Shown here: piece by piece, positions 1 to 64,000 of the stretch
How the letters are laid out: the number at the start of each line of letters is the position of its first letter
How positions within the stretch are numbered: the stretch's first letter is position 1
Source: Ignavibacteriota bacterium
Lineage (GTDB): Bacteria > Bacteroidota > Ignavibacteria > Ignavibacteriales > Ignavibacteriaceae
NCBI GenBank assembly: GCA_013285405.1
Contig: CP053446.1
Coordinates: 372,001 to 436,000, forward strand
Length of the DNA stretch: 64,000 nucleotides
Direction of reading: 5' to 3'
Position numbers and translations under genes: made by a program
Notes under the pieces: generated by a model
Seen by the model: only the letters and a program-made list of their open reading frames with translations
What the model was told of the DNA's origin: nothing
Database searches by the model: none

Positions 1-939
1 TCCAAGTGCATCATCATCCAGTTCAATATTTCGTCCAACAAAACCTGTAAGTACACGAGCAGCTCGAACAACTACTACATCCTTACTCACTGCATACTCA
101 CAAGCTTCAACACAGGCTTTTGGCATATTGCCATTACCTAATCCACTTGTAACAATTCCTTTAGATCCAAAATCAACCGAAGCTTTAATCAAATCTCCGG
201 GTGCATTTTCGTAGATAGCAATAATATCAACTCTTGGTAAGCTTGTTAATCCATCAACGCTGAACGGTGTTTGATAAGTAAATTTTTTATCAGGATAATC
301 GAAAAAATTAATATCTCCATAATTTACAGTTCCCAACGGTCCAACACCGGGAGATATAAATGTTTCAACAGCAGTAGTGTTACTTTTAACAACAGCGCGA
401 GCAGAATGAATTAAATCATTTGCAACAACCATAACTCCGCGATCCCAGGAATCTTTGCTTCCGGCAACTGCAACTGCATTGTAAATATTTAGCGGACCAT
501 CCGCACTCAATGCTGTTGAAGGTCGCATAGAACATGTAAGCACAACAGGTTTTTTAGATTTCAGAACAAGATTCAGGAAGTAAGCAGTTTCTTCCATTGT
601 ATCTGTTCCGTGTGTGATTACTATTCCATCAACATCATCCTGTTTTAATAATTCATTGCAGTGTTTTGCAAGTTTTAGCCATACTTCATCACTCATATCC
701 TGACTACCGATATTTGAAATTTGTTCACCACTTACAATTGCGATTTCCTTAAGCTGTGGTACAGCATTAATTAATATTTCTACACCAACTTGCCCGGATT
801 GATAACCTGATTGAACTTCAGTTGGTGCAGCCCCGGCAATTGTACCTCCTGTAGCAAGAATAACTACGTGAGGAAGATCTTGTGCAAAGAGATTAAATGA
901 AAGTGCTACGACTATTAAGAAACCAAAATGTTTTTTCAT
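1..939 (-). CDS. ansB: Type II L-asparaginase, periplasmic (C-terminus beyond window)
   Basis: Hydrolyses L-asparagine to aspartate and ammonia. The minus-strand frame is open from an ATG at 939 to the window edge (313 codons), so the C-terminus is missing. Residues 1-20 form a signal peptide ending in FAQ, which points to periplasmic export. The family's first active-site motif is seen as ATGGTIAG (Thr33 as nucleophile) and the second as HGTDTMEE. A segment rich in Ser/Thr and Gly (SMRPSTALSADGP) follows, as in class II enzymes. It lies downstream of a small secreted protein and malic enzyme on the same strand, which suggests a role in amino-acid catabolism. The family assignment is secure; asparagine versus glutamine preference is not. 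Confidence 0.93.
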   Translation of the reverse strand, partial: MKKHFGFLIVVALSFNLFAQDLPHVVILATGGTIAGAAPTEVQSGYQSGQVGVEILINAVPQLKEIAIVSGEQISNIGSQDMSDEVWLKLAKHCNELLKQDDVDGIVITHGTDTMEETAYFLNLVLKSKKPVVLTCSMRPSTALSADGPLNIYNAVAVAGSKDSWDRGVMVVANDLIHSARAVVKSNTTAVETFISPGVGPLGTVNYGDINFFDYPDKKFTYQTPFSVDGLTSLPRVDIIAIYENAPGDLIKASVDFGSKGIVTSGLGNGNMPKACVEACEYAVSKDVVVVRAARVLTGFVGRNIELDDDALG

Positions 940-1016
940 GACATTACTCCTTATGTTTTTGAAAATATTTGATATTCAATAATTTTAAATCAATCGAAGT
1001 TTTGTAAAACAATTGA

Positions 1017-1499
1017 CTATTTCTTTTCTGAACCAGTCTCTGATTTTTTCACCAATGGCAAATTCGCAGCAATACTCAGATCCACAACTAATTGCATCTG
1101 ATTTTGTAACTGCATAAATTTTGCTGCGACGGTCGGTGATAAAGCTTCTGAGAATTTAGTAAAATACTCTTCATTCAGAGACACTCGATCACTCTGGAAA
1201 TCAAACGCTTCTTTAATAAGTTCAGTAGCTTTTTCATCATTCATATTGTCATAATTTGCAGCAAAGTCTTTGATATTTGCTATTCTTTCACTGTTTAATT
1301 CATCAAGCTCTTTCTCCATTTCCCCATATATTGGCCAGAAAAGAGAAGACTGTTGATCTGTGAATTCCATAGTCTGAGTTATAATGGTTTTCTTATTTGT
1401 TTTTAATTCAGATTTTAGAATTTCGATGTAGCTGTCTGCATCCTGTGCATATAAAAAATTTACAGACATAAATACTACAATCATTAATAAATACTTCAT
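1017..1499 (-). CDS. Small secreted helical protein, Spy/CpxP-like in character
   Basis: 160 residues with a clear signal peptide (about 1-18, ending LYAQ) and an otherwise charged, helix-rich mature part. The segment around residues 40-75 (LKTNKKTIITQTMEFTDQQSSLFWPIYGEMEKELDEL, given here as two overlapping stretches TNKKTIITQTMEF and QSSLFWPIYGEMEKEL) resembles periplasmic helical proteins that carry an 'LT..Q...FWP.Y' pattern, common in Bacteroidota. It sits 38 nt after malic enzyme and 77 nt before asparaginase on the same strand. No catalytic residues are visible. A periplasmic chaperone or stress role is an inference from shape only. Confidence 0.7.
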   Translation of the reverse strand: MKYLLMIVVFMSVNFLYAQDADSYIEILKSELKTNKKTIITQTMEFTDQQSSLFWPIYGEMEKELDELNSERIANIKDFAANYDNMNDEKATELIKEAFDFQSDRVSLNEEYFTKFSEALSPTVAAKFMQLQNQMQLVVDLSIAANLPLVKKSETGSEKK

Positions 1500-1537
1500 G
1501 ACATTATTCCTTTTATTTGATTTTTGATATTTGATTA

Positions 1538-3154
1538 TTATTTATACAGAGGTTCATACATTTTACTTCTAATAAACTTTTCTAAATTCTTAGGTTTTTT
1601 AACACGGGCTAATCCGCTTCTGAAAATTTCTTCAGCAACTTTTATTGCAACATTTTTTGAAACTTCTCTTATATTTTTTATCGGTGGATAGATCAAACCT
1701 TTTTCAAAATCTTCATTTTTAATCTGATCAGCAACTGCTTCTGATGCAACCAAAAGCATTTCATCAGTAACTCGTTTTGCTTCAGTTGCAAAGATCGCCA
1801 TTCCAAGTGCAGGAAAAATGAAGACATTATTTCCCTGTCCCGGTGTGTATGTTTTTCCATTGTATGTCACAGGTGCAAACGGACTTCCGCTTGCAAATAT
1901 TGCTTTACCTTTGCTCCATTGGTATGCCTGCTCAGCAGTACATTCCGAATGAGAAGTCGGATTTGAATAAGGAAATATTATCGGTCGTTCATTTATCGAG
2001 CTTATATTTTCTATTACCTTTTGAGTGAAAGCTCCACCAACTGTACTAACTCCAATTATTGCTGTTGGTTTTATTTTCAGAATGCTTTCGGCAAAATTAT
2101 TTGATGGTTCAGCATCGTGCGCAAAATGTTTTTGATGATCAGCAAGATCTGTTCTGGATTTGACGAGCAATCCATTCACATCAAACATCCAGATATTATT
2201 TAGTGCTTCATCTCTGCTCAAGCCATCTTTTTGAAATTTCTTGACAAGCATATCTGCAATTCCAAATGCTGCAGCACCAGCACCAAGAAATAAAAATTTC
2301 TGATCTTTGAAAGATTTTTTTAACAAACGACTGATAGCAATAAATCCGGCAACTGCAATTGCAGCCGTTCCCTGAACATCATCGTTGAAGGTACAAATTC
2401 TTTCACGGTATTTTTCCAAGATTCTAATTGCATTCACTCCGGCAAAGTCTTCCCACTGAATACAAATCTTCGGATAAACTTTTGTGATAGCTTTTACGAA
2501 TGCTTCAACAAAATCATCATATTGCTTCCCTTTAATTCGTTTCTGTTTTAGTCCCGGATAAAGCGGATCATTTAAAAAATTTTCGTTATCCGTTCCGGCA
2601 TCAAGAATAATCGGAAGAGTATGTTCAGGCGGAACACCAGCACAAGCAGTATAAAGAGCAAGTTTTCCAATCGGAATTCCCATTCCGCAAATTCCAAGAT
2701 CACCAAGTCCAAGTATTCTTTGCCCATCAGTGACAACTGCAAATCTCACATCCTTAACCGGCCAGTTTTTCAAAATTGATTCAATTTTATTTTTATTTTT
2801 TATTGATATGAAAAGTCCTCTCGGTCGTCTCGCAATGTGACCCAAACGCTGGCAGGCTTCTCCAACCGTTGGTGTATAAACCAATGGCATAAACTTAGCA
2901 GGATCACTTATAATAGTTTTGAAAAACAATGTTTCATTTGTATCGAGCAATCCAGTCAGATAGATGTACTTGTTGATTGGTTTATTTAAATTGTCAACCT
3001 GACCTTGAACACGTAAAATTTGTGTTTCCATAGATTCAACTTCATCAGGAAGAATTCCATCTAACCCGTACTTTTTCCTTTCTGCTTTAGAAAAAGCAGT
3101 TCCTTTATTCCGTCGGGGATTGTATATCAGCGAATATCCTTTAAGCTCTTTCAT
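1538..3154 (-). CDS. maeA: NAD-dependent malic enzyme
   Basis: Oxidative decarboxylation of malate to pyruvate. At 538 residues it matches the long bacterial/eukaryotic malic-enzyme form. Visible motifs are YTPTVGEACQ (Tyr93, general acid), TDGQRILGLGDLG (142-154), Lys164 in PIGKLALYTA, the metal ligands QWEDF (Glu235, Asp236) and FNDDVQGTA (Asp259), and a Rossmann GAGAAAFG at 291-298. The ATG at 3154 gives the full family length. Cytoplasmic, with no signal peptide. In context with asparaginase, glutaminase and an AspT-like antiporter it could drain C4 carbon from aspartate to pyruvate; that link is inferred. NAD versus NADP use cannot be read with certainty. Confidence 0.95.
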   Translation of the reverse strand: MKELKGYSLIYNPRRNKGTAFSKAERKKYGLDGILPDEVESMETQILRVQGQVDNLNKPINKYIYLTGLLDTNETLFFKTIISDPAKFMPLVYTPTVGEACQRLGHIARRPRGLFISIKNKNKIESILKNWPVKDVRFAVVTDGQRILGLGDLGICGMGIPIGKLALYTACAGVPPEHTLPIILDAGTDNENFLNDPLYPGLKQKRIKGKQYDDFVEAFVKAITKVYPKICIQWEDFAGVNAIRILEKYRERICTFNDDVQGTAAIAVAGFIAISRLLKKSFKDQKFLFLGAGAAAFGIADMLVKKFQKDGLSRDEALNNIWMFDVNGLLVKSRTDLADHQKHFAHDAEPSNNFAESILKIKPTAIIGVSTVGGAFTQKVIENISSINERPIIFPYSNPTSHSECTAEQAYQWSKGKAIFASGSPFAPVTYNGKTYTPGQGNNVFIFPALGMAIFATEAKRVTDEMLLVASEAVADQIKNEDFEKGLIYPPIKNIREVSKNVAIKVAEEIFRSGLARVKKPKNLEKFIRSKMYEPLYK

Positions 3155-3209
3155 CGGATTTGTTGTAATTATTTTAAATACATTTATTAGAAAAAGAACT
3201 CTCTCTCAT

Positions 3210-3229
3210 CTCTCTCTTAAAAGAGAGAG
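3210..3229. repeat. CT/AG hairpin in intergenic spacer
   Basis: CTCTCTCTT (3210-3218) faces AAGAGAGAG (3221-3229) across two bases, giving a short hairpin in the 265-bp gap between the antiporter stop and the malic-enzyme start (both minus strand). A further CTCTCTC lies just upstream. It could be a weak terminator or part of a degenerate repeat element together with the hairpin at 3312-3334. Confidence 0.5.
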
Positions 3230-3311
3230 TCTTATTATCAGTAAAACAATCTATATCTTAATTTTGACCTTACACCGTACCAATTAATGTGAAGTCATAA
3301 GTTTTCATAAG

Positions 3312-3334
3312 CCCTTCTCTTTGCAAGAGAAGGG
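3312..3334 (-). terminator. 10-bp hairpin after antiporter gene
   Basis: CCCTTCTCTT (3312-3321) and AAGAGAAGGG (3325-3334) pair perfectly over a 3-nt loop, about 85 nt past the stop of the antiporter gene that ends at 3420. There is no long T-run, so it may slow transcription or protect RNA rather than terminate. The flanking text resembles dispersed 'ccctctc...gagaggg' hairpins, so a repeat-family copy is the alternative. Confidence 0.45.
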
Positions 3335-3419
3335 TTGGGATGAGTTCCACACTAAAGAAAATTTAAAAGAGTATTTCAATTATCATATAAATTTTTCATT
3401 AGTTCGTTTTCATAAATTG

Positions 3420-5105
3420 TTAAAGATTCATCAATGCTACTATCACAGGTCCCCATGCAGTTAATAAAATATTTCCGAGTGCGTAAGGAACTGTATAACC
3501 AAGCACAGGTAATTTACTGTTTGCATTTTCCTGTACTGCTTTAAGTGCTGCTGTCATAGTTCCAGCGCCTGATTGAGCACCAAGCAGTATTACCGGATTA
3601 ATTTTTAGTATGAACCTACCAACTAATAATCCGAAAATATGTGGCACGACTGCGACAATGACTCCGGCAAATAATAATCCAATTCCAGTTTGATGTAATC
3701 CTGAAATAAAACTTGGACCTGCTGAAAGACCAATAATGCCAATGAATGCTGCTAATCCAACTGTATCAAAAATCCATAAAGCTGGTTCAGGAATTCGCCC
3801 AAACTTTGGTGTTTTAGATCTAAGCCAGCCAAATATTAATCCCATTACAAGTGCTCCTCCACTTGTGGTTAGTGTAATTGATATTCCTGCTATAGTAATT
3901 GAAATCAATCCAACTAATCCTCCAATGACAATTCCTAGACCGACAAATATCATATCAGTTGCAGGTGAGTTGCTATCAAGATATCCAATAATTTTTGTTG
4001 CACGATCAACTTCCTCACGAAGCCCGGAGATTTTTAGTACATCGCCCCGATTCACAATTGTTTCCGGCGAGAATGGAATTTCCTGACCTGTTCGAATCAA
4101 CTTGTGCAGTTTAACTCCCTGACCATATTTCATTGCAATATCACTCAAAGATTTACCAATTAAATTTTTATTTGTCACAATTAGATCCCTGTAGAGAATT
4201 GGAAAGTCTAAAAGTTCTCGATCCATAATTTCCGTTCCGATGTCATTAATCTTTTGGAAAAAAACCTGATACCTTGCCATTACAGCAATCACATCTCCCG
4301 ATTTCAAAATTGTATTTCCAATCGGTTCGATAATTATACCATTTCTGCGAATCCGGTGAATAAAAATCCGAAAGCCGGTAATACTTTTTTCTAAATCATC
4401 AATTGATAATCCCGACCATTTTTCATTTGTAATTTTGAAAGCCCGAAGCCTCCAGTCTTCAAAAGCTGAAGCTATTCCGTCATCTTCTTCTTCAGATTTT
4501 CCTAAAAGTTTTTTTTCAAGCTCACGACTTTCTGTTCTTAAATTTATTTTCATAAGTTTTGGAGCGAGTGAAGAAAGAAACCAAACAAGAATTGTTGTTC
4601 CAACGAGATATGTTACAGCATAAGCAACAGGAATATTATTTAACAAAATTGTTTTCTGTTCAAGCGTGACAGGAAGACGCTGAATTGATTCGCTTGCTGT
4701 TCCGATGACAGTTGATTCAGTAAAAGCACCTGCTAATAGTCCTGCAGCAGTTCCAACATCAAATCCCATAAGCTTTGACATTATGAATGCTGTGAGTAAA
4801 CAAGTAACGCAGATAACAACCGTAAGTATAAGTTGAGGCACAGCATCTTTCTTTAATCCCCGGAAAAATTGAGGACCTACTTTGTAACCTGTTGCAAATA
4901 AAAACAAATCAAAGAAAATAACTTTAACGGTAGGATGAATCTGAATATCGAATTGACCGATTAACACACCAGCAAATAAAGTTCCGAGCACAGAACCTAC
5001 TTTAAAATTTCCAATTCTTATTTTGCCAATAGCAAAACCAAAAGCGAGAGTTAGGAAAAGAGCTAACTCAGGATGCTGCTGAAGTATTTTGACAAATTCA
5101 TTCAT
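3420..5105 (-). CDS. AspT/YidE/YbjL-family antiporter with two RCK_C domains
   Basis: 561-residue inner-membrane transporter with the family's symmetric layout: about five membrane segments (residues 15-185), a cytoplasmic centre, then about five more (370-561). The centre carries two TrkA-C (RCK_C) modules, seen as LSIDDLEKSITGFRIFIHRI...LKSGDVIAVMAR and NLIGKSLSDIAMKYGQGVKL...VNRGDVLKISG. Gly/Ser-rich signatures GTASESIQ and GAQSGAGTMTAAL fall in the two halves at the expected duplicated positions. Characterised relatives exchange aspartate and alanine or other carboxylates; the substrate here is inferred only from the neighbouring asparaginase and malic enzyme. Confidence 0.87.
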   Translation of the reverse strand: MNEFVKILQQHPELALFLTLAFGFAIGKIRIGNFKVGSVLGTLFAGVLIGQFDIQIHPTVKVIFFDLFLFATGYKVGPQFFRGLKKDAVPQLILTVVICVTCLLTAFIMSKLMGFDVGTAAGLLAGAFTESTVIGTASESIQRLPVTLEQKTILLNNIPVAYAVTYLVGTTILVWFLSSLAPKLMKINLRTESRELEKKLLGKSEEEDDGIASAFEDWRLRAFKITNEKWSGLSIDDLEKSITGFRIFIHRIRRNGIIIEPIGNTILKSGDVIAVMARYQVFFQKINDIGTEIMDRELLDFPILYRDLIVTNKNLIGKSLSDIAMKYGQGVKLHKLIRTGQEIPFSPETIVNRGDVLKISGLREEVDRATKIIGYLDSNSPATDMIFVGLGIVIGGLVGLISITIAGISITLTTSGGALVMGLIFGWLRSKTPKFGRIPEPALWIFDTVGLAAFIGIIGLSAGPSFISGLHQTGIGLLFAGVIVAVVPHIFGLLVGRFILKINPVILLGAQSGAGTMTAALKAVQENANSKLPVLGYTVPYALGNILLTAWGPVIVALMNL

Positions 5106-5131
5106 AAAATCTCAAAGTGTTAGAAGTTTTT

Positions 5132-6127
5132 TTAAAAGTAATAGCTTATATAAATTCTGGAATAAATAAATTTAAAAGTCTGTTCATATTCCTGTGGTTC
5201 TATAAATTGAAGAAAATTTTCAATACCAAGTGTAAAATCATTCCGGTTATAAAACGCAATATTAATATTTCCTGAAAACACCGGTGGTTTGGCATCGTTA
5301 AATCTCCAGTCGTTTGAAATGAGTGTGCCGCCCAATCCAACACCAAAAGGAATGTGAATCCAATTACGTAAGTCAATGCTAAGTGCAAGTCCGAAGTTAT
5401 ACTGAAACTGGCTCTGATTTTCAGCAGCGTAGAATTCACCAAATCCTCCGGATAGTTTAGTAACCAATCCAAAGACATCACTAAACCGGACTGCAAATCT
5501 CAAATCCGTTTGCGTAGTCAGGCTTTGATAATCAGTAACAATCTGCTTGTTAATAATAGTGTCTATTTGAGTGATGGTAGTATCAGCACCACCAAAGATG
5601 TCAATAAAAGTTAGATCAGTTGTGTTAAGTGATATGCTTGCAGAAAACATAAGATCTTCGTTTTCGGCAATCCTGAATAACCAGCCAATATTAAAGCTGG
5701 ATGCTGCTGATACACCTTCCGAAGCAAAGGATAAAAAATTGTTTCCTAATCTTGCAAGCCCAAATGCTTTTATATTTACTGCCGCCCAGTTTCTGATAGC
5801 GTATTGGAATTCTACTCCACCTGTTGAGTAGAATATATCCGGTTCAAATTTTATGGTTCTATTAAACTCGCCAATTGTGATAGGTATTTCAGTCTCAACC
5901 ATTTCAGCGATACCGAAACCAAGATGAAATTTAGTACTTACAAAAGGATCGTCAACGTTTGATATTGATGTAAAAACGTGATTACCGCGCGATGGTAAAT
6001 AAGTTGTATCAGAACTTTGTTTTAAGACTTCAGTCGAATCAGATTCTTGTGCGAGACATCGTAAAAAAAATGGAGTGACTCCATTTAGGAATAATAATAA
6101 TAAAAGTAGTTTGTTTATTTCTTTCAT
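5132..6127 (-). CDS. Predicted outer-membrane beta-barrel protein
   Basis: 331 residues with a hydrophobic signal segment at 7-26 (cleavage probably after CLAQ). The mature part has alternating amphipathic stretches and ends in Tyr-Tyr-Phe, a usual terminal signature for outer-membrane barrels. No enzymatic motif is seen. It starts 27 nt upstream of nothing on its own strand except the antiporter that follows it (gap 26 nt), and the barrel gene ending at 6140 precedes it by 12 nt, so the three probably form one transcript. Function unknown. Confidence 0.72.
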   Translation of the reverse strand: MKEINKLLLLLLFLNGVTPFFLRCLAQESDSTEVLKQSSDTTYLPSRGNHVFTSISNVDDPFVSTKFHLGFGIAEMVETEIPITIGEFNRTIKFEPDIFYSTGGVEFQYAIRNWAAVNIKAFGLARLGNNFLSFASEGVSAASSFNIGWLFRIAENEDLMFSASISLNTTDLTFIDIFGGADTTITQIDTIINKQIVTDYQSLTTQTDLRFAVRFSDVFGLVTKLSGGFGEFYAAENQSQFQYNFGLALSIDLRNWIHIPFGVGLGGTLISNDWRFNDAKPPVFSGNINIAFYNRNDFTLGIENFLQFIEPQEYEQTFKFIYSRIYISYYF

Positions 6128-6139
6128 AGTATTAAAATT

Positions 6140-6775
6140 TTAAAGTGGTATCAAGATTCCGGTACTCAACCTCAAACCGGTACTTTTAAAGTTTGACAAA
6201 TATATTTCTGTGTCTGACTCGTTTTCATCCGATCGTATATTAATAAGACCCTGAATGTATCTCAGCTCAACGAAGAGTGATGGTCCACCTATTGGAATTT
6301 TATATCCAATATTGAAGAACGCAAGTGCATCATAGTTTATGAATTTATCTTTTATGTCTTTTTCCTGCGATTCATATTCTAGTTTTGCGCTGCTTAATAA
6401 TTGAGCGCTTAAACCACTGCCTACAAAAAAATTTCCAGCATTTACTTTGAACATCAGACCAAGTCCAAAATAGTTTTGCTTAACTTTAAATTTTAATGTA
6501 GTATCTTCTAATCCTTCTTCGAGATGTATATCGATTGTTGATCCACGTTGTTCAAAAGAGGGCTCAAGTGAGATTACAAAATCGGTTGATGGATGGAAAT
6601 CTAAATTTGCACCAGCAGCTAATCCTCTGATATCGCCATATCCGGCATCTTCTGGTGGATTGCCGCCAAAGCTGGAATTGTTGACGCCACCCCAGAGTGA
6701 TAGCTGAACCTGGGCGAATGAATTGTTGCCAAGGATAAAAATAAAAAAAGTTAAGGCTATAAAATTTTTAATCAT
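6140..6775 (-). CDS. Small outer-membrane beta-barrel (PorT-like)
   Basis: 211 residues: signal peptide about 1-21 (ending SFAQ), then an opening typical of PorT-type barrels (LSLWGGVNNSSF) and alternating strands such as FVISLEPSFEQRG, YFGLGLMFKVN, LFVELRYIQGL and GLRLSTGILIPL. The last is a plausible terminal strand. Eight strands would fit the length. It is 12 nt from the next barrel gene and on the same strand. Function cannot be read beyond membrane location. Confidence 0.75.
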   Translation of the reverse strand: MIKNFIALTFFIFILGNNSFAQVQLSLWGGVNNSSFGGNPPEDAGYGDIRGLAAGANLDFHPSTDFVISLEPSFEQRGSTIDIHLEEGLEDTTLKFKVKQNYFGLGLMFKVNAGNFFVGSGLSAQLLSSAKLEYESQEKDIKDKFINYDALAFFNIGYKIPIGGPSLFVELRYIQGLINIRSDENESDTEIYLSNFKSTGLRLSTGILIPL

Positions 6776-6810
6776 AATATTTTTAACTAACTACATTTTA
6801 TTATTTGAAT

Positions 6811-7377
6811 TTATCTTCTTCTTCCACTTCCTCTGTTAAAACTTCTGTTTTGTGTTGTTCTTTGTTGATTAAAAGAATTGGTTCTCTGGTTTCCTTTTTC
6901 TCTTGAGTTATATTGTTTGTTTAAATCCTGTTTATTCCTATCGAAGGAGGATTTGTTTTTATTATTCTCAACATTTGACCAGTTATTTCCATCCCTGGAC
7001 TGCCATTGGTTGTTATCTTTTTTGTAAACATTCCCGTTTTTATCAGAAAAAACATTATTCTTATCATTCGTATTTACTCTGTTCCTTTGAACATCGCCCG
7101 TGGAAACATTATTTCTTTGTCTGTCCATAGTAGAAAGATTGTTTCGCTGTCTGTCATTAGTATTAATGTTCTCTCTGCTCTCTCGGTTATAAATATTCCT
7201 GTTTCCTTCACCCAACTGATTAATGCGTGGGTTGTTTTGTGCGTAGTTGTAACCAGCATAAAATCCCGCTCTTCTACCGTGATAATACCCATGATGGTAG
7301 CCAGCATGATATCCTCCGGCTCCCCCAATATCCTCCGTAATATGGATAAGAACTAAAACCAATAGAAAACCAGCCAT
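6811..7377 (-). CDS. 3' part of frameshifted surface protein (Gly/Tyr/Asn-rich tail)
   Basis: This frame continues the gene that starts at 8938. Read alone, its first residues are out of frame; from about 7320 it gives GGYHAGYHHGYYHGRRAGFY, an Asn/Arg repeat region (RQRNN..., three units of about 10 residues), then KNGNVYKKDNNQWQSRDG and a basic tail. In relatives of the upstream protein such a Gly-Tyr stretch and a 'NGNVY.....W' tail follow in the same chain, so the two pieces are almost certainly one protein. Removing one C from the C5 tract at 7322-7326 joins them. Confidence 0.65.
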   Translation of the reverse strand: MAGFLLVLVLIHITEDIGGAGGYHAGYHHGYYHGRRAGFYAGYNYAQNNPRINQLGEGNRNIYNRESRENINTNDRQRNNLSTMDRQRNNVSTGDVQRNRVNTNDKNNVFSDKNGNVYKKDNNQWQSRDGNNWSNVENNKNKSSFDRNKQDLNKQYNSREKGNQRTNSFNQQRTTQNRSFNRGSGRRR

Positions 7378-8938
7378 AAGGTCCGCCGAAACTCATTCCA
7401 AAACCGAAACTCCATCCCATATAAGGGTTGTAGTGAACTGAAAATCCGTAGGTGACAGGACGAGGATAATAGTACGCTCCATACCAGGGCTGATAGTAAT
7501 AACCTGTTCCATAAATAACAGTTCCACCATAAACATAAGACCCGGTGTAGCCGGGATAGTATCCAACATAAACAACTTCAGGAGTGGAATCGTACACATA
7601 AACATATTTTGTATTATAAACCGGTGAGTCAGGAGTCATTTCATAAATCTTATCAGGAACTTCATCAGCAACTTTCCATGGACCTTTCGGACTATCAGAA
7701 ACAAACCAGGTTGCATTATCACAACAGTAATATTTATCATAATATTTGATTACACTTTTATCTGTATTCGTAGCATAATAAAGATCTGACGTTGATAATT
7801 GTTCGAACTTTGGTTCACCGTCATAGTTAACTTCGAGCTTTGTGCTGCGATCAACTTTAGCTGTTTGAGGTATTTGAGTATCAAGTATTGCATCCTTCGA
7901 TTCCTGAGTACCAGGAACATTAGTAAGTACATTACCCATATCCGAATCAACTGGAATTTTAGCAAAGTCTGCCGGCAGGTTTTCAGGCTCAATATATTTC
8001 CAGGGACCTTCAAGGGATTTTGATTGAAACCATCTTCCTGAAATCAGAATAAAATAAGTTTGTGAAGTAAGATCCATTAAGATATCGCTGTCAGTATTTT
8101 CAACAAACAAAAGTGAAGTACCTTCTATTGAAGCGAGTTTTGGTTCCCCAGTCGTTACGATTAATTCTGCCGGCTTGGTTCTTACAATAATCTCAGGTTT
8201 AACTTTGATCGTATCGGGATCTATGTTCTTATATTCATCAGGATTTTTCTTCAGAATGAATTCAATTAACTCATCAGGAATTTCCTCAGTGAATTCATAT
8301 CCATCGTAAACATTTTCCGATTCATACCATAGAACTCCGCCTTTCAGATAATACATCTCTTCCCAATTATCTTTTACAATGAAGAACGGAGTATTGATCA
8401 CCATTTCATAATCTGTGTCTTCCAGCTTTTTAAATTTTGGTTCACCATCTATGGTAATTAACACTGAAGGTGTTGTTACGTGGATTATTTCAGGAGGGTC
8501 GTTCTTGAAATTTTCTTTTGTAGTACTTTTGTCATCTTCCAAACTGGCAATCAATTGATCAATTGTAATATCTAACTTCCATTTAGGAATTTCCTCACTT
8601 AAAAATTTCTTCAGCTCTTCAATTTTTGTTGAATCCTGATTCGGAAATTTTGCGTCTGTAACCATGACTTCATCAAGTGAAATTTCTCTTGTATCCCGAT
8701 CAGTTAAAATTTTAGTTTTTACCCAGACTGCACCAAATATGGGTTCTTCCTGTTTTGGTGATTTTATCATCACTGCAGAACGGAACTCGAGATTTACTTT
8801 ATCAAATGATTCTACCTGCGGTTGATATAGTGTAATCACTGTTCCTGATGGATGAGTAATTTCCTTTGGCCATTCCTGAGAAAAGACTTCTGAACATAAA
8901 ATCAGAAGGACACAAGATATTATTATTGAATACTTCAT
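7274..8938 (-). CDS. Secreted repeat protein, N-terminal part (frameshift near 3' end)
   Basis: I place the start at the ATG at 8938, not the one 33 nt upstream: it leaves a clean signal peptide (KYSIIISCVLLILCSEVFSQ) and removes overlap with the preceding gene. The mature part has three repeats with a shared pattern 'L.V..GEPKF..L....L....NT', each about 85-90 residues, ending in a WF-S-PKGPW-type segment. A Tyr/Gly-rich C-terminal region (YGTGYYYQPWYGAYYYPRP) then follows. Related proteins are often annotated as carbohydrate-binding family V/XII-like; binding is not shown. The last 18 or so residues of this frame (SRRISCWLPSWVLSR) are an out-of-frame artefact of the shift at 7322-7326. Confidence 0.75.
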   Translation of the reverse strand: MKYSIIISCVLLILCSEVFSQEWPKEITHPSGTVITLYQPQVESFDKVNLEFRSAVMIKSPKQEEPIFGAVWVKTKILTDRDTREISLDEVMVTDAKFPNQDSTKIEELKKFLSEEIPKWKLDITIDQLIASLEDDKSTTKENFKNDPPEIIHVTTPSVLITIDGEPKFKKLEDTDYEMVINTPFFIVKDNWEEMYYLKGGVLWYESENVYDGYEFTEEIPDELIEFILKKNPDEYKNIDPDTIKVKPEIIVRTKPAELIVTTGEPKLASIEGTSLLFVENTDSDILMDLTSQTYFILISGRWFQSKSLEGPWKYIEPENLPADFAKIPVDSDMGNVLTNVPGTQESKDAILDTQIPQTAKVDRSTKLEVNYDGEPKFEQLSTSDLYYATNTDKSVIKYYDKYYCCDNATWFVSDSPKGPWKVADEVPDKIYEMTPDSPVYNTKYVYVYDSTPEVVYVGYYPGYTGSYVYGGTVIYGTGYYYQPWYGAYYYPRPVTYGFSVHYNPYMGWSFGFGMSFGGPYGWFSIGFSSYPYYGGYWGSRRISCWLPSWVLSR

Positions 8939-8946
8939 TCTTAATC

Positions 8947-10032
8947 TCATTTGATATTTTCTTTCTCCCAATTTCTGACTTTAACCCGGGCTTCGTTGAA
9001 TAATTTTTCGTAATTACCAATACATACTTTGTAAGTAACCTCTTCTCCAACAGCTTTCCACAACCTGTCATAAAGATGATAAACATAAAGCTGCTTTTCC
9101 TGTTTATCAGGTGCAACGTTATCCGTTCCGAATAAAAATCTGTCCGGATATTTCTTAATTAAACCCGCAGTACGTTCAACAGAAGTATCATTTTGCATTA
9201 TCCATTTTGCAACTTCATCCCATGAAATATCAAAATAAAGATTTTTGCAATCGGGATCCTGAAGAACCTGATCCAGTTTTTTTGCCATATCTTCAACCGG
9301 ATGAACAATTCTTCCCAAACCACAGTGTGCCCAGATTGTAGTGGTGTTAGGATGTCTCTTGATTAGATCAATCATTCCTGTGAGATAATTTGGCTTTCCC
9401 GGTTTCGGGAATGGATTATCAATATCATTGTGAATAAGTACGAGCAATCCGCTTTCAGCACAGAACTCAAAAATTCTATCGAGCGCCGGATCGTAATAGC
9501 TTGCAACGTCACCGGAGATTTTTGATGATACAAATTCTTTATGAATAGTAAACTCTCCGATTCCTGTAAACACTCCCGGAAAAGTTTTTAAAACTCTTTT
9601 GATATGATCAACTGCGTACATATCGGTGGGATTAAATCCTGTTATCATCGGGTCGAGACGTTTTTGCTTTTCTTCCGGAAGAGATGTGTACATCATTGCG
9701 ATAACTGCATCAGTGAACGAATAATAATAAAGTGGTGCATCAGAATCGAGATAATATGTCGGAGCTATATTTTCTGTCACACGATAAGACCATTGCTGTT
9801 GAAGTGGAATACCAAATAAAGTCGAACGACCGACTTTATTTCCCATAATTGAATCAACATAAAAGTTTATATCAATTCCTTCCTGAATGTAGTTTGTTAT
9901 GTGAAAGTGTGAATCATTGAATAAATAATCATCGCTGGATTGTCCTTTAGTCAGCATTAATACTCCAAATACGAGCAGAAGTATTATCGTGTAAATAAAC
10001 TTCAGAGAGACCGGGAACGTTTTATTTTTCAT
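8947..10032 (-). CDS. Secreted amidohydrolase-family (TIM-barrel) metal hydrolase
   Basis: 361 residues with an N-terminal hydrophobic anchor or signal (about 11-29). The amidohydrolase-2 pattern is visible in order: HFH in NDSHFHITN (about 42-44), GEFTIHKEF, HND in VLIHNDIDNP, HCG in WAHCGLGR, and a C-terminal GTDN (Asp as metal ligand or base). This matches the TIM-barrel hydrolases and decarboxylases with one or two metals. The substrate is unknown. It lies 8 nt before the repeat protein and 32 nt after a barrel gene, so it is probably co-transcribed with surface proteins. Confidence 0.82.
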   Translation of the reverse strand: MKNKTFPVSLKFIYTIILLLVFGVLMLTKGQSSDDYLFNDSHFHITNYIQEGIDINFYVDSIMGNKVGRSTLFGIPLQQQWSYRVTENIAPTYYLDSDAPLYYYSFTDAVIAMMYTSLPEEKQKRLDPMITGFNPTDMYAVDHIKRVLKTFPGVFTGIGEFTIHKEFVSSKISGDVASYYDPALDRIFEFCAESGLLVLIHNDIDNPFPKPGKPNYLTGMIDLIKRHPNTTTIWAHCGLGRIVHPVEDMAKKLDQVLQDPDCKNLYFDISWDEVAKWIMQNDTSVERTAGLIKKYPDRFLFGTDNVAPDKQEKQLYVYHLYDRLWKAVGEEVTYKVCIGNYEKLFNEARVKVRNWEKENIK

Positions 10033-10064
10033 TTAAAATTTTCCTTTTGCCTTTATTCAGTTAA

Positions 10065-11426
10065 TCAAAATAGAAAATCAATTCCTGTTGAAATAGTTGT
10101 GCCTGTCTGTCCACCAATATAGAAACCAAATGATGAAGATGCCGGAGATTTGTCAACATATATTGCATGCAGATTTAATCTTAAGCTTCTTGACCCCGAA
10201 GGATACCAGTTAATCCCTCCTACAATATCCCATGGTTTTCTCTGGAAGTCATCAAAAATCCATGAAGTTGCACCATAGATTTGAATTGCTTTCGGAATAA
10301 TTTCATAAGAAGCTAATGCATAAAAACCATGATCATAAATGGAAGAAGGCACTTCACTAATATCTATTGAAGGATTGGCAACTGCTAAATCAAATTTGGA
10401 CAGATTTCTGAAGTAGTATTCCACCTGAAGATGCAAACCATTTATTTTAATCCCGGCATCAACGGCAGCCTGATCAAAATTAGCTTTAAGTACTGTAACA
10501 CCATCTGCGAGAGTATTGGTTTCATACAACAACAAACCATCAGAGACTTTTACTTGTGTTTCAGCGGAAGCAGCGTTTAACTGCGACTGACGATCCTCAC
10601 GACAGTGAGTGAAAGAAACACCGAACCTTGTTGCTAAGGTTTTATGAAGTTCAAAATCTCCATAACCACCTCGTGGTCCAAATTCTCCAGTTGTTGGCAT
10701 CCACCAGATACTTGCACTTGAACTTAGGTCGCGAGTCATCTGACTTGCAGTTATACCAAGCTGGCTCAAATTATTTCCAACCATTACCCAGTATCTGAGT
10801 TTTGCAGTTGGTTCACCTGTAACCCATGCACCTGCAGTAAATCCAGGTCTGAAAAATTCTTCCGCTAATAATCTGTCACTTGATAAAAAATACGGCCAAG
10901 GTCCTTGCATGGAACGGGTTCCTAAATTCGGAACAATACCCACTCCAAGAGTTGCAGCTTTGTGTGCAGCATACTGAAGATTTCCGAATAACAGAACTTG
11001 ATTGGTCGCGGCAAGTCCCCAAATTGAAATTGTATATCTAAGTTTGGGTGTATAAAAAAAACCTGAGAGCCACACAAAAGTTCTATGCCACCAGATATCA
11101 TTTCTTGTATCTGCAATTTTTGTTCTTCCAAGATGATCTTGAAATTCCTGTTCACCGGGCATTTGATTAATATATCTTGCAAGTCCATATACACTAATGT
11201 TAAGACTTGCTAAATCAGTTTTAAAAATTGTAAATCCTTTTCCGGGAGTAAACTCGCCAGCAGTTGTATTTTCAAATGTCCTGTCCTCAACAATGCCTAC
11301 AAATACACCTTCGGAACTCATTGTTGAATCAAATTCGATTGGAGCTTCATCCTGTGCATTAGTGATTCCAGAATAAAATAAAATGGTGAGTAAAGTGAAT
11401 AATAGAACCGTAAATAAATTTCTCAT
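10065..11426 (-). CDS. Outer-membrane porin-like beta-barrel
   Basis: The ATG at 11426 is preferred over one 21 nt upstream because GGAGAG lies 7 nt before it and it gives a good signal peptide (RNLFTVLLFTLLTILFYSG..NAQ). About 453 residues of alternating strand pattern follow, with long aromatic-rich strands (WWHRTFVWLSGFFYTPKLRY, LRYWVMVGNNLSQ) and a terminal FLF. The repeated 'WW', 'YTPKLRY' and 'GNNLSQLG' segments look like an OprO/OprP- or phosphate-porin-type barrel. It follows a glutaminase gene after 130 nt, so it could deliver amino acids or peptides; this is context only. Confidence 0.75.
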   Translation of the reverse strand: MRNLFTVLLFTLLTILFYSGITNAQDEAPIEFDSTMSSEGVFVGIVEDRTFENTTAGEFTPGKGFTIFKTDLASLNISVYGLARYINQMPGEQEFQDHLGRTKIADTRNDIWWHRTFVWLSGFFYTPKLRYTISIWGLAATNQVLLFGNLQYAAHKAATLGVGIVPNLGTRSMQGPWPYFLSSDRLLAEEFFRPGFTAGAWVTGEPTAKLRYWVMVGNNLSQLGITASQMTRDLSSSASIWWMPTTGEFGPRGGYGDFELHKTLATRFGVSFTHCREDRQSQLNAASAETQVKVSDGLLLYETNTLADGVTVLKANFDQAAVDAGIKINGLHLQVEYYFRNLSKFDLAVANPSIDISEVPSSIYDHGFYALASYEIIPKAIQIYGATSWIFDDFQRKPWDIVGGINWYPSGSRSLRLNLHAIYVDKSPASSSFGFYIGGQTGTTISTGIDFLF

Positions 11427-11577
11427 AAATATTCTCTCCGGATTCATTATTAAAATAAAGAGGCTCTCTTTTCAAAACCTATCAAAGTCAAATCTTGTCC
11501 CGTAAGAAGCAGCTTACTCAATTGAGTAGCCAATCGGTTTTAAGACAGCCCCATTTAAAAAGTTATTTCAAACGCAA

Positions 11578-12609
11578 TTACTGCTTTGGTTGAATTAAAT
11601 ACGGATCAACCTTTAACTGTTCAATTACATATTTAATAGCCAATTGACCTTTTACACTATTCCCTGCTTTGTCAAGTGGTGGTGAAACTACAGCGATACC
11701 AAATTTTCCTGGTACTACTGCAATTAAGCATCCACCAACTCCGCTTTTTGCTGGAACTCCAGTGTTGTAAAACCAGATACCTGAATCATCATAGAGACCA
11801 GCGGTTGACATTACAGGAAGAGTGTACATAACAGTTTCCGATGATACAACTTTCTTTTTTGTAACGGGATTAATTCCACCATTTGCTAAAGTTGCAGCCA
11901 TAATTCCAGCATCTTTTGCGTTGACATTGATTGCACACTGCTTTGTATAAATGTCTGTCGCCTCAACAGGATCAAAATACATTCTTCCATAAGCTAATAA
12001 CAGATGGGCGATCGCCTGGTTGCGTAAATTATCTCCGGCTTCACTTATATAAACCGGAACATTAAGTCCAAGTTGTCGTCCTGCAAAGTCACTATGCACT
12101 TGAAGAATGTGTTTCCATTTTGCTGATGAATCTGCACCAGCAATCAAACTTGTTGCTGCAATTGCGCCTGGATTTACAAGAGGATTAATTTCTTTTCCTC
12201 TCATTCTCTCGACTGCAGTAATTGAATTGAATACTTCGCCGGTTGCATCGACACCAATTTTATCCTGGACAGCCTGATGCCCCTGTTCTTCAATTACCTG
12301 TGCCATCGTGAATACTTTGGAAACACTTTGAATCGATACCATAGATTTAATGTCACCAGCAGTATAAACCTGACCATCAACGGTTACGAGAGCAATTCCG
12401 AAAATATTCGGATCAACTGTTGCAAGCTCCTTGATGTAATCGGCATTAGCACCTTCTTTTACATCTTTGAATTTATTGAATGCTTCATTCAGAACTTTTT
12501 CAATATTTGCTTTAGAAAGATCCTGTGAATACAAAAAGGAAGTACCAGTTAACAACAATGCAAATAGCACTATTGCCATTAATCTTATGTGAACAAAAAA
12601 CCTTTTCAT
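11578..12609 (-). CDS. glsA: Glutaminase, exported
   Basis: Hydrolyses glutamine to glutamate and ammonia through a serine-dependent fold shared with beta-lactamases. 343 residues, longer than cytosolic glutaminases by an N-terminal signal peptide (about 1-28, ending LYSQ). The catalytic Ser-x-x-Lys is SVSK (Ser95-Lys98) in MVSIQSVSKVF. Family segments NPLVNPGAIA, AGDNLRNQAIAHLL and the C-terminal PAKSGVGGCLIAVVPGKFGI are clear. Periplasmic location matches the exported asparaginase at the window start, so amide amino acids may be deaminated outside the cytoplasm before uptake. Porin genes flank it on both sides. Confidence 0.95.
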   Translation of the reverse strand: MKRFFVHIRLMAIVLFALLLTGTSFLYSQDLSKANIEKVLNEAFNKFKDVKEGANADYIKELATVDPNIFGIALVTVDGQVYTAGDIKSMVSIQSVSKVFTMAQVIEEQGHQAVQDKIGVDATGEVFNSITAVERMRGKEINPLVNPGAIAATSLIAGADSSAKWKHILQVHSDFAGRQLGLNVPVYISEAGDNLRNQAIAHLLLAYGRMYFDPVEATDIYTKQCAINVNAKDAGIMAATLANGGINPVTKKKVVSSETVMYTLPVMSTAGLYDDSGIWFYNTGVPAKSGVGGCLIAVVPGKFGIAVVSPPLDKAGNSVKGQLAIKYVIEQLKVDPYLIQPKQ

Positions 12610-12639
12610 TTTATTACGCTCCTTTAGTTAATTACTTTA

Positions 12640-13863
12640 TTAGAATAAAATCTTGTGCGAAAAATTATATTTGAATGAGAATTGAAGTTTCAGAATATCA
12701 GAAGTCTTTAAATATTCTTCCGGATATTCTTGTCCTGCCTCAAGGTTATTAAAATTATCACGGTTACCATATTGCAATTCAGCTACCATCATAACATTTT
12801 CTACCGGGTAATAGATTAAGTTACCAATAGCATAATTACCCATTTTGAATGCACCATAGCTCTGTCCGTTAGTATTATCCATACTCAGCATCGAATAACC
12901 GATTGCTGTAGCAAATTTGTCACTCCAGTTATGCTCGAGGAAAGCAACAACACCGAGCAAAGGAATTGCAACACCTTTTACTGGTTTTTCAGGATCATTT
13001 GTTGTTTCGATTCCAACATCTACGGTTGCATCATTCATATAATTTTGAACACCAGCTCCGTATAAAACTGAAAGTCGTGCTATATCATTCTGTGTTATTT
13101 TAATATTCGAGCTGAGGTTCAGTCCCCAACCAATTGCATCTCCGCTTAAATCAATCGAATCAGCGCCCTGATCTTTCCATTTCATATATCTTACGATTCC
13201 GGCAAGTTCAACGTATCCCCAATCATGTGCAGAGCGATATTCCGCAGAAAAATCCGGGACTGGAAACTGTGCATCTATATTTTGCTGCTGAAGTATTTCA
13301 CTATACACTCCTCCATCAGCACTAGCACCCGGTCTTTCAAGAGCAAACGTTAAACGTGTATCGCCTTTAATCGGCATATAACGGAATTGAATGTTCCTGA
13401 AAAATGCCATACCATTTGGACCCCAGTACTCAACAGTATTTGGGAAAACATCAATGTCCATAAACGGTGACCAGTACTGACCTACACCAATGCAGCCAAG
13501 TTCACCGTAAGCATGGCGAAGTCGGATTGTAGTTTGACCAGCATCAACGCCGGTTCCGAATAATTCCCATTCAAACTGAGTGAATAGTTCTCCTAAACCA
13601 GTTTGTGTGCTGCTTTTTACACCGAATCTGGTTTGACGGACGCTGAAGTATGCGTTGCCATCAGTGCCATATTCATTTTCGTAAGTTGGGAGTTTAGTTG
13701 GTCTAACTACATCATACCAGTCAGGATGAATCTGCTTGAAGTCATAACCTATATCAGTCATAGCAAATCCGTAAACCTGAAACCAGTTTTTATCCTGTGC
13801 TTGCAGGTTGACTGCAATAGCCGCAATGATAATATTTAAAAATAGAAGTCTGTAATTAGTCAT
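12640..13863 (-). CDS. DcaP-like outer-membrane porin
   Basis: 407 residues with a signal peptide (1-22, ending LQAQ). The N-terminal strand WFQVYGFAMTDIGYDF, the conserved SVRQTRFGVKSST, FEWELFG and the loop-strand GQYWSPFMDIDVFPNTVEYW match the DcaP-like porin family, which forms trimeric outer-membrane channels for negatively charged small molecules. The C-terminus ends in Phe (KILF). It is 30 nt upstream of glutaminase on the same strand. A role in uptake of carboxylates or glutamate fits the context but is inferred. Confidence 0.85.
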   Translation of the reverse strand: MTNYRLLFLNIIIAAIAVNLQAQDKNWFQVYGFAMTDIGYDFKQIHPDWYDVVRPTKLPTYENEYGTDGNAYFSVRQTRFGVKSSTQTGLGELFTQFEWELFGTGVDAGQTTIRLRHAYGELGCIGVGQYWSPFMDIDVFPNTVEYWGPNGMAFFRNIQFRYMPIKGDTRLTFALERPGASADGGVYSEILQQQNIDAQFPVPDFSAEYRSAHDWGYVELAGIVRYMKWKDQGADSIDLSGDAIGWGLNLSSNIKITQNDIARLSVLYGAGVQNYMNDATVDVGIETTNDPEKPVKGVAIPLLGVVAFLEHNWSDKFATAIGYSMLSMDNTNGQSYGAFKMGNYAIGNLIYYPVENVMMVAELQYGNRDNFNNLEAGQEYPEEYLKTSDILKLQFSFKYNFSHKILF

Positions 13864-13944
13864 AGTTCTTCCTTTCAGTAATTAGTTAGAAAATTTTGCT
13901 CATCAATATTTGTGTGATTTTAAAATATCAACAGATATATTTTT

Positions 13945-14313
13945 TCAATTTAAATTTTTCGCAAAACTAAATTTTATCAGATCCAATAAAGCCGCACTAT
14001 CTACAGGTTTTCTGAGATACGCGAGTGCACCATGATTTTTGGCTGCGACTCTCGAAGTCTGTTCATCATACGCTGTTATTATTATTATTGGAAGATTAAA
14101 ACCTTTCTTCCTCAAATACCCCATAACTGAACAACCATCCATACCTGGCAAATGCATATCAAGAATAAGTAAATCATTTGTACCAGCTTTGTAATTTTCC
14201 AGAAATTTCTCCGCACTCTCAAATGCGCTGCATTTTAAACCCGCAGATTTGAGCAGCATCAGAAATCCATCTCTTACATTCTGATCATCGTCAACAATAT
14301 GAATCATATACAT
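13945..14313 (-). CDS. Stand-alone response-regulator receiver domain
   Basis: 122 residues, a receiver domain with no output domain. The acidic pocket is VDDD (8-11), the phospho-acceptor Asp lies in LLILDMHLPGMDG, the Thr switch in IIIITAYDE and the Lys in AYLRKPVD. Such single-domain regulators act by phosphorelay or protein binding. The nearest kinase is the hybrid-sensor gene at 15682-17550. Its start could be the second Met (6 nt later) with little consequence. Confidence 0.88.
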   Translation of the reverse strand: MYMIHIVDDDQNVRDGFLMLLKSAGLKCSAFESAEKFLENYKAGTNDLLILDMHLPGMDGCSVMGYLRKKGFNLPIIIITAYDEQTSRVAAKNHGALAYLRKPVDSAALLDLIKFSFAKNLN

Positions 14314-14337
14314 AAACTAATTTTTATTAGTAAAAGA

Positions 14338-14937
14338 TTAAAAACCGACGCCGCCCCCAATACTGATAATTGGATCCCAATCTTCATACGGCGAGTTTTC
14401 ATCCTGAAGCACATCAAACAGAACTTCAACATAAACCGCTGCATTCGGACCAACCTGCTGAACAAATCCGCCGCCTAAAAGCAGGAACGGAACCCAGTTT
14501 CTATCAGATTCCCATTCTTTACTGAGCGGATTATAAACGGGTGTATCATAACTTTCATAAGCAAATTCTGAGTGCAGATAAAGTTGATATACCGGACGGA
14601 ATCTTGCAAAAACACTTGCGCCGTAATTATGTGAGCTAAAATCAGGATTGTCATAATTGTAATAGGAATACAGCAATTTACCACCCAAAGAAAATTTAGG
14701 TGAAATTTTATAACCGATAATAGGATTTACACTTAAATAAAAGTAGTCCTGCCAAAAATTAAACCCAACAGTTCCTCCATAATACCATTTGCTCGGTCCT
14801 GATGATGTGGGTGGTACTTCGGGTTGAGTTTCTTGTTCAACAATTACTGAATCTTTTTCAACTTTCGAAGAATCCATTTCTTGCGCGATCGAAAAAGAGC
14901 AAAAAGCAAATAGAAGAATTACTACAAAGTATTTCAT
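14338..14937 (-). CDS. Predicted small outer-membrane beta-barrel
   Basis: 199 residues: signal peptide about 1-18 (SIAQ), a Ser/Thr/Pro/Glu-rich linker (VEQETQPEVPPTSSGPSK), then alternating strands (WYYGGTVGFNFWQDYFYLSV, GGKLLYSYYNYDN, VPFLLLGGGFVQQ) and a final GGGVGF. This resembles OmpA-N or PorT-like 8-stranded barrels. It lies between two response-regulator genes on the same strand, so its expression may respond to that system; this is inferred. Confidence 0.75.
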   Translation of the reverse strand: MKYFVVILLFAFCSFSIAQEMDSSKVEKDSVIVEQETQPEVPPTSSGPSKWYYGGTVGFNFWQDYFYLSVNPIIGYKISPKFSLGGKLLYSYYNYDNPDFSSHNYGASVFARFRPVYQLYLHSEFAYESYDTPVYNPLSKEWESDRNWVPFLLLGGGFVQQVGPNAAVYVEVLFDVLQDENSPYEDWDPIISIGGGVGF

Positions 14938-15050
14938 TTTTTATCTCCTTGAATATTTTGTGATGAAATCTATCTGAATTGGATTTTGCAGTAAATAGGT
15001 ACTTAGTCCTATTCGTAGAAAATTAGAATTAAGGAAAATGTGAGAAAAGA

Positions 15051-15689
15051 TTATTTAGAGTTGTTCGGGATTAAGGTTCTTAAGCTTAATTTATCTGCCA
15101 TATAAATCATTTCGGGAACTGTCTTTACTCCAAGCTTTTCAGTAATTTTCAGTCTATGATTCTTTACCGTGTGTTCTGCAATTCCCAGCTCGCTGGCTAT
15201 CTGTTTATTAAGCATACCGGTAATTACGTGTCTGAAAATTTCATATTCTCTGGCAGTTAGAGAACTTACCAGCGATTTAATTTTATCAATTTCAGAATAC
15301 TTGATATTTAAAGTTAAACTTCTGCTTAATGCTTCTTCTATTGCATTAATCAAATTCCTCTCATCAATTGGTTTTTCCAGAAAATTTATTGCGCCTTTCT
15401 TAAGTGCTTCAACACTCATAGGAATATTGCCGTGCCCTGTAATGAAAATTATAGGGAAGGATTCAAATCTCATTTCAATTTCAGTTTGCAGTTCAAGTCC
15501 CGTTTTTCCTCCAAGAATTACATCAAGAATAATGCAGCCCGGACCAATGTGATTTGTCTTCTCAAGAAATTCTTCAAAACTAATAAAACTTTCAACCTGA
15601 TAACCAGTTGATCCTAGAAGCAATGCGAGGCTTTGTCTTATTTCCTCATCATCATCAATTAAAAATATTTTACAATCGGATTTATTCAT
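15051..15689 (-). CDS. FixJ-type response regulator (receiver + LuxR HTH)
   Basis: 212 residues. The receiver domain spans 1-125 (IDDDEE acidic pocket, Asp in CIILDVILGG, Thr-Gly in FITGHG, Lys in NFLEKP). The output is a LuxR-type HTH at about 140-205, with LTAREYEIFRHVITGMLNKQIASELGIAEHTVKNH (cited in pieces: LTAREYEIF and HTVKNHRLKITEKLG). It starts 8 nt before the kinase gene stops, so the two are translationally coupled. Targets are unknown; the downstream barrel, porin and glutaminase genes are candidates. Confidence 0.93.
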   Translation of the reverse strand: MNKSDCKIFLIDDDEEIRQSLALLLGSTGYQVESFISFEEFLEKTNHIGPGCIILDVILGGKTGLELQTEIEMRFESFPIIFITGHGNIPMSVEALKKGAINFLEKPIDERNLINAIEEALSRSLTLNIKYSEIDKIKSLVSSLTAREYEIFRHVITGMLNKQIASELGIAEHTVKNHRLKITEKLGVKTVPEMIYMADKLSLRTLIPNNSK

Positions 15690-17550
15690 CTTTAAAAATT
15701 TTCAGACTGAATGAAAATTCCGCACCACCATCTTTTTTGTTCTCTGCCCAAATTTTCCCGTTATGATCTTCAATTATTGAGCGGCAAATTGCCAGACCAA
15801 TTCCCATCCCTTCAATTTTTGAAGTTACGAACGGTTTAAAAACAACATCCTTTATTGATTCATCTATTCCTCTGCCATAATCACGAACAGAAATAATAAC
15901 ATTTTCTTCTTTGAATGTTTGGTTAATATCAATAGTTTTTTTTGATGCGCCATCCCGTTCTATAGATTGTGATGCATTGAAAATAAAATTAAGTAAAACC
16001 TGCTGGATCTGAATTCTATCAGCAAAAATGTAAATAGGTTCATTTAAAATATGCAAAAAAATATTCGTGGATTGTTTTCTCGCCTCGCCGCGAATAACTG
16101 CTACTGTCTCTTCGATAAGAGAATTCAATTCAGTTTTTTCTTTTGGTCTGTTTTCAAGTTTCATCATTCCGCGAATGGTATGTATTATGGAGGCGCCTCG
16201 TTTATCATTATCAACAATTCGTTGCAATATCTGTTTCAATAATTCGGGAGTTGCATTATTTGAGTTTATAAAATTAATTCCAGCCTGTGCATTACTCAAA
16301 ATAGCAGTTAATGGCTGATTCAATTCGTGAGACAAAGTTGCTGTCAACTGACCAAGCCTCAGAATTCTATCTTCATTAACAAATTTCCTGTATTGGTTTT
16401 CGGTTTCTATAACTTTTTGAGTCATAACCTTTTGATTTTTATTTAACCTTATCAGGCTAACTATCAACAATGATTGAAAAATAATAAAAAGTAATACTAA
16501 ACCTATAATCCATTTGTATTGTTCAAAGAAACTAACTTCTTTAAACATTATTTTGCTTCCCGGAGGAATATTTTTGGAGTATTGAATATTCCACCGTTTC
16601 AATTCTCTCCAATCGAAAACAGTTTCATAATAATCATCCTGGGTTGCCTCAAGTGAATTTGGATCAACTCCGTTTAATACCTGCACAGCAAATTCACCTG
16701 TCTTCAACCCTGCTTTTCCGAAACTTAAAATATAACCTCCAACCGATCCCTCTCCGAATCCCATATCGCTGTAAGCGAATACGGGTGAATTTGAATTACT
16801 GCTTATTAATCTGATAGCTTCCGGATTATGGTAATTAACGTGTTTGTAATCAGAGTTAAAGGATGGAACAAATATTAAACTGTTTTCCGGAAACTTATTT
16901 ACCATATGAATAATTCCATCCATCGATAAATCTGTTAAAAACAAGAATTTTCTGTTACTTACTTTTTTAGCTGAAACAGAAGCAATCGATAACATAAACT
17001 TATCAAATTTTGAAGTACCGGAGATAAAATAAACTGACTTTGTTTTCGGAAAAACTGATAGAGCAGTGTTCAACATTTTATCAATATTCATTTTCATCCC
17101 AACAATAGCAGTCTTTTCATTAAGCTTAATATTTGATGTATAACCAAAATCCGAAAAATCCAGATCAACAGAGATTGTGGGTAGTTTAAGTAAATAATCT
17201 TCAGCATACTTTTTTATAATATCAATACCATTTCTTCCTACGACGATTAATAAATCTATAGCAATATCTTTATACTTCTCATTATATCTGGCGAATTTCA
17301 TTTCAATAGATGAACTATCAATTTGGTATTCAATGTCAAAGTATTCCGTATGAATATCGAATCCATCACCATATTTTTCTTGTAATTTTTGTCTTATCCC
17401 ATTAAGAATTGGCTGGTATGCAGGTTGAGTCGGTGAAAGAGCAAGTAAAATTAGTATGGTTTTATCTTTAGCTGATTGATCAGCGAACAAACTTGTACAG
17501 CTAATTATTATAAAAATAGTAACTATTAAGAATCCAAAGGATTTTCGCAT
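15682..17550 (-). CDS. Sensor histidine kinase with ABC-substrate-binding-type periplasmic domain
   Basis: I take the ATG at 17550; the upstream TTG at 17562 adds only four residues. About 622 residues: a signal/TM (2-24), a periplasmic region to about 340 resembling ABC_sub_bind (PF04392) sensors (ILILLALSPTQPAYQPILNG), a TM at about 346-367, then HisKA with LSHELNQPLTA (His near 408) and HATPase with NASQSIE, RDYGRGI and GMGIGLAI. This is a one-TM periplasmic sensor of the FixL/DctS kinase class. The phosphate goes to the coupled FixJ-like regulator. The ligand is unknown; amino acids or carboxylates are suggested by neighbours only. Confidence 0.92.
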   Translation of the reverse strand: MRKSFGFLIVTIFIIISCTSLFADQSAKDKTILILLALSPTQPAYQPILNGIRQKLQEKYGDGFDIHTEYFDIEYQIDSSSIEMKFARYNEKYKDIAIDLLIVVGRNGIDIIKKYAEDYLLKLPTISVDLDFSDFGYTSNIKLNEKTAIVGMKMNIDKMLNTALSVFPKTKSVYFISGTSKFDKFMLSIASVSAKKVSNRKFLFLTDLSMDGIIHMVNKFPENSLIFVPSFNSDYKHVNYHNPEAIRLISSNSNSPVFAYSDMGFGEGSVGGYILSFGKAGLKTGEFAVQVLNGVDPNSLEATQDDYYETVFDWRELKRWNIQYSKNIPPGSKIMFKEVSFFEQYKWIIGLVLLFIIFQSLLIVSLIRLNKNQKVMTQKVIETENQYRKFVNEDRILRLGQLTATLSHELNQPLTAILSNAQAGINFINSNNATPELLKQILQRIVDNDKRGASIIHTIRGMMKLENRPKEKTELNSLIEETVAVIRGEARKQSTNIFLHILNEPIYIFADRIQIQQVLLNFIFNASQSIERDGASKKTIDINQTFKEENVIISVRDYGRGIDESIKDVVFKPFVTSKIEGMGIGLAICRSIIEDHNGKIWAENKKDGGAEFSFSLKIFKDE

Positions 17551-17666
17551 GATACAAAACAATACATAATGTCTAATTGAAAATAAATGACTTCGAAAAA
17601 TTAAGAAGTTTTCAGTGAAAATTTTTTTAAAAAATTAACTTATAGTATTTGGTTATCATCAGCTTA

Positions 17667-18323
17667 TTAAGTTTCTTTACTGATGGATAAATACTTTCCA
17701 ATTAATATCCCGATAATCACCGTAAGATAAAGGTTTCCAAACAACGCAAGAAAAATTGAAAGGGTTCTGGCAATCGGGCTGATAGGTAGTACATCCCCGT
17801 ACCCGGTAGTTGTTATGGTGATATAACTGAAATATAAAAATTGATGAAACTGACTTACATAACCGGTAGTTAATGAAAATGCTTCAGGTTCAAAAAACAT
17901 AATAACTGCTGCAAGGATAGCACCACAAAAACCAAATAAAACGTAAACTGCGACAGCGCTTACAATCAACTGAGTATCAACTTCTTTACTTTTTACGATC
18001 TCAATTAACAGATTGACTGCAACAAGAACCAAATACAATATGAACAAAATTCTATTGATAAGTTCTATGTCTGTATTCTCAGTAATAGCTACAATTAAGT
18101 TTACAATTATAATCAGGTAACCAGCTTTACCGAGTTTTCGCAATTTAACTCTGCTTTTTTTCAATGTCAGAATTGCTGAAAGAAGAATAAGCGATAAGAA
18201 TAAAAAATTAATGTACCCGGCAGACTGTGCATTCCCGTAGTATGGACAGACAATAATCATAAGCAGTATGCTTAAGATCAGAGAGATTTGTGGTTGATCT
18301 GAAATAATTTTTAATGATTTCAT
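17667..18323 (-). CDS. Two-pore-type ion channel, likely K+ channel
   Basis: 218 residues with about six hydrophobic segments and one selectivity-filter motif, TITTTGYGDVLPIS, between the last two helices (about residues 168-181). TTGYGD is the K+ channel signature. Helix before: LFGFCGAILAAVIMFF; after: TLSIFLALFGNLYLTVIIGILIG. It probably assembles as a tetramer. The next gene downstream in the window's plus coordinates, read on the same strand and lying upstream in transcription, is a K+/H+ antiporter-type transporter, so the pair may act in potassium homeostasis. Confidence 0.88.
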   Translation of the reverse strand: MKSLKIISDQPQISLILSILLMIIVCPYYGNAQSAGYINFLFLSLILLSAILTLKKSRVKLRKLGKAGYLIIIVNLIVAITENTDIELINRILFILYLVLVAVNLLIEIVKSKEVDTQLIVSAVAVYVLFGFCGAILAAVIMFFEPEAFSLTTGYVSQFHQFLYFSYITITTTGYGDVLPISPIARTLSIFLALFGNLYLTVIIGILIGKYLSISKET

Positions 18324-18381
18324 AATAAAACTTTATCAGTGTAATAAATTCCGCGTGCAGAAAAATTATCTATTTATCATC

Positions 18382-19839
18382 TCAACTGCGCACATCAATT
18401 TTTTTCTTTACCTCTTCAATTGTTTTTTTATTGGTAAGGACAAGAAGAATGTCCCCCTGCTCAATTAAAGTTCCACCGGCAGGAACAACATATTGTTCAT
18501 TACGATTAATCATCACTATCAGGCTTTCCTTCGGCAGACCAAGTTCAACAATTGATTTTCCAACCAAAGGTGAATTATCACTAATCATAAAATCGTAAAG
18601 ATCGTTAGTATCGCCGGGTTTCGATTCAAATTCAATTGGCGAATATAATTTTTTAGGAAATGGTGCATCCACTTTAAGAAGTTTTGCAACAAATGGTAAG
18701 CTGCCTCCCTGAATAACTGCTGAAGTTAAAACAATAAAGAAAACTATGCTGAAAATTACATCAGCATATTGCACTCCTGCTAAGAGTGGAAATGTTGCCA
18801 GAATAACAGGAACTGCACCTCTTAATCCAACCCACGAAATAAACACTTTTTCTTTTAATTCTATTTTAGTGAAAAGCATACCGAAAAACACTGAGATGGG
18901 TCTGGCAATAAACATTAGCACGGCTGAAAGTACCAAACCTGCTAAAGCAATTCCTAAAAGTTTTGAAGGGAAGATCAGCAATCCTAAAGTAAAAAACATT
19001 ACAATCTGCGAAAGCCACGCCATCCCATCAAAAAAACGTTTCAAACTTTTTTTATGCAGAAATTCTTTGTTCCCTATTATCAAGCCGGCAAGATAAACAG
19101 CAAGAAAACCGCTCCCTCCAATCAGATTCGTTAATGAGAAAACCATTCCGGCAAATGCTAAAAAGAGTACCGGATATATTCCTTCATAATCAAATTGAAT
19201 TTTATTGATCAGATAGGTGATAACTTGTCCCATAGCAATTCCCACAAGACCACCGATGCCGAATTGCTTTATGAATAATAAAACAAGGCTGAAAAAATCT
19301 GAAGTTGGTTCCATGATTAACTGGATAAAACCAATTGTCAGAAAAATTGCCATCGGATCATTGCTGCCTGATTCAAGTTCGAGCAAGGGTTTGAGATTTT
19401 TTTTCAGGCTTACATTTTTTGACCGGAGTATATTGAAAACCGCGGCGGCATCTGTTGATGAAACAATGGAGCCTAATAACAGACCGTATTTCCAATCTAT
19501 TTCCAGAAAATAAGAAGCTGCAACACCAACAATGATCGCAGAAATTAATACTCCTATCGTTGCCAAACTGATTGCTTGTATCATAACAGGTTTTACATCC
19601 TGAATGCTTGTATCAAGTCCGCCTGAAAACAATATAAAAACCAGAGCGATTATACCAATTGATTGTGCAAGAAGTGCATCATCAAAATAAATTCCGCCAA
19701 TCCCTTCTGAACCTGCCAGCATGCCAAGTGCTAAGAACAATACTAAGGTCGGCAAACCGAGATCATCAAAAACTTTTGCAAAAACGACGTTAATAATTAT
19801 AAGTACTGTAATGCTGAGCAGAAAATGATCCAATGTCAT
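18382..19839 (-). CDS. cvrA: Cation/proton antiporter, CvrA/NhaP2-type with TrkA-C domain
   Basis: 485 residues: an N-terminal Na_H_Exchanger domain with about 12 membrane segments (1-385). The family's acidic site is SSTDAAAVFNILR (about 128-140), and GSNDPMAI follows. The C-terminal cytoplasmic RCK_C domain is LVGKSIVELGLPKESLIVMINR...LIEQGDILLVLT (about 400-478). This layout is that of the CPA1 K+/H+ antiporters NhaP2/CvrA. It lies 58 nt upstream of the K+ channel on the same strand. Substrate ion selectivity is inferred from the family. Confidence 0.9.
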   Translation of the reverse strand: MTLDHFLLSITVLIIINVVFAKVFDDLGLPTLVLFLALGMLAGSEGIGGIYFDDALLAQSIGIIALVFILFSGGLDTSIQDVKPVMIQAISLATIGVLISAIIVGVAASYFLEIDWKYGLLLGSIVSSTDAAAVFNILRSKNVSLKKNLKPLLELESGSNDPMAIFLTIGFIQLIMEPTSDFFSLVLLFIKQFGIGGLVGIAMGQVITYLINKIQFDYEGIYPVLFLAFAGMVFSLTNLIGGSGFLAVYLAGLIIGNKEFLHKKSLKRFFDGMAWLSQIVMFFTLGLLIFPSKLLGIALAGLVLSAVLMFIARPISVFFGMLFTKIELKEKVFISWVGLRGAVPVILATFPLLAGVQYADVIFSIVFFIVLTSAVIQGGSLPFVAKLLKVDAPFPKKLYSPIEFESKPGDTNDLYDFMISDNSPLVGKSIVELGLPKESLIVMINRNEQYVVPAGGTLIEQGDILLVLTNKKTIEEVKKKIDVRS

Positions 19840-19896
19840 ACTTTATTACGATTTATTTAACGATTTATAAATTTGTTTTATCGAAATTATTTAATT

Positions 19897-20502
19897 CTAT
19901 TTTAGAAAACCTTGTTTGTAAAGATCACCAATGACTTTACTGCTTACTGCTTTAACTACTTCGCCGGTGTTTTTTGGTTCAAAAGATTGTGATTTCGCGC
20001 TCCAGATAATTTTGCCATCAGTGGTTTCATAAAAATTTGTTCTCATATAAACAATTTTTTCTTCAGCTAAATAATCTGAGTTGAAGTAAAGCGGGGCAGT
20101 TGAAGCATAGAACCCATAGAAACCAACATAAACATGTCCTGAACCGCCAGAGTACAATGTTTTATCCGTTCCTTCACCGCCTTCAATAACTACCAGCACT
20201 GCATCGATATCCTTATCTCTAAAATATTTCTCGAATGTTTCTCTGTTAAACTCCTCGCCTTTGGGAAGTTCCTGCCATCCCAGCAGAACTTCGACATTAT
20301 GATCTAACAATTGCGAACGGAACTCATTTTCATATACTTTTCTTTTCCATTCGACTTTCGCTAGACCGATTACCAGAATTTTGTTAAACTGCTTACCAGC
20401 AAAAGTTTCGTCAATATAAACGTCAGTAAGTTGAGTGGATGAACTGCAGCTAATAATTATTATAGTTAAAAAGCCAAGAGAAACTTTAATTAAAAATCTC
20501 AT
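19897..20502 (-). CDS. Lipoprotein of unknown function
   Basis: 201 residues with a lipoprotein signal (FLTIIIISCSSSTQL, Cys about residue 19) followed by a Ser-rich linker. The mature part begins 'VYIDETFAGKQFNKILVIGLAKVEWKRKVYE' (abridged) and contains a Gly-rich turn YSGGSGHVYVGFYGFY. The start and middle (KILVIG, EFRSQL, AVLVV) resemble lipoproteins of the DUF4136/LpoB-like fold that bind nucleotides or polymers. It precedes the antiporter by 57 nt. Function unknown. Confidence 0.72.
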   Translation of the reverse strand: MRFLIKVSLGFLTIIIISCSSSTQLTDVYIDETFAGKQFNKILVIGLAKVEWKRKVYENEFRSQLLDHNVEVLLGWQELPKGEEFNRETFEKYFRDKDIDAVLVVIEGGEGTDKTLYSGGSGHVYVGFYGFYASTAPLYFNSDYLAEEKIVYMRTNFYETTDGKIIWSAKSQSFEPKNTGEVVKAVSSKVIGDLYKQGFLK

Positions 20503-20521
20503 AAAATTAATAGACCTTTCT

Positions 20522-20851
20522 TTATTGTGTAGGCACTTTCGAAAAAATTTTTAGTCCGACTATTCCGACCACTATTAAAAAAATAAAAAATATTCTTAAT
20601 AATTCTTTTGATTCATTAAACAGAATTATACCCAGAATAGCAGTTCCCACAGCACCAATTCCAGTCCAGATTGCATAAGCAGTTCCGATAGGAATAATTT
20701 TTATCGCATTCGATAGAAAATAAAAACTCAATATCATACCGATGATTGTGAAAACACTTGGGAGAAATTTTGTAAAACCATCAGTGTATTTCAATCCGAT
20801 CGCCCAGCCGATTTCAAATAATCCGGCTATGAAGAGATAAATCCAGGCCAT
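20522..20851 (-). CDS. SMR-family exporter, SugE/Gdx-like
   Basis: I start at the ATG at 20851, not the one 87 nt upstream, because the longer form overlaps the preceding gene and adds a non-family tail. 109 residues with four membrane helices. The first carries MAWIYLFIAGLFEIGWAIGL with the family's conserved Glu (about residue 13), and GLKYTDGFTK is the Gdx/SugE signature rather than EmrE. Members export guanidinium or small quaternary cations. No guanidine riboswitch is seen in the 28-nt gap before it. Confidence 0.85.
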   Translation of the reverse strand: MAWIYLFIAGLFEIGWAIGLKYTDGFTKFLPSVFTIIGMILSFYFLSNAIKIIPIGTAYAIWTGIGAVGTAILGIILFNESKELLRIFFIFLIVVGIVGLKIFSKVPTQ

Positions 20852-20879
20852 ACAATTTGCTATTTTTGATTGTTTAAAA

Positions 20880-21590
20880 TTAACTATCTGCGTTGTCAGA
20901 TGCCATCTGAGTTGCCGATGTGAAGAAATCAACTGCACTTGTCAGAAGCTCGACAAACGTTTTGATGCCCACAAATATTAATATAATTGCCATATCTATC
21001 CGCACCGAAAAAGCTGAACCAATGATGCTTAAAAATCCTCCGAGAATAATTATAATATGCATTGGTATTATTCTGAAATAAGGTGCAAACATTACAGCAC
21101 CAAGATTTGGAATTACTTCCTGTTGAGCCCGTATTGATTGAACGAATTCGATTAAATAGCTGATAAAAAAAACTAATGTCGTGTAAACAAGATAACTTAA
21201 TCCGGAGTTTCCTGAATGTGTATTAGTGATTCCGGGAAATCCACCGAGGAACATTGCATAAACAAAATGGAAGAATCCATAATGAAATAAAAAGAAAATT
21301 GCTATTGAAACTTTAGTTGCTTTCATCGGAGATAATTCACTGCCAGCGCCTCGCTTTAATCCGGTTGTTGTGAACTCTTTTAGTGAAATAATTCTTATAA
21401 AATTAAAAACACCGATGATGACACTTTGTATCCAATAAATCCACAGAACTTCAACTGCACTCAGGTTATCCACAACCGCAAAAATGATTACGAGGAGATT
21501 TGAAAAGATTATCATCAGTGTAGATGTTTTACTGAAATCTACTTTCTTCCACGCATCAGATAATTTTATTTTCTGTTTCTTAACTTTCAC
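20880..21590 (-). CDS. Multi-pass membrane protein, DUF6498-like
   Basis: 236 residues with six or so hydrophobic segments, starting from a GTG at 21590. The first helical pair (TLMIIFSNLLVIIFAVV, VLWIYWIQSVIIGVFNFIRI) with the WIYWIQS motif and the later FHYGFFHFVYAMFL resemble proteins annotated as DUF6498. No catalytic or transport signature can be assigned. It lies 28 nt upstream of the SMR exporter. Confidence 0.68.
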   Translation of the reverse strand: MKVKKQKIKLSDAWKKVDFSKTSTLMIIFSNLLVIIFAVVDNLSAVEVLWIYWIQSVIIGVFNFIRIISLKEFTTTGLKRGAGSELSPMKATKVSIAIFFLFHYGFFHFVYAMFLGGFPGITNTHSGNSGLSYLVYTTLVFFISYLIEFVQSIRAQQEVIPNLGAVMFAPYFRIIPMHIIIILGGFLSIIGSAFSVRIDMAIILIFVGIKTFVELLTSAVDFFTSATQMASDNADS

Positions 21591-21727
21591 AAATATTTTT
21601 TTTCGTTGTAATAATATATGGATTTGGCAAGATTATTCGTGATTTATGCTGAATTTATTTCAGCATCTTCTTCAAATATGTAAGTCTGATTCCGGATCAA
21701 GTCCTGAATGACAAATACAATTTATGT

Positions 21728-23410
21728 TTATCCAACATAAGCAATTTTCAGTTTCTTATGATCGAGAGCCTTTGCAAGAGCGAAATCTTCTTCTGTTATT
21801 TTTTCTTCATCACCGTAGTAATTGTGCTCAACGCTGTCTTTCATCAGGCTTGATTGAAGAACAGTTGAAGAAAGTACTTTAAGATTATCAACAACAAGAT
21901 TTGTGTGATCGTTTGTATCCACTCTTCCGGTAACGAGATATGGACCCAGTGACAAAGTCAGTTCTGCGACACGGTAATAGACTTTCGGGAAGATAACAGC
22001 TTCAAAAGTACCGGTGAGATCTTCGAGCGAAAGGAATTTCATTATCTCACCGCTTTTTGTTTTAATTCTTTTTGAAGTCATATACCAGCCGATCATCTTC
22101 ACTTTCCGTCCTTTGTTCTGCAGCATATCTTTCGCAGAAACAATTCCCTTCTGTTCTATCCATTCTTTGAAAAAATAAAGCGGATGACGTGTAACCATAT
22201 AACCGAAAGCTTCGTATTCTTCTTTGCAGATGCCGGCAAGTGAGTAGTTTAAATCAGTTTTTACTTCTTCCTCCAAAGCAAAAGTTTCACTCAAGAAAAG
22301 ATCGTTATAACTCTCCTCAATTATTTTTCGCCGATGAATGTAAATATCAAGCAGTCGAAGCAGTGTCGGTCGCGTTTGCTTGAAGCATCCCATTGCACCA
22401 CATTTAATTAATAAAGCAGTTTCTTCGCAGCCAAGTTTTGTTCGGACAAGAAAATCTGCCAGTGAAACATAGTTGCCATTATGTTTTCTTTCCACAACAA
22501 TTTTTTCAATTGCATTGTAAGAAAGATTTTTGATTGCCTTCAAACCAACACGAATTGTTCTTCCTTTCCCGGCATATTCTTTTTCACTTTCATTGACCGA
22601 AGGAAGTTCAATCTTCAAACCCAGACGTTTTGATTCTTCAACGTAAACTGCAGGTGAATAAAATCCTCCGCCGTTGTTGAGTACACTTGCCATAAACTCT
22701 GCAGGATAGTGAGCTTTGAGAAACGCTACCTGGTAAGAAAGCAATGCAAACGATGCACTGTGTGCTTTGCAGAAAGAATAACCTGCAAACGATTCAATCT
22801 GCCGCCAGAGTTCTTTGCTTTGGTAATCTGTCAATCCTTTTTCTTTACAGGAGATAAAAAATTTATCAACTATACGCTGCATTGCCTGGTGTGAGCGCAT
22901 CTTCCCGCTCATTGCTCTGCGAAGTAAGTCTGCATCCTCAAGACTCAATCCTGCAATGTGATGAGCAACTTTAATTACATCTTCCTGGTAGATCATCACT
23001 CCGTAAGTTTCGCCGAGATAAATCTCCATTTCGGGGACAAGATATTTTCTTAGTGAAGGATCTTTGTGACGAGCGATAAACTCCTGCATCATTCCGCTTT
23101 CTGCAACACCGGGACGAATAACAGAACTTGCCGCTGTAAGCATCTCAAAAGTTTCAACATCAAGTCTGCGAAGAAGCGAACGCATTCCCGGCGATTCAAT
23201 ATAAAAGCAGCCGATAGTTTTTCCCGAGCGGATTAATTCCTTTGTTGCCGGATCGTTGAAGAGCATTTCAAAATTGAAGATGTCGAAATCAATATTGCCG
23301 GTGTGTTTTGGTATCGGCGGATAGAGAGTGTGTACTTTTGCCTGCCCGCGCCATTCAGGTGGAATTTGGTAAATTAGTAAATCTTCCATTTGTGAGCTGT
23401 TTTCAAACAT
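21728..23410 (-). CDS. DNA polymerase III alpha (DnaE)-type C-terminal fragment
   Basis: 560 residues against about 1000-1150 for full DnaE/DnaE2. What remains begins near GCFYIESPGMRSLLRR (E. coli DnaE counterpart around residue 600) and runs through SGMMQEF..., the YQEDVI, RRAMSGKMRS, fingers, FAGYSFCKAHSASFALL, an HhH-like part and an OB-fold (IKTKSGEIMKFLSLEDLTG). The PHP domain and the PDxDxDF catalytic motif are absent. Upstream of the ATG at 23410 the frame hits a stop within about 25 nt, right where the mobile-element flank begins. It is likely inactive as a polymerase. It could be a relic of dnaE2/imuC, cut during element insertion or deletion. Confidence 0.85.
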   Translation of the reverse strand: MFENSSQMEDLLIYQIPPEWRGQAKVHTLYPPIPKHTGNIDFDIFNFEMLFNDPATKELIRSGKTIGCFYIESPGMRSLLRRLDVETFEMLTAASSVIRPGVAESGMMQEFIARHKDPSLRKYLVPEMEIYLGETYGVMIYQEDVIKVAHHIAGLSLEDADLLRRAMSGKMRSHQAMQRIVDKFFISCKEKGLTDYQSKELWRQIESFAGYSFCKAHSASFALLSYQVAFLKAHYPAEFMASVLNNGGGFYSPAVYVEESKRLGLKIELPSVNESEKEYAGKGRTIRVGLKAIKNLSYNAIEKIVVERKHNGNYVSLADFLVRTKLGCEETALLIKCGAMGCFKQTRPTLLRLLDIYIHRRKIIEESYNDLFLSETFALEEEVKTDLNYSLAGICKEEYEAFGYMVTRHPLYFFKEWIEQKGIVSAKDMLQNKGRKVKMIGWYMTSKRIKTKSGEIMKFLSLEDLTGTFEAVIFPKVYYRVAELTLSLGPYLVTGRVDTNDHTNLVVDNLKVLSSTVLQSSLMKDSVEHNYYGDEEKITEEDFALAKALDHKKLKIAYVG

Positions 23411-23861
23411 ATTATAGTGAACATTTGCCCACTAAAATATAATCTTTTAAAGTTTAAATGCAAGAGGAAATTTGATAGTTATGAGATCATTATTGCAGAT
23501 AAAAAATTAAATGTGGTTGGAATTGATTCATCTAATTCTATTTCGAAACATTTTAAGAAAGTTTTTATAAAAGGATGTGTAATTTGGGAAATTTTAGTGT
23601 GACAAAAAGTGTTGAATTTTGTTTGTAATGAAAGAAAACAGTGAAAATTTCCAGAACTTGGTTTCAAGAATCATTACATAGAATAGTGCTAAAACGGCTC
23701 AGAATTACACAGTGATGGAAATTTGGTTTGGGAAATGAAACAGCGGATTAAAAATTGTTTAAACGTGTTTTAAAGGTTGTTTAAACTGTGAATTTGATTT
23801 TAATACGCAATTATTTTTAAACAAGGCTGTTTAAAAGTGGGAGAAAGAGAACAAAAAACTG
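23411..23861. other. Gene-free left flank of the mobile element
   Basis: 451 bp between the truncated DnaE frame and the first element gene. Reading frames here are short and lack ribosome sites. It contains TTTAAAC-type repeats near its right side (23755-23836) and the words TGTGTAA (23576-23582) and TGTGACA (23599-23605), either of which could be a Mu-type 5'-TG end. No clear target-site duplication was found. Confidence 0.5.
23755..23836. repeat. Four TGTTTAAA-type repeats at left end
   Basis: TTGTTTAAAC occurs exactly at 23755-23764 and 23777-23786 (22-bp spacing, about two helix turns). Related copies are ATTTTTAAAC at 23813-23822 and CTGTTTAAAA at 23827-23836; TGTTTTAAAG at 23766-23775 is a weaker one. 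They lie past the 3' end of the leftmost gene, so they are not its promoter. Placement at the element end fits transposase-binding sites; repressor sites are the alternative. Confidence 0.55.
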
Positions 23862-24365
23862 TCACGGCTTTTTTGCATTTTTTGATGGTTTGGGTTTCCT
23901 AAAAGGGGGATTATCTTTTTTAAATCTATTTACTTTTGGGATACTAATATCAAACACTCTGGCTGCGAAAGTACAGTCCATTTTTTTATGCTGGCTTAAA
24001 TACAGATGTATGAGCTTATCGATTGCATCTCTTCTTAAAGGAAGTCTGACTTTTGGGAACGCTTTTTTTATTTTAGAAAAATGTTCGTCCCCGATAAAAG
24101 CCTTAGCTTCCTCCATAAAATAGTTGAATTTAGATTTTCGGAGATATAACCCCGTCTTATGGTAAAGGTCAAATAGTATGAAATATTTTTTTGGGCCGAC
24201 AATATCAAGAAGTTTACGGTTATCCTCGTCAAAATACTCTTTATAATTAGGAACATGCTGAAGGAGATCAAATCTCTTAAGACTCACATAATACATACGG
24301 TCTTTGTCAGGATCAACAATAAGATTGGGGATGAGCTTGAGTGTTTCTTCTATACTTGATTTCAC
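23862..24365 (-). CDS. Mor-like transcriptional regulator (divergent)
   Basis: 167 residues from a GTG at 24365. Residues 52-75 (LLDIVGPKKYFILFDLYHKTG + LYL) resemble the dimerisation module of Mu Mor/C activators, and a C-terminal HTH is likely at about 129-152 (MDCTFAARVFDISIPKVNRF), followed by a basic Lys/Pro tail. The same module is in the 93-residue protein transcribed in the opposite direction from 24460. It is the only element gene on the minus strand. By analogy with Mu-like phages it may control early versus late expression; activator or repressor is not decided. Confidence 0.6.
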   Translation of the reverse strand: MKSSIEETLKLIPNLIVDPDKDRMYYVSLKRFDLLQHVPNYKEYFDEDNRKLLDIVGPKKYFILFDLYHKTGLYLRKSKFNYFMEEAKAFIGDEHFSKIKKAFPKVRLPLRRDAIDKLIHLYLSQHKKMDCTFAARVFDISIPKVNRFKKDNPPFRKPKPSKNAKKP

Positions 24366-24387
24366 GAATTAAACTTAATCATTTTTT

Positions 24388-24400
24388 TTTACATTGTAAA
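24388..24400. promoter_or_regulatory. Palindromic candidate operator between divergent regulators
   Basis: TTTACATTGTAAA is a 13-bp perfect odd palindrome in the 94-bp divergent gap, 23 nt from the minus-strand start and 60 nt from the plus-strand start. Position suits a shared operator for one of the two Mor-like proteins. Binding is inferred. Confidence 0.4.
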
Positions 24401-24459
24401 TGGAATAATGTCAAGAGACAAATTATTTTTCATTTAAACTTTTATTCAATTGAGAGATT

Positions 24460-24741
24460 ATGGAAAATAATAATTTAAGCTTTTTGAAAACGACACCTGA
24501 CTTCATTAATTTCTTTAATAAGGAAGAGCAAGTGATGATTGGATTAGTTGGAGTCGATGGCTTTTTTAAACTTTACCACCGCTACTCAAAAACAGGATTC
24601 TACTTCAGTTCTGCATCAATAATCAAATTGAAAAAAGCTTGGTGCATTCAAAACAGTCATTTAACTTATGATGAATTAGCACGTGAATGTGGAGTCGCAT
24701 CAAAAACCATTTTTCGATGGCTACACGAAAATGATAATTAA
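24460..24741 (+). CDS. Mor-like transcriptional activator, short form
   Basis: 93 residues. LVGVDGFFKLYHRYSKTGFY (29-48) aligns with the Mor/C activator core ('LVG....IKL...FGG..IYIP') and with the same segment of the divergent 167-residue protein. LTYDELARECGVASKTIFRW (68-87) is a clear HTH. In Mu-like phages Mor turns on middle genes, so this is a candidate activator of the plus-strand operon that begins 35 nt downstream. Confidence 0.68.
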   Translation: MENNNLSFLKTTPDFINFFNKEEQVMIGLVGVDGFFKLYHRYSKTGFYFSSASIIKLKKAWCIQNSHLTYDELARECGVASKTIFRWLHENDN

Positions 24742-24775
24742 AATAATTTCTAACAAAATATAAAAGGAGTTACAA

Positions 24776-25024
24776 ATGAAAGTCACCACGCTACCTGAAC
24801 AAGGGAAAGAAAGCAAAGGCTTTATAAGTTCACACGAAATTGTGAACAAAACAGATTTAGTAAATCGAAGTTTAGTCCAGGGTGTTGTAAAAGAACTGGA
24901 AGAAAAGGCTGTTAAGTTAGGTGCAGACTGCATAAGCAATTTAAAATTAAAATATTTAGCAGTTCCTTCTGGTTTCGGTCTTGAGTTGGTCGTCGTCGCA
25001 GAGGCAACGGCAATAAAATTATAA
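24776..25024 (+). CDS. YbjQ/DUF74-like small protein
   Basis: 82 residues with a strong ribosome site (AAAGGAG, 8 nt before ATG). The opening KVTTLPEQGKESKGFISSHE and the end AVKLGADCISNLKLKYLAV...GLELVVVAEATAI follow the YbjQ/DUF74 pattern ('TT..... G......G....A...GA.AV......' with a closing strand 'VSVSGTAV'). The larger protein at 25053 repeats the same layout. YbjQ-type proteins form pentamers and have been called heavy-metal-binding; the role inside a phage-like element is unknown. Confidence 0.55.
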   Translation: MKVTTLPEQGKESKGFISSHEIVNKTDLVNRSLVQGVVKELEEKAVKLGADCISNLKLKYLAVPSGFGLELVVVAEATAIKL

Positions 25025-25052
25025 AATTTTAATTAGAAAGGAGATCACAATA

Positions 25053-25643
25053 ATGGGACAAGGATATAGACTTGCCTATGAAAAGGCACACCAAAAGTTG
25101 AGAGAAGAGACTGAAAGACCTCTAAGAGTTAAAGTTTCAACCTTACCATTCGTCAATGGAAAATCGTTGGGATACGTTTCAGTATTCCAGAAAATAAACA
25201 TTTCAACATTGAGTCCAGACCTTAAAATAGATGATAACATTATACAAGCCTTACAAGTAGAAACAGATCGTCGTGGTGGGAACTTTCTTTCTAATCTCAA
25301 GATAAATTATATTCAAGATCAAGGACAGCCTGGTATTCTATTGGCTTACGGGTCTGGAGAATCAATGCTAACAAGTGCCTATGAGATGTCGATTGCACAA
25401 CCAAGGACTACTTCCCCACTGAAATCAACAGAAGACGATGCTTCTCCTGAATTAAAAGAAATCCTAAGAATATTGAATGGGGAGAATGTAGAGAAAACTT
25501 TACCAACACTTGCCGTGATGTTAGGTGGAGTCTATAAAAAATCAGTAGAAGTTCATAATAAAGCAATTGAGCTCCAGGCGGTAGACAAAGGTCTCAGTTA
25601 CGAAATTGCTGTAAGGGAATCTTATACAGAATTGGTAAAGTGA
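25053..25643 (+). CDS. YbjQ/DUF74-like protein with extra C-terminal region
   Basis: 196 residues, AGAAAGGAG before the ATG. Residues about 24-105 (RVKVSTLPFVNGKSLGYVSV ... GGNFLSNLKINYIQDQGQPG) parallel the whole 82-residue protein encoded just upstream, pointing to a duplicated domain. The rest, after a Ser/Asp-rich linker near residue 125, is predicted helical (LKEILRILNGENVEKTLPTL). No catalytic motif. The pair lies directly before the structured leader and tape-measure gene, so a structural or assembly role is possible but unsupported. Confidence 0.55.
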   Translation: MGQGYRLAYEKAHQKLREETERPLRVKVSTLPFVNGKSLGYVSVFQKINISTLSPDLKIDDNIIQALQVETDRRGGNFLSNLKINYIQDQGQPGILLAYGSGESMLTSAYEMSIAQPRTTSPLKSTEDDASPELKEILRILNGENVEKTLPTLAVMLGGVYKKSVEVHNKAIELQAVDKGLSYEIAVRESYTELVK

Positions 25644-25666
25644 AAATAGAATTTTAAGTAGAACAG

Positions 25667-25777
25667 ATGAAAATGATTTTAGGTGGTTGCTTGTGGTCTC
25701 TTGGTGGTAAAGAATACTCCTTTACACCAACAAATAGCAGAGGCTTTTCTTATGAAGCTATATCGTCCATTTCATAA
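25667..25777 (+). CDS. Possible 36-residue leader ORF
   Basis: An ATG at 25667 opens a 36-codon frame that stops at 25775-25777, inside the arm of the terminator-like hairpin at 25736-25792. Its ribosome site is weak (GTAGAACAG). The product has Gly/Ser/Trp and no known fold. Ending inside the hairpin is what an attenuator leader peptide would do. It may equally be chance. Confidence 0.25.
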   Translation: MKMILGGCLWSLGGKEYSFTPTNSRGFSYEAISSIS

Positions 25778-25798
25778 TTAATTGTCTCTGCTTTTTTA
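25701..25798 (+). ncRNA. Structured leader with terminator-like hairpin before tape-measure gene
   Basis: A hairpin pairs TTGGTG-G-TAAAG (25701-25712) with CTTTACACCAA (25720-25730), 11 bp with one bulge. A second pairs AGCAGAG (25736-25742) with CTCTGCT (25786-25792) and encloses TTATGAA/TTCATAA (25750-25756/25771-25777). A T-run follows (CTTTTTTATT, 25791-25800), and the next start codon is at 25822. This is the layout of a transcription attenuator or terminator. The tail CTTTTTTATT is identical to that of the leader at 28653-28777. Confidence 0.55.
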
Positions 25799-25821
25799 TT
25801 GAATTTAAATGAAAGAGAATA

Positions 25822-27993
25822 ATGGCTGAATCAACACAAACGTTAGTATTTAAACTTATTATTGATGGGAAAGAAGCACAAGCAACACTTGATCTTACCA
25901 AAGGTGAATTCGTTGAAACCGGAGTAGCTGCAACCACAGCAACCGAACAAATCAAAAAAGCATATCAGGGCTTAACTGCTGAAGCTCTAAAACAAAACCA
26001 GGTTACTGAGGGTAATGTCGAAAGTCTTACTGCGTACATTAAAACACAAAATCTTTCAGTTGATGTAATTGAAAAAACAATACAGGTTCTTGATACAGAA
26101 ACAAGAACACTTGCAGTTGACAGCGAAGCGTGGAAAAAGAAAATGGTTGCATCAACAAATCTTAAAGCTGCACTTGGTGGAATAATTCAACAGCAAACTG
26201 CATATGGTAAAGCAAATCAACAAACTTTGCCAGGTGTAAACAGTATGAGGATGGCAGTACAACAATTTGGATATGTGCTAAATGATTCACAAACCTTTTT
26301 TGTGAATGCAAGAATGGGAATGATGGGTATAGCTAACAACATACCTATGATTATTCAATTATTCCAGGCAGCAAAAAAGGAAGCCGGTGCAAATGCAAGC
26401 ATGATGAAACTACTGACAAGTTCAATTACCGGAGGTGGTGGATTAATAATTGGAATAAATGCATTGATGCTTGTGATGCAATTGCTCCCAGGTTTGTTTG
26501 ATGATACCACTGAAGCTGCTACTAAGCAAAAAGAAGAAATTGAAAAACTCAGAACGGAGTATGAAAAGCTTACACAGGCACAAATAAAGAGAAAGCAGAC
26601 TGATGTTCAAACTGAACTCTCACAAATGACTCAAGAGTTGGGGGGAAAATATGGATGGCGAAAAGAATTCTTAGATGCATTGCCACTTGGGATGGGAAAA
26701 TATCTGGCGTCCTTCAAGGAAATGAACGATGAGGAAAAGGAGAGATATGAAAATTTACTAAATCAAAATCAAGCATTGACTGAAGCTGCTGCAAAAGTTG
26801 GATATACTAAGGATTTAGAAAACCAAATCAACCAATTATTGGAAAAGCGAGAGACGATAAAGGACCCTTCTGCATTGAGAGCGTTTGATGATTGGATATT
26901 GGAACTAAAGAAAAAACAAAAAGAAGCAGGATTGGATGAAACTAATTGGGACAAAGAAAAAGACAAGCAATTTAAAACTGCATCAGAGCAATTAGAATTA
27001 TCACAATCACACGCAACAAGAATGGCTGAGATTGAAGGCAAAAGCGACAGAGATATTCTTGAGTTGAAAAAACAGCAGCTTGCTGAACAGGTAAAACTTT
27101 ATGAGAATTATGGCAAAGATGTTACTGCATTGCTTTATGAACTCGCTGAGACCGAGGCTGCACTGCAAACAGGGAAAAAAGTTAAAGTTAAATCAGCATT
27201 TGATCCGAGTGGGAAAAGCAGTAGTGCAACCGGAAATGAAAATGAAGATAGAAATAAGTTTTTAAAACAGTTCGAAGATGATCAATTAAAGGAGCTTGAG
27301 ATTGAAGAATCAATAGCTTTAAAGCGTGCAGAAACTTTTTCGAATGCAGAAGAATTAAAAACAAAAATTCAAAAGTATTATTTAACAAAGAGAACAGAAC
27401 TTGAAGAAAAGGCACAAGCTGAACAGCTTAAATTCACTTCTGATTATTTAGGACAGGCAGCTGGTTTATTCGCTAAACATACTGCTGCATATAAAGTGCT
27501 ATCTGTAGCACAAGTTCTCATAGATACTTACGCATCTGCACAATCAGCATTTAAAGCAATGGCAGGTATTCCGGTTGTTGGTCCCGCACTGGGAATAGCT
27601 GCCGCAGCAGCAGCTGTTTTAGCTGGTATTCAAAGAGCAAATGCTATTGAAGCAATAAACATAAAAGAGATTGGTGGTTTTGCTGAAGGTGGAAGATTGC
27701 CAAAAGGCAAGATGGGTTTCTTTGAAGGTTTCCATAATGAAGTAATTGCACCTGAAGAAGATTTTAAAACTTATTCTACAGAGCTTGTAAAGCATGCACT
27801 TGCTGATGCAAGGAATTATATCAGCATAAATCAATCTTTAAATACTGATTTATTCGCTGTTAAAGAAGAGATAATAGCCCTAAAAAACACTTTGATAAAT
27901 GGGGGGATTAAGTCGATCGCATATTACGACAATAGCGAGGTTAAAAAAATAAGGAGATTGGGTTCAAGTTTATACAGAAGATCTAAAGTATGA
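25822..27993 (+). CDS. Phage tail tape-measure-like protein
   Basis: 723 residues, mostly helical and coiled-coil (about 230-560: long Glu/Lys/Gln runs). Membrane-like stretches are GGGLIIGINALMLVMQLLPG (about 205-224) and GIPVVGPALGIAAAAAAVLAG (about 585-605). The C-terminal segment GGFAEGGRLPKGKMGFFEGF...EVIAPEEDF is typical of tail length tape-measure proteins. Such proteins set tail length and help DNA entry. No tail tube, baseplate or head genes accompany it, which is odd. Its start lies 30 nt after a terminator-like hairpin. A second candidate function is a large secreted coiled-coil protein, but the C-terminal motif argues for tape measure. Confidence 0.78.
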   Translation: MAESTQTLVFKLIIDGKEAQATLDLTKGEFVETGVAATTATEQIKKAYQGLTAEALKQNQVTEGNVESLTAYIKTQNLSVDVIEKTIQVLDTETRTLAVDSEAWKKKMVASTNLKAALGGIIQQQTAYGKANQQTLPGVNSMRMAVQQFGYVLNDSQTFFVNARMGMMGIANNIPMIIQLFQAAKKEAGANASMMKLLTSSITGGGGLIIGINALMLVMQLLPGLFDDTTEAATKQKEEIEKLRTEYEKLTQAQIKRKQTDVQTELSQMTQELGGKYGWRKEFLDALPLGMGKYLASFKEMNDEEKERYENLLNQNQALTEAAAKVGYTKDLENQINQLLEKRETIKDPSALRAFDDWILELKKKQKEAGLDETNWDKEKDKQFKTASEQLELSQSHATRMAEIEGKSDRDILELKKQQLAEQVKLYENYGKDVTALLYELAETEAALQTGKKVKVKSAFDPSGKSSSATGNENEDRNKFLKQFEDDQLKELEIEESIALKRAETFSNAEELKTKIQKYYLTKRTELEEKAQAEQLKFTSDYLGQAAGLFAKHTAAYKVLSVAQVLIDTYASAQSAFKAMAGIPVVGPALGIAAAAAAVLAGIQRANAIEAINIKEIGGFAEGGRLPKGKMGFFEGFHNEVIAPEEDFKTYSTELVKHALADARNYISINQSLNTDLFAVKEEIIALKNTLINGGIKSIAYYDNSEVKKIRRLGSSLYRRSKV

Positions 27994-28250
27994 TGAACTC
28001 AGAATTAGAAAAAATAATTAAAGAGATACCCGGTTACAATATTTCAATGCCATTGAATAAAATTCCATTAGAGATATTTAACCTAAAAACACAATCAGCA
28101 AAACTTGATGCTCTTGCAGCTTTTGTAATTGAATATATAGCAGAAAAAGGATACAAAGAGGAAGAAGAAGTTAGGGCTGATTTTGAGGAATTATATGCAC
28201 GTATTCTTGCAGATGAAATTGCACAATTTTTATCGGACTATGGACGATGA
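27990..28250 (+). CDS. Small acidic protein following tape measure
   Basis: 86 residues; the ATG overlaps the preceding stop by 4 nt (ATGA), so translation is coupled. Predicted helical and acidic (EEEEVRADFEELYARILADE), with no known motif. Its coupling to the tape-measure gene suggests a partner or chaperone role, inferred from position only. Confidence 0.55.
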   Translation: MMNSELEKIIKEIPGYNISMPLNKIPLEIFNLKTQSAKLDALAAFVIEYIAEKGYKEEEEVRADFEELYARILADEIAQFLSDYGR

Positions 28251-28353
28251 TTCCAAAATATGTTAAATAGTAAATTGAGCAGCTTTTCTAATTTCATCCT
28301 AAACGCTCATAGATTGCAAATTGGATGATTCCAATTAATATACGAGTAAGATA

Positions 28354-28623
28354 ATGGTAAGAAAAAATAAAGTCGCTGAAATCGAAAATCCTATCAAGAG
28401 AAAAATCCTTGAAGAGATGTCATTAAAAAAGTTTGCGAAACTCGCTGGTGTAACTCCTCCCGATCTGTCTTATTATCTTAACAAAAATAAAAAAGTTAAA
28501 GCATCAAAAAGAAAAAAGATAAAAGTAACTTTAATTAAGTTGAGATTTGTTCCTAAACCTTCAGTGAGACAATATGCAATTTGTGAACACTGTGGAAGTA
28601 AAGTTAGGATTTTAACCAAATAA
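28354..28623 (+). CDS. HTH protein with C-terminal Cys pair
   Basis: 89 residues. SLKKFAKLAGVTPPDLSYYL (about 24-43) is an XRE-type HTH; a Lys-rich stretch (KKVKASKRKKIKV) follows and the C-terminus has CEHCGSKVRI, half a zinc ribbon. A DNA-binding role is likely. Gap of 103 nt before it holds a small hairpin around ATTGGA/TCCAAT. It precedes the structured region at 28653-28777. Confidence 0.6.
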   Translation: MVRKNKVAEIENPIKRKILEEMSLKKFAKLAGVTPPDLSYYLNKNKKVKASKRKKIKVTLIKLRFVPKPSVRQYAICEHCGSKVRILTK

Positions 28624-28633
28624 TTTTTATGTT

Positions 28634-28789
28634 ATGGCTAGAATTTCTAAAAACACAAGCGGATACCGGCCCGTCAGCCGTTATTTTATTTTAAACCATT
28701 TTAATTTCCCAGGATTCCGCTTGTTCCGTAAGGCTGGCGGGTGTGCTTGTGTACACAGAAAAATCCTGGGCTTTTTTATTAATTTCTAA
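28634..28789 (+). CDS. Possible 51-residue ORF overlapping the structured RNA
   Basis: An ATG at 28634 opens a 51-codon frame running through the whole structured region to a stop at 28787-28789, 19 nt before the next gene. The product would be basic and Cys-containing. No ribosome site is visible. It is listed because it is the main competing explanation for the region; the interleaved complementary segments are better explained by RNA structure. Confidence 0.25.
   Translation: MARISKNTSGYRPVSRYFILNHFNFPGFRLFRKAGGCACVHRKILGFFINF
28653..28777 (+). ncRNA. Candidate pseudoknotted regulatory RNA/attenuator
   Basis: Three complementary pairs are interleaved: A 28655-28663 with A' 28716-28724 (9 bp); B CCCGTCAGCC 28670-28679 with B' GGCTGGCGGG 28732-28741 (10 bp, one G-U); C CCCAGGATT 28708-28716 with C' AATCCTGGG 28762-28770 (9 bp), followed by CTTTTTTATT. 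Order A-B-C-A'-B'-C' gives pseudoknots, not nested hairpins. ACACAAGC (28653-28660) can instead pair with GCTTGTGT (28745-28752), forming a nested stem with B/B'. C/C' plus the T-run is a terminator ending 30 nt before the ATG at 28808, so an attenuation switch ahead of the transposase genes is plausible. No match to a family I know. Confidence 0.6.
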
Positions 28790-28807
28790 AATCACAGGAG
28801 GATTTTT

Positions 28808-29140
28808 ATGAACAATTACTATATCAAATACGCTGACGAACTTATCAAAATTGTTGGGCTGGGAGAATGCCTTAAAGATGCACAGATTGGCCTATTAGAA
28901 GCAAATAAGGATATTGAAAACCATATCTGGTTAACCCAAGTAATCACGCATAAGCTTCGTGGTGTTATAAAAAAAATGGAGGAAGAACCGGAACAAGAAG
29001 ATGTTAAGATAACAGAGGCGAGTTATTTGGATTTGAAAAAGGCTGCTGATACAATTATCAACGAATTAAATAAACTTCAGAGGGAAAACTCTTCCCTGAA
29101 AAAAAAATTAGTTAAGTATGAAGCGAAAAACCGAAAATAA
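28808..29140 (+). CDS. Small coiled-coil protein upstream of transposase
   Basis: 110 residues with a strong ribosome site (ACAGGAGG). Helical, with a C-terminal leucine/lysine coiled coil (INELNKLQRENSSLKKKLVKY). The last 23 nt overlap the transposase start at 29118, so the genes are coupled. In Mu-like phages small proteins sit beside A and B; the function here is unknown. The gene follows the structured leader at 28653-28777. Confidence 0.6.
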   Translation: MNNYYIKYADELIKIVGLGECLKDAQIGLLEANKDIENHIWLTQVITHKLRGVIKKMEEEPEQEDVKITEASYLDLKKAADTIINELNKLQRENSSLKKKLVKYEAKNRK

Positions 29141-31088
29141 TCTTTACTCTGGCTTAATTAGTATTAAAGAGCTTGCCAAGTTAATTGACTCAGTTAACTG
29201 GCAGGCTGCTTATAATAATCTTCGTCAAAAGGTTGTACGCGGAAAATTTAAATCATACCAACTAATTGACGGAAGAGGATTTGTTAGTTTAGATGATGCT
29301 TTAGTTCCCGATTTTGTTAAGCAAAAATTTTCAAAAACAACCTCCCTTCAAATACCATTGGATCACTCGATAATACAAAAAGCAGAGTCATCAAAGGAAC
29401 TCTCCGGAGATCAACTGGATTTTGCTTTAGCAGCTGCTGAACTTGTGGGAGAATTTATAAAGTATAAGAATCAACCAATGTTTAAAGGCAAGAAAGCTGC
29501 TGCTGAAAAAATATTTTCTGATGCTTACAACAATGAATCTTTAAGTTCATACCCCAACATATTTAAAATTATTGGGAAGCGTTCATTTAAGACTCTGAGA
29601 ACCTGGGAAAACAAATATGTATCATCAGGAAAAGATTACAGAGTTTTAATCCCTCAATACAATTCAGAAAAGTCGAGCAGTATTACTCTTGATGAGCGTG
29701 AAGTGCTTACTCGTTTATTACTGCACCCTGGTAAACCCTTAATAACTGAAGCAGTAAGACAATCAATTAACTACTTCGAGATGAAAAGATTTCCTCATAT
29801 TAAAAGCGACAAGACCTATAAAAGATACCTTGAGAGTTGGATGAAAGAAAACTTTGCTGAGTATATCTTCTATACTGAAGGTGAAAAAGGTCTTGACGAT
29901 AAAGTTTTACCATACATTGAACGTGACTGGACATTGGTGGAAGTTGGTGACATCATAATTATGGATGGACACGTTAACAATTATGAAATAATTAATCCAT
30001 TCACTGGTAAACCAAAACGAATGGTAACAATGGGTGCAATTGATGGAAGAAGTCAATACCTTGTTGGGTACGACATTGCAATAACTGAAAATATTCTTTG
30101 CATTGCATCCACCCTCAGACGTGCTATACTTCAACTCGGAAAAATTCCGAAAGTAGTTTACATTGATAACGGGAAAGCATTTTCAGCAAAATATTTTCAT
30201 GGTGATGATTTAGAAAAATTAAATCCTCTATTCTCACGACTCGGGATAAAAACCATTTTCGCTAAAAAATACCATGCACAAAGTAAACCGATAGAACCTT
30301 TCTGGGGTTGGATGGCTGAGCTTGAAAGATTGATCCCAACTTATGTCGGCACGTCAATAGAAATGCAGCCACCAAGAATGAACAGAGGTGAATTCATTCA
30401 TAGAAAAATCTATGACAATGCAATGCAGAAAATAACTGTTGATATTTTTGCTGCTCACCGAGCTATGGCTTGGTGGTTAGATCAATACCATAATAGACCT
30501 AAACAATCTGGTCATTTAAAAGGATTAACACCGGCACAGGTATTTGAAGCTGGCAAAGGACAGGGAGTTGATAAAGCTAAACTCAATTACCTGATGATGG
30601 ATACCACAGTTGCAACTCTGTACCGTAAGGGAATAAGGATGTTTGGAACGTGGTATTGGAATGATTCACTTTTCGGTCAGCAAATAGATTCAGGTGATGA
30701 AATAACAGTTAAGTATGATTTGTTTGATCGTGATTCAATTCTTGTTTATGACAACAAAGGAAATTTTGTTTGTGAAGCTAAAGAGGTTAACAAAATTCAT
30801 CCGGCAGCAGATCTGCTCGGAAAACCTGAACAACAGGAAGAATTCAAAAAACAGATTGCACATAAAGAAAAACTTAAATCTGCTGTTGTTGGCTCAGCAA
30901 GAAAATTCGCAGAGGAAGAAATATTCCCTGCTGTTAAAAAGCAATTAAACGATGCTAAAATTCTTCAGTTTCCTGATTCTAATACTGATGATACAATTGA
31001 AGAAAAAGCACCAAAACAAAAAATCAAAAAGAAAAATATTTCTGATAGATGGACGCTGACAGAAGATAAAATTAAAAAAGCAAATTAA
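29118..31088 (+). CDS. Mu-type DDE transposase (MuA-like)
   Basis: 656 residues. The N-terminus (LISIKELAKLIDSVNWQAAY) resembles the MuA/HARE-type DNA-binding region, and an RNase-H-like catalytic core follows. Candidate catalytic residues are Asp283 (IIMDGHVN), Asp350 (VYIDNGKAF) and Glu393 (QSKPIEPFW), spacing D-66-D-42-E, within the range for integrase-fold transposases. A Mu-transposase C-terminal beta-barrel-like part (LYRKGIRMFGTWYW, KYDLFDRDSILVYD) and a Lys-rich tail for ATPase contact follow. It cuts and joins the element ends. It lacks the Mu end-binding repeats in identifiable form. Confidence 0.9.
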   Translation: MKRKTENNLYSGLISIKELAKLIDSVNWQAAYNNLRQKVVRGKFKSYQLIDGRGFVSLDDALVPDFVKQKFSKTTSLQIPLDHSIIQKAESSKELSGDQLDFALAAAELVGEFIKYKNQPMFKGKKAAAEKIFSDAYNNESLSSYPNIFKIIGKRSFKTLRTWENKYVSSGKDYRVLIPQYNSEKSSSITLDEREVLTRLLLHPGKPLITEAVRQSINYFEMKRFPHIKSDKTYKRYLESWMKENFAEYIFYTEGEKGLDDKVLPYIERDWTLVEVGDIIIMDGHVNNYEIINPFTGKPKRMVTMGAIDGRSQYLVGYDIAITENILCIASTLRRAILQLGKIPKVVYIDNGKAFSAKYFHGDDLEKLNPLFSRLGIKTIFAKKYHAQSKPIEPFWGWMAELERLIPTYVGTSIEMQPPRMNRGEFIHRKIYDNAMQKITVDIFAAHRAMAWWLDQYHNRPKQSGHLKGLTPAQVFEAGKGQGVDKAKLNYLMMDTTVATLYRKGIRMFGTWYWNDSLFGQQIDSGDEITVKYDLFDRDSILVYDNKGNFVCEAKEVNKIHPAADLLGKPEQQEEFKKQIAHKEKLKSAVVGSARKFAEEEIFPAVKKQLNDAKILQFPDSNTDDTIEEKAPKQKIKKKNISDRWTLTEDKIKKAN

Positions 31089-31101
31089 ACTCTTGAATGT
31101 A

Positions 31102-31524
31102 ATGAATAAAATTTTAAGCATAATAGATCGTGTAAAGAAACACAAAGCCATAGGAATTATTTTTAACCTTCCACCTGATGAGGAGGCTAAGATTGAAAAA
31201 ATACTTCTTGATGAAAACCACATTATTATCAAAGGCACAGATGCTTATAGAGGCGAGATGCTTCGATATAGACTCGGTAAAAAATTCAAAGTCAAGTATT
31301 TCCGTTTTTGTATGCTTCCTGGTTTGTTGGATAACGGAATTATATGTATAAAAGAAGCGGACAAAATTAAGCCAAGTTACTCACGTGTGTTTTATGATTT
31401 TCATCAATACAAAATTCCTTTGCTTCTTTTGATGAACAGCGATGCACAAATGAAAGATTTAAGGATGCTCAATTCTTATAAGTATGTGCTTACTATTGAA
31501 CAGAACTTTTTAACACTTAAATAG
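31102..31524 (+). CDS. Probable degenerate MuB-like pseudo-ATPase
   Basis: I start at the ATG at 31102 (140 residues); a TTG nine nt upstream is less likely. KAIGIIFNLPPDEEAKIEK (15-33) can be laid over KIGVITGVAGCGKTIAV of the downstream ATPase, but the Walker A Gly/Lys/Thr are replaced. GIICIKEADKI (79-89) parallels the Walker B RLLIIDESE, and PLLLLMNSD (106-114) parallels sensor-1-like MLLVGT. It is shorter at both ends and lacks the HTH. So it looks like a catalytically dead paralogue of MuB, encoded between transposase and ATPase. This is inferred by eye, not by alignment software. Confidence 0.45.
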   Translation: MNKILSIIDRVKKHKAIGIIFNLPPDEEAKIEKILLDENHIIIKGTDAYRGEMLRYRLGKKFKVKYFRFCMLPGLLDNGIICIKEADKIKPSYSRVFYDFHQYKIPLLLLMNSDAQMKDLRMLNSYKYVLTIEQNFLTLK

Positions 31525-31534
31525 TGAGATTAAA

Positions 31535-32485
31535 ATGAATGAACAAATAATCAGCGATTCTACAATACAACTTACAAGAGAAAGACTTAATGAATTCATT
31601 AAGCAAAATCCTCCCCTAACAAATAAAATTATTGCAACTAATACAGGACTCTCGCATGGTACAGTTTCACTATTCAGAAACAACAAATATTCTGGAAACA
31701 ACGCAGAGGTTGCGTCGTTAATTGAAAACTATCTTGATATTGAAAAATCAATCGAGACCAGGATAAGCAGAGGACATCTAAAATTTGCAATGACAACCGC
31801 AGCAAAAAGCATTTTCACAATTGCAAACTATGCTTTAACAGAAGGGAAGATCGGTGTTATAACCGGTGTAGCCGGTTGTGGTAAAACTATTGCAGTTCAA
31901 GAATATAAGAAAAAAAATCCAACCGTAATATTAATTGAAGTATCCCCGATAGTAACTCAGAAATTTTTGATTCAGCAAATAGCACAAGAGTTGAAAATAC
32001 CTTTATACACTTACAAAAATGAATCGTCTAAAATTGTTCCAAGCTTTAACCTTTTCAGTGAAATTGTTGATAAGTTGAGGGATACCAGAAGACTTTTAAT
32101 AATTGATGAGAGTGAAAATAACACTGTCTCTTGTTTGGAAGTAATAAGAAGAATACAAGATTTTACGAGTATTGGGATGTTACTTGTCGGAACGAAAAAA
32201 TTATTAGACCGCCTCCGCGGTCCGAGAAGAGAGCTACAGCAACTTTTTTCGAGAGTCGGCATTCAAAAAGATATAGACTTGCTTCAACGTAGTGATGTTA
32301 AAGCGATTTTATCAGTTAACTATTCTGAAGCATTAAAGTATGCAGATAATTTTTTGCAAGTCAGCAAGAACAACGGAAGGTTACTCGAACATCTTATTAC
32401 ATTGGTAAAGAAAACAGTCCAAGAAACAGGCGATGAACTGTCAACTGATCTAATCGACGAAGCAGCTGCTTCATTGTTAACTTAA
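31535..32485 (+). CDS. MuB-like AAA+ transposition ATPase
   Basis: 316 residues. An N-terminal HTH (NKIIATNTGLSHGTVSLF, 30-47) and an AAA+ core: Walker A GVAGCGKT (111-118), Walker B LLIIDE (187-192), a sensor-1-like LLVGT, then the Arg-rich LRGPRRELQQLFSRVG. MuB-type proteins bind DNA as ATP filaments, select targets and stimulate the transposase. It lies 447 nt past the transposase stop, after the pseudo-ATPase. Family members without an HTH are TniB/TnsC; the HTH favours MuB. Confidence 0.88.
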   Translation: MNEQIISDSTIQLTRERLNEFIKQNPPLTNKIIATNTGLSHGTVSLFRNNKYSGNNAEVASLIENYLDIEKSIETRISRGHLKFAMTTAAKSIFTIANYALTEGKIGVITGVAGCGKTIAVQEYKKKNPTVILIEVSPIVTQKFLIQQIAQELKIPLYTYKNESSKIVPSFNLFSEIVDKLRDTRRLLIIDESENNTVSCLEVIRRIQDFTSIGMLLVGTKKLLDRLRGPRRELQQLFSRVGIQKDIDLLQRSDVKAILSVNYSEALKYADNFLQVSKNNGRLLEHLITLVKKTVQETGDELSTDLIDEAAASLLT

Positions 32486-32509
32486 TAATTTAAATTTGAG
32501 GTGTCCGTT

Positions 32510-32824
32510 ATGATAGATAGTAGATTAAGAAAAAAATGTTTGAACTTATTTTTGAGCAGATACACACTTGATAACATAGTCAAACAAACCGGTGTCTCTA
32601 AAAAAACATTATATAATTGGAAGCAACAGGACAAGTGGGATGAGATAAAAGAAGTAAACCTCACTGATGCTGAAAAAATAGAAAATAGACTTTCTGGTTT
32701 AGTATTAAAAATGATTGATAAGGCGAATCAAAGTGCTGACAAACAATCACTTGCTAATCTTGAATATGCTGTTAAAATTTATGATGAGCACCAGAAGACA
32801 TCGCTCGTAAAATCAAAGAGATAA
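32510..32824 (+). CDS. HTH protein (DUF1804/terminase-small-subunit-like)
   Basis: The ATG at 32510 is preferred over the GTG at 32501: GAGG lies 8 nt before it. 104 residues: LSRYTLDNIVKQTGVSKKTL (about 14-33) plus YNWKQQDKWDEIKE is the HTH + 'W....KW..' pattern found in small terminase subunits and DUF1804 proteins of Mu-like phages. The rest is helical. No large terminase is present, so a packaging role cannot be inferred; DNA-binding regulator is as likely. Confidence 0.6.
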   Translation: MIDSRLRKKCLNLFLSRYTLDNIVKQTGVSKKTLYNWKQQDKWDEIKEVNLTDAEKIENRLSGLVLKMIDKANQSADKQSLANLEYAVKIYDEHQKTSLVKSKR

Positions 32825-32900
32825 TATTAACAGGCATTTAATAAGCTCATTGACAATTACTCTTTTTAGAATTAAGTTTGAATAAAATAGTGAACATAAA

Positions 32901-33086
32901 TTGATGAGAAAATTATCAGAAAAAGAATACCAAGAGTTGCTAGAACGTGAGCAGAAAGGCGAAAAGCTTTCCGACGAGGAAAACCTGCTGATCCTTTTAT
33001 ATCTGGGTTATTCCGAAGACATAGCACGCGAAATGCTTTTCATTGATTCAGACGAATTTAAGAATTCTGGAAACATTATAATCTGA
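32901..33086 (+). CDS. Small acidic hypothetical protein
   Basis: 61 residues, rich in Glu/Leu (LSEKEYQELLEREQKGEKLS). No domain recognised and the ribosome site is weak. It follows the HTH gene by 76 nt and is the last coding candidate before the right end. Confidence 0.42.
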   Translation: MMRKLSEKEYQELLEREQKGEKLSDEENLLILLYLGYSEDIAREMLFIDSDEFKNSGNIII

Positions 33087-33130
33087 TCCTCCTAACAAGA
33101 CTCTCAAAAAACTGCCAAACCCTTTGTGAC

Positions 33131-33152
33131 ATTTAAAGAAATTTCTTTAAAT
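33131..33152. repeat. 22-bp perfect palindrome
   Basis: Positions 33131-33152 read the same on both strands, with ATTTAAAG and CTTTAAAT as outer arms. The TTTAAA core also occurs in the left-end repeats (23755-23836). It could be a transposase or regulator site, or a cruciform-forming sequence. Confidence 0.5.
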
Positions 33153-33279
33153 CGGTGTCCGGTCATAGTTTTTCATCATTAAGTAATGATTTCTAAATAA
33201 TACTTAATGGTCTGAGAGTTGTAGAATTATCTCTGCACAACTTCTTTTGAAAATAGAATTGTGATCATACAACAACGAG

Positions 33280-33315
33280 TGGCTGTCCGGTAAAAATCTG
33301 GACAGCCATTTTTAT
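33280..33315 (+). terminator. Rho-independent terminator near right end
   Basis: TGGCTGTCC (33280-33288) pairs with GGACAGCCA (33300-33308), 9 bp, and is followed by TTTTTATTTT. It would end plus-strand transcription from the element before the host CPXCG gene. Confidence 0.8.
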
Positions 33316-33428
33316 TTTACACATGACAAATATTGATTTTCATTTTTTGTAAATGTACTGCGAGTGTTGCGTTTGATTTAAAAATTATTTTAGTTTCGGT
33401 AGGTAATAACAATTACTAAGGTGAAACT

Positions 33429-33629
33429 ATGCAAACAGATGATGTAATAAATTGGATTTGTCAGTACTGTGGTGAAGAAAACGAATTGTGGGTTGATCTG
33501 ACAATTAAGGGTAATCAGGATCTAATTGAAGATTGCGAAGTATGCTGCAGACCAAACAGAATTCTGATTAAACACGACAAGGAAGACGAAGAGTACATAT
33601 TCGTTGAGTCACGTATTACTGACGAATAA
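33429..33629 (+). CDS. CPXCG-type zinc-ribbon protein
   Basis: 66 residues with two Cys pairs: CQYCG (Cys11, Cys14) and CEVCCRPN (Cys36, Cys39), with the DLIEDCEVCCRP segment typical of the 'CPXCG motif-containing cysteine-rich protein' family (Zn_ribbon_21). The first motif has Gln in place of Pro. It is presumably zinc-binding. The start has AAGGTG 3-8 nt upstream. It is likely host DNA and marks the right limit of the element. Confidence 0.82.
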   Translation: MQTDDVINWICQYCGEENELWVDLTIKGNQDLIEDCEVCCRPNRILIKHDKEDEEYIFVESRITDE

Positions 33630-33668
33630 TACCCTCGAATTACAAAGATTAAATTGAAACTGGTTTTT

Positions 33669-33690
33669 ATTTCTGATCATGATCAGAAAT
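33669..33690. terminator. Bidirectional terminator-like palindrome
   Basis: A 22-bp perfect palindrome with arms ATTTCTGATCA/TGATCAGAAAT lies between the convergent CPXCG gene (stop 33629) and the small membrane protein (stop 33693). Short T/A runs flank it on the plus side (TGGTTTTTATTTC). Confidence 0.55.
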
Positions 33691-33692
33691 GA

Positions 33693-33824
33693 TTATTCAA
33701 CCCGTAAACCTTCCTTCATTCTAATTTTTATCATCTCCTCGTCAGCATCTCTACGAACTTTTCCAAAAACCAGTGCAATATTTAATGCAACTGAAATTAT
33801 CAGCAGGATTATCAACAGCATCAT
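33693..33824 (-). CDS. 43-residue single-pass membrane protein
   Basis: ATG at 33824 with a good ribosome site (GGAGGG, 4 nt spacing). The first 20 residues are one hydrophobic helix (MMLLIILLIISVALNIALVF), followed by a charged tail (GKVRRDADEEMIKIRMKEGL). It lies after ftsZ on the same strand (87 nt gap), and its reading frame is clean with a TAA. No known family. It may be cotranscribed with the division genes. Confidence 0.6.
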   Translation of the reverse strand: MMLLIILLIISVALNIALVFGKVRRDADEEMIKIRMKEGLRVE

Positions 33825-33911
33825 ATAACCCTCCGTGGTTTTTAATTATTATAAGTTAACTTTCTGAATTCTCCTCAACCAAAACAATCAGAATTTATTT
33901 TTAATTAAACT

Positions 33912-35195
33912 CTAATCCATAATCATCCGCAGGAACGATGAACTTTCATCATCATCGTCATTGGATTTTTTATTTGGATCTTTTTGTTCCATCTTTTCCT
34001 TCGCCCAGCTATATCGCGAAGCTTTTTCGGATAGTGAATTTTCGGGTTCTTCATTTTCAGGTTCTTCAGGCTGCGCCGGATTATTTTTTACCCGCAGAAT
34101 AGTTGGAACATCCAGATCGTCTTTATCAATCGTCGAAGCATCCATAAAATTAAATCCACCTCTGAAGCTTAATTGTTCGCCGGATTTCTTCGCCTGGGAT
34201 TTAAAGTTACTTTGAGCAAAAGTTTTTCTTGCACTGTCAAAACCAGTTGCTATCACGGTGTAAGAAACGTAGTCATTCATTTCCTCTTTTCTTACACATC
34301 CGAAGATAACATTTGCTTCCTCACCAGCAGCTTCGAAGATTACATTATTACCTTCATTAATTTCCTGAAGTGTGAGATTGCTGGATCCTGAAATATTCAG
34401 CAGTACACTCTTCGCACCTCTGATGTTCACGCCTTCGAGAAGAGGACTTGAAATTGCTTTTTGAGCTGCTTCGATTGCACGATTTTCACCGCTTGCGATT
34501 CCGCAACCCATTAAAGCTTCGCCGCTTTGATTCATTACCGCACGAACATCTGCAAAATCAACATTGATTAATCCTTCAACAGTAATTATATCAGCAATAC
34601 CTCTTGTTGCTTCATAGAGTACTTCATTTGGTTTGTCGAATGCGGCAAACGCATTTATGTTACCATCAAGAATATTCAATATTCTTTCATTAGGAATAAC
34701 TATTAAACTGTCAACATGTTTTCTTAATTCTTTAATTCCTTCATCAGCATTTATCATTCGTGTTTTACCTTCCCATCGAAAAGGTTTAGTAACAATTCCA
34801 ACGACTAACGCCCCGATACTTTGTGCAACAGATGCGATAATTGGCGCGCCACCTGTTCCTGTTCCGCCACCCATTCCTGCAGTAATGAATACCATATCAC
34901 TTCCTGAAAGTACTGAAGCAATTTTATCCCGGTCTTCTTCAACCGCTTTTCTGCCGATATTAGGATCAGCACCAGCACCCAAACCTCGCGTAATATTTGT
35001 TCCAACCTGAATTTTGTGATGTGCCTTACTGCTTTCCAACACCTGTGCATCGGTATTAACAGCAACATACTCAACACCATTTAAACCTCTGGCAATCATA
35101 CTTCCCAGAGCATTGCATCCTCCGCCTCCGACTCCAATTACTTTGAGAACGGCAGACATTGGTTTTTCTCTATCGAGAGTGGCGAACTTTATCAT
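33912..35195 (-). CDS. ftsZ: Cell division protein FtsZ
   Basis: Tubulin-like GTPase that forms the Z-ring. The ATG at 35195 is chosen because AGGAGGG lies just upstream; the frame opens 36 nt earlier. About 427 residues. Tubulin signature GMGGGTGTGGAP, N-terminal VIGVGGGGCNA and the T7 loop NVDFADVRAVM are intact. The C-terminal linker is acidic and Glu/Pro-rich, ending in a conserved FtsA-binding-type peptide (SSFLRMIMD). It follows ftsA by 22 nt and ends the dcw cluster. Confidence 0.97.
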   Translation of the reverse strand: MIKFATLDREKPMSAVLKVIGVGGGGCNALGSMIARGLNGVEYVAVNTDAQVLESSKAHHKIQVGTNITRGLGAGADPNIGRKAVEEDRDKIASVLSGSDMVFITAGMGGGTGTGGAPIIASVAQSIGALVVGIVTKPFRWEGKTRMINADEGIKELRKHVDSLIVIPNERILNILDGNINAFAAFDKPNEVLYEATRGIADIITVEGLINVDFADVRAVMNQSGEALMGCGIASGENRAIEAAQKAISSPLLEGVNIRGAKSVLLNISGSSNLTLQEINEGNNVIFEAAGEEANVIFGCVRKEEMNDYVSYTVIATGFDSARKTFAQSNFKSQAKKSGEQLSFRGGFNFMDASTIDKDDLDVPTILRVKNNPAQPEEPENEEPENSLSEKASRYSWAKEKMEQKDPNKKSNDDDDESSSFLRMIMD

Positions 35196-35217
35196 GGACC
35201 CTCCTGTATTAGATTTT

Positions 35218-36462
35218 TTATAATTCATCAAAAAATTCCTGTACTCTTTTTACAAATAGTTTAATTGAGTTCTTAGCTTCTTTTTTTCTTTTAATAATCT
35301 GATATTCACTGGATTTACCGCCCGGTATTCCTTTAATCAATCCTGCAACGGTAGCAAACTCCGGACTTTCAATTTCATTGGACAGACCCTCACCAAGTTC
35401 CTGTGGAACTCCAATCCGTGCAGGTAATCCAAAAACTTCTTCAGCTAATTCAGGACAACCGCGCAGCAGCGATCCTCCTCCTGTTAAAACAATTCCTGCT
35501 TTCACTTTATTCTTGTATCCTGCACTTCTTATTTCATTATCAATTAGCGTAAATAATTCTCTCATTCTCAGACTTATAATTTGGGTTAGAAGACTTATCG
35601 GGATTTTTGTATTTCCTCTGGCTCCAACACCCTTAATCAATATATCTTCATCTTTAATGATTGCTGTTTCGATAGCATACCCGTATTCCTTTTTCAATTT
35701 CTCTGCTTCTTCTGTAACAACTCCAAGCGATTCACGAATATCATTAGTTACCTGGTTGCCGGCGATGCCAATAACTTTAGTATGCTTGATAGACTTTTTA
35801 TGATAAATAGCTATATCAGTTGTTCCTCCGCCAATATCCAAAAGAACAACACCAAGATCTTTTTCACTATCTTCCAGAACTGATGTGCTTGAAGCGATTG
35901 GTTGAAGAATATAGTCTTTTACCTTTAATCCGGAACGCTCCACAGATTTTTTTATGTTTTGTATTGCAGGAATTGATGCAAGAACTACATGATTGCTCGC
36001 TTCCAATCGTGAACCAGACATACCAATCGGATTTTCTATTCCGGGTTGATGATCGACAGAAAATTCTTCGGGAATTATGTGAAGTATCTGTCTGTCTGAA
36101 GGAATCCTTATTGTTCTGACATCAGCTTCTAATCGTTCGAGATCTTTTTTAGTTATTTCTTTTTCTTCACTGCTTATTGTTACATAGTTTCTGTGTCTTA
36201 TGCTGGTAATGTGTTCGCCTGCTACGCCAACATTAACTGAAGTGATATTTAACCCGGCACGGTTTGTTGCAATAGACATTGCTTCCTTAATTGCTTCAGA
36301 AGTCTTTCCGATATTTGCAACAAGACCTTTATGTAAACCTTCAGAAGGAGCAATTCCAAAACCAAGAATATTAAAAGATTGTTTTCCTTCTTCCAGTTCT
36401 GCAATTACTGCACAAACTTTAGTTGTACCTAAATCGATTCCAGCAATAACTTCTTTTTTCAT
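35218..36462 (-). CDS. ftsA: Cell division protein FtsA
   Basis: Actin-like ATPase that tethers FtsZ to the membrane. 414 residues with phosphate-1 motif GIDLGTTKVCAVIAE, connect/phosphate-2 VVLLDIGGGTTDIAI and adenosine motif VLTGGGSLLRG. A C-terminal amphipathic helix (NSIKLFVKRVQEFFDEL) is the membrane anchor. The ATG overlaps the ftsQ stop by 4 nt. Order ftsQ-ftsA-ftsZ is standard. Confidence 0.97.
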   Translation of the reverse strand: MKKEVIAGIDLGTTKVCAVIAELEEGKQSFNILGFGIAPSEGLHKGLVANIGKTSEAIKEAMSIATNRAGLNITSVNVGVAGEHITSIRHRNYVTISSEEKEITKKDLERLEADVRTIRIPSDRQILHIIPEEFSVDHQPGIENPIGMSGSRLEASNHVVLASIPAIQNIKKSVERSGLKVKDYILQPIASSTSVLEDSEKDLGVVLLDIGGGTTDIAIYHKKSIKHTKVIGIAGNQVTNDIRESLGVVTEEAEKLKKEYGYAIETAIIKDEDILIKGVGARGNTKIPISLLTQIISLRMRELFTLIDNEIRSAGYKNKVKAGIVLTGGGSLLRGCPELAEEVFGLPARIGVPQELGEGLSNEIESPEFATVAGLIKGIPGGKSSEYQIIKRKKEAKNSIKLFVKRVQEFFDEL

Positions 36463-37217
36463 CTGTTTGCCAACTCTATTTTTCGTTTACCGATGAATAC
36501 TTTGTTTTTATATCTGAGATCCACATAATCAATTTTTTCATAATTATTTTCTGCATTGATCAGTTGATTCCATAAATCTTTTAGTACTAGTGTCTTCAGG
36601 ACTTCATCACTCTTTCCAAACAAAACCGGAAATTTTAATCCGGTAAAAGTAAGTATAACGTCTCCACCTTTCCTCAAATTTATCTCAGCAAGATTTTTTC
36701 GCATGCTCGTATCACTCATGCTGATTGCATCAATAATCCTGAAAGCAAAATTAATTTCCTTTTCATTAAAACTTTTTTTGCTTTTAGTTTGCATGCTTGA
36801 GATAACCGGCAAACTTTCTATTTCAGCAGGGGGGAAAAGCGGAAGTATTTTCAAATCACCGGTCAAAAGTTTTAATTCATTCTTTTGAAGCAGAGCGGCT
36901 TTTATCTCTTTCTCTTGAACCTCAACCAGGATTGTGTTTACACCATCGAATTCAACTTCCGCTTTTCTTAGGTAGGGATGTTTTTCAATTTTTTGTTTTA
37001 CTTCTAACAGTGTTAAGTCATTAAATTCTGTAGAATCAATCAGACCCGCATAACGAAGATATTCGGCAGCATCAAGCAGATTATTTCCGTTGATTTCAAT
37101 CCGACTGTATATTTCTTTTGCACTGGAATTAGAACCAGTAATTATCAGATATGAAAATCCGAAGACAAGCATTAAAAAGACAGCGAGTCCAAAAAATTTA
37201 CTTTTTCTTTCGCTCAA
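36459..37217 (-). CDS. ftsQ: Cell division protein FtsQ/DivIB
   Basis: 252 residues: short cytoplasmic start (MSERKSKF), one membrane helix (GLAVFLMLVFGFSYLIITGS, about 10-29), then a POTRA-type domain (IEINGNNLLDAAEYLRYAGL) and a beta domain (VIFSGL-type strands near GGDVILTFTGLKFPVLFG). It links the late divisome to FtsL/FtsB. Sequence is weakly conserved; identity rests on topology, POTRA and position between murC and ftsA with 4-nt overlaps. Confidence 0.88.
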   Translation of the reverse strand: MSERKSKFFGLAVFLMLVFGFSYLIITGSNSSAKEIYSRIEINGNNLLDAAEYLRYAGLIDSTEFNDLTLLEVKQKIEKHPYLRKAEVEFDGVNTILVEVQEKEIKAALLQKNELKLLTGDLKILPLFPPAEIESLPVISSMQTKSKKSFNEKEINFAFRIIDAISMSDTSMRKNLAEINLRKGGDVILTFTGLKFPVLFGKSDEVLKTLVLKDLWNQLINAENNYEKIDYVDLRYKNKVFIGKRKIELANR

Positions 37218-38593
37218 TGTTTTACCTCCTTAAGTAATTCAACAAATTTCTCTCCGTATTTCCAGATGTCACCAGCTCCCATTGTAACTATTATATCGTC
37301 TTTCTTTTTTAGTTCCATTAATTTTTGGGGAATATCTTTTTTATCCTGAACATAAATCACATTTTTATGACCGTATTTCTTTGTGATATTTGCGATCATC
37401 TCACCATTGATTCCATCAATTGGTTTCTCTCTTGCAGGATAAATATCTGTGCACAGAAAAACATCAGAGTTCAAAAAAGACCTTCCAAAATCCTGATAAA
37501 AATCGCGTGTTCGTGAATAGAGATGAGGCTGAAAAACTACTACCAATCTTCTGTCCCACGCAGCTCTTATCCCTGCGAGTGTTGCAGCAGTCTCAGTTGG
37601 ATGGTGTGCATAATCATCAAGGACAAGAATATCATTCTGATATTTTGTTTCAAATCTTCTGTAAACGCCTGTGAATTTTTCCAGAGCTTGTTTGATTGTG
37701 TTGAAATTTATTCCGAGCTCCATTCCAATTGTAACTGCCACCAATGAATTTTTAACATAATGTTCGCCGGGGATGTTAAGTTTAATTTGTCCGAGTTCTT
37801 TTCCCTTGTAGATAACAGTATATTTTCCGCTGAATCCTTCAAATTCAATATCGATTGCACGAACATCTGCCTGTGCAGTAATTCCATACGTGAATACTGT
37901 TTTATTAATTGATGGGATAATATCCTGAAGTGCTGGTTCATCAAGACAAATAACAACAAAACCATAAAACGGAACTTTGTTTGCAAACTCGATGAATGCT
38001 GTTTTAATATCATCGATATCCTTGTAAGTATCGAGATGTTCTCTTTCAAGTGTAGTAATTGCAGCAATAGTAGGTGTAAGCTTTAAAAATGTTCTGTCAA
38101 ACTCATCTGCTTCAACAACAATGAATTCACCATTACCGAGTCTCGCATTTGTTCCACCAAGACCACTCAATTTTCCGCCAACAATAATTGTGGGATCAAT
38201 TCCACCTTCTGTTAAAGTTAAACCAACCATCGAAGTAGTAGTTGTTTTTCCGTGAGTTCCGGCAATACCAATTCCGTACTGCATCCTCATTGTTTCAGCA
38301 AGCATTTCTGCACGTTTAATTATCGGGATATTTTTATCTGAAGCGGCTCTTACTTCAGGATTGTCAGGAATAACTGCGGATGAATAAACAAGTACGTCAA
38401 CATCTTTCACATTTTCGGCTGAGTGTCCTTCATAAATTTTTGCACCGAGCTCTTCTAGTCTTTTGGTTACTTCAGAAAGATGAAGGTCTGAACCGGATAC
38501 TTCGAATCCCTGATTCATGAGAATTTCCGCAATACCGCTCATCCCGATACCACCAATTCCAACGAAATGTATTTTCTTAATACTTTTAAACAC
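37214..38593 (-). CDS. murC: UDP-N-acetylmuramate--L-alanine ligase
   Basis: 459 residues, ATP-dependent addition of L-Ala to UDP-MurNAc. N-terminal Rossmann IHFVGIGGIGMSGIAEIL, ATP site GIAGTHGKTTTTSM, DEFDRTFLKL and the C-terminal DDYAHHPTE typical of MurC. First step of the cytoplasmic stem-peptide pathway. Overlaps ftsQ by 4 nt and the unknown gene upstream by 8 nt. Confidence 0.97.
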   Translation of the reverse strand: MFKSIKKIHFVGIGGIGMSGIAEILMNQGFEVSGSDLHLSEVTKRLEELGAKIYEGHSAENVKDVDVLVYSSAVIPDNPEVRAASDKNIPIIKRAEMLAETMRMQYGIGIAGTHGKTTTTSMVGLTLTEGGIDPTIIVGGKLSGLGGTNARLGNGEFIVVEADEFDRTFLKLTPTIAAITTLEREHLDTYKDIDDIKTAFIEFANKVPFYGFVVICLDEPALQDIIPSINKTVFTYGITAQADVRAIDIEFEGFSGKYTVIYKGKELGQIKLNIPGEHYVKNSLVAVTIGMELGINFNTIKQALEKFTGVYRRFETKYQNDILVLDDYAHHPTETAATLAGIRAAWDRRLVVVFQPHLYSRTRDFYQDFGRSFLNSDVFLCTDIYPAREKPIDGINGEMIANITKKYGHKNVIYVQDKKDIPQKLMELKKKDDIIVTMGAGDIWKYGEKFVELLKEVKH

Positions 38594-39068
38594 TTCTTTT
38601 TTCTACTTTAGATTTTAATTCTTCTATTCTCAGTAAAAGTTCATCCTGATTTTCGTAATCTGAAAATCTGATAATTACAGGTCTCACTCTTCCATTGACT
38701 TTAATTCTTGCAGTCCTGAATGCCGGAGAATTACTGGTTCTTACCTGTCTTGAAAATTTTATTTTCCAGACTTGCTCAGTCTTATAAGATTTTGACTTGA
38801 AGCGATCTGCAAAAACGATTTCATCATCCGAAATTTCTATGTACATATTCCTGATCAGATTATAAACCAACGCAGCTACTGATATTACAAGAATGATTGC
38901 CAGAAAATATAAAATCGGATCCCGGGTAATCAGAGTGTAAGAATCCTTAATGAACTCACCTCTTATCACGCCATAAAGAATGAACACAATGAAATAAATA
39001 ATTGTTGATTTATAATAAAACGATAAATTGTATTTAAATATTCTTCTCTTTTGATCACCGTTGTTCAA
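38586..39068 (-). CDS. Unknown membrane protein inserted in dcw cluster
   Basis: 160 residues: two membrane helices (STIIYFIVFILYGVI and LYFLAIILVISVAALVYNLI) then a C-terminal domain of beta-strand pattern (MYIEISDDEIVFADRF, YKTEQVWKIKFSRQ, ARIKVNGRVRPVIIRFS) like bacterial PH-type domains (bPH_2). It lies between murG and murC with overlaps of 4 and 8 nt, so it is translated as part of the cluster. No dcw gene of this kind is standard at that place. Function unknown; a divisome or envelope accessory is an inference. Confidence 0.7.
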   Translation of the reverse strand: MNNGDQKRRIFKYNLSFYYKSTIIYFIVFILYGVIRGEFIKDSYTLITRDPILYFLAIILVISVAALVYNLIRNMYIEISDDEIVFADRFKSKSYKTEQVWKIKFSRQVRTSNSPAFRTARIKVNGRVRPVIIRFSDYENQDELLLRIEELKSKVEKRSV

Positions 39069-40168
39069 ACTGCCTCCGCAAAATTTATTGCGTTCTTTGC
39101 TATCACTTTTGCAGCATCCGGCTTTGCCATCTTCAAAGCATTTGTTCTTATTTCTGAAAGCGAACTCTCTGAATTCAAAAGCGCAAGCACATTCCTGAGT
39201 AATTCAGTTTTCAGTTTTTCATCTTCAATTAGAATAGCGGCGTGGTTATCTGCTAACGATTTTGCATTATGATATTGATGATTCTCCGCAACATTTGGTG
39301 ACGGAACAAGTATCGCAGGAATTCCAAGATTCAACATTTCAGCAATTGTGGTTGCACCGGCTCTTGCAAGAAGAAGATCACAGACTGAGTAAGCAGCATT
39401 CATATCTTCGATGAAGTCATAAACTTTTATTGAATCGTTGCTGATATGTTTGAACTGATCATAATAATTTTTTCCGGTTTGCCATATTACCTGGATATCA
39501 CTTTCTTTTAAAGTATTCATACTAACTGACATCGCTTCATTAATTGTTCTTGCTCCAAGGCTTCCGCCAAGTACGAGTAAAGTTTTTTTTTCATTGGATA
39601 ATCCAAATATTTTCAGGGCAGCGAACCTGTCTAATCTTCCAAGATTTTCTCTTACTGGATTACCTGTATTATGATGAATATTTTTCTTCCTCAAATATTT
39701 TTCTGATTCCAGAAAACTCAGATGAACCTCATCAGCATATTTTTCCAGTAAGCGGGTTGTCACTCCCGGATAACTGTTTTGTTCAAGCAGAATAATTTTA
39801 GCTCCCATAACATTAGCAGCCCATATTGCAGGACCAGCAACATATCCACCTGAGCCAATGGCAACTTTAGGTTTGAATGACATATTTATCAATAACGATT
39901 GAATCATCGAAACAAAAAGTTTTACAGGGAATAACAGATTCTCAATATTAATTTTTCTTGAAAATCCTTTTATCCAGATGGATCTGAATTTAAAGCCAAG
40001 CTTCGGAACAACCCGACCTTCAATCCTTTCCTTTGTACCAATAAAAAGAATATCAGCTTCTGGTTTTATTTCTTTGATTTGTTCTGCAACAGCGATCGCC
40101 GGAAAGAGATGACCACCGGTACCACCACCAGCAAATAAAAAACGGTATTTGGTTTGAACATTACTCAT
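39065..40168 (-). CDS. murG: UDP-GlcNAc transferase (lipid II synthase)
   Basis: 367 residues, GT28 family. N-terminal FAGGGTGGHLFPAIAVAEQI, the acceptor-side GSGGYVAGPAIWAA and donor site SLGARTINEAM, AGATTIAEMLNLGIPAILVPSPNVAENHQ (cited in pieces). Adds GlcNAc to lipid I at the inner face of the membrane. Overlaps neighbours by 4 nt. Confidence 0.97.
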   Translation of the reverse strand: MSNVQTKYRFLFAGGGTGGHLFPAIAVAEQIKEIKPEADILFIGTKERIEGRVVPKLGFKFRSIWIKGFSRKINIENLLFPVKLFVSMIQSLLINMSFKPKVAIGSGGYVAGPAIWAANVMGAKIILLEQNSYPGVTTRLLEKYADEVHLSFLESEKYLRKKNIHHNTGNPVRENLGRLDRFAALKIFGLSNEKKTLLVLGGSLGARTINEAMSVSMNTLKESDIQVIWQTGKNYYDQFKHISNDSIKVYDFIEDMNAAYSVCDLLLARAGATTIAEMLNLGIPAILVPSPNVAENHQYHNAKSLADNHAAILIEDEKLKTELLRNVLALLNSESSLSEIRTNALKMAKPDAAKVIAKNAINFAEAV

Positions 40169-41304
40169 CTGCTAATTCCTTGAACAGGATTTTGATCCTG
40201 GATATGAATTACACCATTCTGCCGCATGTGATTTGTAAAAGCAATGTTGATCAGTATTCCAACACTCACACAAAGAAATATCAATGAAGTTCCGCCGTAG
40301 CTTATAAATGGCAGCGGAAGTCCGGTAGTTGGCAGAACTCCTGTAGTTACAGCAACATTCATAAAAGCATAAAACACTATTGAAATCGTAATTCCAAAAG
40401 CCAATAATTTTCCGAACTGATCTTTCGTTTTTTTTGCAACTAAAATTCCGCAGACTAAAAGCACGAGATACGCGATCAGAACGGCAATTGATCCGATCAG
40501 TCCGAGTTCTTCACCAAGAATTGCAAAGATAAAATCGCCGTAAGCTTCGGGGAGAAACAGATTGCTTTGCATACTATTTCCGATTCCCACACCAAAAATT
40601 CCACCACTGCCAAGACTGTAAAGCGCTTGTTTCACCTGGAAATTTAAATCACCACCGGTTGTAATTGAATCAACAAAAGAAAAAACTCTTGATCTTGAAT
40701 GTGGATAAATCATCGCTGCAGATCCGATAACTATACCGCTGAACATCATCGAAACAAGAATATGTTTAAGTTTAGCACCGCCGGTATAAATAACAGTAAG
40801 TGAAATTAATATCAGCATAATACCGCTGCTTATATTTGGTTGAAGCATTATCAATCCGGAAATGCCGATAATCCAGATATACAAATACAAAAATCCATGT
40901 CTGTAGTTGTCAATGACGTTTGCTTTGACTTCCAATAAAAGTGCAAGGTGAATCACAAGAACAAGTTTAGCAATATCAGCCGGTTGGACTGTTATAATAC
41001 CAAGGTTTAACCACCTGTTCGCACCCTTGATGTTTGGCGCAAACAGAAGTGTAACTATAAGCAAAAATGCAGTCGCGATAATTGCTGGCTTGCTCAATCG
41101 TCTGTAATATTCATAAGGAATAAAAGCAAAAAGTATAATTGCACCGATTCCTAAAAAAACTTTGAAGAGGTGTGATTTAAATAAATAGAACACACTATCA
41201 AATTTGAATACGCTATAAGTGCTGCTTGCGCTCAAAACGATAGTCAGTCCAAGCAGCATCAGCACAAATACATCAAAGAAAATTGTCAATCCTAATTTTT
41301 TCAT
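40165..41304 (-). CDS. ftsW: Lipid II polymerase FtsW (SEDS)
   Basis: 379 residues with about ten membrane helices. SEDS signatures: GANRWLNLG (loop with the conserved Arg/Trp), PADIAKL, and the C-terminal GLPLPFISYGGTSL. Septal glycan polymerase working with FtsI. The large extracytoplasmic loop contains LGEELGLIG with the conserved Glu. 1-nt overlap with murD. Confidence 0.96.
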   Translation of the reverse strand: MKKLGLTIFFDVFVLMLLGLTIVLSASSTYSVFKFDSVFYLFKSHLFKVFLGIGAIILFAFIPYEYYRRLSKPAIIATAFLLIVTLLFAPNIKGANRWLNLGIITVQPADIAKLVLVIHLALLLEVKANVIDNYRHGFLYLYIWIIGISGLIMLQPNISSGIMLILISLTVIYTGGAKLKHILVSMMFSGIVIGSAAMIYPHSRSRVFSFVDSITTGGDLNFQVKQALYSLGSGGIFGVGIGNSMQSNLFLPEAYGDFIFAILGEELGLIGSIAVLIAYLVLLVCGILVAKKTKDQFGKLLAFGITISIVFYAFMNVAVTTGVLPTTGLPLPFISYGGTSLIFLCVSVGILINIAFTNHMRQNGVIHIQDQNPVQGISR

Positions 41305-42650
41305 TATAGTTTGTTTACAGCCTCTTTAAAAACTTTTCCACGATGTTCATAGTTATTAAACATATCAAAACTTGCACAAGCCGGTGACAGTAAAACCACA
41401 TCACCGCTGTGTGCTTCCCTGCCCGAATTTTTAACAGCATCTTCAAGTGATTTTTCAATTTCAACTTTTACATCATGATGAAAGAAGTTGAATACTTTTT
41501 CTGCTGAAGAACCAATTGCATAAATCTTTTTTACTTTCTGAAGAACAAGTTCTTTTATCTGATTATAATCGTTTCCTTTATCCTGCCCGCCAAGTATCAG
41601 TAAAATTGGTTCATCAAAACTTTTTAATGCATACCATACAGAATCAACATTCGTTGCTTTTGAATCATTTATATATTTAACGTCATTAATCTGCCTCACA
41701 AGTTCTAAACGATGTTCAACACTTTCGAATGTTTGAAGTCCTTTTATGATTCCTTCGTTACTAAGATTAAATACTTTTGCAGCGCAGATAACTGACATTG
41801 CGTTTGCAAGGTTGTGTTCACCTCTGATTTTAATATCGTTTCTGGAACAGATAAATTCTTCTTTACCATCAAGTTTAAAAATTACTTTATCATCAGTTAA
41901 AGAACATCCGTTTAACTGTTCATCCATTAAAGAGAAATAAATCGTTTTACTTTTATGATCAGCTAAATAATTCATTACAGCATTACTGTCTTTATTCAGT
42001 ATCAAAAAATCTTTTTCGTCCTGGTTTGAATAAATCCTTTGCTTTGACTGTGCATATTTATCAACACTGTTCTCATATCTGTTCAAATGATCGGGTGTAA
42101 TATTCAGAATCATTGCTGCCGCAGGTTTAAATCTATTTATCATATCCAGTTGAAAGCTTGAAACTTCAAGAGAAACGAATTCACCTTCTCTGACATCAAG
42201 CACGATTTCACTAAATGCCAAACCAATATTTCCTGCAACATGAGTTTTGTAACCACAAGTGTTAAAAACATGTCCGCATAAACTTGTGGTAGTTGTTTTA
42301 CCATTAGTTCCTGTTATGGCAATAATTTTGCCTTTGCAATAATGATATGCAAACTCAATCTCACTGACTAAATTAATTTTTTTAGCTCGTGCGGTCTTCA
42401 CAACCTGTGAATCGTTGGGAACACCCGGACTGACAATCATAAGCGATGATTCATATACTCTGTCCGAGTGTCCCCCGAACTCAAAATCAATTTTTTCAAT
42501 TTCGAGTTGATTCAGTGCATCATATATTTTTTCCTTCGAACTCATATCGCTGACAAATGGAACACCTCCAAGCTGCTTGACCAGTTTAGCGGCACCGACA
42601 CCACTTCTTGCAGCTCCTATTACAGATATTTTCTTGCCTTTTATGTCCAT
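41304..42650 (-). CDS. murD: UDP-N-acetylmuramoylalanine--D-glutamate ligase
   Basis: 448 residues. N-terminal GAARSGVGAAKL, ATP site AITGTNGKTTTTSLCGH, NITPDHLNRYENS (Asn-His ligands), NDSKATNVDSVWYAL and LLSPACASFDMF match MurD. Adds D-Glu to UDP-MurNAc-L-Ala. Overlaps mraY and ftsW by 1 nt each. Confidence 0.97.
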   Translation of the reverse strand: MDIKGKKISVIGAARSGVGAAKLVKQLGGVPFVSDMSSKEKIYDALNQLEIEKIDFEFGGHSDRVYESSLMIVSPGVPNDSQVVKTARAKKINLVSEIEFAYHYCKGKIIAITGTNGKTTTTSLCGHVFNTCGYKTHVAGNIGLAFSEIVLDVREGEFVSLEVSSFQLDMINRFKPAAAMILNITPDHLNRYENSVDKYAQSKQRIYSNQDEKDFLILNKDSNAVMNYLADHKSKTIYFSLMDEQLNGCSLTDDKVIFKLDGKEEFICSRNDIKIRGEHNLANAMSVICAAKVFNLSNEGIIKGLQTFESVEHRLELVRQINDVKYINDSKATNVDSVWYALKSFDEPILLILGGQDKGNDYNQIKELVLQKVKKIYAIGSSAEKVFNFFHHDVKVEIEKSLEDAVKNSGREAHSGDVVLLSPACASFDMFNNYEHRGKVFKEAVNKL

Positions 42651-43759
42651 TATCTTATCTTAAATGAAACAAGAGTTACAATAGCCAGGATGATCGCAAT
42701 GATGTAAAAGCGAACAACAATTTTTGGCTCCGCCCATCCCAGCAATTCAAAGTGATGATGAATTGGAGCCATTTTAAAAACTCTCCTGCCCTGTCCAAAT
42801 TTTTTTTTTGTGTATTTGAAATAAACTTTTTGAACGATAACTGAAATTGTCTCCATAAAAAAAACGCCACCAAGAATCGGGATGAACAATTCTTTCTTAA
42901 TAAGCACAGCAAGAATCCCAAACGCGCCGCCAAGTGCAAGCGAACCGGTATCACCCATAAAAACCTGAGCCGGATATGCGTTGTACCAAAGAAATCCAAG
43001 CGACGCACCAACTAAAGCTGCAACAAACACAGTTAGCTCACCCGAGCCGGGTAAATAAATTATGTTCAGGTAATCTGCAAAAATTATGTTGCCGCTAACA
43101 TAGCTTAGAAATGCAAGTGCAATCATTACTATCGCAATAATTCCGATTGCAAGCCCATCTAATCCGTCAGTTAAGTTCACTGCATTTGAAGTTGCTGTTA
43201 TAATAAATATGACAACTGGTATATAAAAAATTGAAAGATCAAGATTAACATTTTTTAAAAATGGTACGGTGGTTAATGTGTTGTAATTTGCAAACTCGGG
43301 AGAGAAATAAATTACTGCACCAACAACCAGTCCAATAATAATCTGACCAATGATTTTATATCTGCCGATCAAACCTTTTGGAAATTTTTTTACTACTTTC
43401 AGATAATCATCAACAAAACCAACGAGACTCAACCAAACAGTACCACCAAGAATTAATATTATATATATGCTTGTTAAGTCACCCCAAAGCAAAACCGGCA
43501 CAACTGCAGAAAAAATTATTATTAATCCTCCCATCGTGGGTGTTCCAGCTTTTGACCAATGAGTTTGAGGAGCATCTTGCTTTTTTGCTTCACCAATCTG
43601 ATTCTTCTGTAATGCACGAATTATTTTTGGTCCGAGATAAAATGCCAAAAACAATCCTGTTATTGCTGCTAATGCTGACCTGAATGTCAGGAACCGGAAT
43701 ATGTTAAATCCCGGAGGTGAATAAAGTTTATTTATATATTCAAATAAATAGTAAAGCAT
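42650..43759 (-). CDS. mraY: Phospho-MurNAc-pentapeptide transferase
   Basis: 369 residues, about ten membrane helices. Catalytic/UDP motifs: THWSKAGTPTMGGL, VDDYLKV (Asp pair), NLTDGLDGLA, GDTGSLALGG and FKMAPIHHHFELLGW. Transfers phospho-MurNAc-pentapeptide to undecaprenyl phosphate giving lipid I. 1-nt overlap with murF. Confidence 0.97.
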   Translation of the reverse strand: MLYYLFEYINKLYSPPGFNIFRFLTFRSALAAITGLFLAFYLGPKIIRALQKNQIGEAKKQDAPQTHWSKAGTPTMGGLIIIFSAVVPVLLWGDLTSIYIILILGGTVWLSLVGFVDDYLKVVKKFPKGLIGRYKIIGQIIIGLVVGAVIYFSPEFANYNTLTTVPFLKNVNLDLSIFYIPVVIFIITATSNAVNLTDGLDGLAIGIIAIVMIALAFLSYVSGNIIFADYLNIIYLPGSGELTVFVAALVGASLGFLWYNAYPAQVFMGDTGSLALGGAFGILAVLIKKELFIPILGGVFFMETISVIVQKVYFKYTKKKFGQGRRVFKMAPIHHHFELLGWAEPKIVVRFYIIAIILAIVTLVSFKIR

Positions 43760-45150
43760 CAGTTCATAATTTTTCTTTTGATGACTGAAACAAATTCTTC
43801 CATCTTCATTCCTCGTGAACCTTTAACAAGCACTACTGAATTATCTAAACTCATTCCATTTATAAAATTGACAAGTAGTTTTCTATTTGAAAAATGACGT
43901 GATTTAATATTCGTTGTTATCAGTTTTTTATTCAGATATTTCATTAGTGATCCGATTGTATAAACTTCATTAATACCTGATTTTCTGATTTGTTCAATTA
44001 AACCTTCGTGTAGCTTAATGCTTCTACTGCCAAGCTCAAACATATTTCCGAGAAATAAAATTTTTCTTTTGAATGTTTTTATCCTTCCAACTAATTCGAT
44101 TGCTGCTTTAGTTGAATCGGGATTTGCGTTGTATGTATCATCTATCAAAATAAATTTTTTATACTTTTGAACATCGAGTCTGCCTGCGGGAGCTTTTAAT
44201 CTCTTCGCAGCGTTCTTAATTTCTTCAATCGATAATCCCATCTCTAAAGCAACGGTGCAGGCTGCAAGAAAATTTTTTGCAGATTGTTCGCCATAAATTG
44301 GCAGTGTGATATCAAAATGTTTTTTCTTACAATTAATTTCAATTACAGGTTTACCATCGTCACTATAGTTTTTTAGATTAGCCCGAACATCTGTTTTACC
44401 GGAGAAACCATAGCTAAGATGCTCGCCTTGTCTGTAATGTTTTGCTTTAATTATTGGGTCATCATAATTCAAAAAAACTTTTCCGCCATTTTTAATTGTC
44501 TCTTCAAACAGAAACGATTTCTCTTTCCAAACACCGTTTATCGATTTCAAAAATTCAAGATGTGAGACACTAATATTAGTTATCAGGCTATAATCCGGTG
44601 ACAATATTTTTGCAGTGTATGGAATCTCACCAAAATGGTTTGTGCCAAGTTCTGCAACCAAAATCTGGTGAGTATCGTTTGTATTTAAAATTGTTAACGG
44701 CACACCGATATGATTATTATTATTCGATACTGTTTTATTAACACTGAATTTTTCAGAAAGCAATTCTGCGATCATTTCTTTTACTGTAGTTTTTCCGGAA
44801 CTACCGGTTATCCCGATGATTTTAGTATTTAATTTTTTTCGCCAAATTCTTGCTACTTCACCAAGTGCATAGGTTGAATCTTTCACAGATATTATTGGCA
44901 CCTGAACACTTTTAAATTGATTTAAATTTTTATGATTGATCATTACAACCGCGGCACCGTTTTTAATTGCATCATCAATGAATTTATGTCCATCCAGCCG
45001 TTTTCCTTTCAGTGCAATAAATAAAGTGTTTTTTTTAATTTTTCTTGAATCAATTGATACATAATCAATTCTTTTTAACTTATCAGGTTCATAGATCACT
45101 GAACTGGTCAGATTGAAAATATCTTCTATGTTCAGGTGAACTTTTTTCAA
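43759..45150 (-). CDS. murF: UDP-MurNAc-tripeptide D-Ala-D-Ala ligase
   Basis: 463 residues. N-terminal domain (SIDSRKIKKNTLFIALKG), ATP site GITGSSGKTTVKE, AELGTNHFGEI, DDTYNANPDS and VLVKGSRGMKME. Completes the pentapeptide. The D-Ala-D-Ala ligase (ddl) gene is not in this cluster. 4-nt overlap with murE. Confidence 0.96.
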   Translation of the reverse strand: MKKVHLNIEDIFNLTSSVIYEPDKLKRIDYVSIDSRKIKKNTLFIALKGKRLDGHKFIDDAIKNGAAVVMINHKNLNQFKSVQVPIISVKDSTYALGEVARIWRKKLNTKIIGITGSSGKTTVKEMIAELLSEKFSVNKTVSNNNNHIGVPLTILNTNDTHQILVAELGTNHFGEIPYTAKILSPDYSLITNISVSHLEFLKSINGVWKEKSFLFEETIKNGGKVFLNYDDPIIKAKHYRQGEHLSYGFSGKTDVRANLKNYSDDGKPVIEINCKKKHFDITLPIYGEQSAKNFLAACTVALEMGLSIEEIKNAAKRLKAPAGRLDVQKYKKFILIDDTYNANPDSTKAAIELVGRIKTFKRKILFLGNMFELGSRSIKLHEGLIEQIRKSGINEVYTIGSLMKYLNKKLITTNIKSRHFSNRKLLVNFINGMSLDNSVVLVKGSRGMKMEEFVSVIKRKIMN

Positions 45151-46616
45151 ATTCCAAGATATTTTTTTGCAATCTCTTTATCAGAGAAATGATGTCTTAC
45201 ATTTCCGATTTCCTGATAATCCTCGTGACCTTTTCCTGCAATGAGTATCACAGAATTTTTCTGGCTCTTCTTAATAGCTTCTTCAATTGCTTTTTCTCTG
45301 TCTTCAATAACCTTATAATTATCAGTTGTTATCCCTGCTTTTATATCTTCAATAATTTCTGAAGGATTTTCATTCCGCGGATTATCGGATGTAACAATAA
45401 CATCATCACTGAGTTCAGTTGCTATTTTACCCATTAATGGACGTTTAAGTTTATCGCGGTTTCCGCCGCAGCCAAATACTGTAAAGACCGGATTTTTTTT
45501 ATCGGTAATTTTTCTAATTACCATCAAAGTTTTTTCAAGACTATCCGGTGTGTGTGAATAATCAATAATTATTTTTCTTGTTCCGTTCGCAAGAACTTCA
45601 AATCTTCCTGGTACCTGCGGAGTAGTTGATATTCCTTTAGCAATAACATCGTCCTTTATTCCTGAAAGTTTGGCGGCAGCAAATGCGCCCGCAGCATTGT
45701 ATGCATTAAAATCTCCTACAAGAGTAGTCTTTAACTGGTAATCTTTATTTTCATAATTAATTGTGAATGATGTTCCTGAAAGACCACAATTGATATTTGA
45801 AATTCTGAATTGAGAGTTTGTATTCATTCCAAATGAATATTTAAGTGCCGGACAATCTTTTATAACATCAATGCTATGAAGATCATCCAGATTAAATAAT
45901 GCAGATGAAGAAACAGGCAGAGAATCGAATAAAATTTTCTTTGCATTAAGATAATTCTGGAAGTCGCCGTGAAAATCAAGATGTTCGGCTGTAATATTTG
46001 TGAACACAGCGAATGTAAAATCCAATCCATACACTCTTTTAAGAACAAGTGAATGAGAAGAAACTTCCATAACAGCAAAATCACATCCCGAAGTATGTAT
46101 CCGGTTTAACATTTTATTCAGATCATTCGATTCCGGAGTTGTCAGACGTGATTCTATTTTTTCTTTACCAATGTAGTTCGAAATTGTTCCTATCAAACCA
46201 ACTTTATAACCGGATGTCTCGTATATGTTTTTTAGAAAATAGGATGTCGTCGTTTTTCCATTTGTTCCTGTTATACCAATTAATCTTAGTTTTTTTGATG
46301 GGTTGTCGAAAAAGGCTTTAGATAATTCTGCTAATGCTCTGCGACCATCTTCAACAATTATCTTAATTACTTTTAAATGATTTACAAGTGAATCAGGTAT
46401 TGCATCACTGTTTTCCAACACTACTGCAATAGCTTTTTTATTCAGTGCATCCTGTACAAACAGATGACCATCAGTTTTATATCCTTTAATAGCCACAAAA
46501 ACAGAACCGTCTGCTACTTTTCTTGAATCATACTCGATCCCGGTTACTTCCTGATGAGGTGGAGTTCCAATAACCTGAATTGAGGTAACTTTATTTAATA
46601 ATTCGTTCAGTAACAT
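45147..46616 (-). CDS. murE: UDP-MurNAc-Ala-Glu--meso-DAP ligase
   Basis: The ATG at 46616 is taken (489 residues) because it overlaps the ftsI stop as TAATG; a frame extension of 13 codons upstream lies inside ftsI. GITGTNGKTTTSYF is the ATP site, and TSDNPRNENP carries the DNPR motif that selects meso-diaminopimelate over lysine. This indicates a Gram-negative-type peptidoglycan. Confidence 0.97.
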   Translation of the reverse strand: MLLNELLNKVTSIQVIGTPPHQEVTGIEYDSRKVADGSVFVAIKGYKTDGHLFVQDALNKKAIAVVLENSDAIPDSLVNHLKVIKIIVEDGRRALAELSKAFFDNPSKKLRLIGITGTNGKTTTSYFLKNIYETSGYKVGLIGTISNYIGKEKIESRLTTPESNDLNKMLNRIHTSGCDFAVMEVSSHSLVLKRVYGLDFTFAVFTNITAEHLDFHGDFQNYLNAKKILFDSLPVSSSALFNLDDLHSIDVIKDCPALKYSFGMNTNSQFRISNINCGLSGTSFTINYENKDYQLKTTLVGDFNAYNAAGAFAAAKLSGIKDDVIAKGISTTPQVPGRFEVLANGTRKIIIDYSHTPDSLEKTLMVIRKITDKKNPVFTVFGCGGNRDKLKRPLMGKIATELSDDVIVTSDNPRNENPSEIIEDIKAGITTDNYKVIEDREKAIEEAIKKSQKNSVILIAGKGHEDYQEIGNVRHHFSDKEIAKKYLGI

Positions 46617-48619
46617 TAATATATCCTTGCACCTGTAGGAGTTATCGGAGAACAAGTAAGTATGCAGGTTTTCTTTTTATCTATTGCGTTTCCGGGGGAA
46701 ATACTTTGCTCAGTTACAACTCCCGAACCTGATACAGACCATTTAATTTTTAAATCATTTAATATTAATATCGCCTCCTTTATTGTTTTTCCTGTTAAAT
46801 CTGGCATCAGATTTTTTCCTCTGCTGGAGATGAAAATATTCTGTGTGCCTGTGATAGAAGATCTGTTTTTCGATTCAAGTTCAACAATATTGTCGTTAAA
46901 AGAGTCACCCTTGTGTTCAGTAATTTTAATATCCTGATGAGGAACAGAGTTATCGTACATCCCATTTTCCAAATCATGAATTCTTGAAATTATTTTTTTA
47001 AAAACCGGGGCTGAAACGGCTCCGCCATAGTACTGCCCTTTTGGTTTATTGATCAAGACAAAGCACACAATTTCCGGTTTATCAGCAGGATAAAATCCTA
47101 TGAATGAAGAATAGTATTGAGTATTAGAATATTTACCATCAATTACGAGTTTTGAAGTTCCTGTTTTTCCTCCAATAGAAAGCGATTCGATTTTTGCCTG
47201 GCTGCCAGTTCCGTTTTCAACAGCTCCCAATAAAATATTTCGCATTCGCTCGGATGTTTTTTCTGAAACTACTCTTCTAACCGCAACAGGTGAAAACTCT
47301 TCTACTATTTTTCCATTTTTATCAACTTGCCTCTTGACAATTTGTGGACGATACAAGATACCGCCATTTACCACAGCACAGAAAGCATTAGTTAATTGAA
47401 GAGGTGTAACCGAAATATTATATCCGTGAGACATGTAAGTTTTTGTTAGTTTAGACCATTTGTCAAGTTCTACGAGTTTTCCAGTAACTTCACCCGGAAG
47501 TGAGATTGATGTAAAGGTTCCAAATCCAAAGCCCCGCACATATTGATAATATTTTTCATCACTAATCCGCTGGACCAGTTTGGCTATACCAATGTTACTC
47601 GATTCTTCAATAATTTCCCTGACGGTTAATGATTCAAACTTATGTGTATCTCTGATGTAGTTGTTTCTGAATTTGTAAACTCCGTTTTCGACATTAATTC
47701 TTTCAGCTTCATTACAAGCTTTTTCTTCCAGTAATGCAGCAAGTGTTATAACCTTAAAAGTTGATCCTGGTTCGTAAGAATCTGTAATTGCCCGGTTCTT
47801 CCTTTCAAAATCATTGTATTCCCAGAAATTATTTGGATCATAATCGTTGATATTTGCTAAAGCAAGTATCTCGCCCGAATTTGGATTCATAATAATGCAA
47901 GTTGCAGATTCACCGCCATTTGACTTTAAACTTTCTTTGAGTTCCTCTTCTGCGATTGCCTGATATCTCTTATCAATTGTGAGATAAATATCATCGCCAG
48001 GAACTGAAGGTTGAGTTTCATTTTCTGAAATTGAAATTATATCCCCCATAGCATTTCGTTCTACTATCCTGAATCCGTCTCTTCCTTTTAAGATGTGATC
48101 AAAACTTTTTGAAATTCCGTTAACTCCTTTATAATCATTATCAACGTACCCGATGATATGTGAAGCGAGTGAGCCATAATGGAAGACACTCACGGGTTCT
48201 TCAACATAAAAGAATGCGTGATTCTTATATTCAAAAAGGTTAACTGATTTTTCAAAGGAGACTTTTTTCTCAAGACAGATGGTCTTCCCTGTTCCTCTCA
48301 TAAGATTTAAATAATGTTTCTTACTTTTTCCGATAACTTTTGAAAAGATGCCGGCAAGTTTAGTTTTCTCGGTCTGAGGAAGCATGCGTAGATCAACAAA
48401 GAAAGAATAATCATTTCTATTATATACCAGTAAAACCTCATTCCGGTCAAAGATAAACCCTCGCTCTGCTTTTATTGTTTGAGTGTTGGTCTGTTGTCGT
48501 TTTGCGAAATAACTAAGTTCATCACTTTTTACAATTTGAAGATTAATTAATCTGTACACTAATGCACCGAATAGAAGCATTGTAAAAATCAGCACTAAAA
48601 GAACCCGGGAATTATTCAT
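46616..48619 (-). CDS. ftsI: Septal transpeptidase FtsI (PBP3-like) with PASTA domain
   Basis: The ATG at 48619 (667 residues) is preferred; it overlaps ftsL by 8 nt, and a 10-codon extension lies inside ftsL. One N-terminal membrane helix (VLLVLIFTMLLFGALVYRL), PBP dimer domain, then transpeptidase motifs STFK (S-x-x-K), SSN (S-x-N) and KTG in GGKTGTSK. The C-terminal segment LMPDLTGKTIKEAIL...SISPG is one PASTA domain, common in Bacteroidota FtsI. It crosslinks septal peptidoglycan with FtsW. Confidence 0.95.
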   Translation of the reverse strand: MNNSRVLLVLIFTMLLFGALVYRLINLQIVKSDELSYFAKRQQTNTQTIKAERGFIFDRNEVLLVYNRNDYSFFVDLRMLPQTEKTKLAGIFSKVIGKSKKHYLNLMRGTGKTICLEKKVSFEKSVNLFEYKNHAFFYVEEPVSVFHYGSLASHIIGYVDNDYKGVNGISKSFDHILKGRDGFRIVERNAMGDIISISENETQPSVPGDDIYLTIDKRYQAIAEEELKESLKSNGGESATCIIMNPNSGEILALANINDYDPNNFWEYNDFERKNRAITDSYEPGSTFKVITLAALLEEKACNEAERINVENGVYKFRNNYIRDTHKFESLTVREIIEESSNIGIAKLVQRISDEKYYQYVRGFGFGTFTSISLPGEVTGKLVELDKWSKLTKTYMSHGYNISVTPLQLTNAFCAVVNGGILYRPQIVKRQVDKNGKIVEEFSPVAVRRVVSEKTSERMRNILLGAVENGTGSQAKIESLSIGGKTGTSKLVIDGKYSNTQYYSSFIGFYPADKPEIVCFVLINKPKGQYYGGAVSAPVFKKIISRIHDLENGMYDNSVPHQDIKITEHKGDSFNDNIVELESKNRSSITGTQNIFISSRGKNLMPDLTGKTIKEAILILNDLKIKWSVSGSGVVTEQSISPGNAIDKKKTCILTCSPITPTGARIY

Positions 48620-48944
48620 TCGGAATTCCAGCATTTTCTGAGAGTTCAATGATGTCTGATTTCAGAATAGTAATTCTATTTTCCTCATCATTTGTAGTAT
48701 CGGTCAGACCTAATTCGAGCACAGCATACTTCTTTACCAAATCTTCTGCAGTAAGCATTTGATAGTTCGCTTTTAGTCCTACCATAACAGTCTTTTCTGT
48801 TTTTATTATATTCTCTAACTGCGTTAGTTCACGCTGTAGTTCTTCATATTTTAAACGCATTCCCTGTACGATGAGAATTATGATTGTTATTAAAATCAAA
48901 AAAGAAGCAATAACAACAATTAAAGGTTTAGAAGTTTGTTTCAT
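48612..48944 (-). CDS. ftsL: Cell division protein FtsL
   Basis: 110 residues: short cytoplasmic start, one membrane helix (PLIVVIASFLILITIIILIV), then a coiled coil (YEELQRELTQLENIIKTEKT) and the AEDLVKKYAVLELGL element typical of FtsL-like proteins before ftsI. Sequence is weakly conserved; identity rests on topology and place between rsmH and ftsI. Overlaps both by 4 and 8 nt. Confidence 0.88.
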   Translation of the reverse strand: MKQTSKPLIVVIASFLILITIIILIVQGMRLKYEELQRELTQLENIIKTEKTVMVGLKANYQMLTAEDLVKKYAVLELGLTDTTNDEENRITILKSDIIELSENAGIPNE

Positions 48945-49865
48945 ATTCTCTCAGCAACTCTCAATTTTGCACTGCGCGCTCGTTTATTATTTAATATTTC
49001 AAATTCTGACGGAACAATCGGTTTTTTTGTAAGAATATTTAATCTTTTCACTTTACCACAATTACAAATCGGCGAATCTGGAGGACAAACACAACTCAGG
49101 TTTTCGTATTTAAAGAAATCTTTTACGATCCTATCTTCAAGAGAATGATAACTGATTACAACCAATCTTCCGCCCTTTCTTAATACAGGCAAAGAATTAT
49201 TAAGAAATGATTTTAGTACAGCAAGCTCATCATTAACATATATTCGCAACGCCTGGAAAACACGTGATAATGTTTTAGTCAGATACTTCGGGTTAGTTAC
49301 CGATGCAATTATTTTTTTTAATTCATCAGTAGATTCAATTCTTTTTTTATCACGAGCTAAAGAAATCTGATGCGCTATTTTTCTTGAATTTTTCTCTTCA
49401 CCATAATTGTAAATTACATCGGCGATTTTATCTTCGGATTCCTCATTAATAAAATCCGCAGCAGTTTTCTTGAAGCTTTTATCTAATCGGAGATCCAGTG
49501 CTGAATCAACACTGTAAGAAAAACCTGCTGCGGCATTATCCAGTTGAAAAGAAGAAACTCCCAGGTCCGCGAAAATTCCGTCAAAGAACTCTAACGATTC
49601 TATCTTCGCGATAACATCAACAAACGAAAAATTGAAGTTATACAGTTTAATTCTATCCTTATTATTAAATTTATTTTTACAATAATTGAAAGCATTCAGA
49701 TCTACATCAGTAGAGACAATTTTACCCTTCGTACTTAATCTGTTAAAAATTTCCTCAGTATGTCCGCCAAATCCAAGTGTCCCTTCAAAGTAAATTCCAT
49801 CTTTACTTAGTAACTAAGTAGTCAACGCTTTCTTTCAGTAAAACAGGAGAATGAACCAGAAACAT
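48941..49865 (-). CDS. rsmH: 16S rRNA m4C1402 methyltransferase, with apparent +1 frameshift
   Basis: Starts at ATG 49865 in TAATG overlap with mraZ: HSPVLLKESVDYLVTK, then TAA (49805-49803). Skipping one T gives KDGIYFEGTLGFGGHTEEIF and an open frame through FADLGVSSFQLD, FSYSVDSALDLRLD, SYHSLEDRIVKDFF to the stop at 48941: about 307 residues, the usual length. GTLGFGGHTE is the SAM motif. No start codon lies in the main frame before residue 200, so without the shift the protein is lost. The break sits in an inverted repeat (49804-49820). Sequencing error is most likely; a disabled gene or +1 recoding is possible. Confidence 0.8.
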
Positions 49866-50302
49866 TAATCGGTCATTACTTTAGAGGCAATCTCTTCATA
49901 ACTCATAGGAGACTGCTTCAAGTATTCATCATACACTTTTGGATTCCAGACTTCAATTTTTCTCAGAGCACCAATGATCAAAACTTCTTTCTCAATCTTT
50001 GCATAGTCAATCAGCATTTGAGGGATCAATATTCTTGACTGCGAATCCATGATATCTTCGTGTGCATATTGAACGAACATTCTTATAAATCTAAGATCGT
50101 CAGGTTGGAACTGGTTAAGCTTCAAAAGTTTTTCTTCAATTTTCTGCCATTCATCCAGGGGGTACAAATCAATACAACTTGATAACCCTTTGGTCATCAC
50201 AATAGTATCATTTGCATCGGGCGAAATGTGTTTGCGTACTTTTGCCGGAATGCTAATTCTGCTCTTTGAATCTATCGAATATGTAAACTGACCTTTAAAC
50301 AA
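49865..50302 (-). CDS. mraZ: Transcriptional regulator MraZ
   Basis: 145 residues, two SpoVT/AbrB-type half domains. FKGQFTYSIDSKSRISIPAKVRK and DSQSRILIPQMLIDYA carry the twice-repeated D-x-x-x-R-I-x-I-P pattern. MraZ binds direct repeats ahead of its own gene and represses the cluster; such repeats are seen at 50328-50353. First gene of the dcw cluster. Confidence 0.96.
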   Translation of the reverse strand: MFKGQFTYSIDSKSRISIPAKVRKHISPDANDTIVMTKGLSSCIDLYPLDEWQKIEEKLLKLNQFQPDDLRFIRMFVQYAHEDIMDSQSRILIPQMLIDYAKIEKEVLIIGALRKIEVWNPKVYDEYLKQSPMSYEEIASKVMTD

Positions 50303-50327
50303 TTTAATACCATTATTTGGGAATATT

Positions 50328-50353
50328 CACCACTTTTCCCCACAACACCCCGA
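50328..50353 (-). promoter_or_regulatory. MraZ-box-like operator, three direct repeats of 10-bp period
   Basis: On the minus strand TCGGGG, GTGGGG and GTGGTG occur with an exact 10-bp period (plus-strand 50348-50353, 50338-50343, 50328-50333), ending 26 nt before the mraZ start. TGGGN or GTGG repeats of 10-bp period are the known MraZ recognition pattern. A TTGACT hexamer (377-382 in 50377-50382) upstream could be a -35 box. Autoregulation of the cluster is inferred. Confidence 0.6.
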
Positions 50354-50485
50354 AAATAATGGAAAATTTTACTGAAAGTCAAGAAGTATTTTAAAAAAAT
50401 AAAAATTTAAGTTAAGATTTATCCGGACGGACCTGTGGGTCTAAAAGGGGAAATAACAGAAAAGTAAGACTAAAATCCATAGTCG

Positions 50486-50558
50486 AGCCAACTGCCGGAA
50501 TCGAACCGGCGACCTGCTCATTACGAATGAGCTGCTCTACCAGCTGAGCTAAGTTGGC
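50486..50558 (-). tRNA. tRNA-Thr (anticodon CGU)
   Basis: 73-nt cloverleaf: acceptor GCCAACT/AGTTGGC with discriminator U, D-arm with AGCTCAGCTGGTAGAGC, anticodon stem GCTCA/TGAGC around loop TTCGTAA (anticodon CGU, reads ACG), T-arm GCCGGTTCGATTCCGGC. CCA is not encoded. Confidence 0.97.
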
Positions 50559-50644
50559 TAAAAAAAATTCTACCGATTATTTTTATTATATATACATGCA
50601 TCTGATCATCCATAATTCTGATGCTGCTATACAACTATAAATCG

Positions 50645-50740
50645 TTATCTAATTTTCTTTTTGTGTCTGTTTTTCCTTAATCGTTTTTTTCTTTTATGAG
50701 TAGACATTTTATGACGTTTTCTTTTTCTTCCACAAGGCAT
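50645..50740 (-). CDS. 31-residue basic AURKAIP1/COX24-type protein
   Basis: ATG at 50740, AAGGAAAA ribosome site 5 nt upstream, stop TAA at 50645. MPCGRKRKRHKMSTHKRKKR then LRKNRHKKKIR: extremely Lys/Arg-rich, with PCG at the start. This is the family annotated as AURKAIP1/COX24 domain-containing (mS38-like) protein in Bacteroidota, thought to bind the small ribosomal subunit. It is missed by usual length cut-offs. It lies 87 nt from tRNA-Thr on the same strand. Confidence 0.82.
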   Translation of the reverse strand: MPCGRKRKRHKMSTHKRKKRLRKNRHKKKIR

Positions 50741-50764
50741 TCGATTTTCCTTTTCTTAAATTGA

Positions 50765-51631
50765 TTAATGTGAGGTTAATAATTCCTGAGCTCTTTTACC
50801 TGCATCTGAGTTTGGATCTATTTCAACTGTTTTTTTGAACCATTCTTTTGAAGCTTCCATATTTCTTGCCGTGAGATTTACGATTCCAAGATTTAAATGA
50901 GCAATTTGATGTTTAGGCTGATACTTGAGCGCGTTTTCCATTTCTGCTATGGCTGTATTGTAGTCATTTAAATTGTAATAACAAATCGCCATATCAACCC
51001 GTGCATCCGCGTTTGCAGGATTTTTGATTAAATAGTTTTTATAATTTGTTACAGCTTTCTCGAAAAGACCTGAATCCTGAAGTAAGTGTGCAAGATGTAA
51101 AGTTGATTCCATATCTTCAGGATTAGCAGCAATTTTATTTTCCAGATTATTTATCTCCTGCATATTCGCCATATTAACAGTAGAATTCTGCGATTCAGTA
51201 TTCATCTGTGTCACATTTTGCTGAACCCCGGAATCAAAAACTCCTGTAACTATTAAGATGGTAATGAATGTAACTACAACTACTAAAGAAATGATCAGAA
51301 TTTTTTTATTATCAAGCACTTTTTCATTATTAGCTTTATTCTCTTTGCTGTTTATCTTCTCAGAATTTACGTTCCGTTGGATAGTTTTCCTTGTCTGCTG
51401 CTTTTCAGTTGTATTATATTTTCTATCCTTCAACAAAATTCCGCAACTGAAACAAACAGAATTTTCAATCGGATTTTCTTCTCCACAATTCTTACAAATA
51501 ACAATCTGGTTGGAATTTTTAACAGGTTTATCTTGTAAATAATCCCCAGCGGATGTAATCCTGCAACCACAATTAGGACAGAAATTAAATTCCCCTTCGA
51601 ATTTGAAACCACATTCTTTACAATAATTCAC
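50765..51631 (-). CDS. Zinc-ribbon membrane protein with TPR repeats
   Basis: 288 residues: two N-terminal zinc ribbons (CKECGFKFEGEFNFCPNCG, about 4-22; CKNCGEENPIENSVCFSCG, about 47-65), a Lys-rich linker, one membrane helix (ILIISLVVVVTFITILIVTG, about 111-130), then TPR units (ATLHLAHLLQDSGLFEKAV-like, PADARVDMAICYYNLNDY, KHQIAHLNLGIVNLTARN). A protein-interaction role at the membrane is likely; no catalytic site. Its start lies 6 nt from the HU gene stop. Confidence 0.82.
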   Translation of the reverse strand: MNYCKECGFKFEGEFNFCPNCGCRITSAGDYLQDKPVKNSNQIVICKNCGEENPIENSVCFSCGILLKDRKYNTTEKQQTRKTIQRNVNSEKINSKENKANNEKVLDNKKILIISLVVVVTFITILIVTGVFDSGVQQNVTQMNTESQNSTVNMANMQEINNLENKIAANPEDMESTLHLAHLLQDSGLFEKAVTNYKNYLIKNPANADARVDMAICYYNLNDYNTAIAEMENALKYQPKHQIAHLNLGIVNLTARNMEASKEWFKKTVEIDPNSDAGKRAQELLTSH

Positions 51632-51637
51632 TATTCA

Positions 51638-51937
51638 TTATCTCCGGTTTTTTTCCAGCATACCTGTATTTACCAAATCTTTAAAGTCCTTCGAAAATTT
51701 AAATGATGGAACATAATGTTCAGGAACAAAAACTGATTCACCAGTTTTTGGATTTCTGGCTTGTCGCGCATTTTTCTTTTTTACTCTGTAACTACCAAAA
51801 CCTCTTATCTCTATTCCCTTACCTTCTTTTAACGCTTCAATAACAGTCTTTAAAAACCCTTCTACAATTGCTTCAGTTTCTAATTTGGTAAGCCCAGTAC
51901 CGGCTGCAACTTTATCAACAATGTCAGCCTTTGTCAT
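51638..51937 (-). CDS. HU/IHF-family DNA-binding protein
   Basis: 99 residues. TKADIVDKVAAGTGLTKLET (2-21), GIEIRGFGSYRVKKKNARQARNPKTGE (the beta-arm region, cited in pieces: RGFGSYRVKKKNARQ and RNPKTGESV) and the final VPSFKFSKDFKDLVN. Nucleoid protein that bends DNA. Divergent from the copper cassette with a 194-bp gap. Confidence 0.95.
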   Translation of the reverse strand: MTKADIVDKVAAGTGLTKLETEAIVEGFLKTVIEALKEGKGIEIRGFGSYRVKKKNARQARNPKTGESVFVPEHYVPSFKFSKDFKDLVNTGMLEKNRR

Positions 51938-52131
51938 CTTATATACCTTTTACTTAATAATTAAATAATTAATTTTTAAAATCAGGGCGTTAAGGTAAGC
52001 AAGTTTTGCTGTAAAATCAATCAATATAGTCAGTTACAGGAATATACATACAGAATCAAGCTAATGGTTAGATTTTTTTCATTTCTAATCAAATTCCGAA
52101 TTGCTAATTTTTTAACAAAAATTGAATTATT

Positions 52132-52701
52132 ATGGAAACCAAGCTTTACATAAAAAATATGGTATGCGATCGCTGCATTAAAGTTGTTAAATCTGAATTA
52201 AGTCAATTGGGTTATAATGTTGTTCAGATTACTCTCGGCGAGGCGATTATTGAATCAGATAAATCCCACGATTTAACTGAGATTAAAAATGTTCTTGTTG
52301 GGAACGGTTTTGATTTGGTTGATGATAAAACTTCTAAACTCATAGAGAAAATTAAAGTTCTGATTATAAATAAAATTCATCATGATTCTGAAGCACTTGA
52401 AAAGTTCAGTTTTTCAAAATTCATTTCCAAAGAAATTGCCGTTAATTACAGTCACCTAAGTTCTGTTTTTTCGGCTGGTGAAGGAATCACAATTGAAAAA
52501 TTTATAATCAAACAGAAGATTGAAAAAGTGAAAGAGTTATTAACGTATGACGAATTAACATTAAGTGAAATAGCATATAAGTTAGGTTATAGCAGTGTTC
52601 AACATCTGTCTAATCAGTTTAGACAAGTTACCGGTTTAAATCCTACATATTTCAAGAAACTTAAAGACCGAAAAAGAAATCCACTAGATCATTTGGAATG
52701 A
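52132..52701 (+). CDS. HMA-AraC fusion regulator, likely copper-responsive
   Basis: 189 residues. N-terminal heavy-metal-associated domain with MVCDRC (M-x-C-x-x-C, about residues 10-15) and a C-terminal AraC/XylS HTH (LTLSEIAYKLGYSSVQHLSNQF, cited in pieces LTLSEIAYKLGY and VQHLSNQFRQVTGLNP). A metal-binding domain joined to a DNA-binding one makes a one-component sensor plausible. It precedes CopZ and CopA on the same strand. Metal (Cu+, Zn2+) and sign of regulation are inferred. Confidence 0.85.
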   Translation: METKLYIKNMVCDRCIKVVKSELSQLGYNVVQITLGEAIIESDKSHDLTEIKNVLVGNGFDLVDDKTSKLIEKIKVLIINKIHHDSEALEKFSFSKFISKEIAVNYSHLSSVFSAGEGITIEKFIIKQKIEKVKELLTYDELTLSEIAYKLGYSSVQHLSNQFRQVTGLNPTYFKKLKDRKRNPLDHLE

Positions 52702-52708
52702 TGCACTA

Positions 52709-52741
52709 ATAATTTGTAACATTTCCACAATAATCTGTAAC
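52709..52741 (+). promoter_or_regulatory. 21-bp-spaced direct repeat, candidate AraC-type operator
   Basis: ATAATTTGTAAC (52709-52720) and ATAATCTGTAAC (52730-52741) match at 11 of 12 positions with 21-bp spacing (two helix turns), 70 nt before the copZ start. AraC-type dimers bind such direct half sites. The related GTTACAG occurs inverted at 52033-52039 upstream of the regulator itself. Confidence 0.55.
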
Positions 52742-52810
52742 GCACTTCCTGAACTCTGTACTTAAATTTGTTCCGTAATTAAATAATAAAAAATTTATGT
52801 TAGGATAATA

Positions 52811-53008
52811 ATGATCAAAATTTTTAAAATAGAAGGAATGAGCTGTCATCACTGCGTAATGGCAGTTCAAAAAAATCTTGAAAAGTTAAATCTTGAAAAA
52901 ATTAAAGTACAGATCGGTTCTGCCGACGTCGAGTTTGATGAACAAAAAATTAATGAAAATCAAATCATTAAAGCAATTGAAGACGCAGGATACAAAGTAG
53001 TTCACTAA
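52811..53008 (+). CDS. copZ: Copper chaperone (HMA domain)
   Basis: 65 residues, one HMA fold with GMSCHHCVMAVQ (Cys11-x-x-Cys14 region) and DAGYKVV end. It would carry Cu(I) to the ATPase whose gene starts 15 nt downstream. Small length and single domain are typical for CopZ. Confidence 0.88.
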   Translation: MIKIFKIEGMSCHHCVMAVQKNLEKLNLEKIKVQIGSADVEFDEQKINENQIIKAIEDAGYKVVH

Positions 53009-53023
53009 TTAACTTAAATATTC

Positions 53024-55276
53024 ATGATGAGCGATAATCAAAAACATAATTTTAGTTTTGAGAAGATCAGTGTCCCCGTTGAAGGTATGACGTGTGCAAG
53101 TTGTGTTGCTCGTGTAGAAAAAACACTCAGCAAACTTGATGGAATAAAAAATGTTACCGTTAATCTGGCATCCGAGAAGGCTACTTTTGAATTTGACCCC
53201 CAAGCAGTTTCGCAGGAAGATATTTCCAATGCAATTGAGGATGCTGGTTACAAAATTGATTTATCTTCTCTGTACAATAAAGATAAATCATCTGGTCACT
53301 CAACTGATAGAAAATCTGATTTTGATAAGGAGTTAAGAACGGATTTTTTAATCGCAGTAGTGTTAACGATTCCGATTTTTTTATTGAGCATGGGAATGAT
53401 GTGGAACTGGACAATGGATTCCCTGCCTTTTTCTCATGAAACTTTAAATAAAATTATTTTCTTACTTACGATTCCTGTGATATTTATTTCAGGAAAACGG
53501 TTCTATAAAATCTTCTGGAAAAATCTTCAGCACTTCACTGCGGATATGAACTCACTTGTAGCAATTGGCACTGGATCAGCATTTTTATACAGCACTTTAC
53601 TTGTACTATTTCCTGAAATTGTATCCGATCAATCATCCAGTCATCACGTATATTTTGAAACCGCTGCGGTAATAATAACTCTCATTTTAATGGGGCGATG
53701 GCTTGAAAGCAAAGCAAAATCAAAAACTAATCTTGCCATTAAAAAACTTATTGAATTAAAACCCCAAAAAGTGTTGGTGAGAAAAGATGGCGTTGAACAA
53801 GAAATTTTAATCGAAGATTTATCACCTGGTAATATCGTAATTATTAAACCTGGCAGTAAAATTCCGGCAGACGGAAATATTATCACAGGATATTCTGTAG
53901 TTGATGAATCAATGATAACCGGTGAATCGCTTCCTATTGAAAAAAACAAAGGTTCGAAAGTTATTGGAGGAACGATTAATAAAACCGGCACATTCGAGTT
54001 CGAAGTAACAGCAGTAGGTGATAATTCAGTACTCGGTCAAATAATAAAAATGGTTGAAGAAGCTCAGGGTTCAAAAGCTCCGATTCAAAAGATGGCAGAT
54101 AAAATTGCTTCTATATTTGTTCCGGTAATAATACTGATCGCTCTGTTTACTTTTATCGGTTGGTTAATTTTTAGTTCGGCGGGATTTAGTGCTGCACTTA
54201 TTAATTTTGTATCCGTTTTGATAATTGCCTGCCCATGTGCGCTTGGTCTTGCAACACCAACTGCTATTATTGTAGGAACGGGTAAAGGAGCTGAGAAAGG
54301 AATACTAATAAAGAATGCTGAAAGTTTGGAGCTTGCACATAAGATTGATACTATCATCTTTGATAAAACAGGAACACTCACAACAGGAAAACCTGTTGTT
54401 AATTCAATCCACACGAATAGATTAAATGAAAATGAACTTTTACAATTAGCTGGTTCACTTGAGCAAAGGTCTGAACATCCGATTGCAAATGCGATTGTTA
54501 ATTATGCGAAGAACAGAAACATTACTTTTACGAATGTTGAAGAATTTATAAGTCTCACAGGTTCAGGATTGAAAGGAAGTATTAACAGTAATGAAGTCCT
54601 TGCAGGTAACAAAACTTTAATGGATAATTATTCAATAAGTACTGAATTCTTTCGTCCGTTCCTTGATGACACTTCAAACCAAAGTAAGTCTCATGTCTTT
54701 ATTGCAGTAAATGGTAGAGCTGAAGGATTAATTTTTTTAGAGGATGAATTGAAAAGCAACTCCGGAGAAGTAATCAATAAACTAAAAGAAATGAAACTGA
54801 CAACGGTTTTACTTAGTGGTGATAATAATGCTGCTGCAAAAACAATATCAGAAAAAGCCGGGTTTGATAGTTTCAAAGCAGAATTACTTCCTGATGATAA
54901 GTTAAATGCTATTACCGACTTTCAAAACTCAGGAAAAATAGTTGCTATGGTAGGTGATGGAATTAATGATGCACCAGCACTGACGAAGAGTGATATCGGA
55001 ATTGCAATCGGAACAGGAACTGATGTAGCAATTGAATCAGGTGATATTGTTTTAATGAGTGGTGATCTGAATGGAGTAGTTAATGCAATAAAACTCTCTC
55101 GTCTTACAGTAAGATCAATAAAGCAAAATCTTTTCTGGGCTTTTATTTATAATCTGATAGGAATTCCTCTTGCCGCGTTTGGTTTACTTAATCCAATGAT
55201 AGCAGCATTGGCGATGTCATTCAGTTCTGTTTCTGTGGTGAGTAACTCGTTAAGATTAAAACGCAAGAAGTTCTAA
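53024..55276 (+). CDS. copA: Copper-exporting P1B-type ATPase
   Basis: 750 residues. One N-terminal HMA (GMTCASC, Cys24/Cys27), eight membrane segments, the CPC metal site (403-405) in ACPCALGLATPT, phosphorylation DKTGT (Asp447), HP motif SEHPIANAI, hinge GDGINDAPAL. A Cu+ transporter by the CPC, and the C-terminal NSLRL element supports this. It exports copper from the cytoplasm with ATP. Regulated with copZ by the HMA-AraC protein (inferred). Confidence 0.96.
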   Translation: MMSDNQKHNFSFEKISVPVEGMTCASCVARVEKTLSKLDGIKNVTVNLASEKATFEFDPQAVSQEDISNAIEDAGYKIDLSSLYNKDKSSGHSTDRKSDFDKELRTDFLIAVVLTIPIFLLSMGMMWNWTMDSLPFSHETLNKIIFLLTIPVIFISGKRFYKIFWKNLQHFTADMNSLVAIGTGSAFLYSTLLVLFPEIVSDQSSSHHVYFETAAVIITLILMGRWLESKAKSKTNLAIKKLIELKPQKVLVRKDGVEQEILIEDLSPGNIVIIKPGSKIPADGNIITGYSVVDESMITGESLPIEKNKGSKVIGGTINKTGTFEFEVTAVGDNSVLGQIIKMVEEAQGSKAPIQKMADKIASIFVPVIILIALFTFIGWLIFSSAGFSAALINFVSVLIIACPCALGLATPTAIIVGTGKGAEKGILIKNAESLELAHKIDTIIFDKTGTLTTGKPVVNSIHTNRLNENELLQLAGSLEQRSEHPIANAIVNYAKNRNITFTNVEEFISLTGSGLKGSINSNEVLAGNKTLMDNYSISTEFFRPFLDDTSNQSKSHVFIAVNGRAEGLIFLEDELKSNSGEVINKLKEMKLTTVLLSGDNNAAAKTISEKAGFDSFKAELLPDDKLNAITDFQNSGKIVAMVGDGINDAPALTKSDIGIAIGTGTDVAIESGDIVLMSGDLNGVVNAIKLSRLTVRSIKQNLFWAFIYNLIGIPLAAFGLLNPMIAALAMSFSSVSVVSNSLRLKRKKF

Positions 55277-55290
55277 TCACATCCAACGGT

Positions 55291-55842
55291 TTAATCGATT
55301 CCGTAAAGAGTGCAAAGATCAAAATATGTTTTTCCCGCAAATAATTGTGAAAAACCTGCAGACAATTGAACCATAAATGAATCACCGGAAGCAACAGTAA
55401 AAGTATCCACAATACTGTAATCTTTCCAGATTATATCTTCAACCGTTACATTTGAAGATTGAACCACTGAACCGTTTCTAACTAATGATAGTATTGCTTT
55501 TCCGTAAATATTATTTGTTACTGCTGTACTCTTTGACCAAAATGTTAATTTGAATTTATTAAATTGTGTTTTTACCGGAACTTTAATTTGTGCAAAAACT
55601 TCAGGAGGTTGAGTTGCTTCTAATTGAAGAGAGAAATTGCCGCCACCATTAGGAACATCGTTTGATGAATCACTCAATGCTGGCAGTATCCATCCATCAG
55701 AAGTAAATTTTCCATTTTTTTCAAATGAAGTACTCAGAAGTGTGTTCTCATCAGTTGGTTCTGTAGTGTTTTCTGTACAAGATATTGCAATCCAAACCAG
55801 ACTGACTATACTCAATCCAATAAATATAAATTTGAATTTCAT
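55291..55842 (-). CDS. Lipoprotein, unknown
   Basis: 183 residues with a lipoprotein signal (VWIAISC, Cys22) and an acidic Thr/Glu linker (TENTTEPTDENT). The mature part has a beta-sandwich look (FKLTFWSKSTAVTNNIYGKA, SGDSFMVQLSAGFS), like surface carbohydrate-binding lipoproteins. It converges with copA (15-nt gap). Function unknown. Confidence 0.7.
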   Translation of the reverse strand: MKFKFIFIGLSIVSLVWIAISCTENTTEPTDENTLLSTSFEKNGKFTSDGWILPALSDSSNDVPNGGGNFSLQLEATQPPEVFAQIKVPVKTQFNKFKLTFWSKSTAVTNNIYGKAILSLVRNGSVVQSSNVTVEDIIWKDYSIVDTFTVASGDSFMVQLSAGFSQLFAGKTYFDLCTLYGID

Positions 55843-55928
55843 AATGATTTAGAATAAAATTTTTTTAACAATAAATTATTTTTTGTAACAGATTACTTAA
55901 AATCTATTCAGGATTAATTAAATAAAAA

Positions 55929-55946
55929 AGGTCGGTTACCCGACCT
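55929..55946 (-). terminator. Rho-independent terminator after ferritin gene
   Basis: AGGTCGG (55929-55935) pairs with CCGACCT (55940-55946), 7 bp, loop of 4; read on the minus strand a TTTTTTATT run follows. It lies 19 nt past the ferritin-like gene stop. Confidence 0.82.
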
Positions 55947-55964
55947 GAAAAATTTTTGAACATA

Positions 55965-56477
55965 TCATTCTGCTGCAGGACCTCTTGCAGAGACAACTTT
56001 ACTCCTCTCAATTGCCTGAAGCGCAAAATAGTTCTCACCAAATTTGACCATATTCTCCATTTCAGTATCAAACTGATCATAATGTGTTTCTTCATCAAGC
56101 ACTAACTCTTCAAAGATTTTTTTAGAAACTGCATCAGCATTCGCAGAACATTCATTCGCCCAGAGGTTATACTCTTTCGCGCTTTCATCTTCCATATCAG
56201 CAGCACACTTCAGCATATCTTTCGGTTCCTTTATCTTCTTAACCGTACCAACGATCTTCATTTCGACATCACCTTTCAGAAAAAGAATTCTTTCAGATAA
56301 CTTTTCAACATGAATCATTTCCTGAATGGCGGTTTTCTTAAATAGGCTGGCAAGCAAATCATATCCCTGATCATCGCAATGAAAATGAAAATACATATAC
56401 TGATGGATGGCAAGAAGTTCATCAGCGACTGCTTTGTTCAAGAGTTCAATACTCTTATTAAATTTTTTCTTACTCAT
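55965..56477 (-). CDS. Bacterioferritin/ferritin-like protein
   Basis: 170 residues, four-helix bundle. Iron-site residues in DELLAIHQYMYFH, QEMIHVEKLSERILFLKG, and DEETHYDQFDTEMEN; these match the Bfr arrangement (Glu, Glu-x-x-His, Glu-x-x-His). SERILFLKG matches the Bfr heme-side helix, but the axial Met is not certain. Stores or detoxifies iron. Independent unit with its own terminator. Confidence 0.88.
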   Translation of the reverse strand: MSKKKFNKSIELLNKAVADELLAIHQYMYFHFHCDDQGYDLLASLFKKTAIQEMIHVEKLSERILFLKGDVEMKIVGTVKKIKEPKDMLKCAADMEDESAKEYNLWANECSANADAVSKKIFEELVLDEETHYDQFDTEMENMVKFGENYFALQAIERSKVVSARGPAAE

Positions 56478-56528
56478 TATTAATCTCCCTTAATTTTAAA
56501 ATTGACATCACAAATTTACAAAAAATAA

Positions 56529-57545
56529 CTAAGGTTTTGGAAGGCGCTCCAAATATGAATAATTACTGAGCACAGCAAAAGTTTCTATTTTTCTCAGGTC
56601 ATCAATAGTTCTACAATTCATGTAACTCATCGAACTTCTCAAACCATCCGAAATAGCATTAACAACATTTTGCACGGCACCTTTGTATGAAACCATCGTT
56701 TCCTCACCTTCAATAAATTCATTTTTCATTTTTACACCGAATGATGCTGAGCCGCGATATTTTTTCCAGAGTTGATCGTTGTAACGGATCACTTCACCCG
56801 GAGTTTCTCTTGTTCCGGCGAGCAGTCTGCCCAGCATTACTGCATCAGCTCCGAGTGCAATTGCTTTTGCGACATCACCGGCGCCCTTAATTCCGCCATC
56901 AGCAATGATCGCAATTTTTAACTTACTCTCTTTCCGAGTAAAAAGAACGTTGAGCAGCGACGAAACCTGCCCAATTCCAATTCCGGTTTGAATACTGGTT
57001 GAACAAACACTGCCGCTTCCAATTCCAACTCTCACTCCGTCTGCACCTGCATCTACAAGATGTTTTAGCGAAGAACCGTGCGCAATATTTCCAACAATAA
57101 CTTTAATGCGGACATTTTTTTTAACCTGTTCAGTCTTCTTCAATACTTCTCGGTTGCTGGCGTTTGCAGTATCAATACAAACAACGCGTCTGCCTTCGGC
57201 AAGTTTTTTAACTACGTCGATGGGTGTATTAAGTGCTATCGATATTGCAGTAATTTTTCTGGTTCCATTATTATTTTTTAATAACTCATCGAGTGATGAA
57301 TCAAAACGATTTACTATTCCCAGGCAGCCTAGATTATTAAGTTCTTTCGCCATCTCGATTCCTGTAACTGACTCCATCGGACTTGATACGATTGGAACAG
57401 AAAGCTTTAAACCTAAAAAATTGGAAGCAGTATCAACTTCTTTTCTTGATTTGATTCCTGATATCTCAGTCGGAATTAAACTAATATCATCGTAGGTTAA
57501 TGATTGATGATAATTGTTCAAAGTTAGTTTGTTATATATTTTCAT
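56529..57545 (-). CDS. IMP dehydrogenase/GMP reductase-family protein without CBS domains
   Basis: 338 residues, TIM barrel. The catalytic loop is [15 protein letters not shown] (Cys in GSVCSTS), and N-terminal [11 protein letters not shown] plus [12 protein letters not shown] and [20 protein letters not shown]-like [16 protein letters not shown] are clear. The CBS pair of IMPDH is absent, so it resembles GMP reductase or the GuaB1/GuaB3-type paralogues. IMPDH versus GMPR activity is not decided by what I see. Overlaps pepF by 4 nt. Confidence 0.87.
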
Positions 57546-59377
57546 AATAAATCTTCCATTTCATTGAGAACCTGATTCATCCTGTCACTCACCGCCTGAA
57601 CGGGTTCGTGAGAATTCATATCTACTCCGGCTTTAGTTAAAATATTAATAGGATAATCTGAACTTCCTGCTTTCAGGAAATCCAAATATTTATTCACTGC
57701 AGTTATACCTTCTGTCTTTACTTTTTTTGCGAGTACTTCTGAAGCTGCAAATCCGGTTGCATACTGATAAACATAAAAGTTGTAATAAAAATGCGGAATT
57801 CTTGCCCACGTAAACTGTTCTTCATCCGCTACATGCATATCCGGTCCCCAATATTTCTGATACATACTGCTGTACATTTCATTCAAAACATCTGCTGTTA
57901 AAGATTCCCCCATTTCTGTTTTCTTGTAAACAATCATTTCAAATTCAGCAAACATTACCTGACGGTAAAAAGTTGCTGTGAGATTATTTAAATATCTTTC
58001 AAGTAAAAATAATTTTTCATCTCTTGTTTCAGCAATTTCGAGCAGATGATCAAGTAATAATGATTCATTGAAAGTTGATGCAACTTCAGCAAGAAAAATT
58101 GAATAGTTGGCATAAGGATATGGCTGGGATTCACCTGTATAATATGAGTGCATATTATGTCCCATTTCGTGAGTGAGTGTAAACACATCATTTAAGAGAT
58201 CGGTCCAGTTCAGTAAAACATAAGGATGAACTCCGAATGTTGTACCGGAAGAATAAGCACCACTTCTTTTTGATTTTGTTTCGAAAACATCTATCCATCT
58301 GTTACTAAATGCTTTATCTAATGAAGATAAGTAATCGTCACCCATTATTTGAAGCGAGTTACGAACAATATTTATTCCTTCACCATATTCATATTTTTTT
58401 TCATTTTCAGAATTAAAAATTGTTACATAAACATCATACGGTTTAAGTTTATCCAGCCCCAAAAGTTTTTTCTTTAATGAAGCCCAGCGGTACATTGGCT
58501 GCAAATTTTTATTGGCTGATTCTATAAGATTATGATAGACTGAAACCGGTATATTATTTCTATGCAACGCAGCTTCAAGTGCCGAATTAAAATTTCTTGC
58601 CCGCGCATTAAATATGTTAGTTTTTAAATTTCCATTAAACAGAACCGTGAATGTATTTATGAAATTCTTGTAAGATCCAAGATATGCTTTGAATACTCTT
58701 TCCCTGTAATCTCTGTTTTTCGAATACAATGCAGAGTAATATCTTCCGTGAGAAAGTTCTGTCAACTCACCCTGTTCATCAATCACCATTGGTAGTTTCA
58801 GGTCAGCATTAGTAAATATTGAAAATGCATTATAAGGAGTTTGAGATATCTCAGAACTCATCGCAAGAATTTTTTCTTCTGGATTTGACAGGGTATGTTT
58901 CTTCGAGCGAAGCAGATCATTTATAGAATGTTTATAGATTTTTAATTCTTCATTGGATTCAATCATTTCCAATAATTTTCTATCAGGAATTTGTAATAGT
59001 TCAGGACGAAGAAAGGCACTTTCAGCTCCAACTTTTGCATAAAGAGATTTTACACGCTCATCCATCGATTGATATTTACCAATACGCATATCACTATCTT
59101 TTGACAACATTGTGTATAACTGGAGCCTATCCAGAGTAATATTAATCTTTTCATCAAACTTAATGCAGCTTAGTAATGATTCGCTGTTTTCAGAAAGTTT
59201 CCCCTCAAACTTCTTATAATCTTCAAGCTGATTTGAGACCAAATTAAAACTCTTTTCCCACTCGTCATCACTTCCAAAAATATCAGTCAGGTCCCATTTA
59301 TAATTCTGATTTACATTTTCCCTCTCCGGAATTGCTTTACTTTGTGCGACAATCTGGTAATATTTTCTTTCAGGCAT
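57542..59377 (-). CDS. pepF: Oligoendopeptidase F
   Basis: 611 residues, M3 family. Zinc motif LTHEMGHNMHS (HExxH), with the downstream Glu in FLAEVASTFNES. N-terminal all-helical domain (WDLTDIFGSDDEWEKSF). It cuts short peptides in the cytoplasm. Coupled to the GMPR/IMPDH-like gene by a 4-nt overlap. Confidence 0.95.
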   Translation of the reverse strand: MPERKYYQIVAQSKAIPERENVNQNYKWDLTDIFGSDDEWEKSFNLVSNQLEDYKKFEGKLSENSESLLSCIKFDEKINITLDRLQLYTMLSKDSDMRIGKYQSMDERVKSLYAKVGAESAFLRPELLQIPDRKLLEMIESNEELKIYKHSINDLLRSKKHTLSNPEEKILAMSSEISQTPYNAFSIFTNADLKLPMVIDEQGELTELSHGRYYSALYSKNRDYRERVFKAYLGSYKNFINTFTVLFNGNLKTNIFNARARNFNSALEAALHRNNIPVSVYHNLIESANKNLQPMYRWASLKKKLLGLDKLKPYDVYVTIFNSENEKKYEYGEGINIVRNSLQIMGDDYLSSLDKAFSNRWIDVFETKSKRSGAYSSGTTFGVHPYVLLNWTDLLNDVFTLTHEMGHNMHSYYTGESQPYPYANYSIFLAEVASTFNESLLLDHLLEIAETRDEKLFLLERYLNNLTATFYRQVMFAEFEMIVYKKTEMGESLTADVLNEMYSSMYQKYWGPDMHVADEEQFTWARIPHFYYNFYVYQYATGFAASEVLAKKVKTEGITAVNKYLDFLKAGSSDYPINILTKAGVDMNSHEPVQAVSDRMNQVLNEMEDLL

Positions 59378-59485
59378 AGTAATGAGTTTTTATTTCAAAG
59401 AATAAATAATTATTAAAAAGTAATTGTGAATTTTAATCAGAAGATAAGAAATTTTACCCTGACTTTTTTTTACTAAATATTTCTC

Positions 59486-59908
59486 TTAAAGAGTTTTTCT
59501 AAATTCAATTTGTATTTGTCCGGTAAATTCATTGGTTCTTATCTTAATTGTTGCTGGTACGTATCCATCAAGCAATTCAGTATAATAAGAAATTTCTCTA
59601 TTAATGAAATAACTGAACTTTTCCATATCATGATTATCCTGAACAGCTACACTCGTATATCCAGATTCATATCCAATCAGTTTGATGCTGAATCTTGTTC
59701 TGATTGAATTAAGGTAGAGAGGAACTGACATATCCATTGTTAAATTTTCTGCGTTTAACAAAAACATGTAAGAATTATTTTCTCTTAACTGCACTGGTTC
59801 ATTTATCTTTCCAATAAGATTGCCAGGTTCGATAATTTCTTCCCTGCATGAGATCATCAGTGTTGTAACGGAAAGAATGAAAACAATCCTTTTCAAATCT
59901 GCGTTCAA
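59486..59908 (-). CDS. Small lipoprotein, unknown
   Basis: 140 residues with a lipoprotein signal (VTTLMISC, Cys21). Beta-rich mature part (YMFLLNAENLTMDMSVPLYL, TIKIRTNEFTGQIQIEF). No family recognised. 108 nt from pepF. Confidence 0.6.
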   Translation of the reverse strand: MNADLKRIVFILSVTTLMISCREEIIEPGNLIGKINEPVQLRENNSYMFLLNAENLTMDMSVPLYLNSIRTRFSIKLIGYESGYTSVAVQDNHDMEKFSYFINREISYYTELLDGYVPATIKIRTNEFTGQIQIEFRKTL

Positions 59909-60076
59909 TTTAATTTCTGACTATGGTGGTAATAATTTTGACATGATATTATATAATTGAAACTAAAATTGCAATTCCAGATTCCGGTTTATTTTGGAGT
60001 ATGATACGATATCAATTTTAATTTTAGATGATGCAGTAGAGATTTCAGGAAATAAGATGGAAATCAACTAAATATT

Positions 60077-61411
60077 TTGCATTATTTTAAAATTAGCCCT
60101 AAGTTTGTTAAAAATATCATTCATAATTATCGATTAGTGAAATCAAGTAAATATATCAGGATATATATCCGATTTCTTTATCCTTTCATCGGAATTGCAT
60201 TTGTTTTACTTCTTTTATCCGTCTGGATACAATGTTCCGATTCAGAATCCAAAATAGGATGTGAACCTTCGCATTCACCAAAAATAAACTCTTTCGGTTT
60301 TTATTCCGATTCGCTCGATCATGAAATACATTCAGTATCAAAGAACGAAACGCTTTCCGAAATTCTATTCGAGCTTGGAGTTCCTGCTGACGATATTAAT
60401 CAAATCATTACTAAAGCTAAACCATTTCTGGATGTGAGAAAAATCGTTGCGGGAAATATATATCATGCATTTACTTATGACGACTCACTCAGTTCGTTAG
60501 TTTATTTTGTGTATGAAAAAAACCCACGACGTTTTGTTGTTTTTAATTTAAAAGATTCCGTCAAGGTATATGAAAGCGAAAAAGAAATTGAAATCAGAGA
60601 AAATAAAAAATCAGCAGTGATAGACCAATCACTCTGGGTATCATTGCTGAATGCTGATGCTTCACCGGAACTGGCTATAAAATTATCCCAGATTTTTGCG
60701 TGGCAAATTGACTTCTATCATTTACAGCAAGGGGATAACTTCAAAGTTATTTACGAAGAATTGTTTGTTGACGATAAGTTTTTTGCAATAGGAAAAATTA
60801 TTGGAGCTTGCTTCAATTGTAACGGAAAAGATTTTTTCGCGGTTCCTTTTACACAGGATAGTGTGTTCCAATATTTTGATGAAAATGGTAATAGTTTAAG
60901 AAAAGCTTTTCTTAAAGCCCCGCTGGAGTTTGGCAGAATAAGTTCACGATACAGTAAAAGCAGACTGCATCCCATACATAAAACAAGACGACCTCATCTT
61001 GGTGTTGATTATGCTGCACCAGTCGGAACACCTGTAAGATCAACCGGAGATGGAATTGTTTCCGATGTTGGATACAACGGTGGTTCTGGTAGGTTTATAA
61101 AAATCAGACATAATTCTGTGTATTCCACAATGTATTTACATCTTTCTAAATACGCAAAGGGATTGAAGAAAGGTGTACAAGTAAAACAAGGTCAGGTCAT
61201 AGGATATGTTGGAAGTACTGGCTTATCAACCGGTCCGCACCTTGATTACAGATTCTTTGTTAATGGAAATGCTGTTGATCCATTGAAAGTTGAAGTTCCT
61301 CCTTCTCATCCTGTTAAACCGGAATTAAAAGCACAATATGAAGTTCAAATGGATAGTGTGCTTAAAATGCTGGAAATAATAGAGTTTCCATCTGTTTCAA
61401 AGCCTGTTTGA
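60077..61411 (+). CDS. M23-family peptidoglycan peptidase, membrane-anchored
   Basis: Start is a TTG at 60077; a GTG at 60137 is the alternative. 444 residues: one membrane segment (about 33-52), an OapA/LysM-like region (SVSKNETLSEILFELGVPAD), a linker domain, and C-terminal peptidase M23: HLGVDYAAPVGTPV (His/Asp zinc ligands) and GPHLDYRFFVNG. The usual final HxH is HLD here, so the third zinc ligand is missing or replaced. A MepM/NlpD-like role in cell-wall remodelling is likely; activity is uncertain. Confidence 0.85.
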   Translation: MHYFKISPKFVKNIIHNYRLVKSSKYIRIYIRFLYPFIGIAFVLLLLSVWIQCSDSESKIGCEPSHSPKINSFGFYSDSLDHEIHSVSKNETLSEILFELGVPADDINQIITKAKPFLDVRKIVAGNIYHAFTYDDSLSSLVYFVYEKNPRRFVVFNLKDSVKVYESEKEIEIRENKKSAVIDQSLWVSLLNADASPELAIKLSQIFAWQIDFYHLQQGDNFKVIYEELFVDDKFFAIGKIIGACFNCNGKDFFAVPFTQDSVFQYFDENGNSLRKAFLKAPLEFGRISSRYSKSRLHPIHKTRRPHLGVDYAAPVGTPVRSTGDGIVSDVGYNGGSGRFIKIRHNSVYSTMYLHLSKYAKGLKKGVQVKQGQVIGYVGSTGLSTGPHLDYRFFVNGNAVDPLKVEVPPSHPVKPELKAQYEVQMDSVLKMLEIIEFPSVSKPV

Positions 61412-61568
61412 TTTCCAAATCATTGACCTATCCTGAAAAAAATTGATTCGAATAAAAAAAATTAACCTTCATCTTAATAGTAAACAGATTATATTTCACA
61501 CCGTTTTTTTATAATTCTTTAATAATAAATTCTTCATTTACTAAATACACTTTTTTCGCGAATCAATA

Positions 61569-62540
61569 ATGACTGAGAAAAATACTTCACCGGAAACAGA
61601 ACCTAAAACAAAAAAATTTTTATTCTGGAAAAAGAAAGAAAGAAAGAAACCAGAAACATTTTCAGAAAAAATAATTGAGTTTTTCAGACAGCTATTCTGG
61701 GCAGCAGTTGCAGCTTTTTTCATAATCACTTTCATTATTCAAAACACCAGAATTCCGACCGGTTCTATGGAGGATACAATTCTCGTCGGAGATTTTGTGC
61801 TGGTTAATAAATTTATTTATGGCGCTTCGTCACCGAAGTATATTCCTTTTACAGAGATAGAACTACCTTTTTTCAGACTTCCTGCGTTTAAAGATCCAAA
61901 GGCGAAAGATATTGTTGTCTTTGAATTTCCCGGTGATCGTGACAAATTGTTTGCTGATGAAAGAGGAATAAATTATGTTAAGCGGTGCATTGGTGTACCC
62001 GGTGACACTATAGAAATAAAAGACAAAGTAGTATTCGTAAATGGAAAAGAATTCTGGAGACCACCGTTTATAAAATATTATAAAGGAAGATATGGTAAGT
62101 TTCTCAAACCGATTCCAAAGGGTATTGCTGAACCAAGAATATTTCCCAAAGGTATGCCATGGAACGAGGATAACTATGGACCTCTTTTTATCCCGCGAAA
62201 AGGATCTACAATTCCATTGAACAAATACAATGTTGAACAATGGAGAACAATTATTGATCGTGAATATGGTAAGCGTGTTGTTGATATGAAAAATGGCGCT
62301 GTTACAATTGAAGGAAACCCTGTTTCATCGTACACATTTAAAAAAGATTATTATTTTATGATGGGCGATAACAGAGACGATAGTCTTGACAGCAGATTTT
62401 GGGGATTAGTTCCAAGAGATATGGTTGTTGGTGAAGCGTTTATTACTCTTTTTTCGTGGGACAGAGATATTCCGTTTTCACAACTATTCAAACTTCTTAG
62501 TTCAATCAGAACAGACAGAATTTTATTACTACTTCATTAA
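61569..62540 (+). CDS. lepB: Signal peptidase I
   Basis: 323 residues. Catalytic Ser66 in RIPTGSMEDT, Lys138 in NYVKRCIGVPGD, and the C-terminal box GDNRDDSLDSRFWG. One N-terminal membrane helix (FWAAVAAFFIITFIIQ), preceded by a basic cytoplasmic start. Cleaves signal peptides at the outer face of the inner membrane. Confidence 0.96.
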   Translation: MTEKNTSPETEPKTKKFLFWKKKERKKPETFSEKIIEFFRQLFWAAVAAFFIITFIIQNTRIPTGSMEDTILVGDFVLVNKFIYGASSPKYIPFTEIELPFFRLPAFKDPKAKDIVVFEFPGDRDKLFADERGINYVKRCIGVPGDTIEIKDKVVFVNGKEFWRPPFIKYYKGRYGKFLKPIPKGIAEPRIFPKGMPWNEDNYGPLFIPRKGSTIPLNKYNVEQWRTIIDREYGKRVVDMKNGAVTIEGNPVSSYTFKKDYYFMMGDNRDDSLDSRFWGLVPRDMVVGEAFITLFSWDRDIPFSQLFKLLSSIRTDRILLLLH

Positions 62541-62548
62541 AATAAAAA

Positions 62549-62571
62549 AGGCTGCCTTTTTGAGACAGCCT
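62549..62571. terminator. Bidirectional terminator between lepB and TonB receptor
   Basis: AGGCTG (62549-62554) pairs with CAGCCT (62566-62571), flanked by A-runs and T-runs on both sides, between two convergent genes. Confidence 0.8.
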
Positions 62572-62596
62572 CTTTTTGATTCATAAAATCCAATAT

Positions 62597-64000
62597 TTAC
62601 AAACCAATTCTGAAGCCAGCATTGAAAGAGGTAGGTAATCCAAGAAATACCTCTGCAGAGCTCGCTGAGTGTGATTCATAATAATCACCACTAACCATAT
62701 AGCCGTTAAATTGACTATTATCAGTTGCATCCTCAACATAAAGTTCGTTTAACATGTTAAACACATGCCCAAATACGCTAACATCCAAACCTGCAACTTG
62801 TCCGGGAATCCTATAAAGAAGATGTAAATCAACAAGACTATATGATGGAATTTGCCAAACTTGTTCTCTATCAGTTTCGTCATTCCTGCTGAATGGATCA
62901 AAGTCAGCGAAATACCTGTCATAGTATCTCCAAACGATCTGAGTTTGCAAACCTTCAGGAAAGAAGAGTGTAAAAGCAAGAGCTAATTGTGTTTGCGGTG
63001 CATCGCCCACTTTAAGATCTTTAATGTAGTAGTGATATTCAACGACTGAATTCGGATCAGAAAAATCGGGAATATATGAACCACTAACATCATTTGTATA
63101 AGTCCAGAATCCTTGACTAAACGCTGCATCAAATCTGAGATAATTTACCGGCTGATAAGCAGCTTCTAATTCGACGCCAGCATAGGTTGCATCAATTCCA
63201 TCAAGTCTTACCAAGCCATCAGTTCCATCAGAATTTAAAACGTTCTCGCTCTGTGCGCGATCTGACCACAAAGTATAGTAGCCATTTAATTTGAGAGTAA
63301 GTTGATTCTGAAGAAGTCTTGAATTAACTCCAGCTTCAAATGAAATAAATTTTTCGTTCTTAGGATCTTCAATCATAGTACCATTAACATCATTAATTAC
63401 CTGATCGAAAATTGGAACCTTTGAAACATAACCAGCATTAGCAAATACATCCCACTCATCTGTTACTCTGTAACTTGCACCACCTTTGAATTGATATCCG
63501 CCAATCATATCTGTTTCAAGTTTCAATTCGCCGGAAGATAGATCACCTGTAATTTGAGATTTGAAATGATCTGTATAATCATATTTGATAACTGAGTAAC
63601 CTGCAGTTCCATACAGAGTATATTTTGGTTGTGTGTACTCTGCCTGAACATATCCACCAAGCCAGGACACTTTGTTTGTATTATTATAATCAATCCTGTC
63701 ACCTAAATCTTTATAATAGTCGGTTCCACTTTCAAATACATTACCAGTCCAGTAATAATAGTCATTACCTAACAAGTCCCTTATTTCACGAAAATGTTCA
63801 ATCTCAGCCATTCTGCCATCAACACCAAAAGACATCGTTAAATTTTCTGAGCTCTTCCAGAATGCTTTTGCGATACCACCAAATGTCCATTGCTTATTTA
63901 CGCTATTCCTGAGAATTCCACCTCTATTAGGATTACCGCTTATATTATTTGATACGATATATTGCGTTGGACCATTTCCAAAATCAATTGTATCAATATG
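62597..64000 (-). CDS. TonB-dependent receptor, C-terminal part (N-terminus beyond window)
   Basis: The minus-strand frame is open from the stop at 62597 to the window edge (468 codons), so the gene continues upstream; the Met at 63835 is internal. It has beta-barrel strands throughout (YTLYGTAGYSVIKYDYTDHF, GGASYRVTDEWDVFANAGYV, VDLHLLYRIPGQVAGLDVSV) and a terminal FNAGFRIGL. The plug domain and TonB box lie outside. Substrate (siderophore, vitamin, glycan) unknown. It is a Bacteroidota-type OMP. Confidence 0.9.
   Translation of the reverse strand, partial: HIDTIDFGNGPTQYIVSNNISGNPNRGGILRNSVNKQWTFGGIAKAFWKSSENLTMSFGVDGRMAEIEHFREIRDLLGNDYYYWTGNVFESGTDYYKDLGDRIDYNNTNKVSWLGGYVQAEYTQPKYTLYGTAGYSVIKYDYTDHFKSQITGDLSSGELKLETDMIGGYQFKGGASYRVTDEWDVFANAGYVSKVPIFDQVINDVNGTMIEDPKNEKFISFEAGVNSRLLQNQLTLKLNGYYTLWSDRAQSENVLNSDGTDGLVRLDGIDATYAGVELEAAYQPVNYLRFDAAFSQGFWTYTNDVSGSYIPDFSDPNSVVEYHYYIKDLKVGDAPQTQLALAFTLFFPEGLQTQIVWRYYDRYFADFDPFSRNDETDREQVWQIPSYSLVDLHLLYRIPGQVAGLDVSVFGHVFNMLNELYVEDATDNSQFNGYMVSGDYYESHSASSAEVFLGLPTSFNAGFRIGL

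Follow-up and report, generated by a model that had tools for sequence, protein, structure and literature searches.

A few phages and satellites of enterobacteria are known to use RNA control of the kind considered here (c4, CI, IsrK, sar), and in some phages such small antisense RNAs keep lytic genes off. Of these RNAs, c4 is matured by processing, and the CI RNA of P4, which is also processed, acts by premature transcription termination. In P1 and P7, the c4 RNA pairs around the ribosome-binding site of the antirepressor gene ant, and the complementary sequences are thought to be borne by loops (PMC12197685). The P4 CI RNA is organised as seqA-seqB-seqC, its antisense segment having a complementary site on either side, upstream as well as downstream, and IsrK of the Gifsy-1 prophage is a terminated short RNA acting on a read-through mRNA that encodes downstream products, among them an antirepressor (PMC4825925). 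The radC RNA motif (RF01754) is listed for Proteobacteria, and the STAXI motif is an RNA of mobile DNA that neighbours antirestriction, ssb and integrase genes (PMC2864571).

The leader described here lies in a window of 64,000 nt, the whole stretch of DNA analysed, which was taken from a 3.86-Mb chromosome. It is best read as one copy of a phage-encoded family of antisense leader RNAs of about 130 nt that end in a terminator, with a probability of roughly 0.66.

Genomic context of the leader

The leader site is located within a truncated Mu-like prophage and is surrounded by the following genes:

28354-28623, + strand: HTH (LacI-like) ORF of 89 aa upstream of the leader
28808-29140, + strand: helical ORF of 110 aa directly 3' of the leader, without a Pfam family
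29118-31088, + strand: MuA-like transposase (Mu-transpos_C, rve)
31535-32485, + strand: MuB/TniB-like AAA ATPase

The 3' end of the 110-aa ORF overlaps the start of the transposase gene by 23 nt. The gene order of the prophage remnant (24776-32824) is odd, as a tape-measure-like gene (25822-27993) precedes the early region, which consists of the HTH, transposase, MuB and small-terminase-like (32501-32824) genes. No head or large-terminase gene was recognised near the remnant. A strong single hairpin between the remnant and the host genes on the ftsZ side (33181-33400, -22.7 kcal/mol) is probably a terminator. Queries with the transposase protein gave no matches in the genome and the viral contigs, and no leader of this type lies directly 5' of the transposase in transposase relatives with 50-59% identity.

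Relatives of the leader RNA

A covariance model built from the window sequence alone detected one true relative among chance matches in 164 genomes of the order, located upstream of radC (L020). The nested fold shared by the terminated RNAs of the window and L020, paired by hand and by energy folding, served as model R3. Its matches in other genomes of the class are L078 (E 1e-8), L089 (9e-4) and L093 (2e-9), where the E-values are per genome and rough. L115, L120 and L142 were found via sequence patterns in IMG/VR and then with R3. The relatives identified by covariance searching thus number seven, of which four come from other genomes of the class and three from viral contigs, and the eight members, including the window copy, score between 34 and 155 bits with R3. 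The complementarity between the loop and the ribosome-binding region described below was used in no member search. A weak R3 match of 33 bits at L016:12766-12892 (- strand), in a prophage with the closest transposase relative (59%), is a tentative ninth relative.

At the gathering score, Rfam had no match for the window, L020, L078, L089 and L093, nor at E<=10 for 28300-29200 and the L020 leader, in agreement with an earlier sequence-only reading of the site, which knew no family with this pattern. A BLAST search of the window leader against phages returned weak chance matches only, and the same search with the L093 leader against phages and plasmids returned nothing. Several candidates were dropped. 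The strong interleaved pairings of L005 and L009 are coding sequence, and the IMG/VR match L041 and further sequence patterns yielded nothing beyond chance matches and the L020 locus already found. An HDV-like ribozyme, the radC motif, STAXI and a type III toxin-antitoxin RNA were discarded because there is no Rfam match, the leader is present as a single copy and the layout differs.

The loci are phage loci, mostly Mu-like, with MuA/MuB, GemA and Mor as Mu-like neighbours. L089 is part of L092, a Mu-like prophage that encodes MuA, MuB and terminase, L120 adjoins GemA and Mor, and the viral contig L115 carries a phage terminase gene. The L020 element carries a tape-measure-like gene and a tyrosine-integrase-like gene, the latter assigned by sequence reading, and L078 is situated in a tail-gene cluster, also by sequence reading. 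The next gene encodes a Bro-N protein in L115 (1.6e-8), a KilA-N protein in L120 (4e-10) and RadC in L020 (2.9e-40); in the remaining members it encodes a small helical protein without a family. Bro-N and KilA-N are domains common in phage antirepressors, and such antirepressor-linked domains are found downstream only in these two members, the others having RadC or no known function. Mutual comparison of the small downstream proteins gave no convincing homology.

Some loci have further features. An inverted TnpB-like (IS200/IS605) gene adjoins the leader RNA in L078 (185-1258, - strand). In L093, the leader RNA and its 68-aa gene are flanked by two similar HNH-endonuclease-like ORFs (829-1347 and 1875-2384), which were called by sequence reading, with no Pfam match for the first. 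The element with the radC leader in L020 also contains a second, unrelated interleaved pairing at 2438-2532 (CTGGATA/TATCCAG with AATCCCTTTTGATTG/CAATCAAAGGGGATT and a T-rich tail), which precedes an 83-aa ORF and is not matched by R3.

Conserved fold and predicted extent of the RNA

The conserved fold comprises a small hairpin (T1), a stem (P3) closing a three-way junction from which hairpins a and b extend, and a T-run. In the window, these elements and the two related sites R1 and R2 are placed as follows:

28642-28664, + strand: R1, start of the RNA, a 20/23 near-copy of R2 and complementary to the apical part of hairpin b
28667-28680, + strand: T1 hairpin CGGC-CCGTCA-GCCG, kept in 8/8 members, with double changes in 3/4 pairs
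28708-28716, + strand: P3, 5' strand of the terminator stem, with 62/62 homologue cells paired and 28 double changes
28717-28740, + strand: hairpin a, cap CC-GNRA-GG, with 33/33 homologue cells paired and 14 double changes
28741-28756, + strand: hairpin b, antisense loop UUGU at 28747-28750, with 95% of homologue cells paired and 16 double changes
28762-28777, + strand: predicted intrinsic terminator, P3 3' strand (28762-28770) and T-run (28771-28777)
28781-28803, + strand: R2, ribosome-binding region of the downstream gene, with AGGAGG at 28796-28801

Across the eight members, 98.5% of 205 cells are paired in this nested fold, 19/26 pairs show double changes and covariation is 0.753 vs 0.258 for shuffled and 0.05-0.10 for slid controls, sliding of the partners lowering pairing to 37-46%; the alignment behind these counts was fitted to the model and therefore favours it. 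Without the model, unconstrained minimum-energy folding gives the same structure for the terminated RNAs of the window and L020. The U-rich tract following T1 (28681-28695) is nearly the same in L020. Two motifs, the T1 loop CCGU(N)A (window 28671-28676) and UUCCGNRAGG of hairpin a (28724-28733), are conserved in most members.

As in intrinsic terminators, the stable stem P3 is followed by a U-run. The sequence-only reading had proposed a structured RNA leader with a terminator-like stem and a T-run ending 30 nt before the next ATG; the distance from 28777 to the ATG at 28808 is as it stated, and the seven relatives support such a leader. A sigma-70-like promoter (TTGACA/T-16..18-TATAAT-like) is present in five members, and thus in most relatives, with the end of its -10 element 6-7 nt before R1 (shuffle p 0.064 in L020, 0.003 in L089, 0.013 in L093, 0.002 in L115 and 0.001 in L142). 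No clear promoter was found before R1 in the window, L078 and L120. The promoter position, together with the T-run of P3, places the RNA from R1 to this T-run.

Antisense loop and proposed mechanism

The sequence of the hairpin b loop is different in every member, yet complementary to R1 and R2. For example, the loops UUCCAUCGAA of L020, UUCCUUUAGA of L078, GUCUCCUAUGGA of L089 and UUCCUAUUGG of L142 are complementary to UUCGAUGGAG, UCUAAAGGAG, UCCAUAGGAGGC and CCAAUAGGAG, respectively. In six members, pairing of the loop to the member's own R2 reaches -15.8 to -24.4 kcal/mol. The total energy of the duplex between the RNA and the ribosome-binding site proved uninformative and was replaced by a permutation test on contiguous helices. 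With eight members, the own assignment of loops to R2 is the best of 40320 permutations, and the corresponding value for R1 and the loop is 68/40320.

The window copy has a loop-R2 pairing of only 6 bp including one G-U (CUUGUG/CACAGG), which ranks 4 of 8 with a loop-shuffle p of 0.09. Because this match is weak, antisense pairing is not apparent from the window copy alone. It is weak in L120, too, which lacks GGAGG. The window copy is probably a weakened, perhaps partly decayed, member of an active family. The tentative relative L016 keeps UUCCGUGAGG, P3 and the complementarity between R1 and the loop, but there the loop is mismatched with the ribosome-binding site of the following 62-aa ORF, which speaks against the antisense reading.

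The computed fold, loop complementarity, terminator and promoter position suggest the following mechanism. Transcription would start at R1 and usually stop at the P3 terminator; the resulting short RNA would consist of the T1 hairpin and of the three-way junction that P3 forms with hairpins a and b. On transcripts reading through P3, the R2 of the next gene would be exposed to the complementary loop displayed by hairpin b, and translation of this gene would be blocked, either in trans by the short RNA or in cis by the leader itself. R1, which lies where the RNA begins and nearly repeats R2, would compete for the loop. For the window copy, this would make the 110-aa gene the target; as that gene overlaps the start of the MuA-like transposase by 23 nt, the transposase would be affected only through coupling. 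The control of transposition that had been suggested for the site would therefore be indirect at best, and in the relatives the gene that follows is radC, Bro-N, KilA-N or a small unknown one. Since the putative targets are of the antirepressor type (Bro-N, KilA-N), RadC or small unknown proteins, the likely purpose is to silence a gene for phage induction or an accessory gene, and the RNA may have a role in lysogeny. A more speculative extension is that the fast-changing pair of loop and ribosome-binding site acts as an immunity code in an RNA family of Mu-like phages of Bacteroidota-type hosts. The RNA of a prophage might then silence only those phages, incoming or resident, that carry a matching ribosome-binding site, with the R1 decoy setting the threshold.

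Alternative explanations

Four complementary pairings had been described for the site by the sequence-only reading, and all of them are found in the window where it had placed them:

28655-28663/28716-28724, + strand: A/A', ACAAGCGGA/TCCGCTTGT
28670-28679/28732-28741, + strand: B/B', CCCGTCAGCC/GGCTGGCGGG, with one G-U, extendable to 11 bp (28669-28679/28732-28742)
28708-28716/28762-28770, + strand: C/C', CCCAGGATT/AATCCTGGG, with base 28716 common to A' and C
28653-28660/28745-28752, + strand: 'competing' pairing of R1 with hairpin b (P1), ACACAAGC/GCTTGTGT

The alternative that survives best, although it is rather unlikely, is an attenuator or riboswitch acting only in cis, in which the R1-loop pairing alternates with the P3 terminator or with R2-loop pairing, switched by a ligand, a protein or the ribosome and without any trans-acting RNA. 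This would agree with the competing pairing P1, which is partly kept in the relatives (34/47 homologue cells, 72%) with 17 double changes, and with the window leader, whose best fold is P1 with B/B' before the 3' strand of P3 is made and the terminator fold afterwards. Moreover, the loop can also pair with R2 in cis, as it does in the folds of L089 and L142. However, the members have no conserved core resembling a ligand pocket, and the variable part consists of exactly the antisense loop and its targets, which is more readily explained by antisense recognition than by ligand sensing. Action in cis would also be compatible with action in trans.

Autoregulation by a phage protein that recognises both the structured RNA and the repeats R1 and R2 is improbable. 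R1 and R2 are near-repeats, and UUCCGNRAGG and the T1 loop CCGU are conserved, as such a protein could require, but R1, R2 and the loops differ completely among members and stay complementary, which a single binding protein does not explain.

Less probable still is the original model of three interleaved stems (A-B-C-A'-B'-C') forming a pseudoknotted switch that controls transposition. Its estimate that the segments exceed chance was borne out in the window: an interleaved triple of equal strength occurred in 0/3000 dinucleotide shuffles of 28640-28790, any interleaved triple in 7/3000 and a single helix matching the strength of B, an 11-bp helix here, in 1/3000. The next-best triples in the 64-kb window reach -22.6 and -26.3 vs -48.2 kcal/mol at the leader; the whole folding energy of 28630-28807 is ordinary (z -0.77). 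In the relatives, however, A/A' is paired in 21/53 (40%) and B/B' in 30/63 (48%) homologue cells, which is about the chance level of the slid controls (37-46%), whereas the nested fold is fully conserved. A/A' arises from a coincidental repeat of the R1 complement in A'. B/B' is strong in the window copy, but its register is not conserved; it shows one double change among relatives and a shifted counterpart in L020 alone. The covariance search that had been proposed as a check thus supports C by its compensatory changes, but not A and B as conserved stems, and C/C' is the nested terminator stem P3 rather than part of a pseudoknot. As a whole, the earlier interpretation is partly supported.

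Constraint on the 51-residue frame at 28634-28789, which is indeed open, can be dismissed as very improbable, since its peptide has no relative in the viral contigs, the corresponding frames of the relatives encode dissimilar peptides, most with stops, and the changes preserve pairs.

Comparison with known systems

Like c4 (RF01695), the antisense leader RNA is a short phage RNA just upstream of its putative target in the same operon, and its loop is complementary to the downstream gene's ribosome-binding site; this c4-type feature is found at the family level (1/40320) and is weak in the window copy. The c4 model RF01695 has no match at the gathering score in the window, L020, L078, L089 and L093. 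In contrast to c4, the leader RNA folds into a terminator-closed three-way junction and ends at its own terminator, its apparent targets are only sometimes of the antirepressor type, and it occurs in Mu-like and other phages of Bacteroidota-type hosts. With the P4 CI RNA it shares two target sites flanking the antisense segment (R1-loop-R2), but its downstream site overlaps the ribosome-binding site and it carries its own terminator. The proposed combination of a short terminated RNA and a read-through mRNA resembles IsrK, which, however, activates translation and has no sequence or model match to the leader RNA. The radC motif is a leader of radC-type genes, and among the members L020 likewise precedes radC, but RF01754 has no match in the window's genome or L020. 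STAXI is likewise an RNA of mobile DNA, but it is a pseudoknot repeated two or three times, whereas the leader RNA is single, nested and without an Rfam match.

That an unrelated RNA following this logic occurs in Mu-like phages whose hosts belong to a distant bacterial group points to repeated evolution of the strategy. R3 provides a model to find more members, the specificity code between loop and ribosome-binding site is directly testable, and the leader RNA may point to the function of the small unknown phage genes downstream. Taken together, the family probably combines a new fold and new hosts with a known logic, working like the P1 c4 or the P4 CI RNA while being a member of neither by sequence model.
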